A stretch of DNA of 64,000 bases from Sphingobacteriaceae bacterium (lineage in GTDB: Bacteria > Bacteroidota > Bacteroidia > Sphingobacteriales > Sphingobacteriaceae): positions 248,001 to 312,000 of the forward strand of contig JAQSWM010000005.1 in assembly GCA_029266635.1 (NCBI GenBank). Reading direction: 5' to 3'. A model generated the notes under the pieces. That model worked only from the letters and a program-made list of their open reading frames with translations, was not told where the DNA came from and did no database searches. Every line of letters starts with the position of its first letter. The stretch's first letter is position 1. Positions 1-64,000 of this stretch are shown here, one piece after another. The position numbers and the translations under genes are program-made.

Positions 1-316
1 GGGATGTATTCACTGCGTACTGAAGTTCTTCCCATGTGGTATCCAAATGCTTAAGCACCTCTTTGCCTGCATCCGAAAGGACATAATACTTTCTTGGCGG
101 GCCGGAAACAGACTCGACCCACTTGTAGGTAAGCAGTCCGTTATTCTTAAGGCGGGTTAGAAGCGGATATAATGTACCCTCAACTACCAGTAGCTTTGCC
201 CTCTTCAGTTCGCTAATTATATCTGAGGCATATATCTCCCCCCGGGAGATAATTGAAAGGATGCAATACTCCAGAATCCCTTTCCTCATTTGAGTTTGAG
301 TGTTCTCTACTATCAT
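1..316 (-). CDS. PadR-family transcriptional regulator (3' end beyond window)
   Basis: Reading leftward from an ATG at 316 gives 105 codons without a stop before the window edge, so the C-terminus is missing. The protein has the PadR winged-helix pattern: an N-terminal MRKGILEYCIL helix, the EGTLYPLLTRLKNNGLL recognition helix and the wing GPPRKYYVLSDAGKEVL. PadR proteins are small dimeric repressors that usually control their own gene and a neighbouring transporter or membrane-protein gene. It is divergent from the SusC gene at 523, and a palindrome at 340-357 lies 24 bases upstream of its start. Family call is firm; ligand and targets are unknown. Confidence 0.88.
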   Translation of the reverse strand, partial: MIVENTQTQMRKGILEYCILSIISRGEIYASDIISELKRAKLLVVEGTLYPLLTRLKNNGLLTYKWVESVSGPPRKYYVLSDAGKEVLKHLDTTWEELQYAVNTS

Positions 317-339
317 GACACAAAGATATATGCTTTAGA

Positions 340-357
340 ATGTATTATGCAATACAT
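340..357. promoter_or_regulatory. Palindrome, likely PadR operator
   Basis: Perfect 7-base inverted arms ATGTATT (340-346) and AATACAT (351-357) flank a 4-base spacer. It sits in the 206-base divergent space between the padR-type gene and the SusC gene. PadR dimers typically bind ATGTATT-like inverted repeats over their own promoters, so autoregulation is the simplest reading. Whether it also controls the SusC operon is inference. The rest of 358-522 is AT-rich and holds a short GGTG/CACC hairpin near 411-423 but no clear TAnnTTTG box. Confidence 0.6.
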
Positions 358-522
358 AGTACTAAAAATATTTCATTTTATTGATTTTTGGGTGGGAGAT
401 TTGGAAAAAAGGTGCTTTTCACCAATTAAATGTTAAAAAAAGTTAAAAGTCATTTTGATTTGTGACTTTAGTTATTGAGTTTTGATAATTATTATTAATC
501 ATTTTCTAAACAATCTTTAAGT

Positions 523-3500
523 ATGAAAAGACTTTTATCTAGTTTATTCGTCTTGCTCTTTGTAGCTGTAGCTGCATTTGGGCAGGAAAGAACGGTTACT
601 GGAACAGTTACCGCTAGTGATGATGGTTTACCTCTTCCGGGGGTAAGCGTTAAGGTGAAGGGGACCCAGGCTGGTACTCAGACTGGTGTGAACGGTCAGT
701 TTTCGCTCATTGTGCCCGCGAATTCATCAGTTCTAGTTTTTAGTTATATTGGCTATAGCGAACAGGAAGTTGCGGTGGGCTCTAGGAGCACCATCAATGT
801 GACGTTAAAAGTAGATGCCAGGCAATTATCTGAAGTAGTTGTAACAGGTGCTTTGGGTATTCAGCGCCAGAAAAAAGAGATTGGTTACGCAACCGCCAAT
901 GTTTCAAATGAAACTTTGACTGCAGCAAGGCCAGTAAATGTTGCTAACGGTCTTCAGGGAAAGGTTTCCGGCTTGAATATTACATCTATAAACAGTGGTG
1001 TTTTTGAAGATGTTAAAATCAACCTGAGGGGGATTCGCTCTCTGACCGGAAATAACAACCCGATGTTATTGTTAGACGGGATTCAGTCTAGTTTAGGTTA
1101 TTTGTCGTCCATTAACCCAAATGACATAGCTGATGTGACAATCCTAAAAGGAGCCTCAGCCGCTGCAATTTACGGTCCTGATGCAAGGAATGGTGTGATT
1201 GTGGTAACTACTAAAAAGGGTTCAGCTAATCCTGTAATCACTTTTGGCCACTCTACTCAGTTATCCCAAATCTCGTTTTATCCTAAATTGCAGGAAGAAT
1301 TTGGAAGTGGTGGATATGGCGACTATACTCCGTATGAAAACTGGTCTTGGGGACCGGCTTTTGACGGAAGCACTGTCGAAATCGGCCACACTTTGCCTGA
1401 CGGAAGCGTTCAGACAATCCCTTACTCACCTACCAATGCTCGTAAAGAGTTTTTCAATACAGGTACTACTTTTCAAAATGACCTGTCTTTTTCAGTTAAA
1501 GATTTTTATATCAGCGTTCAGGATGCTAACATCAACGGTATAGTACCGGACGATAAAAGCAGAAGGACCGGAATACGCCTGAACACATCGAGAGAATATG
1601 GTATTGTTAAAGTTGGTTTGAATACAAACTTCATCAACCAGGATTATAACATCTTCGATGACAACGCGATGGAAAACTACAATATCGCTAATAATGTTGG
1701 GTTGAACGGCGGGCTTATGAACCTGATCTTCAATACTCCTGCGGATATTCCATTGACTTCCTACAAGGATTTTGAAAACGATCCGTATGCACAGTACAAT
1801 ACATACTTCAATGATTATGGATTGAATCCATATTTCGCTATTGATAACTGGAGGAATAAAGGCAGGAGATCTGATTTGATCACAAGCTTGGATTTAAACT
1901 TAAAAGCTGCAGATTGGGTTAACTTTACTTTCAGAGGTGGCTTAACTTCCCGGAATATTGATGAGAATTATACGTCAAAAGGGGAGGTTCCTACTGCTTA
2001 TGGTATTGGCCGGGGCTTTACTCTGGTTCAGGGTGCTTTATCAGAAAGGGCCTACAATTCAAAGAGATATTCATCTGAATTGTTCGCTAATTTAAGCAAA
2101 CAGCTTACTCCAGATTTTAAACTTAGCGGTATCCTCGGTACTTACTTGCGCCAAACTGATGTGAGAGATGCGTCTGTAGGTGCTGCCAATTTAGTGGTTC
2201 CCGAATTGTTCAACACAGCAAATCGCACAGGTGAGTTAACTGGCGGTTCTGCTATATCAAGGTCAAGATTGTTCTCTCTTTATGGAAGCGCAAGCGTTAA
2301 CTACAAAGGCTGGGCAAATTTAGAGGTTGTTGGACGTAATGACAGAACTTCTGTGCTTGCTTTGGATAACAATTCATTCTTTTATCCTGGCGTAAATGCT
2401 GCAGTTGTATTAACTGACGCAGTTGAAGGATTAAAGGGCAATGCTTTGTCTTATTTGAAGCTTAGAGGTTCATGGAACAAAACAGGTAATGCTGACATTA
2501 GCCCATATTTGCTTGAAGCAACCTTTGGACAGGCGAGCGGTTTCCCTTATGGGTCGTTAGCAGGCTTTACTGCTAATAATACAACCTATGATGCTTCTTT
2601 GGAACCGGAATTTATTGAGAGTACCGAATTCGGTGTGGAGTCAGGCTTTTTCGATGGCCGGATGAGCCTTGAGGCTACATATTATACTTCTAACAATAAC
2701 AATCAAATTATTCCAATTAGCGTATCATCTTCTACTGGTTACACTAATGCGTTCGTAAATGCTGCATCATTTAAAAACAAAGGTGTTGAGTTAGATTTGA
2801 AATTAAAGACAAATACTCGCAGCAACTTCAAGCCACGGCTGAATATCAACGCTTCTTATAATGACAGCGAAATCACTAGTATCTATGAAGGTTTAGATGA
2901 GCTGTTTATCGGCGGTTATGCTGCTGCGGGCAATTACGCGATTAAAGGATATCCTGCTTTCGTGATAAAAGCAACAGATTATAACAGAGATCCTCAGGGA
3001 CGCGTGATTGTTGATGCTAATACTGGTTATCCTACAGCTAACCCTAACAACCAAATCTTCGGAAGAACTCTTCCAAAATGGATTGTTGGCATCAACCCGT
3101 CATTTGATTATAAGAATTTCAGTTTATCTATCCTTGGAGAATATAAGGGCGGACATTACTCTTATGCAAATATCGGAGGCGATATGGCTTGGACTGGCGT
3201 TTCTGCAGCTACTGCAGCTAACCATAGAGAAAAATTCGTTATTCCGAATTCATCTATCGCAGATCCAAACAACCCGGGACAGTATATTGCTAACAACAAT
3301 GTGGTTGTTACAAACGTGAATGACTTCTACACAGGTGTTTACCGTTCAGTTAAAACTAATTTCTTAACAAGTGCTGCTGCCTGGAGATTACGTGAGGTTT
3401 CTTTAAGCTATGGCTTGCCAACAAGTTTACTGAGCAAACAAAAGTTTGTTAAGTCTGCCACAGTGGCATTGACAGGCAGAAATCTTTTACTACTTCTTCC

Positions 3501-3624
3501 AAAAACTAATGAGTTCCAGGATCCGGATTTCAACTTCAGCGAAGGTAATACTGCAGGTATTTCCAATTCTCAGATAAATCCGCCAATAAGAACCTTCGGA
3601 GCTACGTTATCAGTTAACTTCTAA
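523..3624 (+). CDS. SusC/RagA-type TonB-dependent outer-membrane receptor
   Basis: 1033 residues, the normal size for the family. A signal peptide (1-20, ending AFG-Q) is followed by a carboxypeptidase-regulatory-like beta-sandwich (about 23-105), the EVVVTGALG junction and plug (about 105-230), and a 22-strand-type barrel ending in the terminal Phe expected of outer-membrane proteins. SusC proteins import ligands captured by their SusD partner, driven by TonB. It is followed after 10 bases by the SusD-like lipoprotein and then a DUF1735 lipoprotein, so the three form an operon. No degradative enzyme is adjacent, so the substrate cannot be read from context. Confidence 0.95.
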   Translation: MKRLLSSLFVLLFVAVAAFGQERTVTGTVTASDDGLPLPGVSVKVKGTQAGTQTGVNGQFSLIVPANSSVLVFSYIGYSEQEVAVGSRSTINVTLKVDARQLSEVVVTGALGIQRQKKEIGYATANVSNETLTAARPVNVANGLQGKVSGLNITSINSGVFEDVKINLRGIRSLTGNNNPMLLLDGIQSSLGYLSSINPNDIADVTILKGASAAAIYGPDARNGVIVVTTKKGSANPVITFGHSTQLSQISFYPKLQEEFGSGGYGDYTPYENWSWGPAFDGSTVEIGHTLPDGSVQTIPYSPTNARKEFFNTGTTFQNDLSFSVKDFYISVQDANINGIVPDDKSRRTGIRLNTSREYGIVKVGLNTNFINQDYNIFDDNAMENYNIANNVGLNGGLMNLIFNTPADIPLTSYKDFENDPYAQYNTYFNDYGLNPYFAIDNWRNKGRRSDLITSLDLNLKAADWVNFTFRGGLTSRNIDENYTSKGEVPTAYGIGRGFTLVQGALSERAYNSKRYSSELFANLSKQLTPDFKLSGILGTYLRQTDVRDASVGAANLVVPELFNTANRTGELTGGSAISRSRLFSLYGSASVNYKGWANLEVVGRNDRTSVLALDNNSFFYPGVNAAVVLTDAVEGLKGNALSYLKLRGSWNKTGNADISPYLLEATFGQASGFPYGSLAGFTANNTTYDASLEPEFIESTEFGVESGFFDGRMSLEATYYTSNNNNQIIPISVSSSTGYTNAFVNAASFKNKGVELDLKLKTNTRSNFKPRLNINASYNDSEITSIYEGLDELFIGGYAAAGNYAIKGYPAFVIKATDYNRDPQGRVIVDANTGYPTANPNNQIFGRTLPKWIVGINPSFDYKNFSLSILGEYKGGHYSYANIGGDMAWTGVSAATAANHREKFVIPNSSIADPNNPGQYIANNNVVVTNVNDFYTGVYRSVKTNFLTSAAAWRLREVSLSYGLPTSLLSKQKFVKSATVALTGRNLLLLLPKTNEFQDPDFNFSEGNTAGISNSQINPPIRTFGATLSVNF

Positions 3625-3634
3625 TTTATATACG

Positions 3635-5137
3635 ATGAAAAAAATAACATATGTGTTTCTGATGCTACTCACGTTTTCTTTCGTGAGTTGCAGCGATGAA
3701 TTTTTCGATATCAACACGAACCCCAACTCTCCAACGAGTGGTTCAATTACACCTGATTTAATTTTGCCAAGGGTGCTCCACTCTACAGCAGCTAGAATGG
3801 CTACTGGGTACGACTATGCCGCTCATTGGACTGGCTATTGGGCACGTGGTGGTAACTACGGGCCAAGCAACCCACAAGAGAATTATTCTATCACGAATGA
3901 TTATAATTCTGGACAGTGGTCTGGATGGTATGACCTGCTGACTGACGTGGATTTAATGGAAAAGAAAGCCAGTGTAACCAATCAGACCTTTTATGTAGGA
4001 ATAGCTAAGGTTTTGAAGTCTATTGGCTTCATGTATTTAGTTGACCAATATAATAATGTGCCTTATAGCAAAGCATTCGACTTGTCAGGCAATATCCTAC
4101 CTGCGTATGACAAAGGACAGGATATCTACGCCGACCTACTGAATCAGTTAGACGAAGCTGCTGCCATTTTTAAGGCTGTGAATGTAGGCGCAAATGCTAA
4201 TATTGAAACTGCCGACATTATGTTTAAAGGTAACGCTGCGAAGTGGTTAAAGCTTGCGAACACCCAAAAGTTAAAATTGATCGTTCGTCAATCTCAGGTT
4301 CCGGGCTTTAATGCAACAGCTCAGGTTGCTGAGATCACTGCAAATGGTGGCGGATTTTTAATGGCAGGAGAAACTGCATCTGTTCAGCCAGGTTATTTGG
4401 TAGATAATGGCAAGCAAAATCCTTTTTGGGATACTTACAAAAGGACTTATACTGGCTCAGTTGTTGACCAATATAACAGGGCAAACAATTATGTGCTTGA
4501 GAAGTACCGTAGCAATAACGATCCTCGTTACATGTACTTTTTTAGCAAAGCCGATATTCCTGTAAGCGGAAAAGATTACTATGGCTATAATTTCGGTGAA
4601 GTATTGCCTAATAGTGATCCATATAAATCAGTAAATTCATCTGATGTTGCAGGTCCGGGTTTAGCAAAATCGCCAACTCAGGCTCAGTGGCTGTTCACGT
4701 CTGTAGAAAGCTTGTTTCTTCAGGCTGAGGCTATCCAACGTGGCTGGCTTGCCGGTAATCCCCAAGCCGCTTACAACGCTGCCGTTACTGAATCTTTCGT
4801 TTTCTTGGGAGTTCCTAGTGCTACGACTGCTGCAAGCACTTATTTAAACAGTGGACTTCCTATTGTTGATTGGGCTTCGGCTTCAAACAAAATTAATTTA
4901 ATCGTAATGCAGAAATATCTTGCCCTTACTGGTATTAATAATTTTGAAGCTTATGTAGACTATCGCAGAGTGGGCGTGCCAACAGATCTTCCTCTGTCGC
5001 TGTCGCCAAGCCGTGGTACAAATAAGATTCCTTTGAGACTTCTATATCCAACTAGCGAGTACAGTTATAATGCTGCAAACGTAAAAGCTGAAGGAACAAT
5101 TGACCCACAAACATCTACGATTTTCTGGGACAGATAA
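3635..5137 (+). CDS. SusD/RagB-family lipoprotein (SusD-like_2 type)
   Basis: 500 residues with a lipoprotein signal (FSFVSC, Cys19). The start of the mature protein, DEFFDINTNPNSPT, is typical of the SusD-like_2 subgroup, which pairs with SusC proteins but often lacks any polysaccharide enzyme nearby. The alpha-helical TPR-like body would cap the SusC barrel at the cell surface and bind substrate. It starts 10 bases after the SusC stop and ends 21 bases before the next gene. Family call is secure; the ligand is unknown. Confidence 0.93.
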   Translation: MKKITYVFLMLLTFSFVSCSDEFFDINTNPNSPTSGSITPDLILPRVLHSTAARMATGYDYAAHWTGYWARGGNYGPSNPQENYSITNDYNSGQWSGWYDLLTDVDLMEKKASVTNQTFYVGIAKVLKSIGFMYLVDQYNNVPYSKAFDLSGNILPAYDKGQDIYADLLNQLDEAAAIFKAVNVGANANIETADIMFKGNAAKWLKLANTQKLKLIVRQSQVPGFNATAQVAEITANGGGFLMAGETASVQPGYLVDNGKQNPFWDTYKRTYTGSVVDQYNRANNYVLEKYRSNNDPRYMYFFSKADIPVSGKDYYGYNFGEVLPNSDPYKSVNSSDVAGPGLAKSPTQAQWLFTSVESLFLQAEAIQRGWLAGNPQAAYNAAVTESFVFLGVPSATTAASTYLNSGLPIVDWASASNKINLIVMQKYLALTGINNFEAYVDYRRVGVPTDLPLSLSPSRGTNKIPLRLLYPTSEYSYNAANVKAEGTIDPQTSTIFWDR

Positions 5138-5158
5138 TCACACTTAAAATAAAAAAAG

Positions 5159-6013
5159 ATGAAAAAGATATATTTATACACCACAATGCTCTTGAGCTCG
5201 GTGTTGCTTTTCTCCTGTTTGAAGGATGAGAATATTGCAGATCAGAAGTATGGGATGATTAATCTCAATGCTAATAAGATTGTCGGCTTTAACGAGGCGT
5301 CAAAATCTAATGCACTTCCATTCGAAGATTATGATGCAGTTATTCAAATACCTGTGCATCTGTCAGCTGAGAACGTGGCTACAGAAGATATTACAGTCAC
5401 TCTTAGCATGGCAAATAGTGCGACCATTATTTCTGATTATAACACATCAACAGGAAAGAGCGTGATTGCGATGCCTGCCTCGCTTTATAGCTTACAGGGA
5501 TCAGGGCTGACCATTACCATACCTAAGGGAAGTCGCGATGGTTATCTAACAGTAAAGACTAACCCAAGTAAATACGATCCTTCGAAACTATACGGCATAG
5601 GCCTAACAGTAGCAAGCGTTTCAAATCCAGGCTACGTTGTTGCAGGTAATTTTACTAAGACGTTAGTAACCTTTGGAGCCAAGAATAAGTATGATGGTGT
5701 GTATACTTATACAACATCAGCAAATACTTCTTTGGTGCCAAATGCTAACAAAACAGTAAGCTTGATCACAGTTGATGCAAATACAGTGGCTCTCAGCCCT
5801 GGATTACTAGGAACATATACTAATGCTGTTTCGTACACCGTAGATCCTACAACTAAGATGGTTACTGTAACTTGCCCATCCTTAGGTGTTCAAACTCCAC
5901 AAGACACACGAAGCAAGTGGGATGCTGCTACCAAGACCATGACCGTATATTGGAAACAAGGCAACGGAGGCAGGACCTTTGAGGAAAAATTTGTTTACAA
6001 AGGAAGTAGATAG
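5159..6013 (+). CDS. DUF1735 (BT_3987-like N-terminal domain) surface lipoprotein
   Basis: 284 residues. The signal ends at a lipobox (VLLFSC, Cys20). The region to about residue 170 is a DUF1735-type immunoglobulin-like domain with the usual 'IPVHLSAENVATEDITVTL' style strand and an IPKGS turn; the remainder is a second beta domain with no motif I recognise. DUF1735 proteins are commonly the third gene of SusC/SusD loci and are thought to be surface glycan- or protein-binding lipoproteins. It is last in the operon and is followed at once by a strong terminator. Confidence 0.8.
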   Translation: MKKIYLYTTMLLSSVLLFSCLKDENIADQKYGMINLNANKIVGFNEASKSNALPFEDYDAVIQIPVHLSAENVATEDITVTLSMANSATIISDYNTSTGKSVIAMPASLYSLQGSGLTITIPKGSRDGYLTVKTNPSKYDPSKLYGIGLTVASVSNPGYVVAGNFTKTLVTFGAKNKYDGVYTYTTSANTSLVPNANKTVSLITVDANTVALSPGLLGTYTNAVSYTVDPTTKMVTVTCPSLGVQTPQDTRSKWDAATKTMTVYWKQGNGGRTFEEKFVYKGSR

Positions 6014-6023
6014 TCAATCAATT

Positions 6024-6073
6024 TAGAACAAAAAAAAAGAGGCCCCATATTGAGGCCTCTTTTTTTTGTTCTA
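6024..6073. terminator. Bidirectional intrinsic terminator
   Basis: A long inverted repeat reads TAGAAC, nine A, GAGGCC, a 9-base loop, GGCCTC, eight T, GTTCTA. It gives a GC-rich stem with a T run on either strand. It lies between the stop of the DUF1735 gene (6013) and the stop of the convergent gene at 6107, so it can end transcription from both sides. Confidence 0.88.
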
Positions 6074-6106
6074 TGTCTATTAATACATTGGTTAGAGATC
6101 ATATTC

Positions 6107-6778
6107 TCATTCAAAATGTTTAAAAACTCTTCTGAGATCATCTTCTCGCTTCAAATTGAGCTTGTTCTCTAAACTGAATTTTTGAACGTCACCTTTAGCA
6201 GCCAGTGCTTTATATACTGATTTGTTATCTGTTAACTGGACCATTCCACCATCTATATAAGCATAATATTCATTTGCTGTCTGTATTTGTTTACTAGGTA
6301 GTATTGACCCACTGCCACGCTCCTCCACTATTTTCTTTTTTACTCGTTTTAATAGCTTAGCGTCGCCGTCAACCAAAAGTTCATAAAAAGTGCTTTTGTC
6401 GGCATCCTTTGCTGTTTCCGGAAAACCGTTGAGGAATTTCCTTCTGGAACCATCAAAAGCCTGAATCTCGAACTGTTTGATTGGGGTTTGTAACAGGTAA
6501 GTATTTCCATCTTTTAAGAACAAGACATGTTCATTAACCTGATCAAAATTCAGCTTTGTGCGATACGATGATCCGTCTGTAAGGGTGATTAGACCGTCAG
6601 ACCATGACTCGTTCAGGTACGGAGAGCCTTGTATGTCTTCGTAAGTCTTGCCGGATATTTGTACATCCAGGCCATTGGTTCCAATAAACACTCCCTGAGC
6701 GTTAGTGCCCACGCCCCAGAGAATCGCTACTGAAGTCAGAGCTGTTGCTTTTAATGTTTTTTGTATTCCCATATTCAA
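6107..6778 (-). CDS. Secreted protein of unknown function
   Basis: 223 residues with a signal peptide (about 1-27, ending GTNAQG). I do not recognise a named domain. The mature protein starts with a predicted beta-rich segment (GLDVQISGKTYEDIQGSPY) and ends in a Lys/Arg-rich helical tail (KLNLKREDDLRRVFKHFE). This pattern of 'IQGSPYLNESW' followed by short strands occurs in uncharacterised Bacteroidota periplasmic proteins. It is 73 bases downstream of the OmpA-like gene on the same strand, so co-transcription is possible. A second Met lies two codons in. Confidence 0.7.
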   Translation of the reverse strand: MNMGIQKTLKATALTSVAILWGVGTNAQGVFIGTNGLDVQISGKTYEDIQGSPYLNESWSDGLITLTDGSSYRTKLNFDQVNEHVLFLKDGNTYLLQTPIKQFEIQAFDGSRRKFLNGFPETAKDADKSTFYELLVDGDAKLLKRVKKKIVEERGSGSILPSKQIQTANEYYAYIDGGMVQLTDNKSVYKALAAKGDVQKFSLENKLNLKREDDLRRVFKHFE

Positions 6779-6851
6779 TGTTTATAAATTAATCTAAATA
6801 TAATTGTTCCTCATTTATAATTCCAGTTTGATTGAAAGTTTGTTTGGAACA

Positions 6852-8048
6852 TTATCTCCCCACCAACACCACCTCAACCCTCAAATTCTTCATACCCAAC
6901 ACAGGGTCCTTCGTCACCACAATCGGCATTTTGCCACCCACACCTATACACGACAGCCTGCTTTCAGCAATCCCATTCTTTAACAAATAGGCTTTCAAAG
7001 CCACTGCCCTCTTAAACGAAAGTTGTTGCAGATATCTTGCTTCCGCGAAAACATTATTGTTTGTGTGGCCAATTAGTTTTACTGTCCACAAAGGATTGTT
7101 CTGCAAGAAGCCGGTAAGCCGATCAAGGTCTGGCCTTGAGTTTGGGAGAATATCATCTTTGTTGGCGGCAAAATGGATGTTGTATAGCACCAGTTTGTTT
7201 CCCGTCTGTATGGTATCAAGCCGGAAGTTTAGATCATTGTTTTCAGCTTTCGTGAGTGTAATGTCCTCCGTAGAGAAGATGTAGCTGCGGTTTGTTGCGG
7301 TGATGTTTACAGGAATATTTAAGGGAACCTTCATTGAATACTTTCCGGTCGCTGCATCCGAAACCACTTTGCTGATCGGTGCACCTGTGGAGTCATCTTC
7401 CAGCACCAACTCTGCAGCCAATGGCTTCCCCGACTTTCTGGATGTGACAATGCCGCGGATGATGCCTTCTTCTTCGGGTTTGACATTCACGCTCAGGTCG
7501 AATCCCGCCCCGCCGTTATAAATGTTGTCGATGATCAAAGCAAGTTTTTGTCCGCGTTTCACTGCAAGCGGGCTGGAGAAGCTATTGCCGGGACCGATTA
7601 GTTCAAATGGGTTGAGATAGCCTTCCATTAGCCCGGTTTGGCTGTTTATACTCTTATCATTCCTGGCGTTGTTGGTACGCAGCGGATTTGCGGTTGAATT
7701 CTGGAGCTTCGATCTCAGATCTTCGTCGTAATTGTACAGCATCCAGTCGTAATCGTCGTTATTACTATACGGAGTGATGTTGAAGGTGAGAGTGCCGTCG
7801 TAAGGAATATCTATTTCGAACCAGATACTATTACGTTCCTCCTTGAAAATAATAGGATTGCGGTGCATTTTAATCGGAAACTCATTAACGCTACCATACC
7901 CTATCGGTGATTTCTCGAATGTATATGCGGTGTTTACATTTAGTTTTTTTGCTCCGGATAAATCTCCGGTAGGGAATTGAGCTACCTGGGCGATAAGCGA
8001 ATTACAGCATTGTATCAATATGATCAATATGTAAGCGAATTTGCCCAC
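6852..8048 (-). CDS. OmpA-family protein with carboxypeptidase-regulatory-like domain
   Basis: 398 residues from a GTG start that shares one base with the upstream DoxX stop (TAGTG). A signal peptide (about 1-20) leads into a beta-sandwich (to about 190), a carboxypeptidase-regulatory-like domain (about 190-275, GIIRGIVTSRKSGKPL) and a C-terminal OmpA-like peptidoglycan-binding domain (about 285-398, with FAANKDDILPNS and IGHTNN...R). It probably anchors an envelope component to peptidoglycan. The GTG start is chosen because it is coupled to DoxX and precedes a good signal sequence. Confidence 0.85.
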   Translation of the reverse strand: MGKFAYILIILIQCCNSLIAQVAQFPTGDLSGAKKLNVNTAYTFEKSPIGYGSVNEFPIKMHRNPIIFKEERNSIWFEIDIPYDGTLTFNITPYSNNDDYDWMLYNYDEDLRSKLQNSTANPLRTNNARNDKSINSQTGLMEGYLNPFELIGPGNSFSSPLAVKRGQKLALIIDNIYNGGAGFDLSVNVKPEEEGIIRGIVTSRKSGKPLAAELVLEDDSTGAPISKVVSDAATGKYSMKVPLNIPVNITATNRSYIFSTEDITLTKAENNDLNFRLDTIQTGNKLVLYNIHFAANKDDILPNSRPDLDRLTGFLQNNPLWTVKLIGHTNNNVFAEARYLQQLSFKRAVALKAYLLKNGIAESRLSCIGVGGKMPIVVTKDPVLGMKNLRVEVVLVGR

Positions 8049-8455
8049 TATTTCTTGTCAATACTGTATTTGCCGGGACCGATTAAGGTTAGCCCGAGAA
8101 ATACGATGAGTGCTTCAATGGCGTGGGAAGCTCCAGAAATTCCTTGTCCAGCATTTATATGCTGAACAGACGCAATAAACATGATGAACCCCAATAGAAT
8201 GCACACCGGACGGAAAACTAATCCCAAAAGGAATAAAAAGCCGCCGAACGTTTCGGTAACAGCTGCCATAAAACCCCAGAACGCGAGAAAGAAATCAACA
8301 TGTATATTTTTCATCGAGCCGCCAATCGCTGCCCATTTTTCGGGACCTCCAGCCAACTTAGGAAATCCATGCAAGATAAACATGATGCCGAGCCCAACGC
8401 GAATAAGCAGCAGGCCGGTATTTCTGTATTGCCCAAGTTTGGAAAAGATGGCCAT
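8048..8455 (-). CDS. DoxX-family membrane protein
   Basis: 135 residues with four predicted membrane helices. The N-terminal RVGLGIMFILHGFPKLAGGP is typical of DoxX/DoxD-like proteins, which are small inner-membrane proteins with poorly defined roles in redox or quinone-linked processes. Its ATG overlaps the stop of the upstream LD-carboxypeptidase by one base (TAATG) and its stop overlaps the OmpA-like GTG, so the three genes are translationally coupled. Confidence 0.9.
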   Translation of the reverse strand: MAIFSKLGQYRNTGLLLIRVGLGIMFILHGFPKLAGGPEKWAAIGGSMKNIHVDFFLAFWGFMAAVTETFGGFLFLLGLVFRPVCILLGFIMFIASVQHINAGQGISGASHAIEALIVFLGLTLIGPGKYSIDKK

Positions 8456-9354
8456 TATACAAAGGCAAGTTTAACCTCGTCAGTCCCGACTGATAAATTT
8501 ACGTTTTTTCCGAACACAAGCGATTGATTATCTGCGATATGCCCTGCCGGAAAGTCAAAACAAACCGGATAATTATGCGGCAGTGCATGACTGAGAATCA
8601 TGTCCTTTACACTCTCTCCAAAAGGTATATCGTTATCCTTCAAGTCTGTAAATCCGCCCACCACCATTCCCTTCAGCTTTGACAGTTTGTTGGCTCTTGA
8701 GAGATTCCACAGCATCCGGTCAACCGAATACAGGTATTCTCCGACGTCTTCGAGGAAAAGGATTTTGTCTGTGAAATCCATCTCAGATACCGAACCATTT
8801 ACTGCCACCAGCAACGACAGGTTCCCGCCAATCAGCACTCCCGATGCATCGCCACAAATATTTGCCTCGTCACTTTCGCACGTGTACACCAAATCTTCTC
8901 CGAAAAGAGCTTTTTTCAGGCTTTGCAGAGACGGCTTGGTTGCATCCGGAATGTTCATCGGCATTTGTCCGTGGATAGTTTGCAGATTATAGTTGGCTTG
9001 AATATGGCTATGAAAAACAGTTATATCGCTGAATCCTACAATCCACTTAGGCGTTCTTTTCAGTGGAGAAAAATCAAGAGTATCTATTATTCGGATACTT
9101 CCATACCCGCCGCGGGCGGCAATTATTGCTTTGACAGAATCATCGTCCAAAAATCGCTGAAAATCCCTGGTCCTAAGCTCGTCATCACCGGCAAACTGGT
9201 TGTAAGAAGCAGTAACGGTTTCACCAAGCACCACTTCCAAGCCCCATGATTCCAGGAGCTGAATAGCATCATCGATGTTCCCGGGGAGCTTCTTTGCTGG
9301 ACACGTTATCGCGATTTTATCGCCTTTCTTTAAATAGGGAGGATTATTGCTCAT
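8455..9354 (-). CDS. LD-carboxypeptidase (peptidase family S66)
   Basis: About 299 residues. Family S66 enzymes remove the terminal D-Ala from muropeptide tetrapeptides during peptidoglycan recycling. Visible features are LKKGDKIAITCPA at the N-terminus, the nucleophile-elbow region ARGGYGS and GFSDIT, and the later Glu and His of the Ser-Glu-His triad (FLEDVGEYLYSVDRML; FDFPAGH). I chose the ATG at 9354 because a GGAG sits 8 bases upstream; an in-frame ATG at 9372 would add MCGANQ. It heads the coupled operon with DoxX and the OmpA-like gene and is divergent from metG. Confidence 0.9.
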   Translation of the reverse strand: MSNNPPYLKKGDKIAITCPAKKLPGNIDDAIQLLESWGLEVVLGETVTASYNQFAGDDELRTRDFQRFLDDDSVKAIIAARGGYGSIRIIDTLDFSPLKRTPKWIVGFSDITVFHSHIQANYNLQTIHGQMPMNIPDATKPSLQSLKKALFGEDLVYTCESDEANICGDASGVLIGGNLSLLVAVNGSVSEMDFTDKILFLEDVGEYLYSVDRMLWNLSRANKLSKLKGMVVGGFTDLKDNDIPFGESVKDMILSHALPHNYPVCFDFPAGHIADNQSLVFGKNVNLSVGTDEVKLAFV

Positions 9355-9401
9355 TTGGTTGGCTCCGCACATTTACCCATTCGCTGCATGTGCAAATTGA
9401 A

Positions 9402-9409
9402 TATCTTTG
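9402..9409 (+). promoter_or_regulatory. TAnnTTTG-type promoter box of metG
   Basis: TATCTTTG matches the -7 element used by the Bacteroidota housekeeping sigma factor. It lies 30 bases upstream of the TTG at 9439 and downstream of the in-frame ATG at 9388, which supports TTG as the metG start. Confidence 0.55.
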
Positions 9410-9438
9410 CAAATTATAAAATATCCCACTCATATACT

Positions 9439-11496
9439 TTGGAAGCTAAAAAATTTAAACGATACACCGTCACTTCTGCATTGCCTTACGCTAACGGGCC
9501 GCTTCACATCGGTCATTTGGCAGGAGCGTATTTGCCTGCCGACATATTTGTGCGGCACCTCAGGCTGCAGCGAAAGGACGTAATTTATATATGTGGTTCG
9601 GATGAGCATGGAGCGGCGATTACTATCAAGGCCAAGAAAGAAGGCATAACTCCGCAGGAAATAATCGACAAATATCACAATCAGATAAAGAACAGCTTCG
9701 AAGAGTTTGGGATAGCCTTTGATATTTATGATCGTACTTCTTCCAAAATCCATCATGAGCTTTCGCAGGAGTTTTTCCTGAACTTGTATGAGAAAGGGGA
9801 GTTCATTGAGAAATACTCCGACCAATACTACGATGAAGAGTACGATCAGTTTCTGGCTGACAGGTACATTATAGGCACCTGCCCAAATTGTGGGAATGAG
9901 AATGCTTACGGCGATCAGTGCGAGAAATGCGGCACATCGCTCAACGCGACAGATTTAATAAATCCAAAATCAACCCTTAGTGGAAAACCTCCCGTGCTCA
10001 GGCCTACTAAACACTGGTATCTTCCCTTGGATAAATATCAGCCCTGGCTTGAAAAATGGCTTATCGAAGGGAAAAAGGACGTGTGGAAGCCAAACGTGTA
10101 TGGTCAGTGCAGTTCCTGGCTCAAAGCCGGCTTGCAGCCACGGTCGATGACCCGCGATCTCGACTGGGGCATTGACGTACCGCTCGATGAGGCTAAAGGA
10201 AAGAAATTATACGTGTGGCTGGATGCGCCTATCGGCTACATTTCAGCTACCAAGCAATGGGCTTTGAATACTGGAAACGATTGGCAAAAGTATTGGAAAA
10301 AGCAGGAGCACAAAGAAGATGATTCCTGCCTGATCCACTTTATAGGAAAAGATAATATTGTTTTCCATTGTATCACTTTCCCATCAATCCTGCACGCTCA
10401 CGGCGGATATATTTTGCCCGAACACGTGCCTGCCAACGAGTTTCTGAACCTTGAAGGTGATAAGCTCTCCACCTCACGTAATCACGCGGTTTGGCTGCAC
10501 GAATATTTAGAAGAGTTTCCGGGCAAGCAGGACGAGTTGCGTTATGTTCTTACCTCGATCTTGCCAGAAACATCTGATAGCGAGTTTACCTGGAAAGATT
10601 ACCAGGCAAGAGTAAATAATGAGCTTGTGGCCATACTGGGGAACTTTGTTAACCGGGTGATGATCCTGATGCACAAGTATTTTGAGGGCAAAGTGTCTCA
10701 TCATCCTGAAATTACAGACAGATTCGTGCACGATGAAATCGGCAAAAGCTACGACCTTGTGGAAGAGAGCATTGCCACGTTTAAGTTCAGGCAAGGGCTG
10801 GCTGCTGTAATGGATGTAGCCCGTTTGGGAAATCGGTATTTAACTGAAAAGGAGCCGTGGAAACTTATTAAGTGTGATGAAGCAAAGACCAGGAAAATCC
10901 TACAGAATTGCCTGCACATAATTGCGCATCTGGGCACCTTGATGCAGCCTTTTCTGCCGGGTTCAGCGCAAAGTATCTTCCAGATGCTTAATTTGGAAAA
11001 GGATGTTTTCAATTATGATGAACCGGTAGTTTTTTCTGACGGCCATCAGCTAAATGAAGCATCTCTCTTGTTCGAAAAGGTAGAAGATGCTGCTATTGAT
11101 CAACAAATTGCCAAGCTTCAGGCTGCATCGGCTACGGTTAATAATCCGATTGCCGTGGCACCTGCCAGAGAGAATATCAACTACGAGCAATTTGCAGCCA
11201 TGGACATTCGCGTGGGCACTATTCTGGAGGCAGAAAAAGTAGCAAAGACCAAGAAACTGCTGAAGCTTAAAATAGATACGGGCATTGACCAGCGTACAGT
11301 GGTTTCGGGTATTGCCGAGTATTTTGAGCCGGAGAGCATTATCGGCAAACAGGTCTCCGTACTGGTAAACCTGGAGCCACGGGAAATTAAAGGAATCACC
11401 TCGCAGGGAATGATCCTGATGGCTGAGAATGCAGAAGGCGTGTTAAGTTTTGTTGCTCCAGAAGCTAACTTTCAAAATGGTGCTGTGGTGAGATAG
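9439..11496 (+). CDS. metG: Methionyl-tRNA synthetase
   Basis: 685 residues from TTG at 9439. Class I aminoacyl-tRNA synthetase that charges tRNA-Met in the cytoplasm. Visible are the HIGH motif (PLHIGHLAG), a four-Cys zinc knuckle (CPNCGNENAYGDQCEKCG), the KMSKS-equivalent loop GDKLSTSRN as is usual in Bacteroidota, and a C-terminal OB-fold tRNA-binding domain (about the last 110 residues, beginning EQFAAMDIRVGTI) that dimerises the enzyme. The start is chosen from the promoter box at 9402 and because EAKKFKRYTVTSALPYANGP is the usual N-terminus; the upstream ATG at 9388 is less likely. Confidence 0.96.
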   Translation: MEAKKFKRYTVTSALPYANGPLHIGHLAGAYLPADIFVRHLRLQRKDVIYICGSDEHGAAITIKAKKEGITPQEIIDKYHNQIKNSFEEFGIAFDIYDRTSSKIHHELSQEFFLNLYEKGEFIEKYSDQYYDEEYDQFLADRYIIGTCPNCGNENAYGDQCEKCGTSLNATDLINPKSTLSGKPPVLRPTKHWYLPLDKYQPWLEKWLIEGKKDVWKPNVYGQCSSWLKAGLQPRSMTRDLDWGIDVPLDEAKGKKLYVWLDAPIGYISATKQWALNTGNDWQKYWKKQEHKEDDSCLIHFIGKDNIVFHCITFPSILHAHGGYILPEHVPANEFLNLEGDKLSTSRNHAVWLHEYLEEFPGKQDELRYVLTSILPETSDSEFTWKDYQARVNNELVAILGNFVNRVMILMHKYFEGKVSHHPEITDRFVHDEIGKSYDLVEESIATFKFRQGLAAVMDVARLGNRYLTEKEPWKLIKCDEAKTRKILQNCLHIIAHLGTLMQPFLPGSAQSIFQMLNLEKDVFNYDEPVVFSDGHQLNEASLLFEKVEDAAIDQQIAKLQAASATVNNPIAVAPARENINYEQFAAMDIRVGTILEAEKVAKTKKLLKLKIDTGIDQRTVVSGIAEYFEPESIIGKQVSVLVNLEPREIKGITSQGMILMAENAEGVLSFVAPEANFQNGAVVR

Positions 11497-11548
11497 TGCT
11501 AATTCATTTTAAAAGCTTATCGAAAAACCGCACCTTTGCAAATCTTAA

Positions 11549-11620
11549 GGTCCCGTAGTTCAACGGATAGAATAGGAGTTTCCTAAACTCTAGATATGAG
11601 TTCGATTCTCGTCGGGACCA
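11549..11620 (+). tRNA. tRNA-Arg (anticodon CCT)
   Basis: A full cloverleaf folds by eye: acceptor GGTCCCG with CGGGACC, an anticodon stem GGAGT/ACTCT (one G-T pair) around loop TTCCTAA with anticodon CCT at 11582-11584, and a T stem ATGAG/CTCGT with loop TTCGATT. The discriminator base is A and CCA is not encoded. It would read AGG arginine codons. A CCTTTGC element just upstream (11533-11539) may be its promoter, and a terminator follows. Confidence 0.96.
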
Positions 11621-11625
11621 CTAAG

Positions 11626-11656
11626 CGCAGCTCTTTCCTAGGAAAGCTGCGTTTTT
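11626..11656 (+). terminator. Intrinsic terminator after tRNA-Arg
   Basis: Arm CGCAGCTCTTTCCT pairs with AGGAAAGCTGCG (one 2-base bulge) and is followed by five T. It begins five bases after the tRNA, so the tRNA is a single-gene unit. Confidence 0.8.
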
Positions 11657-11699
11657 CATTTATAGCTTCCTGTAAGAGAGTTACTGGCATCTCCGTGCG

Positions 11700-12728
11700 T
11701 TAAAGGATCCCACCGGTTCTGTTTTCCACCAATTCTGATTCGATAATTACCCGATAAAAACCTTGCTGCTCTGTGTCTTTGTTGCTGAGCAGGTCCATCA
11801 GCATGTCTGCTGCTTTTTGACCCTGCAAATACGGATGCTGCTCTACAGAAGCACTGGGAATATGGTCCATGTAGTGGATCAATGGCAGGTTGGAATAGCT
11901 TACAAACTCAATGTCTTTGTTGATAACAAGCCCGAGTTTCCGAGCATATTTGATGGCATACAGCGAAATGTAGTCGTTGAATGCAACAATGGCGGTAGGT
12001 TTTCTTTTAATGATCAACAGCTGTTCCATTGCAATTAATGTGCCGTTCTCCGTCAGGTCAGAGGTCACGATCATGCTCGGATCATACTTTAACCGCTGGC
12101 TTCCAAATGCTTTGATGTACCCTTCTTTCCTTTGAGTGCTGGCAAGCAGATTGGATGGCCCGTTTATCATCCCAATGGCCCGATGCCCTTTTTTTAGCAG
12201 GTATTGCACTGCCTGGATAGTTCCTGTTTCCATATCACACGCAACAGAATGAACATTGGTAACAGACGGTATCCGGTCAAAGAAAACCACCGGGATGTTC
12301 TGGCTGCTAAGCTTCGTAAAATGTTCGTAAGATGAGGTTGACTTAGCCACCGAAACAATCAGGCCATCTACACGATGGCTTTTCATCTTTTCCACCAGCA
12401 ACTTCTCCTTGGCTTCATCATCGTGCGATTGAGCAAACATCACCTGATAATTCTTTTTATTGGCGATATCTTCAATCGCCGTAATGGCAGAAGAAAAAAA
12501 AGATTCCGACAGCTCTGGTAAGATTACGCCGATTGTGTGGGTTTTTCCTTTTTGGAGGAAGATAGCTGTTTGATTAGGCTCATAATTTAGCTCTTGCGCA
12601 ACCGTTCTTATTTTTTCCTTCATGGCAGATCCGATGCTTCCATGATCGTGAAGCCCTCTTGAAACTGATGATGGCGAGATGCCAAGCCTTCGGGCTATTT
12701 CTTTGATAGTAGCGGGTTTTGAATTCAT
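11700..12728 (-). CDS. LacI-family transcriptional regulator
   Basis: 342 residues. An N-terminal LacI helix-turn-helix (about 6-52, TIKEIARRLGISPSSVSRGL) with the hinge helix region is followed by a periplasmic-binding-protein-like sugar sensor domain (about 60-335, HTIGVILPELSESFFSSAI). It is divergent from the GH109-like gene. A CAAACGTTTG palindrome lies 36-45 bases upstream of its ATG, and an identical one lies upstream of the SusC gene at 14413. I infer that it regulates itself and the polysaccharide locus in response to a sugar. Confidence 0.93.
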   Translation of the reverse strand: MNSKPATIKEIARRLGISPSSVSRGLHDHGSIGSAMKEKIRTVAQELNYEPNQTAIFLQKGKTHTIGVILPELSESFFSSAITAIEDIANKKNYQVMFAQSHDDEAKEKLLVEKMKSHRVDGLIVSVAKSTSSYEHFTKLSSQNIPVVFFDRIPSVTNVHSVACDMETGTIQAVQYLLKKGHRAIGMINGPSNLLASTQRKEGYIKAFGSQRLKYDPSMIVTSDLTENGTLIAMEQLLIIKRKPTAIVAFNDYISLYAIKYARKLGLVINKDIEFVSYSNLPLIHYMDHIPSASVEQHPYLQGQKAADMLMDLLSNKDTEQQGFYRVIIESELVENRTGGIL

Positions 12729-12760
12729 ACAGCGTCGGTGCGTGAGGCTTTAAACTTGCT

Positions 12761-12775
12761 AAACAAACGTTTGCG
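12761..12775. promoter_or_regulatory. LacI-type operator, copy 1
   Basis: AAACAAACGTTTGCG contains the perfect palindrome CAAACGTTTG (12764-12773) with the central CG typical of LacI-family sites. It lies in the 118-base divergent space between the lacI-type gene and the GH109-like gene and can serve both promoters. The same 15 bases recur at 14295-14309. Confidence 0.8.
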
Positions 12776-12846
12776 TTCACAATTTAAAAAAATGTTCTAA
12801 TATGCGCATGCTTATTTTTATACCTTCATTTCACACGATCACTTAA

Positions 12847-14193
12847 ATGGAAAGAAGAGACTTCATAAAACAATCTGCAGTTGCGGCTGCGGGTTTTGCA
12901 ATACTGCCTTCGGGAAGCCTGTTTGCAGCGGACCAGAAAATCAGGCTTGGTTATATTGGTGTGGGGATGCGAGGCAGGGGGCACTTAAACGCCGGATTGC
13001 TGAGGAATGATGTTGAAGTGGTAGCGATTTGCGATACCCAGGAAAGTTCGTTGAAACTGGCACGTGAGGCTATTGCAAAATCTGGCAAGACTGAGGTAAA
13101 AGAATATACAGGGAGCACAGATGCCTATAAAAAGCTGCTGGACCGCAAGGATATTGATGCTGTTATAATTGCAACGCCCTGGGAATTTCATCATCCGCAG
13201 GCTATTGACGCAATGAAGGCTGGCAAATATGTGGGCTGCGAAGTGGTTGCCGGGCTAAGTATTAAAGATCATTGGGACATTGTAGAAACATCCGAAAAGA
13301 CCGGAGTGCCTTATATGACACTTGAAAATGTATGCTATCGCCGCGATGTAATGGCTGCACTGAACATGGTGCGGCAGGGCTTGTTTGGCGAACTTGTACA
13401 TCTTGAGGGCGGGTATCAGCATAACCTTACCAATGTTCTTTATAATAATGGCAAGCAGCCCTACGGTGGGGGCGTAGAGTTTGGACCGAATGCGTATAGC
13501 GAAGCTCAGTGGCGCACGCAGTATAATATTGACCGCAACGCTGATATTTATCCAACACACGGTGCCGGTCCGGTAATGAACTACATAGACATTAATCGTG
13601 GAAACAGATTTACCAATCTGGTGTCGTTCAGCTCCAAGGCACGAGGGCTTTCTTCATATGTAGAGGAATTATCTCCCGGTCACCCGAATGCCAAGATAAA
13701 CTATAAGAATGGCGATGTAATTACTACCATGATCAATTGTGCAAACGGCGAGACAGTAATGCTTTCGCACGATACTCACCTGCCGCGACCGTATTCAATC
13801 GGGTTCAGGGTGCAGGGCACAAAAGGCTTGTGGATGGATGTGGCGAAGTCTGTTTATATTGATCATAAATCAAAAAAGAATGATCAGTGGGATGCCGCCA
13901 GCGAGTGGTTCGATAAATACGATCACCCACTTTGGAAAAAATATGAAAAAGAAGCCACGGGCGCCGGTCACGGCGGAATGGATTGGTTTGTGTTCAATGC
14001 CTTCGTGCAAGCCGTGAAGCAGAAAAAGCAAACACCTATTGATGTGTATGACTCAGTAACCATGAGTGTGATTACGCCATTATCCGAACAGTCTCTGAAA
14101 AAAGGCAATATGCCACAGGAATTCCCTGATTTTACCAAAGGAAGGTGGAAGAACAGAAAAAATACTTTTGCGATTGACGATAGCGGCTTTTAA
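12847..14193 (+). CDS. Secreted Gfo/Idh/MocA-fold protein, GH109-like
   Basis: 448 residues. A twin-arginine-like leader (ERRDFIKQS) precedes an NAD-binding Rossmann domain (GYIGVGMRGRGH, about 36-47) and a C-terminal alpha/beta domain. The HLEGGYQHNL, WRTQYNI...YPTHGAGPV and INRGNRFTNL blocks match glycoside hydrolase family 109, whose NAD-dependent members cleave alpha-N-acetylgalactosaminides through a transient 3-keto intermediate. It opens the PUL, is divergent from the LacI regulator and is followed by a terminator. Substrate specificity within GH109 is varied, so alpha-GalNAc release is an inference. Confidence 0.82.
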   Translation: MERRDFIKQSAVAAAGFAILPSGSLFAADQKIRLGYIGVGMRGRGHLNAGLLRNDVEVVAICDTQESSLKLAREAIAKSGKTEVKEYTGSTDAYKKLLDRKDIDAVIIATPWEFHHPQAIDAMKAGKYVGCEVVAGLSIKDHWDIVETSEKTGVPYMTLENVCYRRDVMAALNMVRQGLFGELVHLEGGYQHNLTNVLYNNGKQPYGGGVEFGPNAYSEAQWRTQYNIDRNADIYPTHGAGPVMNYIDINRGNRFTNLVSFSSKARGLSSYVEELSPGHPNAKINYKNGDVITTMINCANGETVMLSHDTHLPRPYSIGFRVQGTKGLWMDVAKSVYIDHKSKKNDQWDAASEWFDKYDHPLWKKYEKEATGAGHGGMDWFVFNAFVQAVKQKKQTPIDVYDSVTMSVITPLSEQSLKKGNMPQEFPDFTKGRWKNRKNTFAIDDSGF

Positions 14194-14212
14194 AAGCTAC
14201 ATACCTGATACG

Positions 14213-14237
14213 AAGCCCGGCTCGCCGGGCTTTTTTT
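14213..14237 (+). terminator. Intrinsic terminator after GH109-like gene
   Basis: AAGCCCGG pairs perfectly with CCGGGCTT around a CTCG loop and runs into T. It separates the GH109-like gene from the SusC operon, which therefore needs its own promoter. Confidence 0.88.
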
Positions 14238-14257
14238 GTGCATTGTGGTGAAATATA

Positions 14258-14271
14258 ATGCTAATTAGCAT
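14258..14271. promoter_or_regulatory. Perfect 14-base palindrome upstream of SusC
   Basis: ATGCTAATTAGCAT is a perfect palindrome 27 bases upstream of the second CAAACGTTTG operator. It is not repeated elsewhere in the window that I can see. It could bind a second regulator or be chance in AT-rich DNA. Confidence 0.3.
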
Positions 14272-14294
14272 GCTGAAAGTTTGTTCAATTAGCA

Positions 14295-14309
14295 AAACAA
14301 ACGTTTGCG
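14295..14309. promoter_or_regulatory. LacI-type operator, copy 2
   Basis: Identical 15 bases to the site at 12761-12775, with the palindrome CAAACGTTTG at 14298-14307. It is 106 bases upstream of the SusC start, in the 219-base space after the GH109 terminator. The shared site ties the SusC operon to the LacI regulator. Confidence 0.8.
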
Positions 14310-14365
14310 CATTCTTTAACAGCGTAGCTATGAGCAAGAAGAAGCATTAAGCCATACATTAGCAT

Positions 14366-14387
14366 TATCCTGTTGGGGAACGGGATA
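14366..14387 (+). promoter_or_regulatory. Hairpin in the SusC leader
   Basis: TATCCTGTT pairs with AACGGGATA (one U-G pair in RNA) around a GGGG loop, 25 bases upstream of the SusC ATG. There is no T run, so it is not a terminator; a role in mRNA stability or translation is possible but unproven. Confidence 0.35.
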
Positions 14388-14412
14388 AATCCTAAACAAC
14401 TAACTAATTATT

Positions 14413-17400
14413 ATGATGGAATTTTACAAAAGGCTCTTTAGCTTTTTTGGCTTGGCTAAAAGTCGGCCGAACACAAAGGCTAAGTATTACCTGGCATTAG
14501 CCAAGGCTGTTCCCATGCTTCTTATCCTGATCGGCTCTGTTTTGGGAGCTGCGGCGCAGTCGCCGAGGAAGGTATCTGGAAAAGTTGTCGATGATCAAAA
14601 CCTGCCTGTCATAGGGGCTGGCGTTAAAATCAAAGGATCCACCACGGCTACAACCACTGACGTAAACGGATCTTATCAGATTTCTGCCCTGCCTTCAGAC
14701 GTCTTGCAGTTTACCTTCATTGGTTACACAGCCCAGGAGCGGACAGTAGGGAACAACTCAACTATCAACGTAACCATTCCGCTTGAGGTGTCTAGCCTGA
14801 ACGAGGTAGTTGTGGTTGGATACGGTACGCAGAAAAAGGCGAATCTTACCGGAGCAGTAACTACTGTCAAAGTCGATGAAGTGCTTGGCAATCGGCCGGT
14901 AAGCACAACAGGAGCTTTGTTACAAGGAGTGGTTCCGGGCCTTAAAGTGAACATTGGGTCGGGTGCTCCTGGCACCAGCAAAAGTTTGAATATTCGCGGT
15001 GCTACCGATATCTCTGCAACTGGAGGTAGCGATATCAATTCATCCGCTCCTCTTGTCTTAGTAGACAACGTTCCGTTTAATGGACCGCTAAACTTGCTAG
15101 ACCCTAATGACATAGAATCTGTAAGTGTGCTAAAGGATGCTGGTTCCGCGGCAATCTATGGTGCGAGGTCGGCGTTCGGAGTTATATTGATCACTACCAA
15201 AAAGGGTAATAAAAATCAGGCTCCTAAATTAAATTATAGCAATAACCTTACAATTTCAACCCCATCAGAATTACCTCAAAAGGCTACGGTCTTGCAAACT
15301 ATCCAATCTTATAAAGATATGGGAACAACAGGCTATGTAGGTGGTCAGGACGTTGATACATGGCTAGACTTGTACAAGCAATATCAGGCAAATCCCGCTG
15401 CTTACCCTCTTGGATATGCAATGATAAACAGCGTAAGATATCCTTTAGCTACTACCGATAACATCAAGGATTTGTTAGGTGACAATGCAAAACAGTATAT
15501 GCATAACTTTTCTGTTTCTGGCGGCGCTGATAAAACAACCTATCGGTTTTCTGCGGGAACAGTTAGTGAAAACGGCATCATTGTTCCAGACAGCAAGCAA
15601 GATTTTTATAAAAGGTACAATCTGAAATCATTCATCACTACGGATGTACGGAAGTGGCTAACTGTCCAACTAGATGCTGCTTTTTTTAGCTCTAACAAGT
15701 CCTATCCTTCTAGACCGGGTTTTGCAAATGCAGCCAGTTATGCTCCTTACACGCCTACCGATGATAGCCTAGAGGTTAACGGTATAACCTATATCAACGG
15801 TAGTCCGAGAATGCTTGTTCAGGAAACAAATGCTAACACTACCCGGATTGATGATACCCGTTTAACTGGTAGGATACTGGCTTCACCGCTTGCGGGTTTG
15901 AAAATAACCGGAGAATACACCTTCGACAATTTGCGATCTCTCGGAACAGAATATAGCAAAGTGCTAACGGCTGTCAACACAAGGCGCTACTCAGTAGAGA
16001 CTAGCGGCGATGGAACTTTTGGAAAAACACATGAAAAAACAGATTACAAAGCGCTAAATCTTTTTGCTAACTACGACAAGTCGTTTGGTAATCATAACTT
16101 CTCTTTAATGACGGGTTATAACCAGGAAGAAAGTTTGGCAGAGGTTGAAGCTTTATCAAGGGACGGAGTTATAAGTGCTAATTACCCATCAATTTCTCAG
16201 GCTGCCGGTACTCTGATAACGATCGATGATGGTTATTCCGAATACGCAGTTCAAGGGGCTTTTGGCAGGCTTAATTATAACTACAAAGAGAAGTATTTAT
16301 TAAGCTTCACCGGAAGGGTTGACGCTTCTTCCCGATTTCCAAAAGGACACCGTAGCGGATTCTTTCCATCATTCTCAGCTGGCTGGTCTCTGGACAAGGA
16401 GAGTTTTATGGAGTGGAGCTCCGGCTGGCTTAATCAATTTAAACCGAGATTTGGTTTTGGCAGCGTAGGCAATCAAAACATAGGCTTATACCAATTCTTA
16501 CCTACAATGAATGCTACTATCCCGTCTTGGTTAGTAGGGCAAAGCCAGGTAGTAAGTTTATCTACGCCCGGGCTGATAAGTTCTGACTTTACGTGGGCAA
16601 ATATCCAGACAACTAATATAGGCTTGGATATCGCCGTGCTTAAAAACAGGCTTAGCGCAAATTTTGACTGGTTCAAAAGAGAAACAAAAGATCTCTTGTA
16701 CGAAGGTATTCAGCTACCCGCAGCGCTCGGAACAGATGCTCCATTGCAAAATGTGGCTGCACTTGCTTCGAGAGGATTCGAGTTGCAGGTAAACTGGCAA
16801 GATAAAATTGGGAAGGTTTCCTATCGCCTGGCAGGAAATCTTGCTGACTTTCGTTCCAAAATTACAGATATCAAGAATGAAGCAGGTTTGTTATCCCAGT
16901 ACTATGTGGGTCAGGAACTTGGCGAAATTTGGGGATATACAACTGACAGGCTATTTACTGTTGATGATTTTGTTCCCGGGACTCTTGATGCAAACCTTCG
17001 TGGCGGCACTCTAAAACCTGGCATTGCTGCACGAGAAGGCCAACTGCCCAATCCTGGTGATGTAAAGTTTGCAGACTTAAACGATGATGGAATTGTCAAT
17101 GCGGGAAACTCCACATTAAGTAACCTTGGCGACAGACGAATCATCGGCAATGACGCCCCCCGCTATCAATATGGACTGTTAGGTGGTGTCACCTGGAAGA
17201 ATCTTGATTTTTCTTTCAACATCACCGGCGTCGCAAAACAAGATATTTGGCGAGCTAACATGCTCACGTTTCCGAATTACTACGCTTTCGGGACGATCTA
17301 TGCTCATCAGCTAAATTACTGGAGCCCAAGTAATCAAAATTCATTCTGGGGCAGGACGTATGATCAGGCTGGCGGAAATCAAAGCACAAATGAGAGTATA

Positions 17401-17649
17401 CAAACTAAATATATGCTTAATGGCGCACACCTGCGGGTAAGAAACTTAACCCTTGCTTATACTTTGCCGAAACGCATAACCGAAAAGGTACTCATTGACC
17501 GCTTTCAAACGTTTTTCAGTATTGAAAATGCGTTTACCTTCGATAAGTTGCCGAAAGGCTTAGACCCTGATATTACAGCCAATGGGCAACAAGGTTATGA
17601 ATATCCATTCATGAGACTTTATTCACTAGGTGTTAACCTGTCATTTTAA
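14413..17649 (+). CDS. SusC/RagA-type TonB-dependent receptor of the PUL
   Basis: 1078 residues. An unusually long basic N-terminus (about 33 residues) precedes the hydrophobic signal (AVPMLLILIGSVLGAAAQS), then a carboxypeptidase-regulatory-like domain (about 54-132), the EVVVVGYGTQKKANLTGAV plug start and a barrel ending LGVNLSF. It imports glycan fragments across the outer membrane with its SusD partner, whose ATG overlaps its stop by one base. A LacI-type operator and a leader hairpin lie upstream. ATG at 14416 is an equivalent start. Confidence 0.95.
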   Translation: MMEFYKRLFSFFGLAKSRPNTKAKYYLALAKAVPMLLILIGSVLGAAAQSPRKVSGKVVDDQNLPVIGAGVKIKGSTTATTTDVNGSYQISALPSDVLQFTFIGYTAQERTVGNNSTINVTIPLEVSSLNEVVVVGYGTQKKANLTGAVTTVKVDEVLGNRPVSTTGALLQGVVPGLKVNIGSGAPGTSKSLNIRGATDISATGGSDINSSAPLVLVDNVPFNGPLNLLDPNDIESVSVLKDAGSAAIYGARSAFGVILITTKKGNKNQAPKLNYSNNLTISTPSELPQKATVLQTIQSYKDMGTTGYVGGQDVDTWLDLYKQYQANPAAYPLGYAMINSVRYPLATTDNIKDLLGDNAKQYMHNFSVSGGADKTTYRFSAGTVSENGIIVPDSKQDFYKRYNLKSFITTDVRKWLTVQLDAAFFSSNKSYPSRPGFANAASYAPYTPTDDSLEVNGITYINGSPRMLVQETNANTTRIDDTRLTGRILASPLAGLKITGEYTFDNLRSLGTEYSKVLTAVNTRRYSVETSGDGTFGKTHEKTDYKALNLFANYDKSFGNHNFSLMTGYNQEESLAEVEALSRDGVISANYPSISQAAGTLITIDDGYSEYAVQGAFGRLNYNYKEKYLLSFTGRVDASSRFPKGHRSGFFPSFSAGWSLDKESFMEWSSGWLNQFKPRFGFGSVGNQNIGLYQFLPTMNATIPSWLVGQSQVVSLSTPGLISSDFTWANIQTTNIGLDIAVLKNRLSANFDWFKRETKDLLYEGIQLPAALGTDAPLQNVAALASRGFELQVNWQDKIGKVSYRLAGNLADFRSKITDIKNEAGLLSQYYVGQELGEIWGYTTDRLFTVDDFVPGTLDANLRGGTLKPGIAAREGQLPNPGDVKFADLNDDGIVNAGNSTLSNLGDRRIIGNDAPRYQYGLLGGVTWKNLDFSFNITGVAKQDIWRANMLTFPNYYAFGTIYAHQLNYWSPSNQNSFWGRTYDQAGGNQSTNESIQTKYMLNGAHLRVRNLTLAYTLPKRITEKVLIDRFQTFFSIENAFTFDKLPKGLDPDITANGQQGYEYPFMRLYSLGVNLSF

Positions 17650-19460
17650 TGAATATGAAAAAATTAATATTGTTACTTTTTACTGCAACGGTACTCGTTG
17701 CCTGTCAAAAAGATTTTCTTGACAAGCTTCCTAAAGATAAACTGGTTCCTGAAACTGTGTTTATCGATAACAATTCATTTAAGATTTATGCATGGTCTCT
17801 GTATGATCAGTTCGGCGGCTATGGAGCAAGCATCCCAAATGCCATGCAGTCGGAATTTATTACCGATAATATGAACGAAACCCGTCCGGCGGGCATTAAC
17901 GAGTATGCTTTTCAGACCAAATTTGTTCCGGGCCAGGGTAGCAATACTGCAACCCAGGTTCCTTCAAGATGGGATTTCTCCTACGTTAGGAAAGTAAATA
18001 TCATGCTCGACAATATTGATAAATCTAAAATGTCGAACGCTGATAAGGAACATTGGAGAAGTGTAGGATATTTTTTTAGAGCCTTAAGATATTACGATCT
18101 GATATCTGCTTTTGGCGATGTAACGTGGATCGAAACCTCTTTGCAGGATACAAGTAAGCTTCTTTACGAACCCCGCACTCCAAGAGATGTGGTAGCAAAA
18201 AATATGCTTGACAACTTATTGTACGCCGAATCTCACATCAAACCTGGTGGCGATGGAGTTAACACCATTAATACCAACGTTGTTAGGGCTTTAATTTCCA
18301 GATTTGGATTATTTGAGGGCACATGGCGGAAGTATCATGGATTGAGCAATGCAAATACCTATCTGCAGGCTTGTAAAGCTGCGTCAGAAAAGTTGATGAC
18401 GGCCTATCCTACGGTAATTTCAAACTACGATGACGTGTTTAATTCTGAAGATTTAACCGGAAAACCAGGCATTATCCTATTTAAACAATATGTAGCAAAC
18501 CTGTCAACTCATTCCAACCCAAGGTTTATAGGAAGCACAAGCTGGTTTTGGGATTTAACGAAAGACGCTGTGCAGAGCTATTTATGCACGGACGGTAAAC
18601 CGGTATCTACCAGTACTGTATTTGCGGGAGACCAGACGATGTACAACGAGTTCAGGAACCGCGATAGAAGATTGTATTATACTGTAGCACCTCCCTACAA
18701 GGTAACAATCACATCACAACCTGCATGGAAAAACACCACGAACCCTGCAGACGCTGAATACATAACACTTATGCAGCAAATTGGAGGAGTTAACAAAGAG
18801 TTGCCATTCGAACAATGGAGCAAAACCTGGAGTACTGGTGCTACCACAAGCCAGTCGCCGCACTTTAGGCTTTCTAATGGCGGACAAAACCAAATGACAA
18901 GCGAGTTGGGTTATCTGTTTTGGAAATTTTACAATCGCCTCCCACTTGACAATTCAAACAATTCAACCAACGATGCACCTTTATTCAGGATTGAGGAAGT
19001 GTACCTTAACTACGCCGAGGCGATGTTTGAACTGGGCGCTTTCGATCAATCGGTGGCAAATTCGACGATCAATAAGCTTCGGCCAAGGGCTAATCTTCCC
19101 AATATGGTGGTTGCACAAATAAATGCTTCGTTTGATACAAAACGTGACCTTTCTGTTGACCCCGTACTTTGGGAAATAAGAAGAGAGCGCCGGGTCGAAC
19201 TAATGGGAGATGGTTTCAGGTTCAATGACATTAAGCGATGGAAGAAAGGTAATTACGTTGACAAGCAGGCTCTTGGAGTGTTTGTGAAAAACTCAGATTA
19301 CGGCAATAAGCTTAAAATAAATGGAGGAGGTGCTCAGGGATATGTTGAATATTTCGGAAAGCCGCTGGGATGGTTGGATAAGTATTATCTGGAGCCACTT
19401 CCTACTCAAGACCTTGCTTTAAATCCCAAACTAGAGCAAAATCCTGGTTGGAAACCCTAA
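17649..19460 (+). CDS. SusD/RagB-family glycan-binding lipoprotein
   Basis: 603 residues with a lipobox (VLVAC, Cys19) and the classic SusD start QKDFLDKLPKDKLVPETVF. TPR-like helices and the C-terminal SusD domain (REERRVELMGDGFRFNDIKRW-like segment near residue 515-530) are clear. It captures oligosaccharide at the surface for the SusC channel. Its ATG overlaps the SusC stop (TAATG); an ATG two codons later is possible. A hairpin follows at 19471. Confidence 0.95.
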   Translation: MNMKKLILLLFTATVLVACQKDFLDKLPKDKLVPETVFIDNNSFKIYAWSLYDQFGGYGASIPNAMQSEFITDNMNETRPAGINEYAFQTKFVPGQGSNTATQVPSRWDFSYVRKVNIMLDNIDKSKMSNADKEHWRSVGYFFRALRYYDLISAFGDVTWIETSLQDTSKLLYEPRTPRDVVAKNMLDNLLYAESHIKPGGDGVNTINTNVVRALISRFGLFEGTWRKYHGLSNANTYLQACKAASEKLMTAYPTVISNYDDVFNSEDLTGKPGIILFKQYVANLSTHSNPRFIGSTSWFWDLTKDAVQSYLCTDGKPVSTSTVFAGDQTMYNEFRNRDRRLYYTVAPPYKVTITSQPAWKNTTNPADAEYITLMQQIGGVNKELPFEQWSKTWSTGATTSQSPHFRLSNGGQNQMTSELGYLFWKFYNRLPLDNSNNSTNDAPLFRIEEVYLNYAEAMFELGAFDQSVANSTINKLRPRANLPNMVVAQINASFDTKRDLSVDPVLWEIRRERRVELMGDGFRFNDIKRWKKGNYVDKQALGVFVKNSDYGNKLKINGGGAQGYVEYFGKPLGWLDKYYLEPLPTQDLALNPKLEQNPGWKP

Positions 19461-19470
19461 GTTAATTTTT

Positions 19471-19499
19471 AAAAAGCTGTTCCGCATGGGACAGCTTTT
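19471..19499 (+). terminator. Intrinsic terminator after SusD
   Basis: AAAAAGCTGT with a TCC/GGG extension pairs with ACAGCTTTT around GCAT. The short T run suggests partial termination, which would give the SusC/SusD pair higher expression than the enzymes downstream. Confidence 0.7.
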
Positions 19500-19533
19500 G
19501 TATTATTTGTAACCGGGGCATATCCTGCCTGGC

Positions 19534-22500
19534 ATGAAAAGAAGAGATTTCCTTAAAACAGCCGCTACTTCGGGCATAGTAATCCTGGTAACTCCAAAGG
19601 GTATCCTTGGTGCGCTTTCGTCAGAGGTAAAGACATCTCTTGCAGACGGATTTCTGAACCCGCCACCATCGGCAAAGCCAAACACATTCTACCTTTTCAT
19701 GAATGGCCACATCACAGCCGATGGAATTACACGAGACCTCGAGGCTCTTAGCCAGGCTGGCATTGGTGGGGTTCTCAACTATAACGCTGGCATCGCTATT
19801 CCAAAAGGGCCAGTAGGATACTTCAGCGATAAATGGTTTGAACTCTTGCAGCATACAGTTAACGAAGCTGAAAGGCTCGGGCTGGAATATTCCATGCACA
19901 ATTGCCCTGGCTGGTCTTCATCCGGCGGTCCGTGGGTAACGCCAGAAATGTCTATGCAAAAAGTTGTATGGACAGAAACAATGGTGCACGGTGGCAAGAT
20001 GATAGCTCAAAAGCTTCCTCAGCCCTTATCAACAAACAATTACTACCGCGATACCTTTGTTGTTGCATTTCCCTCTTTTCCCGGAGAGGACGTGTCATGG
20101 AAGGAAAAAATCAAATCCGCAACTACCAACAAGGGAGTTGCACCTATCGATGACTTCGTTAGTGGAAAGGGAATATTTCTTGAAAAGAGTAGCAGCAGTA
20201 ACGGGTTTCTTCTGCTACAATTCGAGGAGCCCTTATCGTTTGAGACTGTTTTGCTAAACGCGATCAGCAATGAAGCGGGCGAAGAGGTTATCAATTCTGT
20301 AGGTCCCTTTACTTTAGAGTCTGCCGATGACGGCAAAACATTTACCAAAATAGGAGTAATACCCCGGGTTTCTATTACAACACCCGGCAATTTAGACATC
20401 GCTCCCGTCACCGCCCGATACTTCAAAATAAGCACGCCGGCAAAGGTCAAGATCAATGACATAAATCTTTATTCCTCTTCGCGGAGGCTGCAGAACTGGG
20501 TTATCAAGGCGAACTATAGCCTTAGGCCTTCCCGCACCAGAATGGCCATTACTGCTCCCAACGCCGGCAAGCAACCGCCAACCTTTCCTCCTGAGCCGGA
20601 GTTTCGTGAAATGCCTGCCCAATATGTAATTGATCCAAAGAAAGTTATAGACATAACGTCTTTTATGGATTCAGATGGGCAGTTCACCTGGGATGCACCG
20701 GCCGGAAACTGGACAATCTTGCGCTTTGGACATACCAGCACAGGCGCTACCAACCGTGCTGCTCCCGATAACGGGCAGGGCCTTGAATGCGACAAATTCA
20801 GCAAAGAAGCATTCGATTTCCACTTCGATCAAATGTTCGAACGCATTGCTCCCATACTGAAGAACCTTGCGGTTAAAGGAAGAGTGGGAATTGAGATAGA
20901 CAGCTACGAAGTTGGCATGCAGAATTGGACCAGGGCGTTTCCCTCAGAATTTGAAAGGAGCAGAAAGTACAGCCTGCTAAAATACATGCCTACATTTACG
21001 GGGCGGGTAGTTGGCAGCAATCAGGAAACTGAAAACTTTTTATGGGATGCCCGGCGTGTGATGGCCGACATGATGGCTGAAAACTATTACGGCCGATGCG
21101 CAGAACGCTGTCACGAGAACGGATTTGTGTTCTATGGAGAGCCTTACAAGTTAGGGCCTATGGAGGGGATGCAGGCGGGTTCTAAAATGGATAATGTGAT
21201 GGGTGAATTTTGGGCAAGGGGCCAACGCAACAGGCATTCGCTCAAACTAGCCTCTTCCATACAGCATCTCAATGGTAAAAAAATAGTCGCAGCAGAATCT
21301 TTCACTGGTCACGGCATCTATTCGAAATGGCAGCAATATCCATTCGCTATGAAAGCAAGCGGCGACTTTATGTTCACTAAAGGGCTTACGCGGATCATCT
21401 TCCACACCTCGGCACATCAACCTCATCCCACAGCCAAGCCAGGAATGACCATGGGCCCTTTTGGCACCCATATTGACCGGAACGTTACCTGGTTTGATAA
21501 GAGTAAGCCCTGGCTGCGATATATTTCACGCTGCCAGTACATGCTTCAGCAAGGTTTAGTTGTAGCCGATCTATTGTATTTCACTGGCGAAGATGCGCCC
21601 GGCGAAGAGCTCGCCCTCAAGGAATATCCCGAACCAATTCCGCCATTTGGATATGATTTCGATTACATAAATGCAGAAATACTCCTTAACAAAGTCGGCA
21701 TAAAAAACGGTCGGATTACCTTGCCGGATGGGATGAGTTATTCTCTGCTCATCCTTCCGCCAAAGCCATCCATCACATTGCGTGTGCTGGAGAAGCTTGC
21801 GCAACTTGTGGGCAAGGGCATGAAGATGATGGGAGATCCGCCTACAGAATTATCAGGTTTGACTGATTATCCTGACGAGATGCAAAAGCTAAAGCAACTT
21901 GTCTCTCAAATTTGGGGGAGCGGCTCAGCTACCGTTTTCAGAACTGGCCCGCTTGATACGGTACTTAACAAATTAAACATTCAAGAGGATTTTAAGTACA
22001 CCTCTGAATCCAGCGATCCAGCGATAAATTATATCCACCGAACCGTAGATGGCAACGAGATGTACTTTGTCTGTAATCGGAAGCGAAGGCTAGAAAACCT
22101 GGTATGCTCGTTCAGGGTAAACGGTAAAAAGCCTGAGTTTTGGGATGCTGATACCGGCACGACTACTCCGATCTCAGTTTATAGCGAGAGCGCAGGCCGC
22201 ATCAATATTCCTGTTCAGTTTCAACCATCCGGCTCAATATTTATCGTTTTCAAAGAACCGGCAGATAAAGCAGCTTACAACTCGGTGCAAAAAAATGGCA
22301 AACGCCTCCTTGGCACCAGTCCCTTCGCAGCCATTCCGAAAGGCAGATATAAAAACGTTTCGAACAACTTTACCCAAGGCATTTGGCTCAAGCCCGAAAG
22401 TGACATAGCCGTAACAGGGATGGGAGTAATGCGGAGAGAAGATGTTTCGAGCTTTATATTTAGTCCCGCTCAAGGCGAAAAATTGTATGGCAAGGATCAT

Positions 22501-23571
22501 GCAATATGCGGCGCTACAGCCGGGCGAAATGGGGTGGTTGTTTATGAGCGGCTAACTGAACTGATCGATCCGGTATTTGAAGTTTTAAGGCCACTCGAAG
22601 GCTGGACTCATTTGGCGCTTGTTTACAAAAGCGGAGCACCGAGTGTGTACCTGAACGGGGCTCTCGTGGGTACGGGCAAGGCTTCCAAAGCAACCGTCCA
22701 TCCAAGCCTGAACGAGGAATATCAGGATGTTTATACTTTATTTTTTGAGGGAGACAGTGCAAAGCCGCAGTTCTTCAATAGGGTTTTATCTGAAAGTGAA
22801 ATCAAAAAGCTGGCGGCGGAAGTACCGGTTGAACAGGCTAAATATCCCGAGGTAGAAATATTGCCAACAGCACAGTCTGATCTTATTTTTTGGTCTAACG
22901 GGAATTACGAGTTGGGCCGTGCAAATGGCAGAAGCAAACAGGTAAGCGTTACAGGTTTGAGAGAGCCTGTACAAATTGCCGGCGAATGGCTTGTAACCTT
23001 CCCGGAAGGCATTGCTGCGCCGGAACAAATCAGGCTGCCAAAGCTGATGTCCTTGCACAAACATCCGGTAAACGGAGTAAAGTATTTTTCTGGTACGGCT
23101 TCTTACACAAACAGCTTTCAGGCACAAGTTCCTAAACCTGGCGAAAGAATTTACCTTGACTTGGGACAGGTGGAGGTACTTGCAGAAGTGGAGCTAAACG
23201 GGAAAAATCTTGGTATCGTATGGAAGCAGCCGTACCGGCTTGACATTAGCAGCGCAATCAAAAACGGGACTAACGAGCTGCTTGTGAAGGTAACCAATCT
23301 CTGGCCTAACCGGCTGATTGGCGATGAACATTTGCCCGAAGAGAACAAATATTCAGACCGGATTTTTGAAGGGCAAGTGGGTGGTTATGGAATTGAAAAA
23401 ATGCCCGATTGGTACATAAAAGGAGAGCCTAAGCCACCCGGCGGCCGCACGACTTTCTCCACTTGGAAGCATTTCGAAAAAGATGACCCTTTGCTCGAAT
23501 CCGGGCTCGTGGGACCCGTAATGCTGAGAGTAGGGAAACTAATAACGCTGGAGAAGCACAACGAAAAATAA
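19534..23571 (+). CDS. GH106-like glycoside hydrolase with inserted LamG domain
   Basis: 1345 residues with a twin-arginine-like leader (KRRDFLKTAATSG). The N-terminal part (about 45-900) has GH106 traits (FYLFMNGHITADGI, MHNCPGWSSSGGPWV, GIEIDSYEVG, FYGEPYKLGP); characterised GH106 members are alpha-L-rhamnosidases acting by inversion. About 935-1090 is a LamG/concanavalin-like domain (GIWLKPE... FFNRVLSESEIKKLAAE), and about 1150-1340 is a GH2-like beta-sandwich (VEVLAEVELNGKNLGIVWKQPY). It follows SusD by 73 bases and precedes the sulfatase by 15. Rhamnosidase activity is inferred; related families without tested activity share these motifs. Confidence 0.8.
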   Translation: MKRRDFLKTAATSGIVILVTPKGILGALSSEVKTSLADGFLNPPPSAKPNTFYLFMNGHITADGITRDLEALSQAGIGGVLNYNAGIAIPKGPVGYFSDKWFELLQHTVNEAERLGLEYSMHNCPGWSSSGGPWVTPEMSMQKVVWTETMVHGGKMIAQKLPQPLSTNNYYRDTFVVAFPSFPGEDVSWKEKIKSATTNKGVAPIDDFVSGKGIFLEKSSSSNGFLLLQFEEPLSFETVLLNAISNEAGEEVINSVGPFTLESADDGKTFTKIGVIPRVSITTPGNLDIAPVTARYFKISTPAKVKINDINLYSSSRRLQNWVIKANYSLRPSRTRMAITAPNAGKQPPTFPPEPEFREMPAQYVIDPKKVIDITSFMDSDGQFTWDAPAGNWTILRFGHTSTGATNRAAPDNGQGLECDKFSKEAFDFHFDQMFERIAPILKNLAVKGRVGIEIDSYEVGMQNWTRAFPSEFERSRKYSLLKYMPTFTGRVVGSNQETENFLWDARRVMADMMAENYYGRCAERCHENGFVFYGEPYKLGPMEGMQAGSKMDNVMGEFWARGQRNRHSLKLASSIQHLNGKKIVAAESFTGHGIYSKWQQYPFAMKASGDFMFTKGLTRIIFHTSAHQPHPTAKPGMTMGPFGTHIDRNVTWFDKSKPWLRYISRCQYMLQQGLVVADLLYFTGEDAPGEELALKEYPEPIPPFGYDFDYINAEILLNKVGIKNGRITLPDGMSYSLLILPPKPSITLRVLEKLAQLVGKGMKMMGDPPTELSGLTDYPDEMQKLKQLVSQIWGSGSATVFRTGPLDTVLNKLNIQEDFKYTSESSDPAINYIHRTVDGNEMYFVCNRKRRLENLVCSFRVNGKKPEFWDADTGTTTPISVYSESAGRINIPVQFQPSGSIFIVFKEPADKAAYNSVQKNGKRLLGTSPFAAIPKGRYKNVSNNFTQGIWLKPESDIAVTGMGVMRREDVSSFIFSPAQGEKLYGKDHAICGATAGRNGVVVYERLTELIDPVFEVLRPLEGWTHLALVYKSGAPSVYLNGALVGTGKASKATVHPSLNEEYQDVYTLFFEGDSAKPQFFNRVLSESEIKKLAAEVPVEQAKYPEVEILPTAQSDLIFWSNGNYELGRANGRSKQVSVTGLREPVQIAGEWLVTFPEGIAAPEQIRLPKLMSLHKHPVNGVKYFSGTASYTNSFQAQVPKPGERIYLDLGQVEVLAEVELNGKNLGIVWKQPYRLDISSAIKNGTNELLVKVTNLWPNRLIGDEHLPEENKYSDRIFEGQVGGYGIEKMPDWYIKGEPKPPGGRTTFSTWKHFEKDDPLLESGLVGPVMLRVGKLITLEKHNEK

Positions 23572-23586
23572 ATATAATCGATCATA

Positions 23587-25095
23587 ATGAAGATTAATCA
23601 ATCAATACTATTCCTGTCGCTGCTTGCATCAGCACACGCAATTGGGCAGGTGAAAAAGCCCGCTTCTAAGCTCCCAAACATCATCTACATTTATGCCGAT
23701 GATTTGGGATATGCAGATACCGGTCCATACGGCCAGCAGAAGATAAAAACACCCAACCTCGACCGTATGGCCAGGGAGGGAATGAAATTTACACAGCATT
23801 ATACCAGCACCCCGGTGTGTGCTCCCGCACGTTGCATGCTGCTCACAGGCAAACACGGCGGGCATTCTTACATTCGCGGGAATTACGAAATGGGTGGTTT
23901 CCCGGATAGCCTTGAAGCAGGGCAGATGCCGCTTCCCGAAGGAACTTTTACCATTCCAAAAATGCTTAAGCAGGTCGGCTATACCACCGGAATGGCTGGT
24001 AAATGGGGCTTGGGAATGGCAAACAACACAGGCTCGCCACAACGCCAGGGCTTTGATTTTATGTACGGTTATCTTGATCAAAAACAAGCGCATAACTATT
24101 ACCCAACGCACCTCTGGCAGAACGGAAAGTGGGACACGCTCGCCAATCCGCTTATCAACGTTCACCGCAAACTAGATTCAACAAAAGCTACCGATAAAGA
24201 TTTTGACTACTTCAAAGGCAACGTATATGCGCCGGAGAAAATGACTGAAAAGGCTGTTTCGTTCATTCAGTCCAATAAAGCAAAGCCGTTCTTCTTGTAC
24301 CTGCCTTACACCATTCCACACGTTTCGCTGCAGGCACCTGACGAATATGTGAAAAAGTACGTTGGCAAGTTCCCGGAAAGCCCGTACTATGGCCAAAAAA
24401 GCTATGCGTCAACCAAGTATCCCTTATCTACCTACGCTGCGATGATCACGTACCTTGATGATCAGGTTGGCATCATCATGCAGCAGATAAAGAAACTTGG
24501 CTTAGATGAGAACACTATTATCATGTTTTCAAGCGATAACGGGGCTACTTTCAACGGTGGCGTAAACGCGAAATTCTTTAACAGTGTAGATGGGCTCCAC
24601 GGCTTGAAAATGGATGTTTACGAAGGTGGTATTCGCGAGCCATTTATCGCCCGCTGGCCTGGTAAAATCCCGGCAGGAAAAACCAGTAATCTCATTTCTG
24701 TTCAGTATGATATGATGGCAACTCTTGCCGATCTCACAGGTCAGAAAGTTGAGAATACAGACGGTATTTCGCTCCTTCCAGAGCTTACCGGAAATTCAAA
24801 GGCGCAAAAACAGCATCCTTATCTCTATTTTGAATATCCTGAAAAAGGTGGGCAACTCGCTATCAGAATGGGCGATTGGAAAGGCGTGAAGGTTAACATG
24901 AGAAAGGATCCGAACACAAAGTGGCAGATTTATAATCTTAAAACCGACAGGAACGAAACTACAGATCTCGCTTCGCAGCATCCTGAACTCAGCAAACAAT
25001 TTGATGCAATCGTTAAAAAAGAACACCAGACATCACATATCAAAGAATGGGAATTTATAGATCCGAAATTTGATGGAAAAGCGATGGGCGAATAA
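23587..25095 (+). CDS. Secreted sulfatase (formylglycine-dependent)
   Basis: 502 residues with a signal peptide (about 1-20). The calcium-binding DDLGYAD (Asp38-Asp39) and the C-A-P-A-R sulfatase signature at Cys78, which is modified to formylglycine, are intact, as are GKWGLG and the later SSDNGA metal site (about 317-322). It hydrolyses sulfate esters, most likely on the sugar of the PUL substrate, in the periplasm. The maturase is not in the window. Which of the many S1 subfamilies it belongs to cannot be told by eye. Confidence 0.93.
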   Translation: MKINQSILFLSLLASAHAIGQVKKPASKLPNIIYIYADDLGYADTGPYGQQKIKTPNLDRMAREGMKFTQHYTSTPVCAPARCMLLTGKHGGHSYIRGNYEMGGFPDSLEAGQMPLPEGTFTIPKMLKQVGYTTGMAGKWGLGMANNTGSPQRQGFDFMYGYLDQKQAHNYYPTHLWQNGKWDTLANPLINVHRKLDSTKATDKDFDYFKGNVYAPEKMTEKAVSFIQSNKAKPFFLYLPYTIPHVSLQAPDEYVKKYVGKFPESPYYGQKSYASTKYPLSTYAAMITYLDDQVGIIMQQIKKLGLDENTIIMFSSDNGATFNGGVNAKFFNSVDGLHGLKMDVYEGGIREPFIARWPGKIPAGKTSNLISVQYDMMATLADLTGQKVENTDGISLLPELTGNSKAQKQHPYLYFEYPEKGGQLAIRMGDWKGVKVNMRKDPNTKWQIYNLKTDRNETTDLASQHPELSKQFDAIVKKEHQTSHIKEWEFIDPKFDGKAMGE

Positions 25096-25122
25096 TCTTA
25101 TATTCTGATATACATTACCTAA

Positions 25123-26256
25123 ATGGATCAAAACTCATATAACTTCAAAGACATACTAAGCAATTTTGAGATAAGCGGAAGCGCCTCAGAAATAAAGCCA
25201 TATGGCTCAGGGCATATAAACAGCACGTTTTATTTAAAGAACAGCGAGCCAACTCAGCCTGATTATCTGCTCCAACGGATCAATAACCACGTCTTTCCTG
25301 ATGTGCCGGGATTGATAAACAACAGTTGCGTAGTAATCGATCATCTCAAAAAAAAGGCAGTTGCCAACGGCGAAGACCCTGAGAAGGTAGTGCTTACGCT
25401 CATCCCGAGCATTGATGGTAGCTTTTATCACCACGATAGCGCCGGCAGTTACTGGCGCATGTACTTATTTCTGCCGGATACCAATAGCTACGATGAGGTG
25501 AAAACGGTAAAGCAATCTTTTCAGGGTGGTAAAGCGTTCGGGAAATTCCAGACTTTGCTTTCGGATCTTGACCCCAGCTTGCTCATTGAAACTATTACCG
25601 ATTTTCACAATATTGAAAGCAGGCTCAACAAACTACATGCGGCAATTGAAAGCGATGTTGTAGGTCGGGTAAAGGAGTGCCGGGAGGAAATAAACTTTAT
25701 TTTGGAGCGCACATCTGCCATGTCCACCATTCTCAATCTTGGCCGCGAAGGCAAGCTCCCAACTCGCATCACGCACAACGACACGAAGTTTAATAACGTC
25801 CTGCTCGACAAATCAGACCAGGCACAATGTGTAATTGACCTTGACACAGTGATGCCGGGATACATTGCCTATGATTTTGGCGACGCCATTCGCGTACTTG
25901 CGAATACAGCCGCAGAAGATGAAGCTGACCTGGACCGTATAGCTGTAGATGTTCCTTTATTCTCTGGTTTTGCACAAGGGTATTTGCAGGAAACCGGTCC
26001 ATTTCTCCGTGATATTGAGATCAGTTCGTTGATACATGGCGTTTTGCTGCTTCCCTACATGCAGGCAGTTCGTTTCCTAACAGATTTCCTTGATGGCGAT
26101 AATTATTTTAAAGTAAAATTCAGCCACCACAATTTACAACGGGCTAGGGCTCAACTTCAGTTTGTGAAAAAGCTTGAGGAGAAGAAGGATGAGCTGAAAA
26201 CCATCATACTCTCCATCGCAGACGCTTATAAAGCACCCTTAACTCCGGTAAATTAG
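25123..26256 (+). CDS. APH-fold sugar kinase, N-acetylhexosamine 1-kinase-like
   Basis: 377 residues, cytoplasmic. It has the aminoglycoside-phosphotransferase/choline-kinase fold with catalytic loop ITHNDTKFNN (about 216-225) and metal-binding VIDLDTVMPGY (about 238). The N-terminal SGHINSTFYL and QRINNHVFPDVPGLI match the NahK-type family, which phosphorylates GlcNAc or GalNAc at C1 (older records call these mucin desulfatases). It lies between the sulfatase and a CBM9-like gene with 2 bases to the latter, so its likely substrate is the HexNAc released by the locus. Specificity is inferred. Confidence 0.8.
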   Translation: MDQNSYNFKDILSNFEISGSASEIKPYGSGHINSTFYLKNSEPTQPDYLLQRINNHVFPDVPGLINNSCVVIDHLKKKAVANGEDPEKVVLTLIPSIDGSFYHHDSAGSYWRMYLFLPDTNSYDEVKTVKQSFQGGKAFGKFQTLLSDLDPSLLIETITDFHNIESRLNKLHAAIESDVVGRVKECREEINFILERTSAMSTILNLGREGKLPTRITHNDTKFNNVLLDKSDQAQCVIDLDTVMPGYIAYDFGDAIRVLANTAAEDEADLDRIAVDVPLFSGFAQGYLQETGPFLRDIEISSLIHGVLLLPYMQAVRFLTDFLDGDNYFKVKFSHHNLQRARAQLQFVKKLEEKKDELKTIILSIADAYKAPLTPVN

Positions 26257-26257
26257 C

Positions 26258-26893
26258 ATGGCGGATACGCTTCAGATTCCGTTTTTAGAATGCAAAGATG
26301 GCGCAGCGATAGGTGAAATCTCAGCTATGCTGGATAGCCTTCCACGAACTCCCATAGCCCATGCGCCCTGGGCTGAATTCCCGTATGTGCCGGAGGCGTC
26401 TTTCACTACCGTATGGACAAATGGCTTCTTGATCATAAAGTATTATGTGAAGGAGGAAGAGGCCACCGCCACTTATAAAAATAGCAACGACCCTGTTTAC
26501 GAGGATAGTTGCGTGGAGTTTTTTGTCTCAGCCGAAGGCGGATATTACAACTTTGAATTCAATTGCGAAGGCGTTTGCCTGGCAGGTTTTGGGGCTGGGA
26601 AAACTGACCGAACGCCCTTGCCTGAGAGTTCAATCAGGCAGATTCAAGTCCAAAGTGAGATAATACATTCACTAAATGGGGACGATTACTGGGAACTCTG
26701 CGTTCAGATTCCCTTCGAATTATTTAGTGCAGATAAGCCATCGCTGTTAAGAGAAGGCTTTAAGGCTAACTTTTACAAATGCGGGGATAATTTGCCTACC
26801 CCACATTTCCTATGCTGGAGCAACATCGACACGCCCGTCCCCAATTTTCACGTTCCTGAATTTTTCGGGCAGGCGTATTTTCAACAGAATTAG
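26258..26893 (+). CDS. CBM9-like carbohydrate-binding protein without signal peptide
   Basis: 211 residues, no leader. The segments WTNGFLIIKYYV, DPVYEDSCVEFFVS, YYNFEFNCEGV and YWELCVQIPFELF match the family 9-like carbohydrate-binding module found in Bacteroidota single-domain proteins. It begins one base after the kinase stop and ends one base before the convergent efflux gene. A cytoplasmic CBM9-like protein is unusual for glycan binding; its function is unknown. Confidence 0.72.
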   Translation: MADTLQIPFLECKDGAAIGEISAMLDSLPRTPIAHAPWAEFPYVPEASFTTVWTNGFLIIKYYVKEEEATATYKNSNDPVYEDSCVEFFVSAEGGYYNFEFNCEGVCLAGFGAGKTDRTPLPESSIRQIQVQSEIIHSLNGDDYWELCVQIPFELFSADKPSLLREGFKANFYKCGDNLPTPHFLCWSNIDTPVPNFHVPEFFGQAYFQQN

Positions 26894-26894
26894 C

Positions 26895-28283
26895 TTATTT
26901 CCATCCGCCGCCCAGCGCCCTATAAAGCTCCACTGTTGCCTGCAATTGCTGAACCCGGTCGTTCACCCTCCCAAGTTGTGCGCTCAGGTAACTCTGTTGT
27001 GCATTGATTACCTCCGTGTAGTTTGCCGATCCATATTTCAACAGCTCCTGTGTGTATTCAATCGATTTCTGCAAGGAAGCCAGCTGTTTGCCCCGCACGG
27101 CGGACTTCTCCTGTGCAGCCTGATAATCCGACAGCGCATCCGAAACTTCTCTGCCGGCCCGCAACAAACTTTGCTGAAATGAAAGAAGTGCGCCCTGTTG
27201 CGCAGCCTGGGCAACTTCCAGCCGTGTTTTATTAATTCGTTTGTTGAAAATAGGCTGGGTTAAGCCTCCGGCGATATTCGCGAATAATGATCCGGCGCTA
27301 AAGAAATTCTGTAAAGATATATTCGACAAGCCCCCGCCAGCTGTGATGGTTAATGACGGATAGAAATAGGTCCTTGCAATATTCGTATTCTCAAAATAAT
27401 AGCGGAAGTTATATTCTGCCTGTTGCACATCCGGGCGGTTGGCCAGCAACTGCGCCGGAACGCCGATGTTGAACACGGTTGATTGTTTTTGTGCGTCGAT
27501 AGTTGATCGTGAGATTGGTCCGGGCACTCTTCCCAACAAAATGCTCAGTGCGTTTTCGGTTTCCCGGATGCGCTGCTTGAGATCGGGGATGGTAACTTCT
27601 ACCGCGTAACGGTTTGCCTCGCTCTGCACCACCGCGGCTCCGGTAACCACCGCAGCCTCTTTCAAAGCACGCATAGTTTCTACTGATGCGATCCAGTTTT
27701 TGACGGTTTGTTCCGTAATGGCGAGCTGCTGGTCGAGCGCTAGAAGCGAATAGTAGTAACTGGCAGCCCCCGACACTAAGCCGGTTTGCACCGCCCGCGA
27801 ATAAGCCTGATCTTGCAGCAAAGCAGCCAGGCTCGCCCGTTTGCTGCTGCTTAACTTCCCCCAAATGTCTGCCTCCCAAGCTGAACTTGCGCCGAGCTGA
27901 TAGCTGCGGGTATTGTTGATAAAGCCGCCTTGTGCATCAGAAAGCTTGTTCAGAGCAACGTTGGCATTCGCGTTTAGCGAGGGCAGAAAAGCAGCGCTGC
28001 TTTGTTTGTAATAAGCTTCCGACTGCTGTATCCTGGTAAAAGCGATCTTCAGGTCAAGGTTATTAGTAATGCCTTCGGCGATCAGCTTCTGCAAAGCCGC
28101 ATCAGTGAAAAACTCGTTCCACTGAATGTTTGCTATTGTTGTGGTGTCTGATGGATTTGCATCACGGTACAAACCCTGCGTATTAACGTCCGGCCTGGAA
28201 TAATCTTTTGTCACTTTGCAGGACGACAAAGCCGTTGCCGCTACCGCAATAAACAGGAAAAGCTTTCTATAGATATGGTTCAT
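26895..28283 (-). CDS. TolC/OprM-type outer-membrane efflux lipoprotein
   Basis: 462 residues with a lipobox (ALSSC, Cys21) and two outer-membrane-efflux repeats, each with long coiled-coil helices (about 65-250 and 275-455). The 'LLANRPDVQQAEYNFR' segment is typical of the NodT/OprM group. It forms the outer-membrane channel for the RND pump encoded 5 bases upstream. Last gene of the marR-MFP-RND-OMF unit; convergent with the CBM9-like gene with no room for a terminator. Confidence 0.93.
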   Translation of the reverse strand: MNHIYRKLFLFIAVAATALSSCKVTKDYSRPDVNTQGLYRDANPSDTTTIANIQWNEFFTDAALQKLIAEGITNNLDLKIAFTRIQQSEAYYKQSSAAFLPSLNANANVALNKLSDAQGGFINNTRSYQLGASSAWEADIWGKLSSSKRASLAALLQDQAYSRAVQTGLVSGAASYYYSLLALDQQLAITEQTVKNWIASVETMRALKEAAVVTGAAVVQSEANRYAVEVTIPDLKQRIRETENALSILLGRVPGPISRSTIDAQKQSTVFNIGVPAQLLANRPDVQQAEYNFRYYFENTNIARTYFYPSLTITAGGGLSNISLQNFFSAGSLFANIAGGLTQPIFNKRINKTRLEVAQAAQQGALLSFQQSLLRAGREVSDALSDYQAAQEKSAVRGKQLASLQKSIEYTQELLKYGSANYTEVINAQQSYLSAQLGRVNDRVQQLQATVELYRALGGGWK

Positions 28284-28288
28284 TGATC

Positions 28289-31200
28289 TTAATATTGTGT
28301 TATTTCTACGTCTTCAAGCGGTGTATGCGGAGCGCCGCTGATTTTTTCATGTAGGTTTTGGAAAATGATAAAGAGAATTGGGATTACAAATACGCCAAAT
28401 ACTGTCCCGATCAGCATACCGCCCACGGCGCCGGTTCCAATTGAGCGGTTCCCTGCAGCTCCGGCTCCCGAAGCAAGCATCAGAGGGACTAATCCGAAAA
28501 TAAAAGCGAACGACGTCATTAGGATGGGGCGTAAACGTGCCTGAGCTCCGGCGATGGCCGCATCAACAACCGCCATGCCCTGCCGCCTTCTGTCTAACGC
28601 GAACTCAACGATCAAAATGGCATTCTTCGCTAGAAGGCCCACCAGCATAATTAGTGTGATCTGTACGTAAATGTTGTTGGATATGCCAAAAAGCTTTACA
28701 AAAATAAACGCCCCTGCCAATCCAATCGGCAGCGATAAAAGCACTGAGAATGGAAGAATGTAGCTCTCATATTGTGCACTTAACAGGAAGAACACGAATA
28801 CGATAACCAGCAGGAAGATAAATGCAGTTTGTCCGCCTGCTGAAAGTTCTTCACGTGTAATGCCCGAAAACTCGTACCCGTAGCCCGGAGGAAGGGTTTG
28901 TGCCGCGACCTGCTGCACGGCAGTAATTGCATCGCCCGAGCTAAAGCCAGGCTTTGGAGCGCCGGAAACACTGATGGATGTTGACAGGTTAAACCTTGTA
29001 ATTGCCTGCGGCCCATAAACCCGTTCCAGACTGATGAACTCGCTTATTGGCGCCATTTCTCCGCCTGGCGTGCGAACAAAAATGTTTGTAAGCCCTTCCG
29101 GGTTGGCTCTGAACGAAGGCTCTGCCTGATACATCACACGATATTGCTTCCCAAACTGGTTAAAGTTCGATGCGTAAACGCCACCATAATAACCTTGCAT
29201 CGTATTCAAAACATCGCTGACGCTGAGCCCTGCTTCCTTAACACGTGCCACGTTCACATCAATTTGATATTGCGGAAAGTTGGGATTGAAAGGCGTAGCC
29301 GCATACATAATCTCAGGGCGCTGGTTGAGTGCCGCAAGAAAGTCTGAACTGATTTTTGAAAACTTAGCAATATCCCCTCCGCTTCTATCCTGCAGCTGAA
29401 ATTCAAGCCCGCCCGACGTGCCAAAGCCCTGAATGGTCGGCGGTGCAAAGAAGAACACTTTTGCATCGCGTAAAGCAGAAGATTTGGCAGTCATTTGCCC
29501 GATAACAGATTGCACGTCCTGGCCTTTTCCGGTGCGTTGTGCCCATGGCTTCAGCCGCATAATAACCATACCGTAGTTGCTTCCGCTCCCGCTTATGATA
29601 CTGCGGCCGTTAATGCGTAGGATATGATCTACTTCCGGGATTTTATCTGCTATCGCGGATATTTGCTTGGTGATTTCTTCCGTGCGTTCCAGCGAAGAGC
29701 CGGGGGCGAGGTTGATGTCGGATAAGATAACGCCCATATCCTCGTTCGGAACAAACCCTTTCGGCGTGGTTTTCGATAGCCAGAAGAATATCCCGGCAAA
29801 CAGCGCAATCCCGGCAAATGCTATCCATTTTCGCTTCACCAGGAAGGAAACTGAACGTTTGTATTTTTGGGTAGTTGCGTCGAAAGCAACATTGAAGCCG
29901 GCATAAAAACGTTCAAAGAAACTCTTTTTGTGCCGGCCATCCTCATCATGTGGTTTCAGGAACAGCGCACACAAGGCCGGGCTTAAGGTCAGGGCATTCA
30001 CGGCAGAAAGGATGATGGCGATCGCAAGCGTAAGCCCAAATTGCTTGTAGAAAACCCCGGCGGATCCGGTGATGAACGAAACTGGAATAAAAACTGCCGC
30101 CATTACGAGTGTGATGGAGATGATCGCTCCTGAGATCTCACTCATTGCATCAATTGTAGCTTTCTTTGACGATTTATAGCCATGATCAAGCTTGGCGTGT
30201 ACCGCCTCAACGACGACGATGGCATCATCCACCACAATCCCGATGGCCAGTACCATTGCAAAAAGAGTAAGGAGGTTGATGGTAAAACCGAATAGCTCAA
30301 GGAAAAAGAACGTCCCGATAATGGCAACGGGAACCGCAATTGCAGGGATAAGTGTTGAACGCCAGTCTTGCAGGAATATAAAAACTACAATAAATACCAG
30401 GATAAAGGCTTCTATCAAGGTGTGAAGCACTTTTTCTATTGATGCATCGAGAAAGTCGTTTACGTTGATGAGCGTTACATAGTCAACGCCCTTCGGGAAT
30501 GATTTTTTAGCTTCATCCAGCACTTTCAGAGTTCCCTCGATAACTTCTTTCGCGTTTGACCCGGCTGTTTGAGCAATCGCAACACCCACCGATGGCTTCC
30601 CATCTGTTTGTGCACCGCTTGCATAGCTCATAGCCCCAAGCTCAATTCGGGCAATATCTTTTAAGCGGAGGATTTGCCCGTTTCCTGTCGAACGGATGAT
30701 GATATTACCAAATTCGTCGGCGTTTTTCAGGCGCCCTTTATATTTAATGACATACTGGAAAGCTTGCTTTCCAAGTTCTCCGAATTGTCCCGGCGCAGCC
30801 TCTACGTTCTGCTCGGCAAGTGCGGCGCTTACATCCGAAGGGACAAGCCCGTACGCTGCCATCACATCCGGCTTCAGCCAGATGCGCATTGAATATTCTT
30901 TACCGCCAAAAATGGTTGCATCGCCCACCCCTGCAATACGCTTTATCTGCGGCACGAGGTTTATGCTGGCATAATTCTGCAGGAAAACTTCGTCGTACGC
31001 GGGATCATCGCTGTAAAGCGAAAAGATTACGAGGTTACTGCTCTGGCGTTTCAGTGTAGTAACGCCCGCTCGTATTACTTCCTGCGGAAGCAAACTTGTG
31101 GCTCGTGCAACGCGATTTTGCACGTTTACAGCCGCGAGATCCGGATTTGTGCCGAGCTTGAAATTGACGGTGATGTTTGCTGTTCCGTCGTTTCCGGCAG

Positions 31201-31441
31201 AAGAGGTCATGTAGGTCATGTTCTCAACCCCGTTGATCTGTTCTTCAAGCGGAACAACAACACTGTTCAAAACTACGTCGGCGTTTGCGCCCTGGTAGGA
31301 GGCAGAGACCTGGACGGTGGGCGGAGCAATGTCGGGGTATTGAGATATGGGCAACGACTCCAGGCCCAATATCCCAAGAATAACGATGATGATGGATATT
31401 ACGGTAGAAAGTACCGGCCTTTCTATGAATGTTTTAAACAT
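28289..31441 (-). CDS. HAE1-type RND efflux pump (AcrB family)
   Basis: 1050 residues from ATG at 31441 (MFKTFIERPVLSTVISI), the standard AcrB N-terminus; an upstream extension to 31513 would lie inside the adaptor gene. Twelve membrane helices, two large periplasmic loops and the proton-relay Asp pair in VLAIGIVVDDAIVVVEA are present. It exports hydrophobic drugs or toxic compounds by proton motive force together with the adaptor and TolC-type genes. Substrate range cannot be read from sequence. Confidence 0.95.
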   Translation of the reverse strand: MFKTFIERPVLSTVISIIIVILGILGLESLPISQYPDIAPPTVQVSASYQGANADVVLNSVVVPLEEQINGVENMTYMTSSAGNDGTANITVNFKLGTNPDLAAVNVQNRVARATSLLPQEVIRAGVTTLKRQSSNLVIFSLYSDDPAYDEVFLQNYASINLVPQIKRIAGVGDATIFGGKEYSMRIWLKPDVMAAYGLVPSDVSAALAEQNVEAAPGQFGELGKQAFQYVIKYKGRLKNADEFGNIIIRSTGNGQILRLKDIARIELGAMSYASGAQTDGKPSVGVAIAQTAGSNAKEVIEGTLKVLDEAKKSFPKGVDYVTLINVNDFLDASIEKVLHTLIEAFILVFIVVFIFLQDWRSTLIPAIAVPVAIIGTFFFLELFGFTINLLTLFAMVLAIGIVVDDAIVVVEAVHAKLDHGYKSSKKATIDAMSEISGAIISITLVMAAVFIPVSFITGSAGVFYKQFGLTLAIAIILSAVNALTLSPALCALFLKPHDEDGRHKKSFFERFYAGFNVAFDATTQKYKRSVSFLVKRKWIAFAGIALFAGIFFWLSKTTPKGFVPNEDMGVILSDINLAPGSSLERTEEITKQISAIADKIPEVDHILRINGRSIISGSGSNYGMVIMRLKPWAQRTGKGQDVQSVIGQMTAKSSALRDAKVFFFAPPTIQGFGTSGGLEFQLQDRSGGDIAKFSKISSDFLAALNQRPEIMYAATPFNPNFPQYQIDVNVARVKEAGLSVSDVLNTMQGYYGGVYASNFNQFGKQYRVMYQAEPSFRANPEGLTNIFVRTPGGEMAPISEFISLERVYGPQAITRFNLSTSISVSGAPKPGFSSGDAITAVQQVAAQTLPPGYGYEFSGITREELSAGGQTAFIFLLVIVFVFFLLSAQYESYILPFSVLLSLPIGLAGAFIFVKLFGISNNIYVQITLIMLVGLLAKNAILIVEFALDRRRQGMAVVDAAIAGAQARLRPILMTSFAFIFGLVPLMLASGAGAAGNRSIGTGAVGGMLIGTVFGVFVIPILFIIFQNLHEKISGAPHTPLEDVEITQY

Positions 31442-31466
31442 ATTCTGATGAATGAGGCTTGGATGA

Positions 31467-32642
31467 TTATTGCTGTTCCTGAGCGTGGAAAACACTGTCC
31501 GCACTAACGGCAACCGGCTTAATTTTTACGCCCTCGCGTAAGCCGGTAACTCCTTCAATTACGATTTTGTCGCCTGCTTTCAAGCCTTCCTGCACTACAA
31601 AAGAGCGTCCGGAGGGTGCCGGATTCACGATGAGAGCTATGGAAGTAACGGTTGTGTCTGGCTTGAGCACATACACGAATTTCTTTCCCTGTATCTCGTA
31701 AGTTGCTTTCTGCGGAACAAGTATGGCGGAGTTTAACGTAACCGGGAGCCGGATGGTGCCTGTGCCTCCGCTTCTTAACAATCCCGCTGTGTTTGAAAAG
31801 GTAGCACGAAGGCTTGAGGAACCTGTTTGGCTGTTGATCAGCCCGCTTGCCGTTTCTATTTTGCCTGTCTCCGGATAAACTGAACCGTCGGCTAAAATGA
31901 GTTGTACTGGGGGCAGTTTTGCGAGTATGGCCTGGAGCGATGCGCCGGGAGTGGTGCGAGTGAAGCCGAGCAGTTGCTTCTCGTTCATGGAAAAGTATGC
32001 GTAAACCTTGCCTGAGCTCGAAACAGTAGTAAGCGGCTCCTGGATATTGCTGCTTACCAATGCGCCAATTTTGTATGGAATCCTGCCGATTACACCGTTC
32101 ACCGGGCTGGTTACATAGCTGTAGCTGAGATTTGTGCGGGCATTGCTGAGCTGCGCCTGCGCCTGAGCCAAAGCCGCCTTTGCTGCCTGCGTATTGTATT
32201 CTGCGCTTTCAAGTTCAAACTTGCTGATGATATCTTTTTCAACCAGCGGACGAACTTTGTTCACCTGCATTTGTGCGGAATTGACTTTTGCCTGGGCTAT
32301 TTTCACGTTAGCTGCGGCAGAACGGACTTCCTGTTCAAACTGATCAGCGTTTACACGGAAAAGCCGTTGCCCTTTTTTAACTGTTGCGCCTTCGTCAACA
32401 TAAATCTGCTGTACATAGCCATCAATCCTCGGACGGATTTCGACGGTTTGTTGCCCTTCAATAGTCGCTGGAAAATCGGTGGTCAGCAACGCAGTTTGGG
32501 GTGCAATCTCTATAACCTGATATTCTTTAACAGCGTTTGGGTCGGCGGCACCGGCTCCCGCAGCGCCAGTTTTGCTATTGCAGGAACTGATCAGGATTTG
32601 AAATAATAAGATCCCGAGAGGGAGTTTAAAGATTGTATTCAT
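31467..32642 (-). CDS. RND periplasmic adaptor lipoprotein (MFP)
   Basis: 391 residues with a lipobox (ILISSC, Cys21). A lipoyl/barrel-sandwich domain (ATIEGQQTVEIRPRIDGYV), a helical hairpin (about 95-165), and beta-barrel and membrane-proximal domains follow the AcrA/MexA pattern. It bridges pump and channel. It lies 15 bases downstream of the MarR gene and 25 upstream of the pump. Confidence 0.94.
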   Translation of the reverse strand: MNTIFKLPLGILLFQILISSCNSKTGAAGAGAADPNAVKEYQVIEIAPQTALLTTDFPATIEGQQTVEIRPRIDGYVQQIYVDEGATVKKGQRLFRVNADQFEQEVRSAAANVKIAQAKVNSAQMQVNKVRPLVEKDIISKFELESAEYNTQAAKAALAQAQAQLSNARTNLSYSYVTSPVNGVIGRIPYKIGALVSSNIQEPLTTVSSSGKVYAYFSMNEKQLLGFTRTTPGASLQAILAKLPPVQLILADGSVYPETGKIETASGLINSQTGSSSLRATFSNTAGLLRSGGTGTIRLPVTLNSAILVPQKATYEIQGKKFVYVLKPDTTVTSIALIVNPAPSGRSFVVQEGLKAGDKIVIEGVTGLREGVKIKPVAVSADSVFHAQEQQ

Positions 32643-32657
32643 TGTGGGTTCTCTTGC

Positions 32658-33095
32658 TTATTTATTTGCGTTTTCTTGAATTTGGCCTAATGCTCTTACC
32701 AGCGCTTCGTAATCCTGCCCGCTTATTCCGGCGGTAAGCCGCTCTATTACTTTTGCTTCTATATCACTGACCTCATGCAATAGATTCTTGCATTTAGATG
32801 TGAGGTGAAGAGTGTTTTTACGGCGGTCGGCGCTGTCTGCATCGCGTTTAACGAGCCCGTCTTTTTCAAGCACATCAATGGTACGTAGTATAGACGACTT
32901 GTCTTTGCACATCAGGTCTGCCATGTTCTGCTGTGTCACCTCGTTGCTCGCTTTGTTCAAAGTGTAAATGAAAATGTATTGCTCAATGCTGAGAGGAATC
33001 TGATTTTCTATGAAAGCAGCGCTCAGTTCCCGAAGAATTAGCCTTCTTGTGGAACCGATAAGAGAGCCCAGGGAGGGAACCGGTTTGTTGCTCAT
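32658..33095 (-). CDS. MarR-family regulator of the efflux operon
   Basis: 145 residues from ATG at 33095. A winged helix (NKASNEVTQQNMADLMCKDKSSILRTIDVLEKDGLVKRDADSADRR-type segment) is flanked by dimerisation helices. MarR repressors release DNA on binding phenolic or drug-like ligands. It heads the RND operon and a GTTGA/TCAAC inverted repeat lies 7-22 bases upstream of the start. An extended TTG start at 33119 is rejected because it would read through that repeat. Confidence 0.9.
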   Translation of the reverse strand: MSNKPVPSLGSLIGSTRRLILRELSAAFIENQIPLSIEQYIFIYTLNKASNEVTQQNMADLMCKDKSSILRTIDVLEKDGLVKRDADSADRRKNTLHLTSKCKNLLHEVSDIEAKVIERLTAGISGQDYEALVRALGQIQENANK

Positions 33096-33102
33096 TTCAA
33101 TA

Positions 33103-33117
33103 GTTGATAAAGTCAAC
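33103..33117. promoter_or_regulatory. Inverted repeat, likely MarR operator
   Basis: GTTGA and TCAAC arms flank a 5-base spacer directly upstream of the marR-type ATG. Position and size suit autoregulation by a MarR dimer. Confidence 0.55.
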
Positions 33118-33197
33118 AAATCTAAATACTAATGTGATATCCCGCTAAGCAAAAAGCTCTTGCGAACGTAAAATGACTATTAGGTGATTTGAGCGGA

Positions 33198-33719
33198 TTA
33201 GAGGTTCAGCTCCTTTTGGTAGCAGTAAAAACTGAGACCGGGCCTGAACGCGAGGCTTATTTCGCCTGCAAATTCATATCCCAGCTTTGGAAATAGCTTT
33301 TGAGTAGCCAGGTTTTTTGTGTTTGTGTCAACTCTTACGAGCGGAATATTTCTGTTTTTTGCCACCACTTCTGCCTGCATCAGGAGAGCCGCGGCGATTC
33401 CCCTACCTTGAAAACCGGTGTGTACGGCAAGGCGATGAACAACAATGGCAGGTTCAGTAATATCCCAGCCCACATCCCGGTATTCCGGCTCCTGCTGCTC
33501 AGTTAGTGCTATAATGCCTGCAATTGTATTATCAATTTCTGCGAGCCACAGTTGTTGTTGGGCAATATCATTCTTGAAGACCTCTTCGTTCGGATAGTTA
33601 TTATCCCACTGGAGATTGCCCGCAGCATTCATCGCCGGAACAACGGTAGAAATAAGTTGTAAGATGCCGGGAAGATCAGCTGTTATAGCATTCCTGATGA
33701 TTAGATTGTCGGAATCCAT
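33198..33719 (-). CDS. GNAT-family N-acetyltransferase
   Basis: 173 residues from ATG at 33719 (MDSDNLIIRNA). The GNAT core is visible: VVHRLAVHTGFQGRGIAAALL is the acetyl-CoA pyrophosphate loop (Q/RGxGxA type), followed by LVRVDTNTKNLATQKLFPKLGYEF. Acceptor unknown. It is separated from the MarR gene by about 100 bases and is probably its own unit. Confidence 0.88.
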   Translation of the reverse strand: MDSDNLIIRNAITADLPGILQLISTVVPAMNAAGNLQWDNNYPNEEVFKNDIAQQQLWLAEIDNTIAGIIALTEQQEPEYRDVGWDITEPAIVVHRLAVHTGFQGRGIAAALLMQAEVVAKNRNIPLVRVDTNTKNLATQKLFPKLGYEFAGEISLAFRPGLSFYCYQKELNL

Positions 33720-33836
33720 GTTTAGGGCTGGAGAGGTTAAGAGCTGCAAAACTGCAATTTTAATATTTGTGCCGATACGATAAAGTAGAAGTTCTTTTAT
33801 TAATTTAAAGCCTCTTTAAACCTAACCAATTCTATT

Positions 33837-35216
33837 TTGAGAAAGTTCACTTTTGTCTGCATCTGCACAATGGTATCGCTTGTGTGCAGCGTTCCGTCTA
33901 TTTCATTTGCCCAATCTTCAGGCTCCTGGAAGAATCTTTTTGACGGAAAAACCCTGAATGGCTGGAAACGCGTGGCCGGGACAGCGAACTACAAAGTTGA
34001 AGACGGAGCTATCGTTGGGACAACTGTTGTGAATTCCGGCAATACCTTTTTGATCACCGAAAAGGGGTATGGCGATTTTGTGCTGGAGCTGGATGCGATG
34101 ATCGAAGTGGATGGGGCAAATTCAGGCATCCAAACCCGGAGCCATTTTGATACGCCGGGATTTAAAGGCAAAGTGTATGGAAGGCAGATCGAAATGGATC
34201 CGACAGATCGTGCATGGAGCGGCGGCGTTTATGACGAAGCACGCAGGCAATGGCTCTATCCGCTGGACCTGAATGCGAAAGCTAAGCCGGTTTTTAAAGT
34301 CGGTCAATACAATCACATCAAAATTGAGTGCATCGGCGACGAGACAAAGACGTGGGTGAATAATGTGCCAATTGCTTATGTAGTAGATACCATCGACCGC
34401 ACTGGCTTTATCGGGCTGCAGGTGCATGGCATCAGCAATAAAGCAGACGAGGGCAAAAAGGTTTACTTCAAAAACATCCGCATACAGACGGAAAATTTAA
34501 AGCCGGTCCCTTTCCCAGCAGATATTTATGTGGTGAATTTTAAGCAAAACTACCTAACGCCGTATGAAAAGCAACATGGTTGGAAGCTGTTGTTCGACGG
34601 TAAGTCAACAGCTAACTGGCGAAGTGCCAAAGGCGATGCTTTTCCTAAAAAGGGTTGGGAAATTAAGAATGGTGTTTTAAGCGTCCTTCCCTCTCAAGGC
34701 AAAGAGGCTGCAAATGGCGGCGACATCGTGACCAAAGACCAATACAGCGCATTTGATCTCTCTTTTGAATTCAAGCTTACGCCCGGTGCAAACAGCGGGG
34801 TGAAATATTTCGTGACCCTTAACGAGAAAACTGAAGGATCCGCCATCGGCCTTGAGTATCAGGTGTTAGATGATGAGCTGCATCCTGATGCAAAGCTTGG
34901 CCGCGATGGCAACCGAACTCTAGCTTCGCTGTACGACTTAATCAAAGCCGACAAACAGCCCCGCTTTACCCATCGCATAGGCGAGTGGAACACCGGGAGA
35001 GTAGTAGTTTATCCTGACAACAGAGTGGAACATTACCTCAATGGTTTGAAAGTTTTGGAATACACCCGAGGTTCTCAGCAGTACAAAGATCTTGTGGCAA
35101 TGAGCAAGTACAATGTCTGGCCAAACTTCGGAATGGCACCGGCAGGGCATATTTTGCTGCAAGATCACGGAGATAAAGTATCGTACAGAAGCATCAAAAT
35201 CAAACAATTAAACTAA
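33837..35216 (+). CDS. Secreted protein with two DUF1080 domains
   Basis: 459 residues from TTG at 33837, which gives a good signal peptide (1-26); the next in-frame ATG (33870) would truncate the basic n-region. Two tandem DUF1080 (PF06439) jelly-roll domains occupy about 30-220 (WKNLFDGKTLNGWKRV) and 250-457 (WKLLFDGKSTANWRS). Members of this family act on 3-keto-glycosides, as lyases or hydrolases, after a Gfo/Idh enzyme has oxidised C3. The next gene, 6 bases on, is such an oxidoreductase. Which domain is catalytic is not known. Confidence 0.85.
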   Translation: MRKFTFVCICTMVSLVCSVPSISFAQSSGSWKNLFDGKTLNGWKRVAGTANYKVEDGAIVGTTVVNSGNTFLITEKGYGDFVLELDAMIEVDGANSGIQTRSHFDTPGFKGKVYGRQIEMDPTDRAWSGGVYDEARRQWLYPLDLNAKAKPVFKVGQYNHIKIECIGDETKTWVNNVPIAYVVDTIDRTGFIGLQVHGISNKADEGKKVYFKNIRIQTENLKPVPFPADIYVVNFKQNYLTPYEKQHGWKLLFDGKSTANWRSAKGDAFPKKGWEIKNGVLSVLPSQGKEAANGGDIVTKDQYSAFDLSFEFKLTPGANSGVKYFVTLNEKTEGSAIGLEYQVLDDELHPDAKLGRDGNRTLASLYDLIKADKQPRFTHRIGEWNTGRVVVYPDNRVEHYLNGLKVLEYTRGSQQYKDLVAMSKYNVWPNFGMAPAGHILLQDHGDKVSYRSIKIKQLN

Positions 35217-35222
35217 AGCAAC

Positions 35223-36578
35223 ATGTCCAATTCACGTCGTCTTTTCATTAAGCAGAGCGCAATAGCCGGTGCGGCCTTGCTGGCTCCCAAAATCTCTTGG
35301 AGTGCACAGAGCTATAAAAGAATCATTGGAGCTAACGACAGAGTACGTGTGGGCGTTGCTGGCTTTTCTGACCGGCATCGCACATCGCATCTGCCTTGCT
35401 TCATGAACCATTACAAAGAGCTAAACTTTGATTTTGTTGCAGTTTCTGATATCTGGAAACAACGACGGGAAGAGGGCGCTGCCATGTGGAAAGAGAAGAT
35501 GCAACACGATGTGATTGCTTGCCGCAACAACGAGGAAATGTATGATAAGAAGTTGGTTGATGCCGTCTTTATTGGCACGGCCGACTTTCAGCATGCGTTA
35601 CATGCAATAGAAGCTGTGAAAGCTGGTTGCGATGCGTATGTAGAAAAGCCTTTTGCTGAAACAATGGAAGATAATCGGGCAGCACTAAAAGCGATAAAAG
35701 CCAGTGACCGGATTGTTCAGATTGGATCACAGCGCAGGAGCGGATCAAATTATCATGCTGCGAATGAGTTTATCAAATCGGGGAAGTTTGGGGACATAAC
35801 CATGGTGGAGCTGACCTGGAATGTCAACCAGCCGGGAAGATGGCGCAGGCCAGCCCTGCTTTCTCAGTTGAAAGAGGAAGATACCGATTGGAAAAGGTTT
35901 CTGATGAATCGTCCAAAAGACGATTTTGATGTGCGTAAATATTTAGAGTACCGGCTGTTTTGGCCGTATTCTTCGGGCCTGCCAGGACAATGGATGAGCC
36001 ATCAAATTGACACTGTACATTGGTTTAGCGGCTTGTCTCACCCACGCAGCGTGGTGGCGAACGGCGGTATTTACAAATGGAAAGACGGGCGCAAGAACTG
36101 GGACACGATTACAGCGGTTTTTGATTATGGCCCTGCTGCAGATCCTTCGTCAGGCTTTCAGGTAACATTTGCTTCGCGTATGCATAACGGAGATGAAAAT
36201 CCGAAGGAAATCTACTACTCAAACGGTGGCGAGCTCAACCTCGACACCAATAAAGTTTCGCCGGTGGGCGGATTGACAGCGCAGATGGCCGGAGCTATGG
36301 GTATGAAGCCGTTCTTGTTGCCTGAAATGACTTTATCAACCGCTGAGAAAGTTGTGGCTTCTGCAAATACTGGCGGCGATAAGCTGACCTCAGCCCATGT
36401 GCGCAACTGGATGGAGTGTGTCCGCAGCCGGAAAACTCCCAACGCTCCCGTTGAAGCGGGCTACAGCCACTCGATAGCAAACATCATGACTACAGCCGCA
36501 GCTCATACCGGTTTAAAAGCCACTTTTGATGAGAAAACCCAGGAAGTGATGGTGGGTGGCAAACCTTTTAAATATTAA
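35223..36578 (+). CDS. Secreted Gfo/Idh/MocA-family oxidoreductase
   Basis: 451 residues. A twin-arginine-like leader (SRRLFIKQSAIAG) points to export in folded form with its cofactor. The Rossmann segment is VGVAGFSDRHRTSH, so the usual GxGxxG glycine pattern is altered; the EKPFAET motif with the catalytic Lys (about residue 142) is intact. Related enzymes oxidise sugars or glycosides at C3. It is placed between the DUF1080 gene (6 bases) and the DUF6807 gene (7 bases), which supports a 3-keto-sugar role. Substrate unknown. Confidence 0.87.
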   Translation: MSNSRRLFIKQSAIAGAALLAPKISWSAQSYKRIIGANDRVRVGVAGFSDRHRTSHLPCFMNHYKELNFDFVAVSDIWKQRREEGAAMWKEKMQHDVIACRNNEEMYDKKLVDAVFIGTADFQHALHAIEAVKAGCDAYVEKPFAETMEDNRAALKAIKASDRIVQIGSQRRSGSNYHAANEFIKSGKFGDITMVELTWNVNQPGRWRRPALLSQLKEEDTDWKRFLMNRPKDDFDVRKYLEYRLFWPYSSGLPGQWMSHQIDTVHWFSGLSHPRSVVANGGIYKWKDGRKNWDTITAVFDYGPAADPSSGFQVTFASRMHNGDENPKEIYYSNGGELNLDTNKVSPVGGLTAQMAGAMGMKPFLLPEMTLSTAEKVVASANTGGDKLTSAHVRNWMECVRSRKTPNAPVEAGYSHSIANIMTTAAAHTGLKATFDEKTQEVMVGGKPFKY

Positions 36579-36585
36579 TGCTGGG

Positions 36586-37635
36586 ATGAGAACAACTGTA
36601 AGTTTCGCAATTCTGGTACTGACCTCGTCTGTAGCATTTGGCCAGAATAATCCCACTGTTCAGGTTGTAAAAAAAGCCGGGGCAAATATCATCGATATAA
36701 AAATTGGAGATAAGCTGTTTACATCTTTTCTGTATCCGGATACTTTAGAAAAACCCGTGCTGTATCCGGTGTTTACCTCGAAGGGCACAGATGTTACGAG
36801 AGGCTTTCCGCTTAATCCCAGGCCAGGCGATCCAACCGATCATCCACATCATATCGGCATCTGGTTTAATTATGAAAACCTGAACGGCCTGGATTATTGG
36901 AACAACTCATATGCTATCCCAAAAGAGAAAAAGAATTTATACGGATGGATAAAAACGGATAAGATTCTTGAAGCCAAAAGCGGAAAAACCGGGATATTAT
37001 CCTATCATGCCAATTGGGTTAACCAGAAGAATGAGGTGTTGGTTGAGGAGCTAACACGACTGGAGTTTAGCAAAGTCGGCGGCAAACGGATCATTGATCG
37101 CACAACTACTTTGACAGCCAATACCGAAGCGAATTTTACGGATGCGAAAGACGGTATGCTTGGCATGAGGCTGGCGCACGAGCTTCAGATACCAACCACA
37201 CAAGACCAAAAGTTTACTGATAACAAAGGGAATGTGACCATTGTGAAAGGCGGAGAGGATAAAATCCCTAACGGAAACTATATTACGAGCGAAGGAAAAT
37301 CGGGCGATGCCGCCTGGAGCACACGTGCGGCATGGTGTAAGGTTTATGGCAAAATGAACGGAGATTCTGTTGCCATTACGATCATTGATCATCCGGCCAA
37401 TCCAAACTATCCAACATTCTGGCATGCCCGTGGCTACGGCTTATTTGCAGCGAATCCGCTGGGCGAAAAGATATTTACGAATGGGAAAAGCGCAAAAAAC
37501 CTGTCATTGAAAAAAGGAGAATCTGTCACATTCAATTATCGGATTGTTGTGGAAGAAGGATCGAGGGTTAGCTCAGCACAGGAAACCAATAGGCTTGCAG
37601 CGGATTTCGCCAGGAAAAAGCCTGCTAAAAGATAG
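36586..37635 (+). CDS. Secreted DUF6807 / PmoA-like family protein
   Basis: 349 residues from ATG at 36586 with a signal peptide (about 1-20, VAFGQ). [27 protein letters not shown]-type His-rich segment (about residues 80-105) and a late [14 protein letters not shown] are characteristic of this family, which is often called PmoA-like but has no shown oxygenase activity. The fold resembles galactose mutarotase-like beta-sandwiches. Third gene of the DUF1080/Gfo-Idh unit; it overlaps the convergent methyltransferase gene by 11 bases. Function unknown, possibly a sugar-modifying step. Confidence 0.78.
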
Positions 37636-38653
37636 GTAGCTCCTCACGTAGGTTTACATTGGCCTCCTTAACTTTTTCAAGTTCCTGCCTTATAGCCTTT
37701 GCCAGGGCATAAGCCATTTCCACAGCCACCGCATTGCCGATCATTTTGTACCCTGCTGTGATGCTTTTGTAATGGAATATGAAATCATCAGGAAAAGTCT
37801 GAATGCGGGCGCACTCTCGTACGCTCAACCTCCGGTATAAGTTTTCGCTTCCGGGGACGAACATCCGCTTATCCTGCTCAATGAACAACATTTTAGGTGC
37901 CTGCGGATGCATGGGCGCATGCCGGGCTCCCGCCTGAATGGTGAACGACGGCTCATTCCAATCCCGCACCCGGTTCCGCGACATAAAGATTGATGAAAAG
38001 CCGCCGGTCATGTACTCGTGGTTTGGGATTGCACAATCTTTGCCGTTTGTTGAGCTGTGTTTGGCAGGAAGCGGGGGTTCCTGCAATAGATTGCCGATAG
38101 CATCTGTTAAGGTTCGTTTCACGGGATGAGCTTCCGGAAATTGGAAGTTAATTCCGAGATCTTTCCTGAAGCCGATGAAGAAAACCCGTTTCCGATCTTG
38201 CGGAACGCCATAATCTGAGGCATTCAAAAGTTTAAAGGAAAGCTCATAGCCCGCTTCGCGGAACATGGATTTGATATTCTCAAGCGCTGAGCCGTGCCGT
38301 GGCAAAAGCATCCCGGCCACGTTTTCGGCAAGGAAGAAATAAGGCCTTTTAGCTTCAAGTATCCGGATGAAATCGTAGAAGAGCTGACCGCGTTTGTCGT
38401 GGATGCCCTTCAGCGCTCCGGCTGCGCTCCAGCTCTGGCAGGGCGGGCCGCCAATGATGCCATCGCAATCCGGAACTTCATCGGATTTTATGTCGGTGAT
38501 GGAACGGCGGTCGAGGGTAGTGTGCGGGTGGTTTTTCTCAAACGTTTCCCAGATCTGTTTATCATACTCATTTGCCCAGATAGTGCGGAATCCGGCTTTA
38601 GCAAAACCGAGGTCTAAACCGCCTGCACCGGCAAAAAATGAAATGATATTCAT
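37625..38653 (-). CDS. DNA (cytosine-5-)methyltransferase, HaeIII-like
   Basis: 342 residues from ATG at 38653; a longer start at 38698 would run through the promoter. Conserved motifs: [12 protein letters not shown] (I, SAM site), [12 protein letters not shown] with the catalytic Cys (IV), AENV (VI), [10 protein letters not shown] (VIII), [18 protein letters not shown] (IX) and [14 protein letters not shown] (X). From memory the target-recognition stretch [19 protein letters not shown] closely resembles M.HaeIII/M.NgoPII, which modify GGCC. It is divergent from a PLD-fold protein across 67 bases. A role in restriction-modification or as an orphan methylase are both possible. Confidence 0.92.
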
Positions 38654-38667
38654 ATTTCGTATTTTGT

Positions 38668-38675
38668 CAAATTTA
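38668..38675 (-). promoter_or_regulatory. TAnnTTTG-type promoter box of the methyltransferase
   Basis: On the minus strand the box reads TAAATTTG, 15 bases from the methyltransferase ATG. It is embedded in an inverted repeat TTTTGT (38662-38667) and ACAAAA (38675-38680), which could be an operator controlling both divergent genes. Confidence 0.5.
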
Positions 38676-38720
38676 CAAAAAGGAATTGCTCCGGCCAAAA
38701 ATCACAAGCAACTATCAAGC

Positions 38721-40040
38721 ATGTCTTTTGAAGTTTACTTCGACTCGCCGGAGAATTATAAAAACAAGTATAATTTCTACGCCGAAGGCTCCAGCCCCTT
38801 GTTGCTGGCCAGGGTGATTGAATTGCTGGAAGTAAATAAAGACGAGCTTGCGGAAGTATGCCTCGGCTTTTATCTTTTTAACAACAAAATACTGTATCAA
38901 AAGCTGTTGGAACTCGCCAATATGGGAGTTAAGGTGAGCATCGTCACCATTCCGCCTGAAGGGTACGATGATAGCAATCCTAAATTCATCACCGACAGAG
39001 CCACCGGGGCAGAACTCAATTATGCAACCAAGTATCAGTTAGCCCGGGAGATCTTTGCAGATTGTTACCGCCGTCCGCATCCCAACCTAAACCTGTACTT
39101 TTTCCCGCATCAATACATCCGTTCCGCACGGGCGAAGGCTTTTTCCCGTGGCAGCCTGCCTTATTCGCTGCACCTGAAATCTATTTTGCTGAACTTTAAG
39201 AATAGTTCCGGAGTGGTGGGAATTTCCTCGTCCAATTTTGCAGTACGTGATCTCATTAAGGAAGAATTATTGGTATTTGCGAAGGATGAGCCGGAATACG
39301 CCAATGCCACACAAACCTTCTTCGCAGATCTTCTCAATTATTCTATTAATATCCGCGATTACAATTTCAAGCACGACTACTGTAGTTATGGAACTCCTGT
39401 AGTTCCATCGCCAACAGGTAAAGTGAATGGCTTTATAGCCCCATTTTATCAGGATTCTTCTTTCGGGATGGAAGATTTTGTTGCTGAGAAAATCAGATCG
39501 GCAAAATCAAAAATTTACATTTGCGGGCAGCACGTGTGCCCGATTTCGTACCAGTTCAACGGCAGTTTCCATTCAGGTTATGGCGGAGGAATGGTCAGCC
39601 GGAACGGGTGGGTGCCGGCGATTATTGAACGTGCTTCGGCAGGTGCCGATGTGATGTTTATTTCCCAGACATTTGCCTCAGGAAAACTATCAGCAGGCGA
39701 CAGAACACCGGCTAACAGAAATGCGTTTTCCGAATTTTTTGGGCTTATCAGCGAAGTTCCCAATATCCGCTACTACGTAAATGAGAATTTGCATTCAAAG
39801 TTCATTCTCATAGATGAAGAAGTAATTGTATCTACTTTTAACTACACGCCGTCGCAGTTCATTTACCTCGATAAAGTGGTAATTGAAAAGTTTGAGAGCA
39901 ATCCTGACAAGAGCTACGAGGGAGTTTTCAGCGAGGTGGGACAGTATATGGTAATAGATGATGCCGCTGTTGTAACTAAATTTCGGGCTTACGTTGAAAC
40001 GCTAATTCAATTAAAAGCTTCCGTAAAGAAGTTATACTAA
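38721..40040 (+). CDS. Phospholipase-D-superfamily protein, possible restriction endonuclease
   Basis: 439 residues, no signal peptide. Two PLD-type halves are visible. The second has an HKD-like motif with H358-S-K360 and D365 followed by STFN (GSxN-like). The first has H151-x-K153 but Asn158 in place of Asp, followed by GISSSN. PLD-fold nucleases include the BfiI and NgoFVII restriction enzymes; others are lipases or kinases. The divergent HaeIII-like methyltransferase 67 bases away suggests a nuclease partner. The ATG at 38721 is chosen since an upstream extension would overlap the methyltransferase coding strand. Confidence 0.72.
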   Translation: MSFEVYFDSPENYKNKYNFYAEGSSPLLLARVIELLEVNKDELAEVCLGFYLFNNKILYQKLLELANMGVKVSIVTIPPEGYDDSNPKFITDRATGAELNYATKYQLAREIFADCYRRPHPNLNLYFFPHQYIRSARAKAFSRGSLPYSLHLKSILLNFKNSSGVVGISSSNFAVRDLIKEELLVFAKDEPEYANATQTFFADLLNYSINIRDYNFKHDYCSYGTPVVPSPTGKVNGFIAPFYQDSSFGMEDFVAEKIRSAKSKIYICGQHVCPISYQFNGSFHSGYGGGMVSRNGWVPAIIERASAGADVMFISQTFASGKLSAGDRTPANRNAFSEFFGLISEVPNIRYYVNENLHSKFILIDEEVIVSTFNYTPSQFIYLDKVVIEKFESNPDKSYEGVFSEVGQYMVIDDAAVVTKFRAYVETLIQLKASVKKLY

Positions 40041-41309
40041 TCAATGATCGTTCAAAGGCAATCCCAATCTTTGATATTCCTTCCAGTTTAAATATTCTGG
40101 TCCTTTGCGCTGCTCAACCATAGTGATGCAGTCCTCCACCGGGCAAACCAGCTTGCATAGATTGCAGCCGACACATTCCTCTTCTTTTATTGAGTAGGTG
40201 TTGTATGGCTTGCCGTAGGCGAGATTAATAGATTGATGCGAAGTGTCTTCGCAGGCGATGTAACACAATCCGCAATGGATGCATTTATCCTGATTGATGT
40301 TGGCAACAATGTGATAGTTGATGTCCAGATCTTCCCAGTTGGTAAGCGTTGGAACTGATTTGCCAATGAAGTCATCCAGTGTGGAAAATCCTTTTTCGTC
40401 CATCCAGTTGTTCAGCCCTTCGCACAGATCTTCAATAATCCTGAACCCATGCTTCATAGCTGCCGTGCAAACCTGAACATTCGAGGCTCCCAGCAACATA
40501 AACTCAACCGCATCTTTCCAGGTGCTGATGCCGCCAATCCCGGAAACTGGAACTTGTCTGGTGATTGGATTTTGAGCGATGGTGGTGAGCATTTTCAGTG
40601 CGATAGGCTTCACCGCCGGACCGCAATACCCTCCGAAAGCAGACTTTCCCGCTACATTCGGATTTGGAACAAGCGTATCCAAATCCACGCCTGTTACAGA
40701 CTGGATGGTATTTATGAGAGATAAGGCATTTGTGCCAGCCTCAACACAAGCCTTTCCGGCAGGCACAACGGAATGCACGTTTGGAGTAAGCTTGGTGATA
40801 ACGGGAATAGTTGCTGCTTCCATCACCCATTCCACCACCATGCGGGCGATCTCCGGATCCTGGCCGACGGCAGCGCCCATGCCGCGTTCGGTCATGCCGT
40901 GGGGGCAGCCGAAATTGAGTTCCAGGCCGTGCGCACCGGTATCTTCTACCTGTTTAATTAATTCTTGCCAGCTTTCGCGGGAGTTATCGGCCATGAGCGA
41001 AACTATCATGGCCCGGTCGGGGAACTCTTTCAAAACTTCACGGATCTCACGGAGGTTGATGTGCAGCGGCCGGTCGGAAATAAGTTCGATATTGTTGAAT
41101 CCCATCACACGGCTGCCGTGATAATCAACTGCTGAATACCGGGAAGAAACATTTTTTACTTGCGTGCCTAATGTTTTCCAAACCACACCGCCCCAGCCGG
41201 CTTCGAAGGCACGCAGAACATTTATCTTTTTGTCGGTAGGCGGCGCACTTGCCAGCCAGTACGGATTAGGAGATTTTATGCCGAGAAAGTTAGATGATAT
41301 GTCTGCCAT
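40041..41309 (-). CDS. preA: NAD-dependent dihydropyrimidine dehydrogenase, subunit PreA
   Basis: 422 residues. An FMN-binding TIM barrel of the dihydroorotate/dihydropyrimidine dehydrogenase type (about 1-310, with LELNFGCPHGM) is followed by two 4Fe-4S ferredoxin motifs (CIHCGLCYIAC, CVGCNLCKLVC). With PreT it reduces uracil and thymine to the 5,6-dihydro forms using NADH. It ends the operon; preT lies upstream, separated by a GxxExxY gene and two palindromic repeats. Length and motifs are normal. Confidence 0.93.
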   Translation of the reverse strand: MADISSNFLGIKSPNPYWLASAPPTDKKINVLRAFEAGWGGVVWKTLGTQVKNVSSRYSAVDYHGSRVMGFNNIELISDRPLHINLREIREVLKEFPDRAMIVSLMADNSRESWQELIKQVEDTGAHGLELNFGCPHGMTERGMGAAVGQDPEIARMVVEWVMEAATIPVITKLTPNVHSVVPAGKACVEAGTNALSLINTIQSVTGVDLDTLVPNPNVAGKSAFGGYCGPAVKPIALKMLTTIAQNPITRQVPVSGIGGISTWKDAVEFMLLGASNVQVCTAAMKHGFRIIEDLCEGLNNWMDEKGFSTLDDFIGKSVPTLTNWEDLDINYHIVANINQDKCIHCGLCYIACEDTSHQSINLAYGKPYNTYSIKEEECVGCNLCKLVCPVEDCITMVEQRKGPEYLNWKEYQRLGLPLNDH

Positions 41310-41330
41310 TTTCTTGAGTTATTAAAAGCC

Positions 41331-41408
41331 CACGCGGCAACGCAAAGTTACGGAGCCGCAGAGTTAGAGTATCCGCTGCAACGCTGCCCCTCCGCTTCGC
41401 TGCGTGAA
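41331..41408. repeat. Palindromic repeat, family 1, unit A
   Basis: Begins CACGCGGCAACGCAAAG and ends with the near-inverse CTTCGCTGCGTGAA, so the RNA or single strand folds into a long imperfect hairpin. Sits between preA and the GxxExxY gene, 9 bases before unit B. The 'ACGC..CGCAAAG' core is shared with units B and C. Confidence 0.7.
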
Positions 41409-41416
41409 GATTCTAG

Positions 41417-41506
41417 TTTCACGCGGAGGCGCAAAGTAGCGGAGACGCGGAGTTTTGATAAGCGTTTATACGTTGCGTCGTTGCTCCGCCGCCTCGCCGC
41501 GTGAAA
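41417..41506. repeat. Palindromic repeat, family 1, unit B
   Basis: 90 bases with terminal inverted arms TTTCACGCGG-AGGCG and CGCCTCGCCGCGTGAAA (2-base bulge). It abuts the stop of the GxxExxY gene (41518). No reading frame of note; resembles the dispersed GC-rich palindromes common in Bacteroidota intergenic DNA. Confidence 0.75.
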
Positions 41507-41517
41507 TGACTAATTGT

Positions 41518-41898
41518 TTACAATCCATTCGCTACTCTGTGTATGCCGTCTTTCAGCAATGGCATGTTAAAGTTAATCAATAAGCCAAGTTTCAAATTGG
41601 TTAACTTTAGATACGTTTGCAACTGCTTAAAATGCACCGGTGCAATTCTCTCTACAGATTTCAACTCCAGGATGATTGTGTCTGCAATAATAAAGTCAGC
41701 TCTAAACGCCGTTTCAATCTTTAGTTCTTCGTGAATTAGCGGAATGCACTCCTGTCTCGTAAAAGATATTTGCGTCTTCGTCCATTCATAAGCAAACAAC
41801 TCTTCATAAACACTCTCGAACAAGCCAGGCCCATATTCCCGATGGATGCCAAAGCAAATGTCCAGAGCTGCACCCGCCAACTCATTCTCAGGTAACAT
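41518..41898 (-). CDS. GxxExxY protein (PD-(D/E)XK nuclease-like)
   Basis: 126 residues from ATG at 41898, which overlaps the preT stop by one base (TAATG); a longer ORF reaches back to 41991 but runs through the end of preT. The defining G-L-F-E-S-V-Y motif lies near residue 26, and RADFIIADTIILELKSVE carries the D...ExK core of the PD-(D/E)XK nuclease fold. Function of the family is unknown. It is not part of pyrimidine breakdown and is bordered by palindromic repeats on its 3' side, which suggests a late arrival in the operon. Confidence 0.88.
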   Translation of the reverse strand: MLPENELAGAALDICFGIHREYGPGLFESVYEELFAYEWTKTQISFTRQECIPLIHEELKIETAFRADFIIADTIILELKSVERIAPVHFKQLQTYLKLTNLKLGLLINFNMPLLKDGIHRVANGL

Positions 41899-43244
41899 TA
41901 GTCGGTTTTCATAATTAAATTTAAAATTCCCTTCGCTGCATCTTTCCCCGCCTGCACTGCATCCACCACTTCTTTTCCGCCATTCACACAATCACCACCG
42001 GCAAATACTTTTGCCCAGTTAGTGATCCCATTTTCATCTATCGTTATCTTGCCGTTTCGGTTTTGAAGTTCGTTGTAGCTTACCAGCTTTTCGAATGGGA
42101 GCTGCCCGGTGGCTTTGATGATCATATCTACCTCAAGGGTGAACGTCTCGCCAGTTGACTCCGGTGAGCGGCGGCCACTCGTGTCAGGAGCACCAAGCTG
42201 CATAACATCGCACATCAAGCCACTAACTTTTCCGTGTTTCCCCAAAATCTTTTTTGGTGCTGCCAACCAGATGATTTTACAACCATCCAACTTCGCGATA
42301 TTCAGCTCTGCTTCTGTGCAGGGCATTTCATCCTGTGTGCGGCGGTAAACCAGCGTTACTTCTTTCGCTCCCAGGCGCTTTGCCTGCGTGGCAGCATCAA
42401 TTGCCGTCATTCCCATCCCAATTACCACTACTTTATCGCCTACCTGGATGTTGTTATAGGGGTTAGTTCGGAGATTGTAAATGAAGCTGATAGCATCTTC
42501 TACGCCCTCTAATTTCTCCCCTTTGATTCCCAGCTCACGTGTAAGCCCAACGCCGATAGCAAGAAAAACTGCATCGTACTGGTTCTGCAGTTCTACCAGC
42601 GAAATATCTTTGCCCAGTTCTCTGCCATACAGAATTTCGATTCCGCCAAGCGACGTAATATAATCTACCTCCTCCTCACAAAACTCAGGCGTCACCTTAT
42701 AGGCAGCGATACCGTAAGTCATCAGGCCACCGCCTTTTTGTTCCTTTTCGTAAACGGTTATGTCAACGCCTTCGCGGGAGAGCACATGAGCACAGGATAG
42801 TCCGGCGGGACCAGCACCTACAACCGCGACCTTCTTCCCGGTGAACGGCTTGCGTTTAAATAGTTGCCATTTTTGCTCAATGGCCTGATCTGTGGAATAG
42901 CGTTGCAGGCGGGCAATGGAGATTGGTTTTTCCTCTAGCAGGTTATAAACACAGGCTCCTTCACAAAGCTTTTCAACCGGACAAACCTTGCTGCATCCTC
43001 CGCCCATAATGTTAGCCGAGAAGATGGTATGTGCCGAGCCTTTAATATTATCGGTAGTGATCTGTTTGATAAATTTCGGTACGTCGATGCTCGTCGGGCA
43101 GGATTTCATACACGGAGCATCGTAGCAAAACAGGCAACGGTTTGCCTCCACCGATGCTCCTTCTACAGTTTCAAAAGGCGGGTGGATGTCAGAAAAATTC
43201 TCCTGATATTCTGAAAAAGTGAGCTTGTTGTTGGTTATTGGCAT
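41898..43244 (-). CDS. preT: Dihydropyrimidine dehydrogenase, NAD-binding subunit PreT
   Basis: 448 residues. An N-terminal domain with two Cys clusters (CLFCYDAPCMKSCP; CSKVCPVEKLCEGAC) for Fe-S centres is followed by a glutamate-synthase-small-subunit-like FAD/NAD reductase (VAVVGAGPAGLSCAH near 135; VVVIGMGMTAIDAA near 275; IFAGGD-type FAGGDCVNGG near 415). It passes electrons from NADH to PreA. It starts 8 bases after the ureidopropionase stop and its own stop is coupled to the GxxExxY gene. Confidence 0.93.
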   Translation of the reverse strand: MPITNNKLTFSEYQENFSDIHPPFETVEGASVEANRCLFCYDAPCMKSCPTSIDVPKFIKQITTDNIKGSAHTIFSANIMGGGCSKVCPVEKLCEGACVYNLLEEKPISIARLQRYSTDQAIEQKWQLFKRKPFTGKKVAVVGAGPAGLSCAHVLSREGVDITVYEKEQKGGGLMTYGIAAYKVTPEFCEEEVDYITSLGGIEILYGRELGKDISLVELQNQYDAVFLAIGVGLTRELGIKGEKLEGVEDAISFIYNLRTNPYNNIQVGDKVVVIGMGMTAIDAATQAKRLGAKEVTLVYRRTQDEMPCTEAELNIAKLDGCKIIWLAAPKKILGKHGKVSGLMCDVMQLGAPDTSGRRSPESTGETFTLEVDMIIKATGQLPFEKLVSYNELQNRNGKITIDENGITNWAKVFAGGDCVNGGKEVVDAVQAGKDAAKGILNLIMKTD

Positions 43245-43252
43245 TGAGTCTT

Positions 43253-44119
43253 TTATAATTCTACAAGCGGGCCGTAAGTCTCAGGCCGTCTGTCGCGGAA
43301 AAACTGCCAGGTGCTGCGTACTTCATCGATCATATCCAAATCGAATTCAGACACGAGCAATTCGTCCTGATCTTCTGAAGCCTGGGCGAAAATTTGCCCT
43401 CTTGGATCTACGAAATACGATGAGCCATAGAAACGGCCAAGGTTCCATGGCTTTTCTTCCCCTACGCGATTGATGCAGCCCATGAAATAGCCGTTTGCTG
43501 CGGCATGTGCGGGTTGCTCAAGCTTCCATAAATATTGTGAAAGCCCGGCAACAGTAGCCGATGGGTTGTACACGATCTCAGCACCGTTCAGCCCCAGGCA
43601 GCGTGCGCCATCCGGGAAATGCCGGTCGTAGCAGATGTAAACTCCGACTTTTGCGTATTTGGTCTGGAACACCGGATAGCCCAAATTCCCTGGCTTAAAG
43701 AAGAACTTTTCCCAAAAACCTGTAGTGTGTGGAATGTGGTTTTTACGATACTTCCCGAGGTAAGTGCCGTCGGCATCGATTACTGCTGCGGTGTTGTAAA
43801 ATACACCCGCCTGCTCTTTTTCGTACACCGGTACAATCATCACCATTTGGTACTTTCTGGCGTATTCCGCCATCAGGTCAGTGGTCGGGCCCGGCACCGA
43901 TTCAGCCGAGGCGTACCAAGCTTTGTCCTGTCCCGGGCAGAAGTAAGGAGTATTGAAAATTTCCTGCAAGCACAAAATCTGCACCCCCTGCTGACCGGCT
44001 TTGTCGATCAGCGGCAAGTGTTTCTGCAGCATTGCGTCCTTTATTTCTTCTATGCTGCCTTCGCCCTCTGTTTTAGCGAGGCTCATTTGTATTAATCCGG
44101 ATTTGATGATTCTTGGCAT
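43253..44119 (-). CDS. Beta-ureidopropionase (nitrilase superfamily)
   Basis: 288 residues. The catalytic triad of the CN-hydrolase fold is present: Glu53 (CLQEIFNTPYF), Lys126 (YRKNHIP) and Cys163 (VYICYDRHFP). The last motif is typical of N-carbamoyl-beta-alanine amidohydrolases. It would hydrolyse N-carbamoyl-beta-alanine, the product of dihydropyrimidinase, to beta-alanine, ammonia and CO2. Operon position between the hydantoinase and preT supports this over other nitrilase activities. Confidence 0.88.
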   Translation of the reverse strand: MPRIIKSGLIQMSLAKTEGEGSIEEIKDAMLQKHLPLIDKAGQQGVQILCLQEIFNTPYFCPGQDKAWYASAESVPGPTTDLMAEYARKYQMVMIVPVYEKEQAGVFYNTAAVIDADGTYLGKYRKNHIPHTTGFWEKFFFKPGNLGYPVFQTKYAKVGVYICYDRHFPDGARCLGLNGAEIVYNPSATVAGLSQYLWKLEQPAHAAANGYFMGCINRVGEEKPWNLGRFYGSSYFVDPRGQIFAQASEDQDELLVSEFDLDMIDEVRSTWQFFRDRRPETYGPLVEL

Positions 44120-44134
44120 TGTGTTTTTTGTTTA

Positions 44135-44198
44135 GTCAGCCTGAGGTTCTCGAAGGCTTTTCATTAATTAACCATACTTCGAATAACCTCAGCATGAC
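44135..44198. repeat. Inverted-repeat element, family 2, copy A
   Basis: A 23-base start (44135-44157, GTCAGCCTGAGGTTC...) and a matching inverse end (44177-44198, CTTCGAATAACCTCAGC...) flank a short AT-rich core. The ends match those of copy B at 48539-48621. It fills the gap between the ureidopropionase gene and the hydantoinase stop. Confidence 0.65.
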
Positions 44199-44207
44199 CA
44201 CGGTTTA

Positions 44208-45590
44208 TTAAATTATTCCAGTGACCTTATTTCTCTTTATAAACTTACCATTGCCCTTTTTAACTAAGCACTGATTGTTGTCGATAGCCTTCTTTCCTCT
44301 TAGAAAGACTTGCTTTACCTTACCAGTTAACTCCCACCCCTCGTACCCGGAGTAATCCACATTCATGTGATGGGTATCAGCGGAAATTTTGTGTTTTTCG
44401 TTCAGATCAAAGATCACAATATCTGCATCGGAGCCTATCCCAATTGTTCCTTTTTTCGGGTACATCCCGAATATTTTAGCTGAATTGGTGCTGCTTACTT
44501 CAACGTATTTGTTCAGGCTGATCTTGCCCTTATTGACTCCTTCAGAAAATAAGAGTTCCATGCGATTTTCAATAGCGGGGTGCCCGTTCGGGATTTTTGA
44601 AAAATCATCTTTCCCCATCAGCTTTTGTTCCCACATAAAAGGGCAGTGATCTGTTGCGACCACTTGCAGCAATCCCGCGTTAATTCCTGCCCACAAGGCA
44701 GCTTGATCTTTCTTTTCTCTCAGTGGCGGGCTCATCACCCATTTGGCTCCCTCAAAGTCCTTCTCGTACAGCGAGGCATCCAAAATCAGGTACTGAATAC
44801 AAGTTTCGGCAAAAACCTTATGATTGCGCTTTCCGGAGTCGCGGACGGCATTTAAAGCTCCTTCGCAAGTTAGGTGCACGATGTATCCGGGGCAACCGGT
44901 GTAATCAGAGAAATCGGTGAACCGTGCAGAAGCCTCAGCCTCGGTAACTTCCGGCTGCGATAAATAATGGTACAAAGGCGAAAGCTTCCCTTCGCTTCGA
45001 TGCTTGGCGATGAGGAAATCGATTATGTCTCCGTTGGTGGCGTGGGTTGTCACCATTCCGCCATTCGCTTTTACTTCGTTCATCAAACCGATCATCTGCC
45101 GGTCGTCAATCATCAAAGCGCCTTTGTAAGCCATGAAGGTCTTGAATGATGTAATCCCTTCTTCTTCGATCATGGTTTTAATTTCTTTCTTTGTTTCCTC
45201 GTTGAAATCAGTAACTGCCATGTGGAAACTGTAATCTCCCACCGCTGTTCCGGTGGCACGCGACTGCCAGTCCGTAAGCGCAGCCTTCAATGAACTGCCT
45301 TGCGTTTGCAGCACAAAATCTATCACGGTAGTCGTTCCGCCGAAGAGCGCAGCCCGTGTGCCCGTTTCATAATCATCGCTGGAGAAAGTGCCCATAAAAG
45401 GCATCGACAAATGCACATGAGGGTCTATCCCGCCCGGGAAAACGAGCTTTCCGCTAGCGTCGATCACCTCATCGGCAGGCATATTCAGGTTTTTCCCAAT
45501 TGCCTGTACGGTTTCCCCGTTGATGAAAATGTCGGCAACATAATCATCAGAAGCGGTGATGATCCGTCCGTTCTTAATTAAGATTGACAT
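44208..45590 (-). CDS. hydA: Dihydropyrimidinase (D-hydantoinase)
   Basis: 460 residues. Amidohydrolase fold with the metal ligands DPHVH (His58, His60) and the carboxylated Lys150 (SFKTFMAYKG). It opens the ring of dihydrouracil or dihydrothymine to the N-carbamoyl amino acid. Other amidohydrolases such as allantoinase are less likely because of the context: PreA/PreT, ureidopropionase and a nucleobase transporter surround it. Confidence 0.94.
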   Translation of the reverse strand: MSILIKNGRIITASDDYVADIFINGETVQAIGKNLNMPADEVIDASGKLVFPGGIDPHVHLSMPFMGTFSSDDYETGTRAALFGGTTTVIDFVLQTQGSSLKAALTDWQSRATGTAVGDYSFHMAVTDFNEETKKEIKTMIEEEGITSFKTFMAYKGALMIDDRQMIGLMNEVKANGGMVTTHATNGDIIDFLIAKHRSEGKLSPLYHYLSQPEVTEAEASARFTDFSDYTGCPGYIVHLTCEGALNAVRDSGKRNHKVFAETCIQYLILDASLYEKDFEGAKWVMSPPLREKKDQAALWAGINAGLLQVVATDHCPFMWEQKLMGKDDFSKIPNGHPAIENRMELLFSEGVNKGKISLNKYVEVSSTNSAKIFGMYPKKGTIGIGSDADIVIFDLNEKHKISADTHHMNVDYSGYEGWELTGKVKQVFLRGKKAIDNNQCLVKKGNGKFIKRNKVTGII

Positions 45591-45602
45591 CGTGCAAATT
45601 TA

Positions 45603-47081
45603 CTAAACCAAAGCTGCCAATGGGTACTCCACTTCGGCAACTTGTTTCCTCATCAAACCGTAATATACCAAGCCTGAAACTAAAAACCCTACGAACCACG
45701 CATAATTATAAATGTGCGATATCCATTCGGGCACATAAGTCTTCGGCAGCACCGCAATGGTGGTTAAAAAGCCCGGCACATTAGGCAAAATGCCTATCAG
45801 CAAAGCTGAAACTGCGAGCATGTTTATTCCATTTTTGTAAGAATATAATCCGGTGAATTTGTATAAATCCGGAACGTGCAGCTTTTGCTTACGCACGAAG
45901 TAATAGTCAACGATCATGATGCCGCCGATCGGGCCGAGCAGGCTGGAATACGCGATCAGCCAGGTAAAAATGTAGCCTGAAGGATCCGCGATCAGTTTCC
46001 ACGGGAAGATCAATATCCCAAGTATGCCCGTGATATAGCCGCCGCGTTTGAAGTCGATTTTAGATGGTGATAAATTTGCAAAATCATTAGCCGGGCTGAC
46101 GATATTGGCGGCAATGTTGGTGGCCAGCGTTGAGATAGCTACCGCGATCATGGCGAAAGTTACGAGCAACTTACTGTCGAATTTTCCCGCCAGCACCAGG
46201 GGATCCCAAATCATGGTTCCGTAAATAATTACCGTTGCTGATGTTACCACTACTCCAATAAATGAGAACAAGGTCATGGACGGCGCAAGGCTGATTGCCT
46301 GCCCAACGATCTGCGCCCGCTGGCTTTTTGCGTAGCGGGTAAAATCAGGAATGTTAAGCGAGAGCGTCGCCCAGAAGCCCACCATGCCTGTTAGCGCAGG
46401 GAAGAAGAAGGTAAAGAAATCGGATGTGGTGGCGAATTTTGAAGGTTGCGATAGAATCGGCCCCAGCCCGTTAACAGCCGAGATCGCCCAAAAAAGCAGA
46501 GCCAACGCAGCAAGTGGCAGGAAGAAAGCTTTGAACAATAATAGTTTTTTGATGCTCTCTACTCCTAGATAAACCACATACATATTGAGCAGCCAGAACA
46601 ACAAAAAGGTAATCGCCGGTCCGGTCTGGAGCGACCACGAAACCGGAAAGATTTGCGGCAGAGTTTCCAAGGCCGGAAACCACAGACGCAGCATCTGATA
46701 CAAGGCGTATCCACCAATCCAGGTTTGTATCCCGAACCAGCCGCACGCTACAATGGCTCTTAGAACTGCCGGGATGTTTGCTCCCTTCACTCCAAAGCTC
46801 GCACGTGCAAACACCGGAAACGGAATTCCGTATTTTGCTCCCGCATGTCCGTTCAGGATCATCGGAACCAGCACAACCATATTGCCCAAAAAGATAGTGA
46901 GGATCGCCTGCCACCAGTTCATACCGCCTTCCATCAGCGAGCTGGCCATCATGTAGGTGGGTATGCACAGGCTCATGCTGATCCACAGAGCGGCATAATC
47001 CCAGGTGCCCCATGTGCGGTGTTCTGCGGGAATAGGAGCAAGGTCTTCGCTGTAGAGGGCGGAGTGTTTTAGTTCTTCCAT
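45603..47081 (-). CDS. NCS1-family nucleobase:cation symporter
   Basis: 492 residues with about 12 membrane helices. The NCS1 signature is seen in YAALWISMSLCIPTYMMASS and WWQAILTIFLGNMVVLVP. These inner-membrane proteins import uracil, hydantoins, allantoin or related rings with Na+ or H+. Gene order (12 bases before the dihydropyrimidinase) makes a pyrimidine base the likely substrate. Confidence 0.92.
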   Translation of the reverse strand: MEELKHSALYSEDLAPIPAEHRTWGTWDYAALWISMSLCIPTYMMASSLMEGGMNWWQAILTIFLGNMVVLVPMILNGHAGAKYGIPFPVFARASFGVKGANIPAVLRAIVACGWFGIQTWIGGYALYQMLRLWFPALETLPQIFPVSWSLQTGPAITFLLFWLLNMYVVYLGVESIKKLLLFKAFFLPLAALALLFWAISAVNGLGPILSQPSKFATTSDFFTFFFPALTGMVGFWATLSLNIPDFTRYAKSQRAQIVGQAISLAPSMTLFSFIGVVVTSATVIIYGTMIWDPLVLAGKFDSKLLVTFAMIAVAISTLATNIAANIVSPANDFANLSPSKIDFKRGGYITGILGILIFPWKLIADPSGYIFTWLIAYSSLLGPIGGIMIVDYYFVRKQKLHVPDLYKFTGLYSYKNGINMLAVSALLIGILPNVPGFLTTIAVLPKTYVPEWISHIYNYAWFVGFLVSGLVYYGLMRKQVAEVEYPLAALV

Positions 47082-47090
47082 TTTGTGGTG

Positions 47091-47183
47091 TTTTCACGCA
47101 ACGCCGCAAAGAGGCGGCGGCGCAGTGTTAAATTAGCAATCCAATTATCCATTAATCGCTGCTCCGTTGTGTCGCCGCGTTTT
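47091..47183. repeat. Palindromic repeat, family 1, unit C
   Basis: Begins TTTTCACGCAACGCCGCAAAG and ends GTCGCCGCGTTTTAA, the same plan as units A and B at 41331-41506. It fills the space between the transaminase stop (47182) and the transporter start (47081). Confidence 0.7.
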
Positions 47184-48525
47184 AATTTACAGCTTCGTCA
47201 GCAATCTTTATAGCCTCACCTATTATTGCCAGCCCTTCATCGATTTCAGCTTTGGTTACGCACAGCGGCGGAGCGATGAAAATAAATCCCCAGCGCACAA
47301 AAGTATACATGCCAAGCTCCTTAATCTTTGCCGCTACTTTATTCATTACAATCATTTCATCCGGCTTGGCGTTGAACGAGGCCATAGGTTCTTTCGTTTC
47401 CCGGTTTTTAACCAGCTCAATACAGCCTAACAAACCAGTATTCCTGAAATCACCGATGCTCGGCTGGATAACTTTCATTTCCTCTACACGCTGTTCAATG
47501 TATTTGCCCATGGTTGCGGCGTTCTCTATCAGATTTTCATCTTCGTAGATTTTCAATGTTTCTAGTGCCGCAGCACAGCTCACCGGATGAGCGGAATAGG
47601 TGAGCCCCAATGGCAGAACAGCGTCGTCGTATTTAGCTGCAATCTTGTCCGAAACCATCAGGCAGCCAAAAGGAAGGTACCCACAGGTGAGCCCTTTTGC
47701 CATGCAGATCATGTCGGGAACAATATCGTGGTTTTCAAACCCAAACCATTTGCCCGTGCGCCCGAAGCCGCTCATCACCTCATCCATAATCAGCAGGATG
47801 CCGTTCTTATCACAAATCTCCCGCACCTTTTTAAGGTAACCAACAGGGTATTTTAAACATCCTGATGAACCCGATTCGCCTTCAAGCAAAATAGCAGCTA
47901 TGTTGCCAAGTCCTTCGTAAGCAATCAGTCGCTCCAGTTGCTCAACTGAATCTTTGAGCAAATTTTCTTCGCCATGCGGATAGCGGTACAGGTAAGGCAG
48001 GTCGAAGTGGACAAAATTTGGTGCTTGTTGCGAGTCAACAGGCAATTTCCGCGGGTCGCCCGAAGCAGTCATGGCACCGTTGGACGAGCCATGGTAAGAT
48101 TGGTAGCGGGTGAGGATTTTGTGTTTGCCTGTGTAAAGCCGTGCAAGTTTGATTGCGTTTTCGATGGAAGTGGCTCCGCAGAGGGTGAAAAATGCCTTGT
48201 TCAAGTCTCCCGGACAGATTTCTGCCAGCTTTTTGCCCAAGTCGCCACGCACTTTGGTGACGCAACTTGGAGTAACGTAGCTTACTTCCTGCATTTGCTT
48301 CACCACAGCGTCGGTTATGCGTTGGTTTCCGTGCCCAATGTTCACATTCATTAATCCAGATGAGAAATCTAAGTATCGCTTATCCTCATAGTCATACAGG
48401 TAAACTCCCTTGGCATGTTTCACATCGATAGGGGCAATGCCTTTCTGCTTGCTCCATGAGAAAAGCGTATAATCCAAGCTGTTCTGGATTATTTCTTCGG
48501 TTTCGGTTAATGTTATTGTTGACAT
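47182..48525 (-). CDS. Class III PLP transaminase, probably beta-alanine/3-aminoisobutyrate
   Basis: 447 residues of the omega-transaminase fold type I. The PLP Lys lies in MAKGLTCGYLPFGC (about residue 286), with LLIMDEVMSGFGRTG preceding it. In the context of reductive pyrimidine breakdown it would convert beta-alanine (from uracil) or 3-aminoisobutyrate (from thymine) to the semialdehyde. Class III enzymes vary in substrate, so the assignment rests on operon content. Confidence 0.88.
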   Translation of the reverse strand: MSTITLTETEEIIQNSLDYTLFSWSKQKGIAPIDVKHAKGVYLYDYEDKRYLDFSSGLMNVNIGHGNQRITDAVVKQMQEVSYVTPSCVTKVRGDLGKKLAEICPGDLNKAFFTLCGATSIENAIKLARLYTGKHKILTRYQSYHGSSNGAMTASGDPRKLPVDSQQAPNFVHFDLPYLYRYPHGEENLLKDSVEQLERLIAYEGLGNIAAILLEGESGSSGCLKYPVGYLKKVREICDKNGILLIMDEVMSGFGRTGKWFGFENHDIVPDMICMAKGLTCGYLPFGCLMVSDKIAAKYDDAVLPLGLTYSAHPVSCAAALETLKIYEDENLIENAATMGKYIEQRVEEMKVIQPSIGDFRNTGLLGCIELVKNRETKEPMASFNAKPDEMIVMNKVAAKIKELGMYTFVRWGFIFIAPPLCVTKAEIDEGLAIIGEAIKIADEAVN

Positions 48526-48538
48526 AATGTTATTGTTG

Positions 48539-48621
48539 TCAGCCTGAAGTTCTTGAAGGCTGTGATAATACCAATTTGACTATTTACTGCACCTAGATGC
48601 TTCGACTCCGCTCAGCATGAC
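48539..48621. repeat. Inverted-repeat element, family 2, copy B
   Basis: Starts GTCAGCCTGAAGTTCTTGAA and ends with the inverse-type CTTCGACTCCGCTCAGCAT at 48600-48621. Both ends resemble copy A (44135-44198), and the right end recurs at 52607-52634. It sits in the 259-base gap upstream of the transaminase. Confidence 0.65.
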
Positions 48622-48715
48622 AAGCGCCCAGCCGACGTGAAATCCGTTGAGCGTGAGGCTGAGCCAAACGGCGAGCCTGGGTGTTTTGCCTGTGCGGATG
48701 AAGCATCGTTTGGCT

Positions 48716-48778
48716 CTTGATCTTTTGTTTACTTTTCCATCAAGGGAAAAGTAAAATGCCCCCGCGGCAAAGAGCGGA
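48716..48778. repeat. Dispersed repeat, family 3, copy A
   Basis: About 63 bases, beginning CTTGATCTTTTGTTTAC and ending CGGCAAAGAGCGGA, with an internal ACTTTTCC/GGAAAAGT hairpin. Nearly identical to 52521-52581. No coding frame. Confidence 0.8.
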
Positions 48779-48784
48779 TAAACC

Positions 48785-50242
48785 TTAGCTCATCCAATTT
48801 ACCCCCGCTTCCGGGTTCCATTTCGTGGTAGATTTTTTAAGCTTTGTCCAGAATTCTATGGAGCTTTTGCCCGTGATATCTCCCACGCCAAATTTGCTCT
48901 CATTCCACCCGCCAAACGAAAAAGGCTCCCGCGGCACCGGCACGCCCACGTTCACGCCAATCATTCCTGCGCTGGCTTTTGCCATCACGTAACGTGCAGC
49001 GCCACCGTTTTGCGTAAACACCGAAGCCGCGTTTCCGTAAGGGTTTGCGTTCTCAATTGCAAGGGCTTCGTCCAAAGTCTTCGTACGCATAATGCTGATA
49101 ACCGGACCAAAAATCTCTTCCCGTGCAACCGACATTTCCGGCGTAACATAATCAATAACCGTAGGGCCGACGTAAGTGCCGTTTTCTTTTCCTTTTACAA
49201 TTGTGTTCCGTCCGTCAACGAGGATCTTTGCCCCGCCTTGTTCCGCTTCGGTGATGTATTTTTCAATATTTTCTTGCGACTGCCTGCTGATAACTGCTCC
49301 AAGATTTTCACCGGGAACAATCTTCCGTGCTTCCTCGCAAATCTGTTCTACAATGTGGTCAACTTCTCCCACAGCAATCATCGCGGAAGCCGCCATACAA
49401 CGCTGACCGGCACATCCGCTCATGGAAGCCGCCACGTTTTGAGCCGTCATTCCGGGAATTGCATCCGGCAACACAAGCAGGTGGTTTTTAGCTCCGCCAA
49501 GTGCCACACATCGTTTCAGATTGCTTGTCGCTCTGCGATAGACAATTTTGGCAACCTTTGTTGATCCCACGAAGGAGACCGCTTCAATATCCGGGTGATC
49601 GCAGATGGCCTCCACAATGCGGCTGTCGCCGTGTACGATATTGAACACACCATCCGGCAAACCGGCTTCTTTCAATAATTCAGCTATCCGGCCAACGCTC
49701 AGAGGAACCTTTTCCGAAGGTTTCATGATCATGCAGTTCCCCAGGGCAATCGCGTTCGGCATGGTCCAGTTCGGCACCATACTCGGGAAGTTGAACGGAA
49801 CTATGCTGGCAACAACACCCAGCGGTGCACGTTCAATCCGGCACTCAATGCCCCTGCTCACTTCTAGCAATTCGCCGGAAATTAACTGCGGCAGCGAACA
49901 CGCAAATTCGGTAAGCTCAATCGACTTTTCTATCTCCGCAGTAGCTTCTGTGTATGTTTTCCCGTTTTCTTCAACAATCAAATCCGATAGTTCTTTCAGG
50001 TTTTTCTCGAGCAAGGTTTTAAACCGGAAGAAAACCTGCACCCGCTCCTTCACCGGCGTTTGCGACCATGCCGGGAACGCCGCTTTCGCCGCCGCAACGG
50101 CTTTATCCAGATCAGCAACGCCCGACATAACAACTTTAGAAAGATGCGTACCATCAACAGGCGAGATCACATCAAGCGTTTCAGTACTTGCAGAATTCTC
50201 AAAGGCACCATTGATGTAATTGACAGCGGGATTGTATTTCAT
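48785..50242 (-). CDS. mmsA: CoA-acylating (methyl)malonate-semialdehyde dehydrogenase
   Basis: 485 residues of the aldehyde dehydrogenase superfamily. The GSTKVAKIVY NAD region (near 230), the GGAKNHLLVLPDA segment and the catalytic Cys in GCAGQRCMAAS (about residue 284) match MmsA enzymes, which lack the usual catalytic Glu and transfer the acyl group to CoA. It would turn malonate semialdehyde into acetyl-CoA, or the methyl form into propionyl-CoA, as the last step of pyrimidine (and valine) breakdown. It leads the gene cluster. Confidence 0.92.
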   Translation of the reverse strand: MKYNPAVNYINGAFENSASTETLDVISPVDGTHLSKVVMSGVADLDKAVAAAKAAFPAWSQTPVKERVQVFFRFKTLLEKNLKELSDLIVEENGKTYTEATAEIEKSIELTEFACSLPQLISGELLEVSRGIECRIERAPLGVVASIVPFNFPSMVPNWTMPNAIALGNCMIMKPSEKVPLSVGRIAELLKEAGLPDGVFNIVHGDSRIVEAICDHPDIEAVSFVGSTKVAKIVYRRATSNLKRCVALGGAKNHLLVLPDAIPGMTAQNVAASMSGCAGQRCMAASAMIAVGEVDHIVEQICEEARKIVPGENLGAVISRQSQENIEKYITEAEQGGAKILVDGRNTIVKGKENGTYVGPTVIDYVTPEMSVAREEIFGPVISIMRTKTLDEALAIENANPYGNAASVFTQNGGAARYVMAKASAGMIGVNVGVPVPREPFSFGGWNESKFGVGDITGKSSIEFWTKLKKSTTKWNPEAGVNWMS

Positions 50243-50381
50243 GTAGTTTAAAGCTAAAAATTTAGCAACGAGAAGTCAAGTTAGCAAAAAGTTAATGGGA
50301 ATTGCAAGAGCATCAGGAAAGTAGCGGGAGATGCCGGGAATAGATTGGTGAAAACGAACGTCAGCGGTTCCTCGGTTCTGC

Positions 50382-50434
50382 AGCCCCGCTATCCGCTGCA
50401 ACTCCTCGCCACTGATAGAAGTGGCTGCGGGGTT
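50382..50434. repeat. GC-rich palindrome near nhaA
   Basis: Outer arms AGCCCCGC and GCGGGGTT enclose an inner GCCAC/GTGGC stem (50408-50425). It lies between mmsA and nhaA. There is no clear T run on the nhaA strand, so it is better viewed as a repeat-type hairpin than as a terminator. The motif TATCCGCTGCAAC also occurs near 41370. Confidence 0.5.
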
Positions 50435-50450
50435 TTCGCTGCTATCGGGT

Positions 50451-51599
50451 TTAGGAAATTCGTGAATATGCTTTCAACGTAGCATTTACAATGAAATAAC
50501 CCGCAATTCCAGCTGAGAGCGAGGCAGTGAGAATGGCGATCTTGGCGTTGGTTATGAACACCGGGTCTGCAAAGGCAAGCAGCGCAATGAAGATCGACAT
50601 CGTGAAGCCAATCCCGCCAAGGAAACTGGCACCAATCAGCTGTTTCCATCTCAGTTCCCGCGGCAGAGAGCAAATCCCTATCGCAACGGCGGCAAAGCAA
50701 AAAAGCGAAATTCCCAAAGGCTTCCCGATCACCAGTCCTGCAATAATGCCAAGGCTTTCCGTTTCGCCTAATCCGGCTGTCCAGTTGCTGCCCAAGGCAA
50801 TGCAGGTGTTCGCCATGGCGAAAAGAGGAAGTATAAAAAACGCGACCGGCCTGTGTAAGAAGTGCTGCATCAGATAAGAAGGAGAATTTTCTTTTCCGCT
50901 GCCAAATGGCATCACAAATGCGAGTAAAACGCCGGTTATTGTAGCATGAACGCCGGATTGCAGCATAAAATACCACATGCCCACGCCGCCGATCAAATAA
51001 GGAATCAGGTTATATACTTTCATCCGGTTTAAAACGAACAGGAAAGCCATAATGCCGAGCGAAATAAACAGGTTTGTAAAGGCAATAGAACTGGTGTAGA
51101 AAATCGCAATTACGATAATGGCTCCCAAGTCATCTATAACCGCAAGGGCGGTCAAAAAAATCTTGAGCGAAGCCGGTACCCGCTTGCCCAAGAGCGACAA
51201 AATCCCAACCGCAAAAGCAATATCTGTCGCCATCGGTATTCCGGCGCCCGATTGTGCTTTAGTCCCAAAATTGAACAGTAAATAAATCCCTGCCGGAACT
51301 ATCATTCCGCCTAAAGCGCCAACTATTGGTAATGATGCATTCTTGATGTTAGAAAGCTCGCCGTTGTAGATTTCCCTTTCCAGCTCAAGCCCGATGAGCA
51401 GGAAAAAGATGGTCATCAGCCCATCGTTGATCCAATGCACGAGGTCATGCCCAGCAAAATGTATATTCCAGAAACTGAGATACGGCTCTGACCATGGTGA
51501 GTTTGAAATCGCGAGCGAAACAATCGTAACAAACACCAGTATCAGGCCACCAGCCTTTTCGCTGTTAAAAAAATCGGTAAAAAGGCTTTTGGTTTTCAT
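50451..51599 (-). CDS. nhaA: Na+/H+ antiporter NhaA
   Basis: 382 residues, about 12 membrane helices. The TDIAFAVGIL assembly motif (Thr124-Asp125) and the ion-binding pair Asp156-Asp157 (LAVIDDLGAI) are intact. It exports Na+ for H+ and controls pH and salt tolerance. It begins only 4 bases after the trpC stop, so it may be read from the trp transcript, which is an odd functional pairing. Confidence 0.95.
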   Translation of the reverse strand: MKTKSLFTDFFNSEKAGGLILVFVTIVSLAISNSPWSEPYLSFWNIHFAGHDLVHWINDGLMTIFFLLIGLELEREIYNGELSNIKNASLPIVGALGGMIVPAGIYLLFNFGTKAQSGAGIPMATDIAFAVGILSLLGKRVPASLKIFLTALAVIDDLGAIIVIAIFYTSSIAFTNLFISLGIMAFLFVLNRMKVYNLIPYLIGGVGMWYFMLQSGVHATITGVLLAFVMPFGSGKENSPSYLMQHFLHRPVAFFILPLFAMANTCIALGSNWTAGLGETESLGIIAGLVIGKPLGISLFCFAAVAIGICSLPRELRWKQLIGASFLGGIGFTMSIFIALLAFADPVFITNAKIAILTASLSAGIAGYFIVNATLKAYSRIS

Positions 51600-51603
51600 A
51601 ATA

Positions 51604-52389
51604 TTAGAACTTCAGTTCACTAATAAAGCTCCTGATCGCGAGACCGGGATCTTCTTCCTTCATAAAGTTCTCGCCGATCAGGAAGCCGTTAAATCCTGCT
51701 TCTTTCAGCTCCATAATAGTTTTAGGATGGCTAATGCCGCTTTCCGAGATTTTAAGGAATTGATCGGGGATAAGTTTCAATAAATTATAAGAATGCTCCA
51801 GGGAAACCGAGAAATCAGCCAGGTTGCGGTTGTTTACGCCAACTGCGTCAAGATCGTCGCAAAGGCTGCGGTCAAGTTCTTCTTTGTTGTGAACTTCCAG
51901 CAGCACGCTTAAGCCCAGATTTTTCGAAAGCCGGGCAAGTGCCTTTATTTCCTGCGGAGACAAAATTGCGGCAATGAGCAGGATGATGTCGGCGCCCAAA
52001 GCTTTGGCTTCCACGATCTGGTATTCGTCGAGCATGAAATCCTTGCGGAGGATTGGTATTTCGTTGGCTCTTCGGGCAGCCTGCAAGTCGCGTTTGCTGC
52101 CACCAAAAAAGCTTTGATCAGTTAACACGGATAAAGCGGAGGCTCCGGCTGCGGCGTAAGCTTGCGTAACTTCGGCAACATCTACTTTGTTATTAATGAT
52201 GCCTTTCGAAGGCGATGCCCGCTTGAACTCAGCGATAATGCCGGTGCGATTTGGGTCAAGCATAAAGTCCCGCAAGGAGTAACATTCACGATGAAAGGTT
52301 TCTCCTTCTTCCAATTGTATGATTGAATGGGCTTTGGATTTGCCTATCTCTTCGCGTTTTTTTAAAACTATTTTATCAAGGATGGTCAT
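51604..52389 (-). CDS. trpC: Indole-3-glycerol-phosphate synthase
   Basis: 261 residues, TIM barrel. IIAEFKRASPSKGIIN (about 55-70, catalytic Lys) , ILRKDFMLDEYQI (catalytic Lys) and SESGISHP (phosphate site) are intact. It closes the ring of carboxyphenylamino-deoxyribulose phosphate in tryptophan synthesis. It is a single-function enzyme, with no trpF fused. It follows trpG after a 256-base gap containing repeats. Confidence 0.95.
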   Translation of the reverse strand: MTILDKIVLKKREEIGKSKAHSIIQLEEGETFHRECYSLRDFMLDPNRTGIIAEFKRASPSKGIINNKVDVAEVTQAYAAAGASALSVLTDQSFFGGSKRDLQAARRANEIPILRKDFMLDEYQIVEAKALGADIILLIAAILSPQEIKALARLSKNLGLSVLLEVHNKEELDRSLCDDLDAVGVNNRNLADFSVSLEHSYNLLKLIPDQFLKISESGISHPKTIMELKEAGFNGFLIGENFMKEEDPGLAIRSFISELKF

Positions 52390-52520
52390 ATTTTTTTTAA
52401 GCGTATGTTTCTGTCCGCTACTTTAAGCATGAAATCCGGCGAGCGTTGGACCGCCTGACAAGAGAGCGGACGCCATTACGTGCGATGACATCCGCCAGCT
52501 GGCGGATCGCTATTGTCGGG

Positions 52521-52581
52521 CTTGATCTTTTGTTACTTTTCCATCAACGGAAAAGTAAAATGCCTCCGCGGCAAAGAGCGG
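52521..52581. repeat. Dispersed repeat, family 3, copy B
   Basis: Near-identical to 48716-48778, including the ACTTTTCC/GGAAAAGT hairpin and the CCGCGGCAAAGAGCGGA end. Lies between trpG and trpC. Confidence 0.8.
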
Positions 52582-52606
52582 ACAATTCCCAATTCGCCGC
52601 ACCACG

Positions 52607-52634
52607 CTTCGACTCCGCTCAGCGTGACAAGCGC
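52607..52634. repeat. Family 2 end sequence, copy C
   Basis: 28 bases starting CTTCGACTCCGCTCAGCGT, differing at one base from the right end of copy B (48600-48627). Here the left end of the element is not seen, so it is a partial copy. Confidence 0.65.
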
Positions 52635-52645
52635 CTTGGAGCACA

Positions 52646-53212
52646 CTATTCCGTTAGCCAATTATTTATCATTTTCTTCCCATTCTCAGTCAGCACAGAT
52701 TCCGGATGGAACTGCACTCCCTTTACATCATAAGCGGTGTGCTTCAGCGACATAATCACACCGTCCACATCTTCGCCGGTAACCTTTAAATCCTTCGGCA
52801 TAGAATCCGGTTTAACTGCCCAAGAATGATACCTGCCAATTTTAAAGGTTTCCGGCAACCCTTCGTATAGGTTTTCTTCTTTATCGAGCACATTCAAAAC
52901 TGTTGCCCGGCCGTGCACCGGTCGGGAAAGGTTGTACAACTCGCCACCAAAGACTTCAGCAATGGCCTGCATGCCCAGGCAAATGCCCAAAATGCTTTTT
53001 TTAGGTGAGTATTCTTTTATCACATCTAACAACAGCCCAGCCTCGGAGGGTATTCCCGGTCCGGGCGATAGAAGAATTTTGTCGAACTCCTCCACATCCC
53101 CAAGTTGAAATTTATCGTTCCTCCAAACGGTGGCGGTTTTTCCGCACTCGTTCAGCAAATGCACCAGGTTAAAGGTGAATGAATCGTAATTATCTATGAC
53201 TAAAATTTTCAT
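52646..53212 (-). CDS. trpG: Anthranilate synthase component II (glutamine amidotransferase)
   Basis: 188 residues of class I glutamine amidotransferase. The nucleophile Cys78 (GICLGMQAIA) and the His169/Glu171 pair (VQFHPESVLT) are present. It supplies ammonia to TrpE. It starts 4 bases after the trpE stop. It could also serve aminodeoxychorismate synthase (PabA role), as in many bacteria with a single copy. Confidence 0.94.
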   Translation of the reverse strand: MKILVIDNYDSFTFNLVHLLNECGKTATVWRNDKFQLGDVEEFDKILLSPGPGIPSEAGLLLDVIKEYSPKKSILGICLGMQAIAEVFGGELYNLSRPVHGRATVLNVLDKEENLYEGLPETFKIGRYHSWAVKPDSMPKDLKVTGEDVDGVIMSLKHTAYDVKGVQFHPESVLTENGKKMINNWLTE

Positions 53213-53216
53213 TGCA

Positions 53217-54620
53217 CTATAGTTCGACTGCCATTTCCAGCGCTTTGCGCAGGGCAGCTATTTTGTTATTTACTTCGTTAAGCTCGCTCTGCGGATCAGA
53301 ATCTGCTACTATCCCGGCACCTGCCTGATAGTGCAGCACATTGTTTTTGCTCAGGAACGACCGGATCATGATGGCGTGGTTAAAATCGCCATTAAATCCC
53401 ATAAATCCGATTGCGCCGCTGTAAAATGTGCGCTGGCTTTTCTCAAACTTGTTGATCAGCGTCATGGCCATGTATTTGGGAGCGCCGCTCAGGGTGCCAG
53501 CGGGGAAAGTATCGCCAACTACAAAGAAGGGATCAACTTCGGGCTGGAGCTCGCCTGTGACTTTTGAGACCAGATGAATGAGATGCGAGTAGTATTGTAC
53601 TTCCTTAAAAGCTTTCACTTCTACTTTTGAGCAGTGCCGGCTCAGGTCGTTGCGGGCAAGGTCAACAAGCATTACGTGTTCGGCACTTTCCTTAGGATCG
53701 GCTTCTAATTGCCTGGCGAGCTCGGCATCCAGAACGTCGTTGCCTGTGCGCTTGAAAGTGCCGGCAATTGGGTAAATTGTGGCTTCGCGATGTTTAATGG
53801 TTAGCTGTGCCTCCGGCGAAGAGCCGAAAATCTTAAAGCTGCCATAATCAAAGTAGAACAGATATGGCGACGGGTTTATGGAGCGTAAAGCACGGTAAAC
53901 GTTGAATTCGTCGCCGATAAAGCTACGGGAGAATGCCCGGGAAGGGACAATCTGGAAAACATCGCCACGGTAAATATGCTTTTTAAGGTCTTCCACAACC
54001 TGGATGAATTCATCATCAGTAAAGTTGGATGCTTCTTCACTCTGGCACTGGAACTTGTATTCCGGGAAGTTTTTGTTCTGAATGAGGTATTCAATTTTCT
54101 CCAGCCCGGATGGAGAGCCTTTTTCTGTGCTGTGTTCGAAGATGTAAAGCTCATTTTTAAAGTGATCTATTGCGATAACGTAGCGATAGATATGATACTG
54201 CATTAAAGGGATGCTGCGAGCCGGATTAGGTTTATGTTCAAGCTTTATGTCTTCAAAGTGTTCAACGGTTTCAAACGTGAAATAGCCGAAAAGCCCGTTT
54301 GATATGAATTTGAAATTTACATCTTCATCAGCTTTAAACCTGTTCCTGAATGCCGAAACACGCTCCTGTAAATTAATGTCTTTGGCGGGAGTTTCATTCC
54401 GTGCACCATCCGGAAAATATTCCGTAAACACGTCCTCCGTGAGCACCATGCCAGCCATCGCGTCACAGCAAATGAAACTCATGCTGTTTTCACGGCTGTG
54501 GTAATCCGAACTTTCCAGCAACAAGCTGTTCGGAAATACATCGCGTAAGCGCAGGTAAATGCTTACGGGAGTTGTGGTGTCGGCCAGCCGCTTTTTATAG
54601 GTGGTAAATAGGTTATACAT
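53217..54620 (-). CDS. trpE: Anthranilate synthase component I
   Basis: 467 residues. The N-terminal domain keeps the LLESSDYHSRENSMSF segment (residues 34-49), the Trp feedback-binding site, and the C-terminal chorismate-binding domain has IVPSRAFSR, PIAGTFKRTG (about 312-321) and GAIGFMGFNGD. It makes anthranilate from chorismate with ammonia from TrpG. The mRNA leader carries a Trp-rich peptide and an attenuator, so control is at both enzyme and transcript level. Confidence 0.95.
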   Translation of the reverse strand: MYNLFTTYKKRLADTTTPVSIYLRLRDVFPNSLLLESSDYHSRENSMSFICCDAMAGMVLTEDVFTEYFPDGARNETPAKDINLQERVSAFRNRFKADEDVNFKFISNGLFGYFTFETVEHFEDIKLEHKPNPARSIPLMQYHIYRYVIAIDHFKNELYIFEHSTEKGSPSGLEKIEYLIQNKNFPEYKFQCQSEEASNFTDDEFIQVVEDLKKHIYRGDVFQIVPSRAFSRSFIGDEFNVYRALRSINPSPYLFYFDYGSFKIFGSSPEAQLTIKHREATIYPIAGTFKRTGNDVLDAELARQLEADPKESAEHVMLVDLARNDLSRHCSKVEVKAFKEVQYYSHLIHLVSKVTGELQPEVDPFFVVGDTFPAGTLSGAPKYMAMTLINKFEKSQRTFYSGAIGFMGFNGDFNHAIMIRSFLSKNNVLHYQAGAGIVADSDPQSELNEVNNKIAALRKALEMAVEL

Positions 54621-54648
54621 AATTGAAATATTGCGCCTGAGCGCTCAT

Positions 54649-54679
54649 AAAAAAACCCGATGCATTTATGCACCGGGTT
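54649..54679 (-). terminator. trp attenuator (intrinsic terminator)
   Basis: On the minus strand AACCCGGTGCA pairs with TGCATCGGGTT around a TAAA loop (an internal G-U pair in RNA), followed by seven U. It is 30 bases upstream of trpE. The 5' arm (54679-54670) can instead pair with GCTCCGGGG inside the leader peptide gene (54732-54724), giving five unbroken CCGGG pairs, a plausible antiterminator. Confidence 0.85.
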
Positions 54680-54710
54680 CGTAAATATAAGGTTTTGGTT
54701 CAATCAAATC

Positions 54711-54779
54711 TTAACATACGTTGCCCCGGAGCGCCTTTAGCTGCCACCACCAGTTTTGAGTATGTGTTGTGTTGTTCAC
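54711..54779 (-). CDS. trpL: trp leader peptide with three consecutive Trp codons
   Basis: A 22-codon frame from GTG (54779-54777) to TAA (54713-54711) with TGG TGG TGG at codons 10-12 (54752-54744). It lies between a promoter box and the attenuator upstream of trpE. Ribosome stalling on the Trp codons when charged tRNA-Trp is scarce would free the antiterminator. The GTG start is weak: no ATG exists in the frame and the promoter box is only 7 bases upstream, so the message may be almost leaderless. Confidence 0.82.
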   Translation of the reverse strand: MNNTTHTQNWWWQLKALRGNVC

Positions 54780-54785
54780 TGCGAG

Positions 54786-54793
54786 CAAATTTA
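54786..54793 (-). promoter_or_regulatory. TAnnTTTG-type promoter box of the trp operon
   Basis: TAAATTTG on the minus strand, just ahead of the leader peptide. With the -7 box here, transcription should start close to the GTG of the leader peptide. Confidence 0.6.
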
Positions 54794-54827
54794 TAAAGAA
54801 AATTGAAACTGCAAATTCCTATTAAAA

Positions 54828-55274
54828 TTAATGTGTCATTCCGAACAAGCCTCTTCCGCTAAGCAAGATGGTAATGATAATTATCGCAAGAGCTAATGTA
54901 TAAAAGATGGCAATTGTGCGATGCTTGGCAACAGCGTCTAACACTTTCTTGGAGCGTGAATGGCCAATGGTGATCAATACGATGGCAATGATCATCATCA
55001 AAATGTGTTCTACAGACCAGTAGCGCAGTGAATGGTCTTTCATTGCACTGCCCATGTCGTTTAGTTTTACAAAGGGGCTAACAAAGTACAAACCAAGCCC
55101 GATTAGTAACTGGATATGAGCTGAAATCAGGGTGAAAAGGTTGATTTTCCTGTTCCCTTCTGTGTACGGGCGGTTTGACAGCCAGCCAATGAGCGCTTGG
55201 ATCACGGCTATAAGCAACAGAATAAATACGATGTACCTGAACCCAGAGTGCGATTTTAGTAAGATGTTATACAT
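54828..55274 (-). CDS. Four-helix membrane protein, cytochrome-b-like
   Basis: 148 residues with four predicted membrane helices. Conserved His residues at the helix ends (KSHSGFRY near the N-terminus, SAHIQLLIGLGLYF, SVEHILMMIIAI) resemble small cytochrome-b-like membrane proteins annotated in Pedobacter relatives. Heme binding is not shown. It lies just downstream of nothing on its strand; the trp leader promoter begins 35 bases after its stop. Function unknown. Confidence 0.75.
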   Translation of the reverse strand: MYNILLKSHSGFRYIVFILLLIAVIQALIGWLSNRPYTEGNRKINLFTLISAHIQLLIGLGLYFVSPFVKLNDMGSAMKDHSLRYWSVEHILMMIIAIVLITIGHSRSKKVLDAVAKHRTIAIFYTLALAIIIITILLSGRGLFGMTH

Positions 55275-55439
55275 GTCTTCGATTTTAGGTCAAAGTAACA
55301 AAAAACAATGCTGCAAACAGAATTAATAAATTCGGCAGGTGGGGTGTATGTGATTGAAAAGTTACAGCAAAGACGAGCGTACAATACCGCAAGTAGGCGA
55401 GGCTATTCCGATATTAGCTACCTGCTACAATCTCATCTA

Positions 55440-57086
55440 ATGAACCTGAAAAAAGCGCTTTTTTTGATTATCCTGCTGGCGATCAGCCCGGCGATATTTG
55501 CTCAAACTAAAAAGCTGGAGCCTGCCGGTACTGCGCTGCGCCGGCCAAAGCTGGTGGTGGGGTTGGTTGTGGATCAGATGCGGTGGGATTACCTATATCG
55601 TTATTATGACCGTTATACCTCCGGTGGATTTAGGCGGATGCTGAACCAAGGCTTCAGCTGCGAGAATACAAACATTGACTACATTCCCACCATCACAGCC
55701 ATTGGGCACAGCTCCATTTATACAGGTTCGGTACCTGCGATACATGGGATTGCGGGAAACGATTTCATCATCAAAGCCACAGGCAAGCCCACTTATTGCA
55801 CGGAAGACACAAGCGTAACCGGAGTGGGAGGCGTGAGTGAAGGCAAAATGTCGCCGAGGAATCTGCTGGCGAGCACTATCACCGACGAGTTGAAGCTGGC
55901 AACCAACTTCCGATCGAAAGTATTTGGCATTGCGTTGAAAGATCGGGGAGCCATCCTGCCCGCAGGACACACCCCAAATGCGGCGTTCTGGTACGATGGT
56001 GGCAATGGAAACTGGATCACAAGTACGTTTTACATGAAGGAATTGCCTGAATGGTTGAAGAAATTCAATGATCAAAAGCTCGTCGAAAAATACATGAAAC
56101 AAGATTGGAACACCTTGTACCCGATCTCCACTTACGTCCAAAGCTCGCCCGATAATAACCCTTACGAAACTAAATACGCTGGCGCCACTACGCCAACTTT
56201 TCCAATCAAAACATCAGAAATGAAAGGTTATGCAGCTATCCGCTCTACCCCGTATGGCAACACCCTGACATTTGATATGGCGAGAGCGCTGATCGACAAC
56301 GAGGGCATGGGCCGCGATCAGACAACGGACTTTCTCGCTGTAAGCCTTTCCTCAATAGACCATCTCGGCCATCAGCTCGGGCCAAACTCTGTTGAAATGG
56401 AAGACGCTTTTCTGCGCCTCGACCGCGACCTCGCTTCTTTTTTAACATACCTTGACGAGAAAATCGGCAAAGGCCAGTACACAGTTTTCCTCACTGCAGA
56501 TCACGGTGGCGCTCACAATCCAAACCTGCTTAGCGATAAGAACATCCCGGCAGGCGTTTGGCCTTCGGCTACAATCCTGGCTAACCTGAACGCAGCGCTT
56601 GAAGCAAAATATTCTGTAAAGAACATTGTAACCAGTTTTATGAATTACCAGGTTCAGTTAAGCCATAAAAATATGGAAGCAGCTAAGTTGAACCAGGATG
56701 CTGTCCGGGCAGATTGCGTAGAGTTTTTGAAGAAGCAGGATGGTGTGGCGTTCATTGTGGATATGGTGGACGTAAACAGTGTGAACATTCCCGAAGAATT
56801 GCGCCAACGGATTGTGAAAGGCTACAATGCCGAACGAAGCGGCGAGATCCAAATCGTTTTAAAACCCGGCTGGTACCAAGGCCCAAAAACAGGCACATCG
56901 CACGGCACCTGGAATCCCTACGACACTCACATCCCATTGGTGTGGATGGGCTGGGGCATTCAGCCGGGAAAAACATATGCGCCGATAAGCATGACGGACA
57001 TTGCACCGACAGTGGCAGCGCTTCTGCATATACAGGCACCAAATGGTAGCATCGGCAAACCGATTACAGAAATGTTATACTGGTGA
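55440..57086 (+). CDS. PafA-type alkaline phosphatase
   Basis: 548 residues from ATG at 55440, with a signal peptide (about 1-21, AIFAQ). Expected PafA residues line up: metal-binding Asp45 (VVDQM), nucleophile Thr86 (IPTITAIGHSS), Asn107 (GNDF), and Lys167/Arg169 (LKDRGAILPAGH), plus DHGGAHNP metal site. It hydrolyses phosphate monoesters in the periplasm and is the phosphate-insensitive type common in Bacteroidota. Its stop overlaps the thiE GTG (GTGA). An upstream frame to 55308 is less likely because it would bury the signal peptide. Confidence 0.92.
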   Translation: MNLKKALFLIILLAISPAIFAQTKKLEPAGTALRRPKLVVGLVVDQMRWDYLYRYYDRYTSGGFRRMLNQGFSCENTNIDYIPTITAIGHSSIYTGSVPAIHGIAGNDFIIKATGKPTYCTEDTSVTGVGGVSEGKMSPRNLLASTITDELKLATNFRSKVFGIALKDRGAILPAGHTPNAAFWYDGGNGNWITSTFYMKELPEWLKKFNDQKLVEKYMKQDWNTLYPISTYVQSSPDNNPYETKYAGATTPTFPIKTSEMKGYAAIRSTPYGNTLTFDMARALIDNEGMGRDQTTDFLAVSLSSIDHLGHQLGPNSVEMEDAFLRLDRDLASFLTYLDEKIGKGQYTVFLTADHGGAHNPNLLSDKNIPAGVWPSATILANLNAALEAKYSVKNIVTSFMNYQVQLSHKNMEAAKLNQDAVRADCVEFLKKQDGVAFIVDMVDVNSVNIPEELRQRIVKGYNAERSGEIQIVLKPGWYQGPKTGTSHGTWNPYDTHIPLVWMGWGIQPGKTYAPISMTDIAPTVAALLHIQAPNGSIGKPITEMLYW

Positions 57087-57718
57087 AAAAATACATCTCC
57101 AAACTCCATTACCTCACGCAGGATCTCCCCGGCAGGGGCCACGTTGAACAGGTGATTGCTGCTTGCGAAGCCGGAGCAAATTGGGTTCAATACCGCTGCC
57201 TCACAAAAACTGATGATGAGCTTTTAAACGATATCCACCAGATTGCAGCCATTTGCGATGATTGGGGTGCGACGCTCATAATCACCAACCATGTGCATTT
57301 GCTTGCTAAAGCAGACGTGCAGGGTGTCCATATTGAAGATATGGATGCTGATTTTGCAAAGATCAGGGAGCAAGTCGGCGAAGATAAAACGCTTGGCGGT
57401 TCAGCTAACACCTTTGAGCAAATCAGGCGTGGTTTTGAAACCGGTGCTGTTGATTACTTCGGCTGTGGGCCATTTGCTGTCACCTTAACAAAACCGAATT
57501 CATATCCTATTCTGGGCGTTGGTGGCTACCGCGATATTGTTGCACGGACGAAGAGCGAGGACATTGATATTCCTCTACTGGCAGTCGGTGGTGTAGGGCT
57601 TAATGATGTTGATGATCTGCTTCAAACCGGCGTGTACGGCATTGCTGTTTCTGCGGCTGTGAACCTTGCTGATGATCCCGCCTCAGCAATGAGAGATTTC
57701 TACAGAAAAGTTTTCTAA
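57083..57718 (+). CDS. thiE: Thiamine-phosphate synthase
   Basis: 211 residues from GTG at 57083, overlapping the phosphatase stop by four bases. TIM barrel with ANWVQYRCLTK, LIITNHVHLLAKADVQGVH, GGSANTFEQI and DYFGCGPFAVTLTKPN, typical of the ThiE/TenI family. It joins the pyrimidine and thiazole halves of thiamine. The usual thi operon partners are absent. The 'QYRCLTK' in place of 'QLRLKN' is a mild departure, so a TenI-like role cannot be excluded. Confidence 0.82.
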   Translation: MKKYISKLHYLTQDLPGRGHVEQVIAACEAGANWVQYRCLTKTDDELLNDIHQIAAICDDWGATLIITNHVHLLAKADVQGVHIEDMDADFAKIREQVGEDKTLGGSANTFEQIRRGFETGAVDYFGCGPFAVTLTKPNSYPILGVGGYRDIVARTKSEDIDIPLLAVGGVGLNDVDDLLQTGVYGIAVSAAVNLADDPASAMRDFYRKVF

Positions 57719-57745
57719 AATCGGGTAATCCGCTACTTTTACGGC

Positions 57746-58312
57746 ATGTCATCCCACCACATTGTCCGCGAAAAGCAGGAGCCTGCGCTTTTGATCGCCA
57801 GCCTGGGAAACTTCCATCCGGAGAACCTCGGGCAGTTGCTTGAGTGGAGCCCGACCGTTATCGTAACCGAGGATATTTACGAGCACGCTGATTCCATGGG
57901 GATCAAAATTGATGCAGTAATCACGTCCAATCCCGATTTCAGTTCACAGGAAAGCACACATCTCATCTTTACTGAAACTAATCCGCTCGAAGATGGGCTC
58001 AAGTACCTGGTTGGTGAGCAATATCCATCCGTCAATGTAATTGTGAAGGAGTTTGTGCTGCTTGATTACGTGCTTTTCGCCGAAAGCATTGATTTGGTGA
58101 TTTATACTGACAATAAGAAGATATTCCCGGTGCGCTCCGGCTTCAGCAAGTGGCGGGCATTGGGGGAACAATTGTTTTTTCTTCAGGAAGTTGTGAGCCT
58201 GAAAACTTCCGGGCTTATCTTTTTAACCGACCACGTAGCCGAGATGGAAAAGGACGGCTTCTATTCGCTCACCTTTGATCAGCCCTTTATTTTTATTGCC
58301 GAGGAGATTTAG
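57746..58312 (+). CDS. Thiamine pyrophosphokinase-like protein, lacking the usual metal motif
   Basis: 188 residues, cytoplasmic. From memory the N-terminal SSHHIVREKQEPALLIASL and the C-terminal DQPFIFIAEEI match proteins labelled thiamine pyrophosphokinase in Pedobacter-type genomes. The canonical GDxDS motif of that enzyme is not present where expected (VITSNPDFSS instead). It follows thiE by 27 bases, which fits a thiamine link, but the activity is uncertain. Confidence 0.55.
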   Translation: MSSHHIVREKQEPALLIASLGNFHPENLGQLLEWSPTVIVTEDIYEHADSMGIKIDAVITSNPDFSSQESTHLIFTETNPLEDGLKYLVGEQYPSVNVIVKEFVLLDYVLFAESIDLVIYTDNKKIFPVRSGFSKWRALGEQLFFLQEVVSLKTSGLIFLTDHVAEMEKDGFYSLTFDQPFIFIAEEI

Positions 58313-58314
58313 CC

Positions 58315-58800
58315 ATGCTGATACGTCCTGCTACAGACCAAGATATTCCTGTAATCAGCAGGCTTGCGAATGAGATCTGGTGGCCAACTTACGGTAGCTT
58401 TATTTCGCATGAACAGATCAGCTTTATGCTGGAAAATATGTATTCCGAAGAAGCACTGCGGCGGCAGATGAAGGAGGAAGGCATTTCTTTCCTGATGGCG
58501 GAAAGGGAAGGCGAGCCGGTGGCTTTCGCCGGATTTTCAGAAACCGAGCCGGAGGTTTTTAAACTTCACAAACTCTACATTCTGCCTTCCGAGCAAGGCA
58601 AAGGAACCGGCAAAAGGTTGATTGAGCATGTTGAGGATTTAGCCCGTGCCCAGGGCGGGACCATCCTTGAGCTAAACGTAAACCGGGCGAACCCGGCTTT
58701 TGGTTTTTACAAGAAGCTTGGTTTTAGAATTTACCAGACCGTCGATATTCCGTATCACCAATTTGTGCTGAATGATTACGTAATGCGGAAAGGGCTCTAA
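58315..58800 (+). CDS. GNAT-family N-acetyltransferase
   Basis: 161 residues. The core LHKLYILPSEQGKGTGKRLI is the acetyl-CoA loop and LELNVNRANPAFGFYKKLGF follows. It starts 2 bases after the TPK-like stop, so the phosphatase, thiE, TPK-like and GNAT genes form one run. The acceptor is unknown. Confidence 0.9.
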   Translation: MLIRPATDQDIPVISRLANEIWWPTYGSFISHEQISFMLENMYSEEALRRQMKEEGISFLMAEREGEPVAFAGFSETEPEVFKLHKLYILPSEQGKGTGKRLIEHVEDLARAQGGTILELNVNRANPAFGFYKKLGFRIYQTVDIPYHQFVLNDYVMRKGL

Positions 58801-58824
58801 GGTCCCCACGTGCACACCTTGCCA

Positions 58825-58862
58825 GCACTCCTCCTTCAGGAGGATGTCCGAAGGACAGGAGG
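58825..58862. repeat. Short GC-rich hairpin cluster
   Basis: CACTCCTCCTTCAGGAGGAT followed by GTCCGAAGGACAGGAGG contains two nested small stems (TCCTCCTT/AGGAGGA; GTCC/GGAC). It lies between two convergent genes and could act as a two-way stop signal or be a repeat-type palindrome. Confidence 0.45.
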
Positions 58863-60164
58863 TTATTTCCTCGGCTCCAACTTAGGTATCCTTTTCGGCG
58901 TATCTGTTCCCGCCACAATACTTCTTGAGCTCAGCGCAATTGCTTTGATGGTAGCGATGATATTGTTTACATCGAGCGTTTCAAACTCATCGTTTACGGT
59001 ATGATAGAATTTATCGGTATCAATCTGATCGGTTGAGATTGTATGAGCCGGAACGCCGAGCGCTGCAAGCGTGGCATTGTCGCTGCGGTAAAAAAGGTTT
59101 TGCTGGGGGTAAGGATCGGGGTAGAACTTAAATTCCGTTCCTTCCAGGTTCTTTTGGAGTATCTGCCCAAAGTCCGAACGCTCGTATCCGGTTATGAAAG
59201 CGGAGTTCTTGCCGAATTTGGAATCCTTGCCGATCATTTCAATGTTGAACATGGCCACCACATCATCCGGATTCAATTTACTGGAAAAATATTTTGAACC
59301 ATATCCGCCGCTTTCTTCGCCTGTGAAGGCAACAAAAATCAAGGTGCGTTCATTGTTATTCAGCTTCTTATAGTACCTGGCAAGAGAAATCATCGCGGTA
59401 ACTCCCGACGCATCGTCATCCGCTCCGTTTGCAATCGAATCTCCATCAACAGCATCCTGAATACCCAAGTGATCGTAATGCCCTGAGAAAACCACAATCT
59501 CCTTAGCTTTTGATTTTCCGGGAATCATGCCTGCCACGTTGAAAAGCGGCAGTTTTTCGATGTTGTTGGTAAAAGTAACCCGGAAAGATTTTGGAGCAGT
59601 TTCGCTCAGCACGAAAACCACAGCGCCGCTTGTTTTAGGCTGGTTAACCACATGTCCTTCAACAATGTTTTCACGAAGACGGTTAAATGCATCGGCGTAC
59701 TGCGGATTTACGTAAGCAATCACCGGCTTGTTCATAGCCATTATTTCGCGGTAGCGGGTAAAAAAGCTTTCGTCAGGCTTCACCTGCACAACCTGTACTT
59801 CAGGATCGCTGTTCCACTTTAGCCCGGGAAGATCGGTAATCACCATAACATCTTCAGGATCTACCGGATTCCCTTCCAGGATAACTTCTGTTGAAGCCGG
59901 CCTGATGCGGGTGGCTGAGAACTCCTGCCTGAAACCGGTTTCGCCGGCGAGTGGCAGCAGGCCAATACTCTTAAATTCGCTTTCTATAAACGATGCCGCT
60001 TTGTCTATCCCGGGAGTGAAAATCGCCCGGCCCTGCATATCATCGGCAGAAAGGGTGCGGATAATCCGTTCCACATCATTGTCTTTTACCAGCGCTTCCG
60101 GCTTCTGCACGGCACATCCCGCAAGTATTAAAAGCCCGAGCAGTGCGCTTCCTGATTTTTTCAT
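58863..60164 (-). CDS. M28-family zinc peptidase (lipoprotein)
   Basis: 433 residues with a lipobox (LILAGC, Cys17). A PA-type inserted domain (about 90-200) precedes the M28 catalytic domain with FSGHYDHLG (about 222-230), NGADDDASG and FTGEESGGYGS (Glu base and zinc ligand). It is an aminopeptidase acting on peptides in the periplasm. The next gene upstream is also a peptidase (7 bases), suggesting a peptide-scavenging pair. Confidence 0.92.
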   Translation of the reverse strand: MKKSGSALLGLLILAGCAVQKPEALVKDNDVERIIRTLSADDMQGRAIFTPGIDKAASFIESEFKSIGLLPLAGETGFRQEFSATRIRPASTEVILEGNPVDPEDVMVITDLPGLKWNSDPEVQVVQVKPDESFFTRYREIMAMNKPVIAYVNPQYADAFNRLRENIVEGHVVNQPKTSGAVVFVLSETAPKSFRVTFTNNIEKLPLFNVAGMIPGKSKAKEIVVFSGHYDHLGIQDAVDGDSIANGADDDASGVTAMISLARYYKKLNNNERTLIFVAFTGEESGGYGSKYFSSKLNPDDVVAMFNIEMIGKDSKFGKNSAFITGYERSDFGQILQKNLEGTEFKFYPDPYPQQNLFYRSDNATLAALGVPAHTISTDQIDTDKFYHTVNDEFETLDVNNIIATIKAIALSSRSIVAGTDTPKRIPKLEPRK

Positions 60165-60171
60165 GTTTGAA

Positions 60172-62001
60172 TTATTTTACTTTGGTGTCTAGCCAATTGC
60201 TTCTGTATAACGCCATCTGCGGAGTTAATGTTCCACCAGTTTTTTCAATGGGAACTACTTCAAGCGCATTGTTTTCCTGAAGTTTTACTTTTCTGGTTTT
60301 TTCAAGCCCTTTATGCTGATAAGTGACCTCGATTTCATCGCCCGGATTATAGCCTTCCACAATAGTGCGCACGTCGGCAGCAGCCTTCAACTCTTTGCCG
60401 CCGATTTTCAATAGATAATCGCCATTGTCGATCCCTGATTCATAAGCAGGCGTTCCTTTCAATGTGTTGGAGCTTACCATAAGCCTTTCACCTTCCGGGG
60501 ATAATCGTAAAGTGCCTAACGAAGCTTTGCCGGCGGAGGCTTTGCGGAGCACAAGCCCGGCAGATTTCAGAAGTTGTTCGTAATTATTCTTCTGAGTCCC
60601 GTACACGTATTTGCTGAAAAATTCACTCGCAAACTTCGTATTGGTGAGTTTTGCCAGCACGTTTTGCAGATCAGGAATGGTGTATGAGATTTCTGTTTTG
60701 CCGTGTGCTTTCCAAACTGCTCGCATATAGTCATCCAACGTAAGCTTAAATTCTGTACGCAAATGATGATCTAGAGCCAATGCAATAACAGCTCCGTAGT
60801 AATAGTAAGAGGTAAAGATATTCGCATCATTGTTTTGATCAACCGCAACTCCGGCATCAGAAAAAACAGCGTGCCGACTCATCTGTGGAGCGGAATATGC
60901 TGCTGCGCCGGGGGCATTGAGCACGTAGTTCAACATGCCTGAAAGCGTTCCGCAATAAGTATCTAAATCGCGGATGCCGGCACGTTTCAAAACGAGTTCT
61001 CCATAATACTGTGTAAAACCTTCTGCGAACCAAAGTTCATTGCTCATGTTGGAGTGTGCGAAATTGAAGGGCTCGAGAGTTTTCGGGCGGATACGCTCTA
61101 CATTCCAGGAATGGAAAAACTCGTGCGAGAAGGTGCTGATCAGGCGTTTTTCATTGCCTGCAATTTTCTCGGCCGACTGTGTGATTACGGTGGAGTTGCG
61201 GTGCTCCATGCCATCGCCATTGTTGGTAGGATTTACATCATGAAGAAATACATAGCTGCCAAAATCGTAAGGAGCAAGTTCACCGAAAACCGCTTTCGCC
61301 TCTGCAGTCATTCGCCGCACTGTGCTGGCGAAAGCATCGACAGTTTCCTGAGTATCGGATGTGTGGCTTGACAATGCAAGCTGCTGAGTTTTGCCGTTGG
61401 TGTTGACGTCGCTCCACTGCTTCATTTTATAATCCGACAACTCAATAGGGCTGTCCATAAAATACTGAAAGCTAGGCGCTGTGAAAACGCCTGTTGGTCC
61501 GGATGGCTTGAGCTGGGTGGCTACTTTCCAGCCATATTTATCTGTGTCGTTTATTTTAAGTTGGATGGGTCGAGCATCCATTCCAACAGCCCACATAAAA
61601 GTTGCGGGCATGTTCATATGTGCGTGAGTTTCGTCTATGGCGAGGTAGGTGCCGTCAACGTAGTTTCCAAAAATGGTGTAAGTTACTTTTACAGAGCCAT
61701 CGTGCTTGGCAATTTTGTAAACATCGCCTTCGGTTTGCTCCACCTGAAGTTCTTTTCCTTTTGAATCGAAAGCTTTCACGCTGTACACGTTTTTGCCAAA
61801 CTCATGGGTTGCATAGCGGCCCGGAGAGGAGCGGCTCATGCGTACGGTAAGCGCACCGGCTGGCACCTGGGGAACCAGCAAGCTAACTTCGGCCTCGTGG
61901 TGAACAGCATTAGGAAACGAAATTTCGTACTGGATGGTGGTTTGCGCCACTGAGAATAGCGCAGAGGCTATCAGTGAAAAGATGGAAAGCAAAGTTTTCA
62001 T
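60172..62001 (-). CDS. M61-family peptidase with PDZ domain
   Basis: 609 residues with a signal peptide (about 1-20). The N-terminal M61 domain holds the zinc motif HEFFHSWNVERIRP (about residue 294) and a Glu ligand in ELWFAEGFTQYYGEL. A PDZ domain lies at about 500-575. M61 enzymes are glycyl aminopeptidases, released or membrane-linked. It is paired with the M28 gene. Confidence 0.92.
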   Translation of the reverse strand: MKTLLSIFSLIASALFSVAQTTIQYEISFPNAVHHEAEVSLLVPQVPAGALTVRMSRSSPGRYATHEFGKNVYSVKAFDSKGKELQVEQTEGDVYKIAKHDGSVKVTYTIFGNYVDGTYLAIDETHAHMNMPATFMWAVGMDARPIQLKINDTDKYGWKVATQLKPSGPTGVFTAPSFQYFMDSPIELSDYKMKQWSDVNTNGKTQQLALSSHTSDTQETVDAFASTVRRMTAEAKAVFGELAPYDFGSYVFLHDVNPTNNGDGMEHRNSTVITQSAEKIAGNEKRLISTFSHEFFHSWNVERIRPKTLEPFNFAHSNMSNELWFAEGFTQYYGELVLKRAGIRDLDTYCGTLSGMLNYVLNAPGAAAYSAPQMSRHAVFSDAGVAVDQNNDANIFTSYYYYGAVIALALDHHLRTEFKLTLDDYMRAVWKAHGKTEISYTIPDLQNVLAKLTNTKFASEFFSKYVYGTQKNNYEQLLKSAGLVLRKASAGKASLGTLRLSPEGERLMVSSNTLKGTPAYESGIDNGDYLLKIGGKELKAAADVRTIVEGYNPGDEIEVTYQHKGLEKTRKVKLQENNALEVVPIEKTGGTLTPQMALYRSNWLDTKVK

Positions 62002-62090
62002 ATCAGGAAAGTGATGGTGTGAAAGTAAGGTATAAATTGATTTAACTCAAATGGAACTTCCTACTTTGGGATTCAGAACAGCACCAAAAC

Positions 62091-62125
62091 AAAAAAAGCC
62101 CTTGCTTATTTGCAAGGGCTTTTAC
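62091..62125 (-). terminator. Intrinsic terminator of the charged secreted protein gene
   Basis: Arms AAAAGCCCTTGC (62094-62105) and GCAAGGGCTTTT (62112-62123) around a 6-base loop give a GC-rich stem with T runs on both strands. It is 13 bases past the stop at 62138. Confidence 0.85.
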
Positions 62126-62137
62126 TTTGAAGGCTAC

Positions 62138-62701
62138 TTATTGCCTATTCTCATTTCTGTTGCGGCCATTCCAATCGTTGTCACGATCATCATCGTCACG
62201 ATCTTTATCGTGCTTCTTAGATTTCGAATCTCTATCGTATTTTCCGTTCCTGTCGTAATCACCGGAGCCGTAATTGCCATTCCCCTCTACTTTCTTCCGT
62301 TGTCCCGGAGGCATGCCGTGTGGGTGTTTGCCAGCCCAGCCGGGTTGCTTCTGACCATTGTCATATTGTCCGTTTTGATTGTACTGGCTTCCATTATGGT
62401 AAATTTTCAACCTGTCGGTTACTACTTCATAATGGCCTGGAACTGTCTTCTTGCCGAAAAGAGTTGACTTCTCGTAAGTATCAATCCATACCCGCTTCTC
62501 AACAGTTTGCCAATGATACTGTCCACCCTGGTCGGTATAAACGTTCGGATCATCTGTACGGCTTATAATTTGCTCACGCTGATTTGAGTTGTTCCGGGTT
62601 GAGTAAGTTCCGTTCTCATTTCTGGAACTGTTATACTGCGCACTCGCTGTGTTAGCTATTAATGCTGCAAAAAGAGCTAACATTGTTAATTTCACTTTCA
62701 C
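62138..62701 (-). CDS. Secreted low-complexity charged protein
   Basis: 187 residues from GTG at 62701 with a signal peptide (about 1-21, NTASAQ); an ATG at 62683 is an alternative start. The middle is Asn/Gln/Tyr/Gly-rich, with KRVWIDTYEKSTLFGKKTVPGHYEV-type segment as the only folded-looking stretch; the C-terminus is a run of Asp/Arg/Lys (DRNGKYDRDSKSKKHDKDRD). No domain is recognised. A hairpin abuts the GTG start. Confidence 0.75.
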   Translation of the reverse strand: MKVKLTMLALFAALIANTASAQYNSSRNENGTYSTRNNSNQREQIISRTDDPNVYTDQGGQYHWQTVEKRVWIDTYEKSTLFGKKTVPGHYEVVTDRLKIYHNGSQYNQNGQYDNGQKQPGWAGKHPHGMPPGQRKKVEGNGNYGSGDYDRNGKYDRDSKSKKHDKDRDDDDRDNDWNGRNRNENRQ

Positions 62702-62702
62702 G

Positions 62703-62744
62703 TTATATCATAGAATTCCGTGCTTCATTGCACTTATGATATAA
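62703..62744 (-). promoter_or_regulatory. Leader hairpin abutting a GTG start codon
   Basis: TTATATCATA (62703-62712) and its exact inverse TATGATATAA (62735-62744) form a 10-base stem with an inner GTGC/GCAC stem. The hairpin ends one base before the GTG at 62701 and contains a 6-codon ATG frame in the loop. It could hide the ribosome site or be a DNA operator. Confidence 0.5.
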
Positions 62745-62802
62745 ACTGTTGCAAAAGCAAATTATTGCAGAATATTAATCTAAAATACAGGTAGGGGAAG
62801 AA

Positions 62803-64000
62803 CTATTTGTCGGCAATCGGCAGGCTCACACAAAAAACAGAGCCCTTGCCAAGCTCACTTTGGACTATAATATTTCCGTTGTGGGCTTCGATAATTTGCT
62901 TGCTGAGGTATAAGCCAAGGCCTAGCCCCTGATAGTGGCCGCTGATTTTGCCCGAGCGATAAAAACGGCTGAAAAGGTTGGCAGCATCTTTTTCGTCAAT
63001 GCCTATTCCGGAGTCCTTTACAACAATATAAACTTCTTTGTTATCCTGATAACACCTTACCTCAATCTCAGCAGAGGAGTATTTAAGAGCATTTTGCACC
63101 AGGTTGTTGATCACCTGCTCCAGCCTCACTTCGTCGGCTTGAACAAGTGCATCGCTTGTGTTTGAGAAGGAGATAATCCGCCCCGGATTGCTGTCCTGCA
63201 AGCCTTTCACCACATCCTCTGCTACTGCGCTTGCCGATATCGCTGTTTTGTTGAAATTCAACTGGCCTGCACTTGCTTTCGAAACGTCAAGCAAATCTGT
63301 AATCAAACGTTCCAGCCGGTTCACGTTTTTGAGCACTTTCTCCAGGAACGGTGTTGCTGAAGATCCCTCCTTGCTCAAGCTTGACCTCATAACCTGCATA
63401 TAAGCTTTGATGCTCGTGATGGGAGTTTTTAACTCGTGACTGGCAATGTTTAGGAACTCGTCCTTATAGTCATTAAGCTGCCTTAGATATTGTTCGGTGT
63501 TATGTGATGCTTTCAGCTCAATGAGTGAGTTTTGCAACTGGATCTGCAAGGTTTTAACCGACGTAATATCGTGGAAATTGATAAAGACTTCCGCTCCAAT
63601 CTTTTTGGCCATCACATCAAACCAGATCATAGTCCCGTTTAGGGCATATTCAGATTCAAAATGGAGCTCATGCCCGCTTTCAGCTACATAACTATATTTT
63701 TCGAAAACGCCATTCTCTTTGAGTGAAGGAAAATATTTGTTGTGCGATTTGCCGGTAAGGTCTTCGGCTTTTTGGTGGAGGTACGAGGCTACTTTCTCGT
63801 TTACAGCCTTAAACGTAAAATCTACGATTTTGCCATCTTTAATTACCGGATTAAGTAAAACGATGCCTGTAGCCGAGCTGTTGATCAAGGTTTGGAGATA
63901 TGTTGCAGCTTGCTCTATGGCAAGTTTGTTTTGTTTGCTTTCCGTAACATCAGAAAACTGCGTTACAAGACCGTTCTCACCAAGCTTAACTGATGAAATG
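62803..64000 (-). CDS. PAS-domain sensor histidine kinase (5' end beyond window)
   Basis: About 399 codons in the window, open at the right edge, so the N-terminus is missing. Upstream of the PAS domain another sensor segment is visible (VTQFSDVTESKQNK). The PAS domain (INSSATGIVLLNPV) leads to a HisKA H-box (IASHELKTPITS, near 63430), an N-box (QVINNLVQNALKYSS), G1 (KDSGIGIDEKD) and G2 (GLGLGLYLSKQI). It phosphorylates a response regulator not seen here. No membrane helix appears in the visible part. Confidence 0.93.
   Translation of the reverse strand, partial: ISSVKLGENGLVTQFSDVTESKQNKLAIEQAATYLQTLINSSATGIVLLNPVIKDGKIVDFTFKAVNEKVASYLHQKAEDLTGKSHNKYFPSLKENGVFEKYSYVAESGHELHFESEYALNGTMIWFDVMAKKIGAEVFINFHDITSVKTLQIQLQNSLIELKASHNTEQYLRQLNDYKDEFLNIASHELKTPITSIKAYMQVMRSSLSKEGSSATPFLEKVLKNVNRLERLITDLLDVSKASAGQLNFNKTAISASAVAEDVVKGLQDSNPGRIISFSNTSDALVQADEVRLEQVINNLVQNALKYSSAEIEVRCYQDNKEVYIVVKDSGIGIDEKDAANLFSRFYRSGKISGHYQGLGLGLYLSKQIIEAHNGNIIVQSELGKGSVFCVSLPIADK

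Follow-up and report, generated by a model that had tools for sequence, protein, structure and literature searches.

The trp leader of Escherichia coli (trpL; Rfam RF00513) encodes a leader peptide with two Trp (UGG) codons, can form mutually exclusive antiterminator and terminator structures, and has trpE downstream. Peptide-coupled attenuation of this kind is textbook biology in the Proteobacteria and Actinobacteria. Translation initiation in the Bacteroidota is largely independent of Shine-Dalgarno sequences. As late as 2010, the authors of a survey wrote that they knew of no demonstrated leader-peptide system beyond the Proteobacteria and Actinobacteria (PMC2965389). Leaderless variants are on record: Streptomyces lividans trpL1 (MFAHSTRNWWWTAHPAAH) is a leaderless Trp leader with three Trp codons (WWW) and a terminator before trpE (PMC8079986), and in Sinorhizobium meliloti the attenuated trpE(G) has a leaderless trp leader, with only one of the three trp operons being attenuated (PMC7298713). 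Weinberg et al. (2010, PMC2864571) included Bacteroid-trp (RF01692) as a probable cis-regulatory RNA of the Bacteroidetes, and it was later noted upstream of trp genes in Flavobacterium psychrophilum (PMC6414381), for whose amino-acid operons peptide-leader attenuation has been suggested (PMC9723704). An earlier sequence-only reading of the locus described here had proposed a peptide-coupled trp attenuator and had regarded clear cases in the Bacteroidota as less often described. The attenuator is borne out below; the rarity needs qualification, since trp leaders of the phylum are already catalogued (PMC2864571) and were noted in F. psychrophilum (PMC6414381, PMC9723704).

The window is the whole stretch of DNA analyzed, 64,000 nucleotides from a Sphingobacteriaceae bacterium. 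Direct reading of the sequence places the attenuator at 54649-54793, as had been proposed. The leader and the genes behind it contain the following features.

54815-54812, minus strand: -33 promoter element TTTG, read from the sequence
54793-54786, minus strand: -7 promoter element TAAATTTG (TAnnTTTG), read from the sequence
54781, minus strand: predicted transcript start, giving a predicted 5' UTR of 2 nt
54779-54711, minus strand: leader peptide gene with GTG start, VNNTTHTQNWWWQLKALRGNVC; frame and Trp codons conserved
54752-54744, minus strand: three consecutive Trp codons (control codons), TGGTGGTGG, conserved in relatives
54732-54725, minus strand: predicted antiterminator segment GCUCCGGG within the leader gene, pairing with 54677-54670; segment-level covariation
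54677-54670, minus strand: terminator 5' arm CCCGGUGC, predicted antiterminator partner (swap test, constrained folding)
54680-54649, minus strand: predicted intrinsic terminator, 12-bp hairpin and U7 tract
54620-53217, minus strand: trpE, anthranilate synthase component I (Pfam PF04715 and PF00425)
53212-52646, minus strand: trpG, anthranilate synthase glutamine amidotransferase (PF00117)
52389-51604, minus strand: trpC, indole-3-glycerol-phosphate synthase (PF00218)

The promoter box, the 22-codon GTG frame with three adjacent TGG codons and the U-rich terminator just before trpE were thus all found as the sequence-only reading had described them. The -7 box was placed at -12 to -5 relative to the start, following transcript mapping in F. 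psychrophilum (PMC9723704). The leader gene runs from GTG at 54779 through 22 codons to a TAA stop at 54713-54711. The terminator hairpin (54680-54653) has 12 pairs, 6 of them G-C, and is followed by T7 ending at 54649, 28 nt upstream of the trpE ATG at 54620. By Pfam assignment, the genes downstream of the leader, trpE, trpG and trpC, belong to the matching pathway. The 256-nt gap between trpG and trpC holds a copy of GTCACGCTGAGCGGAGTCGAAGCGTG (52603-52628, minus strand), which looks like a dispersed repeat; a second copy with 3 mismatches lies at 48596-48621 (minus strand) in the window.

The locus resembles E. coli trpL in combining a Trp leader peptide, an exclusive antiterminator/terminator pair and an adjacent trpE, but it has three consecutive UGG codons, a Bacteroidota promoter and a 5' UTR that is almost absent and so leaves no room for a Shine-Dalgarno sequence. 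It shares with S. lividans trpL1 a leaderless WWW leader and a terminator before trpE, although phylum and promoter differ and the likeness is drawn without sequence relationship. The likeness to S. meliloti rnTrpL/peTrpL lies in the leaderless leader at an attenuated trpE(G); there, trans roles are known and one of three operons is attenuated, whereas here both trp operons carry leaders. Bacteroid-trp is likewise a cis-regulatory RNA of Bacteroidota directly before trpE. RF01692 (gathering threshold 49 bits) left the window region unmatched even at E values up to 10, and matched none of the 8 sampled genomes of the sphingobacterial family. In our phylum sample it detected 29 of 296 genomes, nearly all from family f4 (f1, f4, f8 and f10 are family codes from our genome search), which we take to be the Flavobacteriaceae. 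These f4 matches are the same WWW leaders that we found independently in the sample. They differ from the window leader in sequence, in pairing segments and in 5' UTR length, which is mostly 12-14 nt in f4. Position and peptide, rather than the RNA model, suggest that the f1 and f4 leaders are homologous. The window leader probably works like Bacteroid-trp and shares its position and origin, while scoring outside RF01692.

An Rfam scan of the whole window returned only a tRNA. At relaxed thresholds, PyrR, NsiR1 and Trp_leader were the best matches on the leader region, all below their own cut-offs; Trp_leader (RF00513) reached 16.8 bits (E 0.73) against a gathering threshold of 41 bits. The T-box covariance model had no match in the window.

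We next consider how readily such a leader could arise by chance in its own genome. TGGTGGTGG alone is common, with 46 occurrences. By contrast, TAnnTTTG placed 22-44 nt before TGGTGGTGG occurs once in 3.6 Mb, at the trpE leader, and a reversed control pattern of promoter box plus WWW does not occur in the 3.6-Mb genome at all. The CCGGG-based pairing between leader gene and terminator arm is present as claimed: GC-U-CCGGG (54732-54725) pairs with CCCGG-U-GC (54677-54670) at -14.8 kcal/mol. Taken as a single sequence, this pairing does not exceed that obtained when the leader segment is dinucleotide-shuffled (p 0.34), and the fold of the entire leader has only a moderate advantage over shuffled sequences (z -2.2). 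Since the pairing is unexceptional for its base composition, a comparison with relatives was needed to decide its significance; dinucleotide shuffling of the leader segment proved too weak in G+C-rich single sequences and was supplemented by a swap test.

For this comparison we scanned genome contigs with TrpE, which yielded 80 loci, the named ones from Sphingobacteriaceae and close kin; a genus-level search returned no genome besides the source genome. Both the leader frame and its Trp codons are conserved. Each of the 80 sphingobacterial loci encodes Trp within a short leader frame; in 76 there are two or three adjacent UGG codons, in one Trp-Cys-Trp and in three a single Trp. In these last three (L050, L057, L075) the lone Trp codon sits at the usual place (NNWQSLPK type), and they are possibly weaker attenuators. 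The N-terminal residues of the peptide differ between genera. The gene order trpE-trpG-trpC was found in 77/80 family loci, the remaining three being truncated. Beyond the family, 76 of the 296 genomes in the phylum sample, from 11 families, had TrpE at E 1e-90 or better, and in 74 of these 76 a leader frame encoding WW, WWW or W-x-W was located no more than 350 nt from trpE. As the cut-off excludes genomes with distant or no TrpE, this proportion describes the sample and not the whole phylum. Of the two exceptions, one (G238) shows a Bacteroid-trp match some 1.3 kb upstream of trpE. A terminator was predicted in 149 of 154 leaders, with median distances of 32 nt from the leader stop to the terminator and 44 nt from the terminator to trpE.

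Among 28 hisG loci from the taxonomic class, 8 (L160, L166, L170, L171, L173, L176, L179, L186) have an upstream short frame containing a run of at least four (four or five) His codons, in some cases 7-11 nt after a TAnnTTTG box. These are probable his attenuators; the source genome has no His-run leader at hisG.

The start of the leader gene lies almost at the predicted transcript start, as had been remarked from the sequence, and this near-coincidence is conserved among relatives and not accidental. Among 132 leaders with a recognizable box, the predicted 5' UTR is at most 6 nt in 109, 7-11 nt in none, and at least 12 nt in 23, which are mostly from family f4. In 70/74 family leaders, an in-frame ATG lies 4-10 nt past the box and reads without a stop into the Trp codons, compared with 1.3 expected by shuffling. 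TTTG or TTGC lies 22 nt before the start of the -7 box in 62 of the 81 family leaders that have a box. The GTG start itself is rare (4/154 leaders), the relatives using ATG. Leaderless transcripts make up only 5.5% of mapped mRNAs in F. psychrophilum (PMC9723704), and 3.7% of 5' UTRs are shorter than 10 nt in Bacteroides thetaiotaomicron (PMC7366714). Near-leaderless trp leaders are thus unusual for the phylum.

Downstream of the Trp codons, every leader has a segment able to pair with a portion of the terminator, and the pairing sequences vary by group: CCGGG/CCCGG here, GCCGG/CCGGC in Mucilaginibacter, and AACGUCGGG/CCCGACGUU in Parapedobacter. At most f4 loci, CGUCGUGA at the stop codon pairs with UCACGACA in the terminator loop and 3' arm. 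The f4 segment (for example in L096 and L110) overlaps the leader stop, whereas the sphingobacterial family pairs the 5' arm instead. In the swap test, the pairing strength of each leader with its own terminator arm was compared with that for arms from dissimilar relatives. For the 5' arm and loop, own arms paired better within the family (z -4.1 to -6.3) and in other families (z -7.3 to -8.4), with p 0.0002 for both; z was -8.3 to -10.2 for the whole terminator in other families and -9.9 to -12.1 over all leaders. Leader segment and terminator arm therefore change together across relatives, a kind of comparison that the sequence-only reading had proposed. By this comparison, the swap result is a coupled change of two segments that would be able to pair only with the terminator open.

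We then folded the transcript up to, but excluding, the terminator 3' arm, with an assumed ribosome footprint and at equilibrium. The pairing of the 5' arm with the leader here has a probability of 0.66-0.67 with the ribosome on the Trp codons compared to 0.28 with the ribosome at the stop. Leader pairing was more than 0.1 higher with the ribosome on Trp than at the stop in 52/88 family leaders (opposite in 5/88), and was higher in 22/26 leaders of family f4. In the computed states, the antiterminator excludes the terminator, is freed by a stall on the control codons and is blocked by a ribosome at the stop. For the full-length leader at equilibrium the terminator wins in every modeled state (0.90-0.96), which means that the decision of the switch must be kinetic. 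In the untranslated RNA, leader-arm pairing is 0.66 here, equal to the stalled state; lost translation would therefore add no termination at this locus, unlike in the family average (0.43).

Taken together, conservation, the swap test and the modeled RNA states support the peptide-coupled reading, and the leader is very probably a ribosome-mediated transcription attenuator of the trpE-trpG-trpC operon. The promoter boxes, the conserved frame and Trp codons, the terminator and the coupled pairing segments, as predicted, draw on sequence and comparison; from these we infer where the transcript starts, that translation begins at the GTG, that the ribosome stalls and that the leader responds to Trp. 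RNA polymerase would start about 2 nt before the GTG, so that a ribosome would load at the extreme 5' end of the transcript. With little charged tRNA-Trp available, the ribosome would stall on the three UGG codons and leave GCUCCGGG, about 12 nt downstream, free to pair with the terminator 5' arm CCCGGUGC. This antiterminator pairing would precede synthesis of the 3' arm, and transcription would continue into trpE. With ample Trp, the ribosome would reach the UAA and mask CCGGG, the terminator would form and transcription would end.

Three other explanations were weighed. The one that survives best, though still improbable, holds that attenuation is only part of the function and that the leader RNA or its peptide has a trans role too, like rnTrpL/peTrpL of S. 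meliloti. The leaderless, prematurely terminated trp leader RNA of S. meliloti does act in trans (PMC7298713) and the trpE leader here would yield a similar RNA of about 130 nt, but nothing in the analysis indicates a trans target and the peptide N-terminus varies between genera. It is highly improbable that the terminator is governed by a leader that senses a protein or a tRNA (T-box, TRAP or riboswitch), with the peptide incidental. Such leaders share the terminator/antiterminator architecture, and in the folding model the untranslated RNA here is already able to form the antiterminator. Against this, no T-box or riboswitch was matched by Rfam in the window, nor any above cut-off at the relaxed threshold, and conservation lies in a short open frame containing Trp codons, whereas the pairing sequences change from one family to another. 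Finally, the hairpin might merely serve as terminator for the preceding gene (54828-55274), which encodes a small membrane protein, is on the same strand and is near trpE in 68/80 family loci, with the WWW frame a chance spacer frame. To this account we give almost no credence: a conserved promoter separates the hairpin from that gene, the leader is kept in other families and in the 12 family loci without a recognized copy of the gene, the promoter-WWW pattern and in-frame ATG far exceed chance, and the leader segment co-varies with the terminator.

The remaining genes of the pathway, trpD, trpF, trpB and trpA, are absent from the window and grouped on another contig of the genome, where a further leader was found.

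L191 (C1:411000-417500), about 4420-4280, minus strand: second Trp leader and terminator, upstream of trpD (3246-4232)

This leader consists of CATATTTG, an ATG 11 nt later, MSIQNLYQAWRWHL and then a terminator. Past the leader's stop codon lies CGGCAA, which is able to pair with UUGCCG of this terminator. The modeled pairing is 0.88 with the ribosome on Trp and 0.42 with the ribosome at the stop. A Trp leader, mostly with WW or WWW, precedes trpD in all 30 family loci examined, the source genome included, and 29 of the 30 have the box CAT[AC]TTTG. The swap test on trpD leaders gave p 0.06-0.30; GGCAAUC/GGGUUGCC hardly varies, which is the probable cause of the weak test. In families f4, f8 and f10, trpD follows trpG wherever the stretch extends that far. 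Set against the trpE-trpG-trpC order of the sphingobacterial loci, this makes the split appear specific to that family, and each half has a Trp leader of its own. With trpDFBA behind the second leader, both halves of the operon would answer the same tRNA-Trp signal. We somewhat favor the broader proposal that many Bacteroidota outside Flavobacterium use leaderless trp leaders (predicted 5' UTR 0-6 nt) and that, upon the splitting of the trp operon in the Sphingobacteriaceae, the detached trpDFBA gained an attenuator of separate origin, in which both the promoter box (CAT[AC]TTTG) and the pairing segments are different.

A trp attenuator conserved in most of the sampled TrpE-bearing Bacteroidota implies that transcription and translation are coupled in these organisms, at least over leaders. 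The conserved, near-zero 5' UTR suggests that ribosome loading at the 5' end synchronizes polymerase and ribosome. The paired leaders on split trp operons provide a natural experiment on the origin of a second attenuator; if the separate origin is true, the family would have one regulon with two attenuators.
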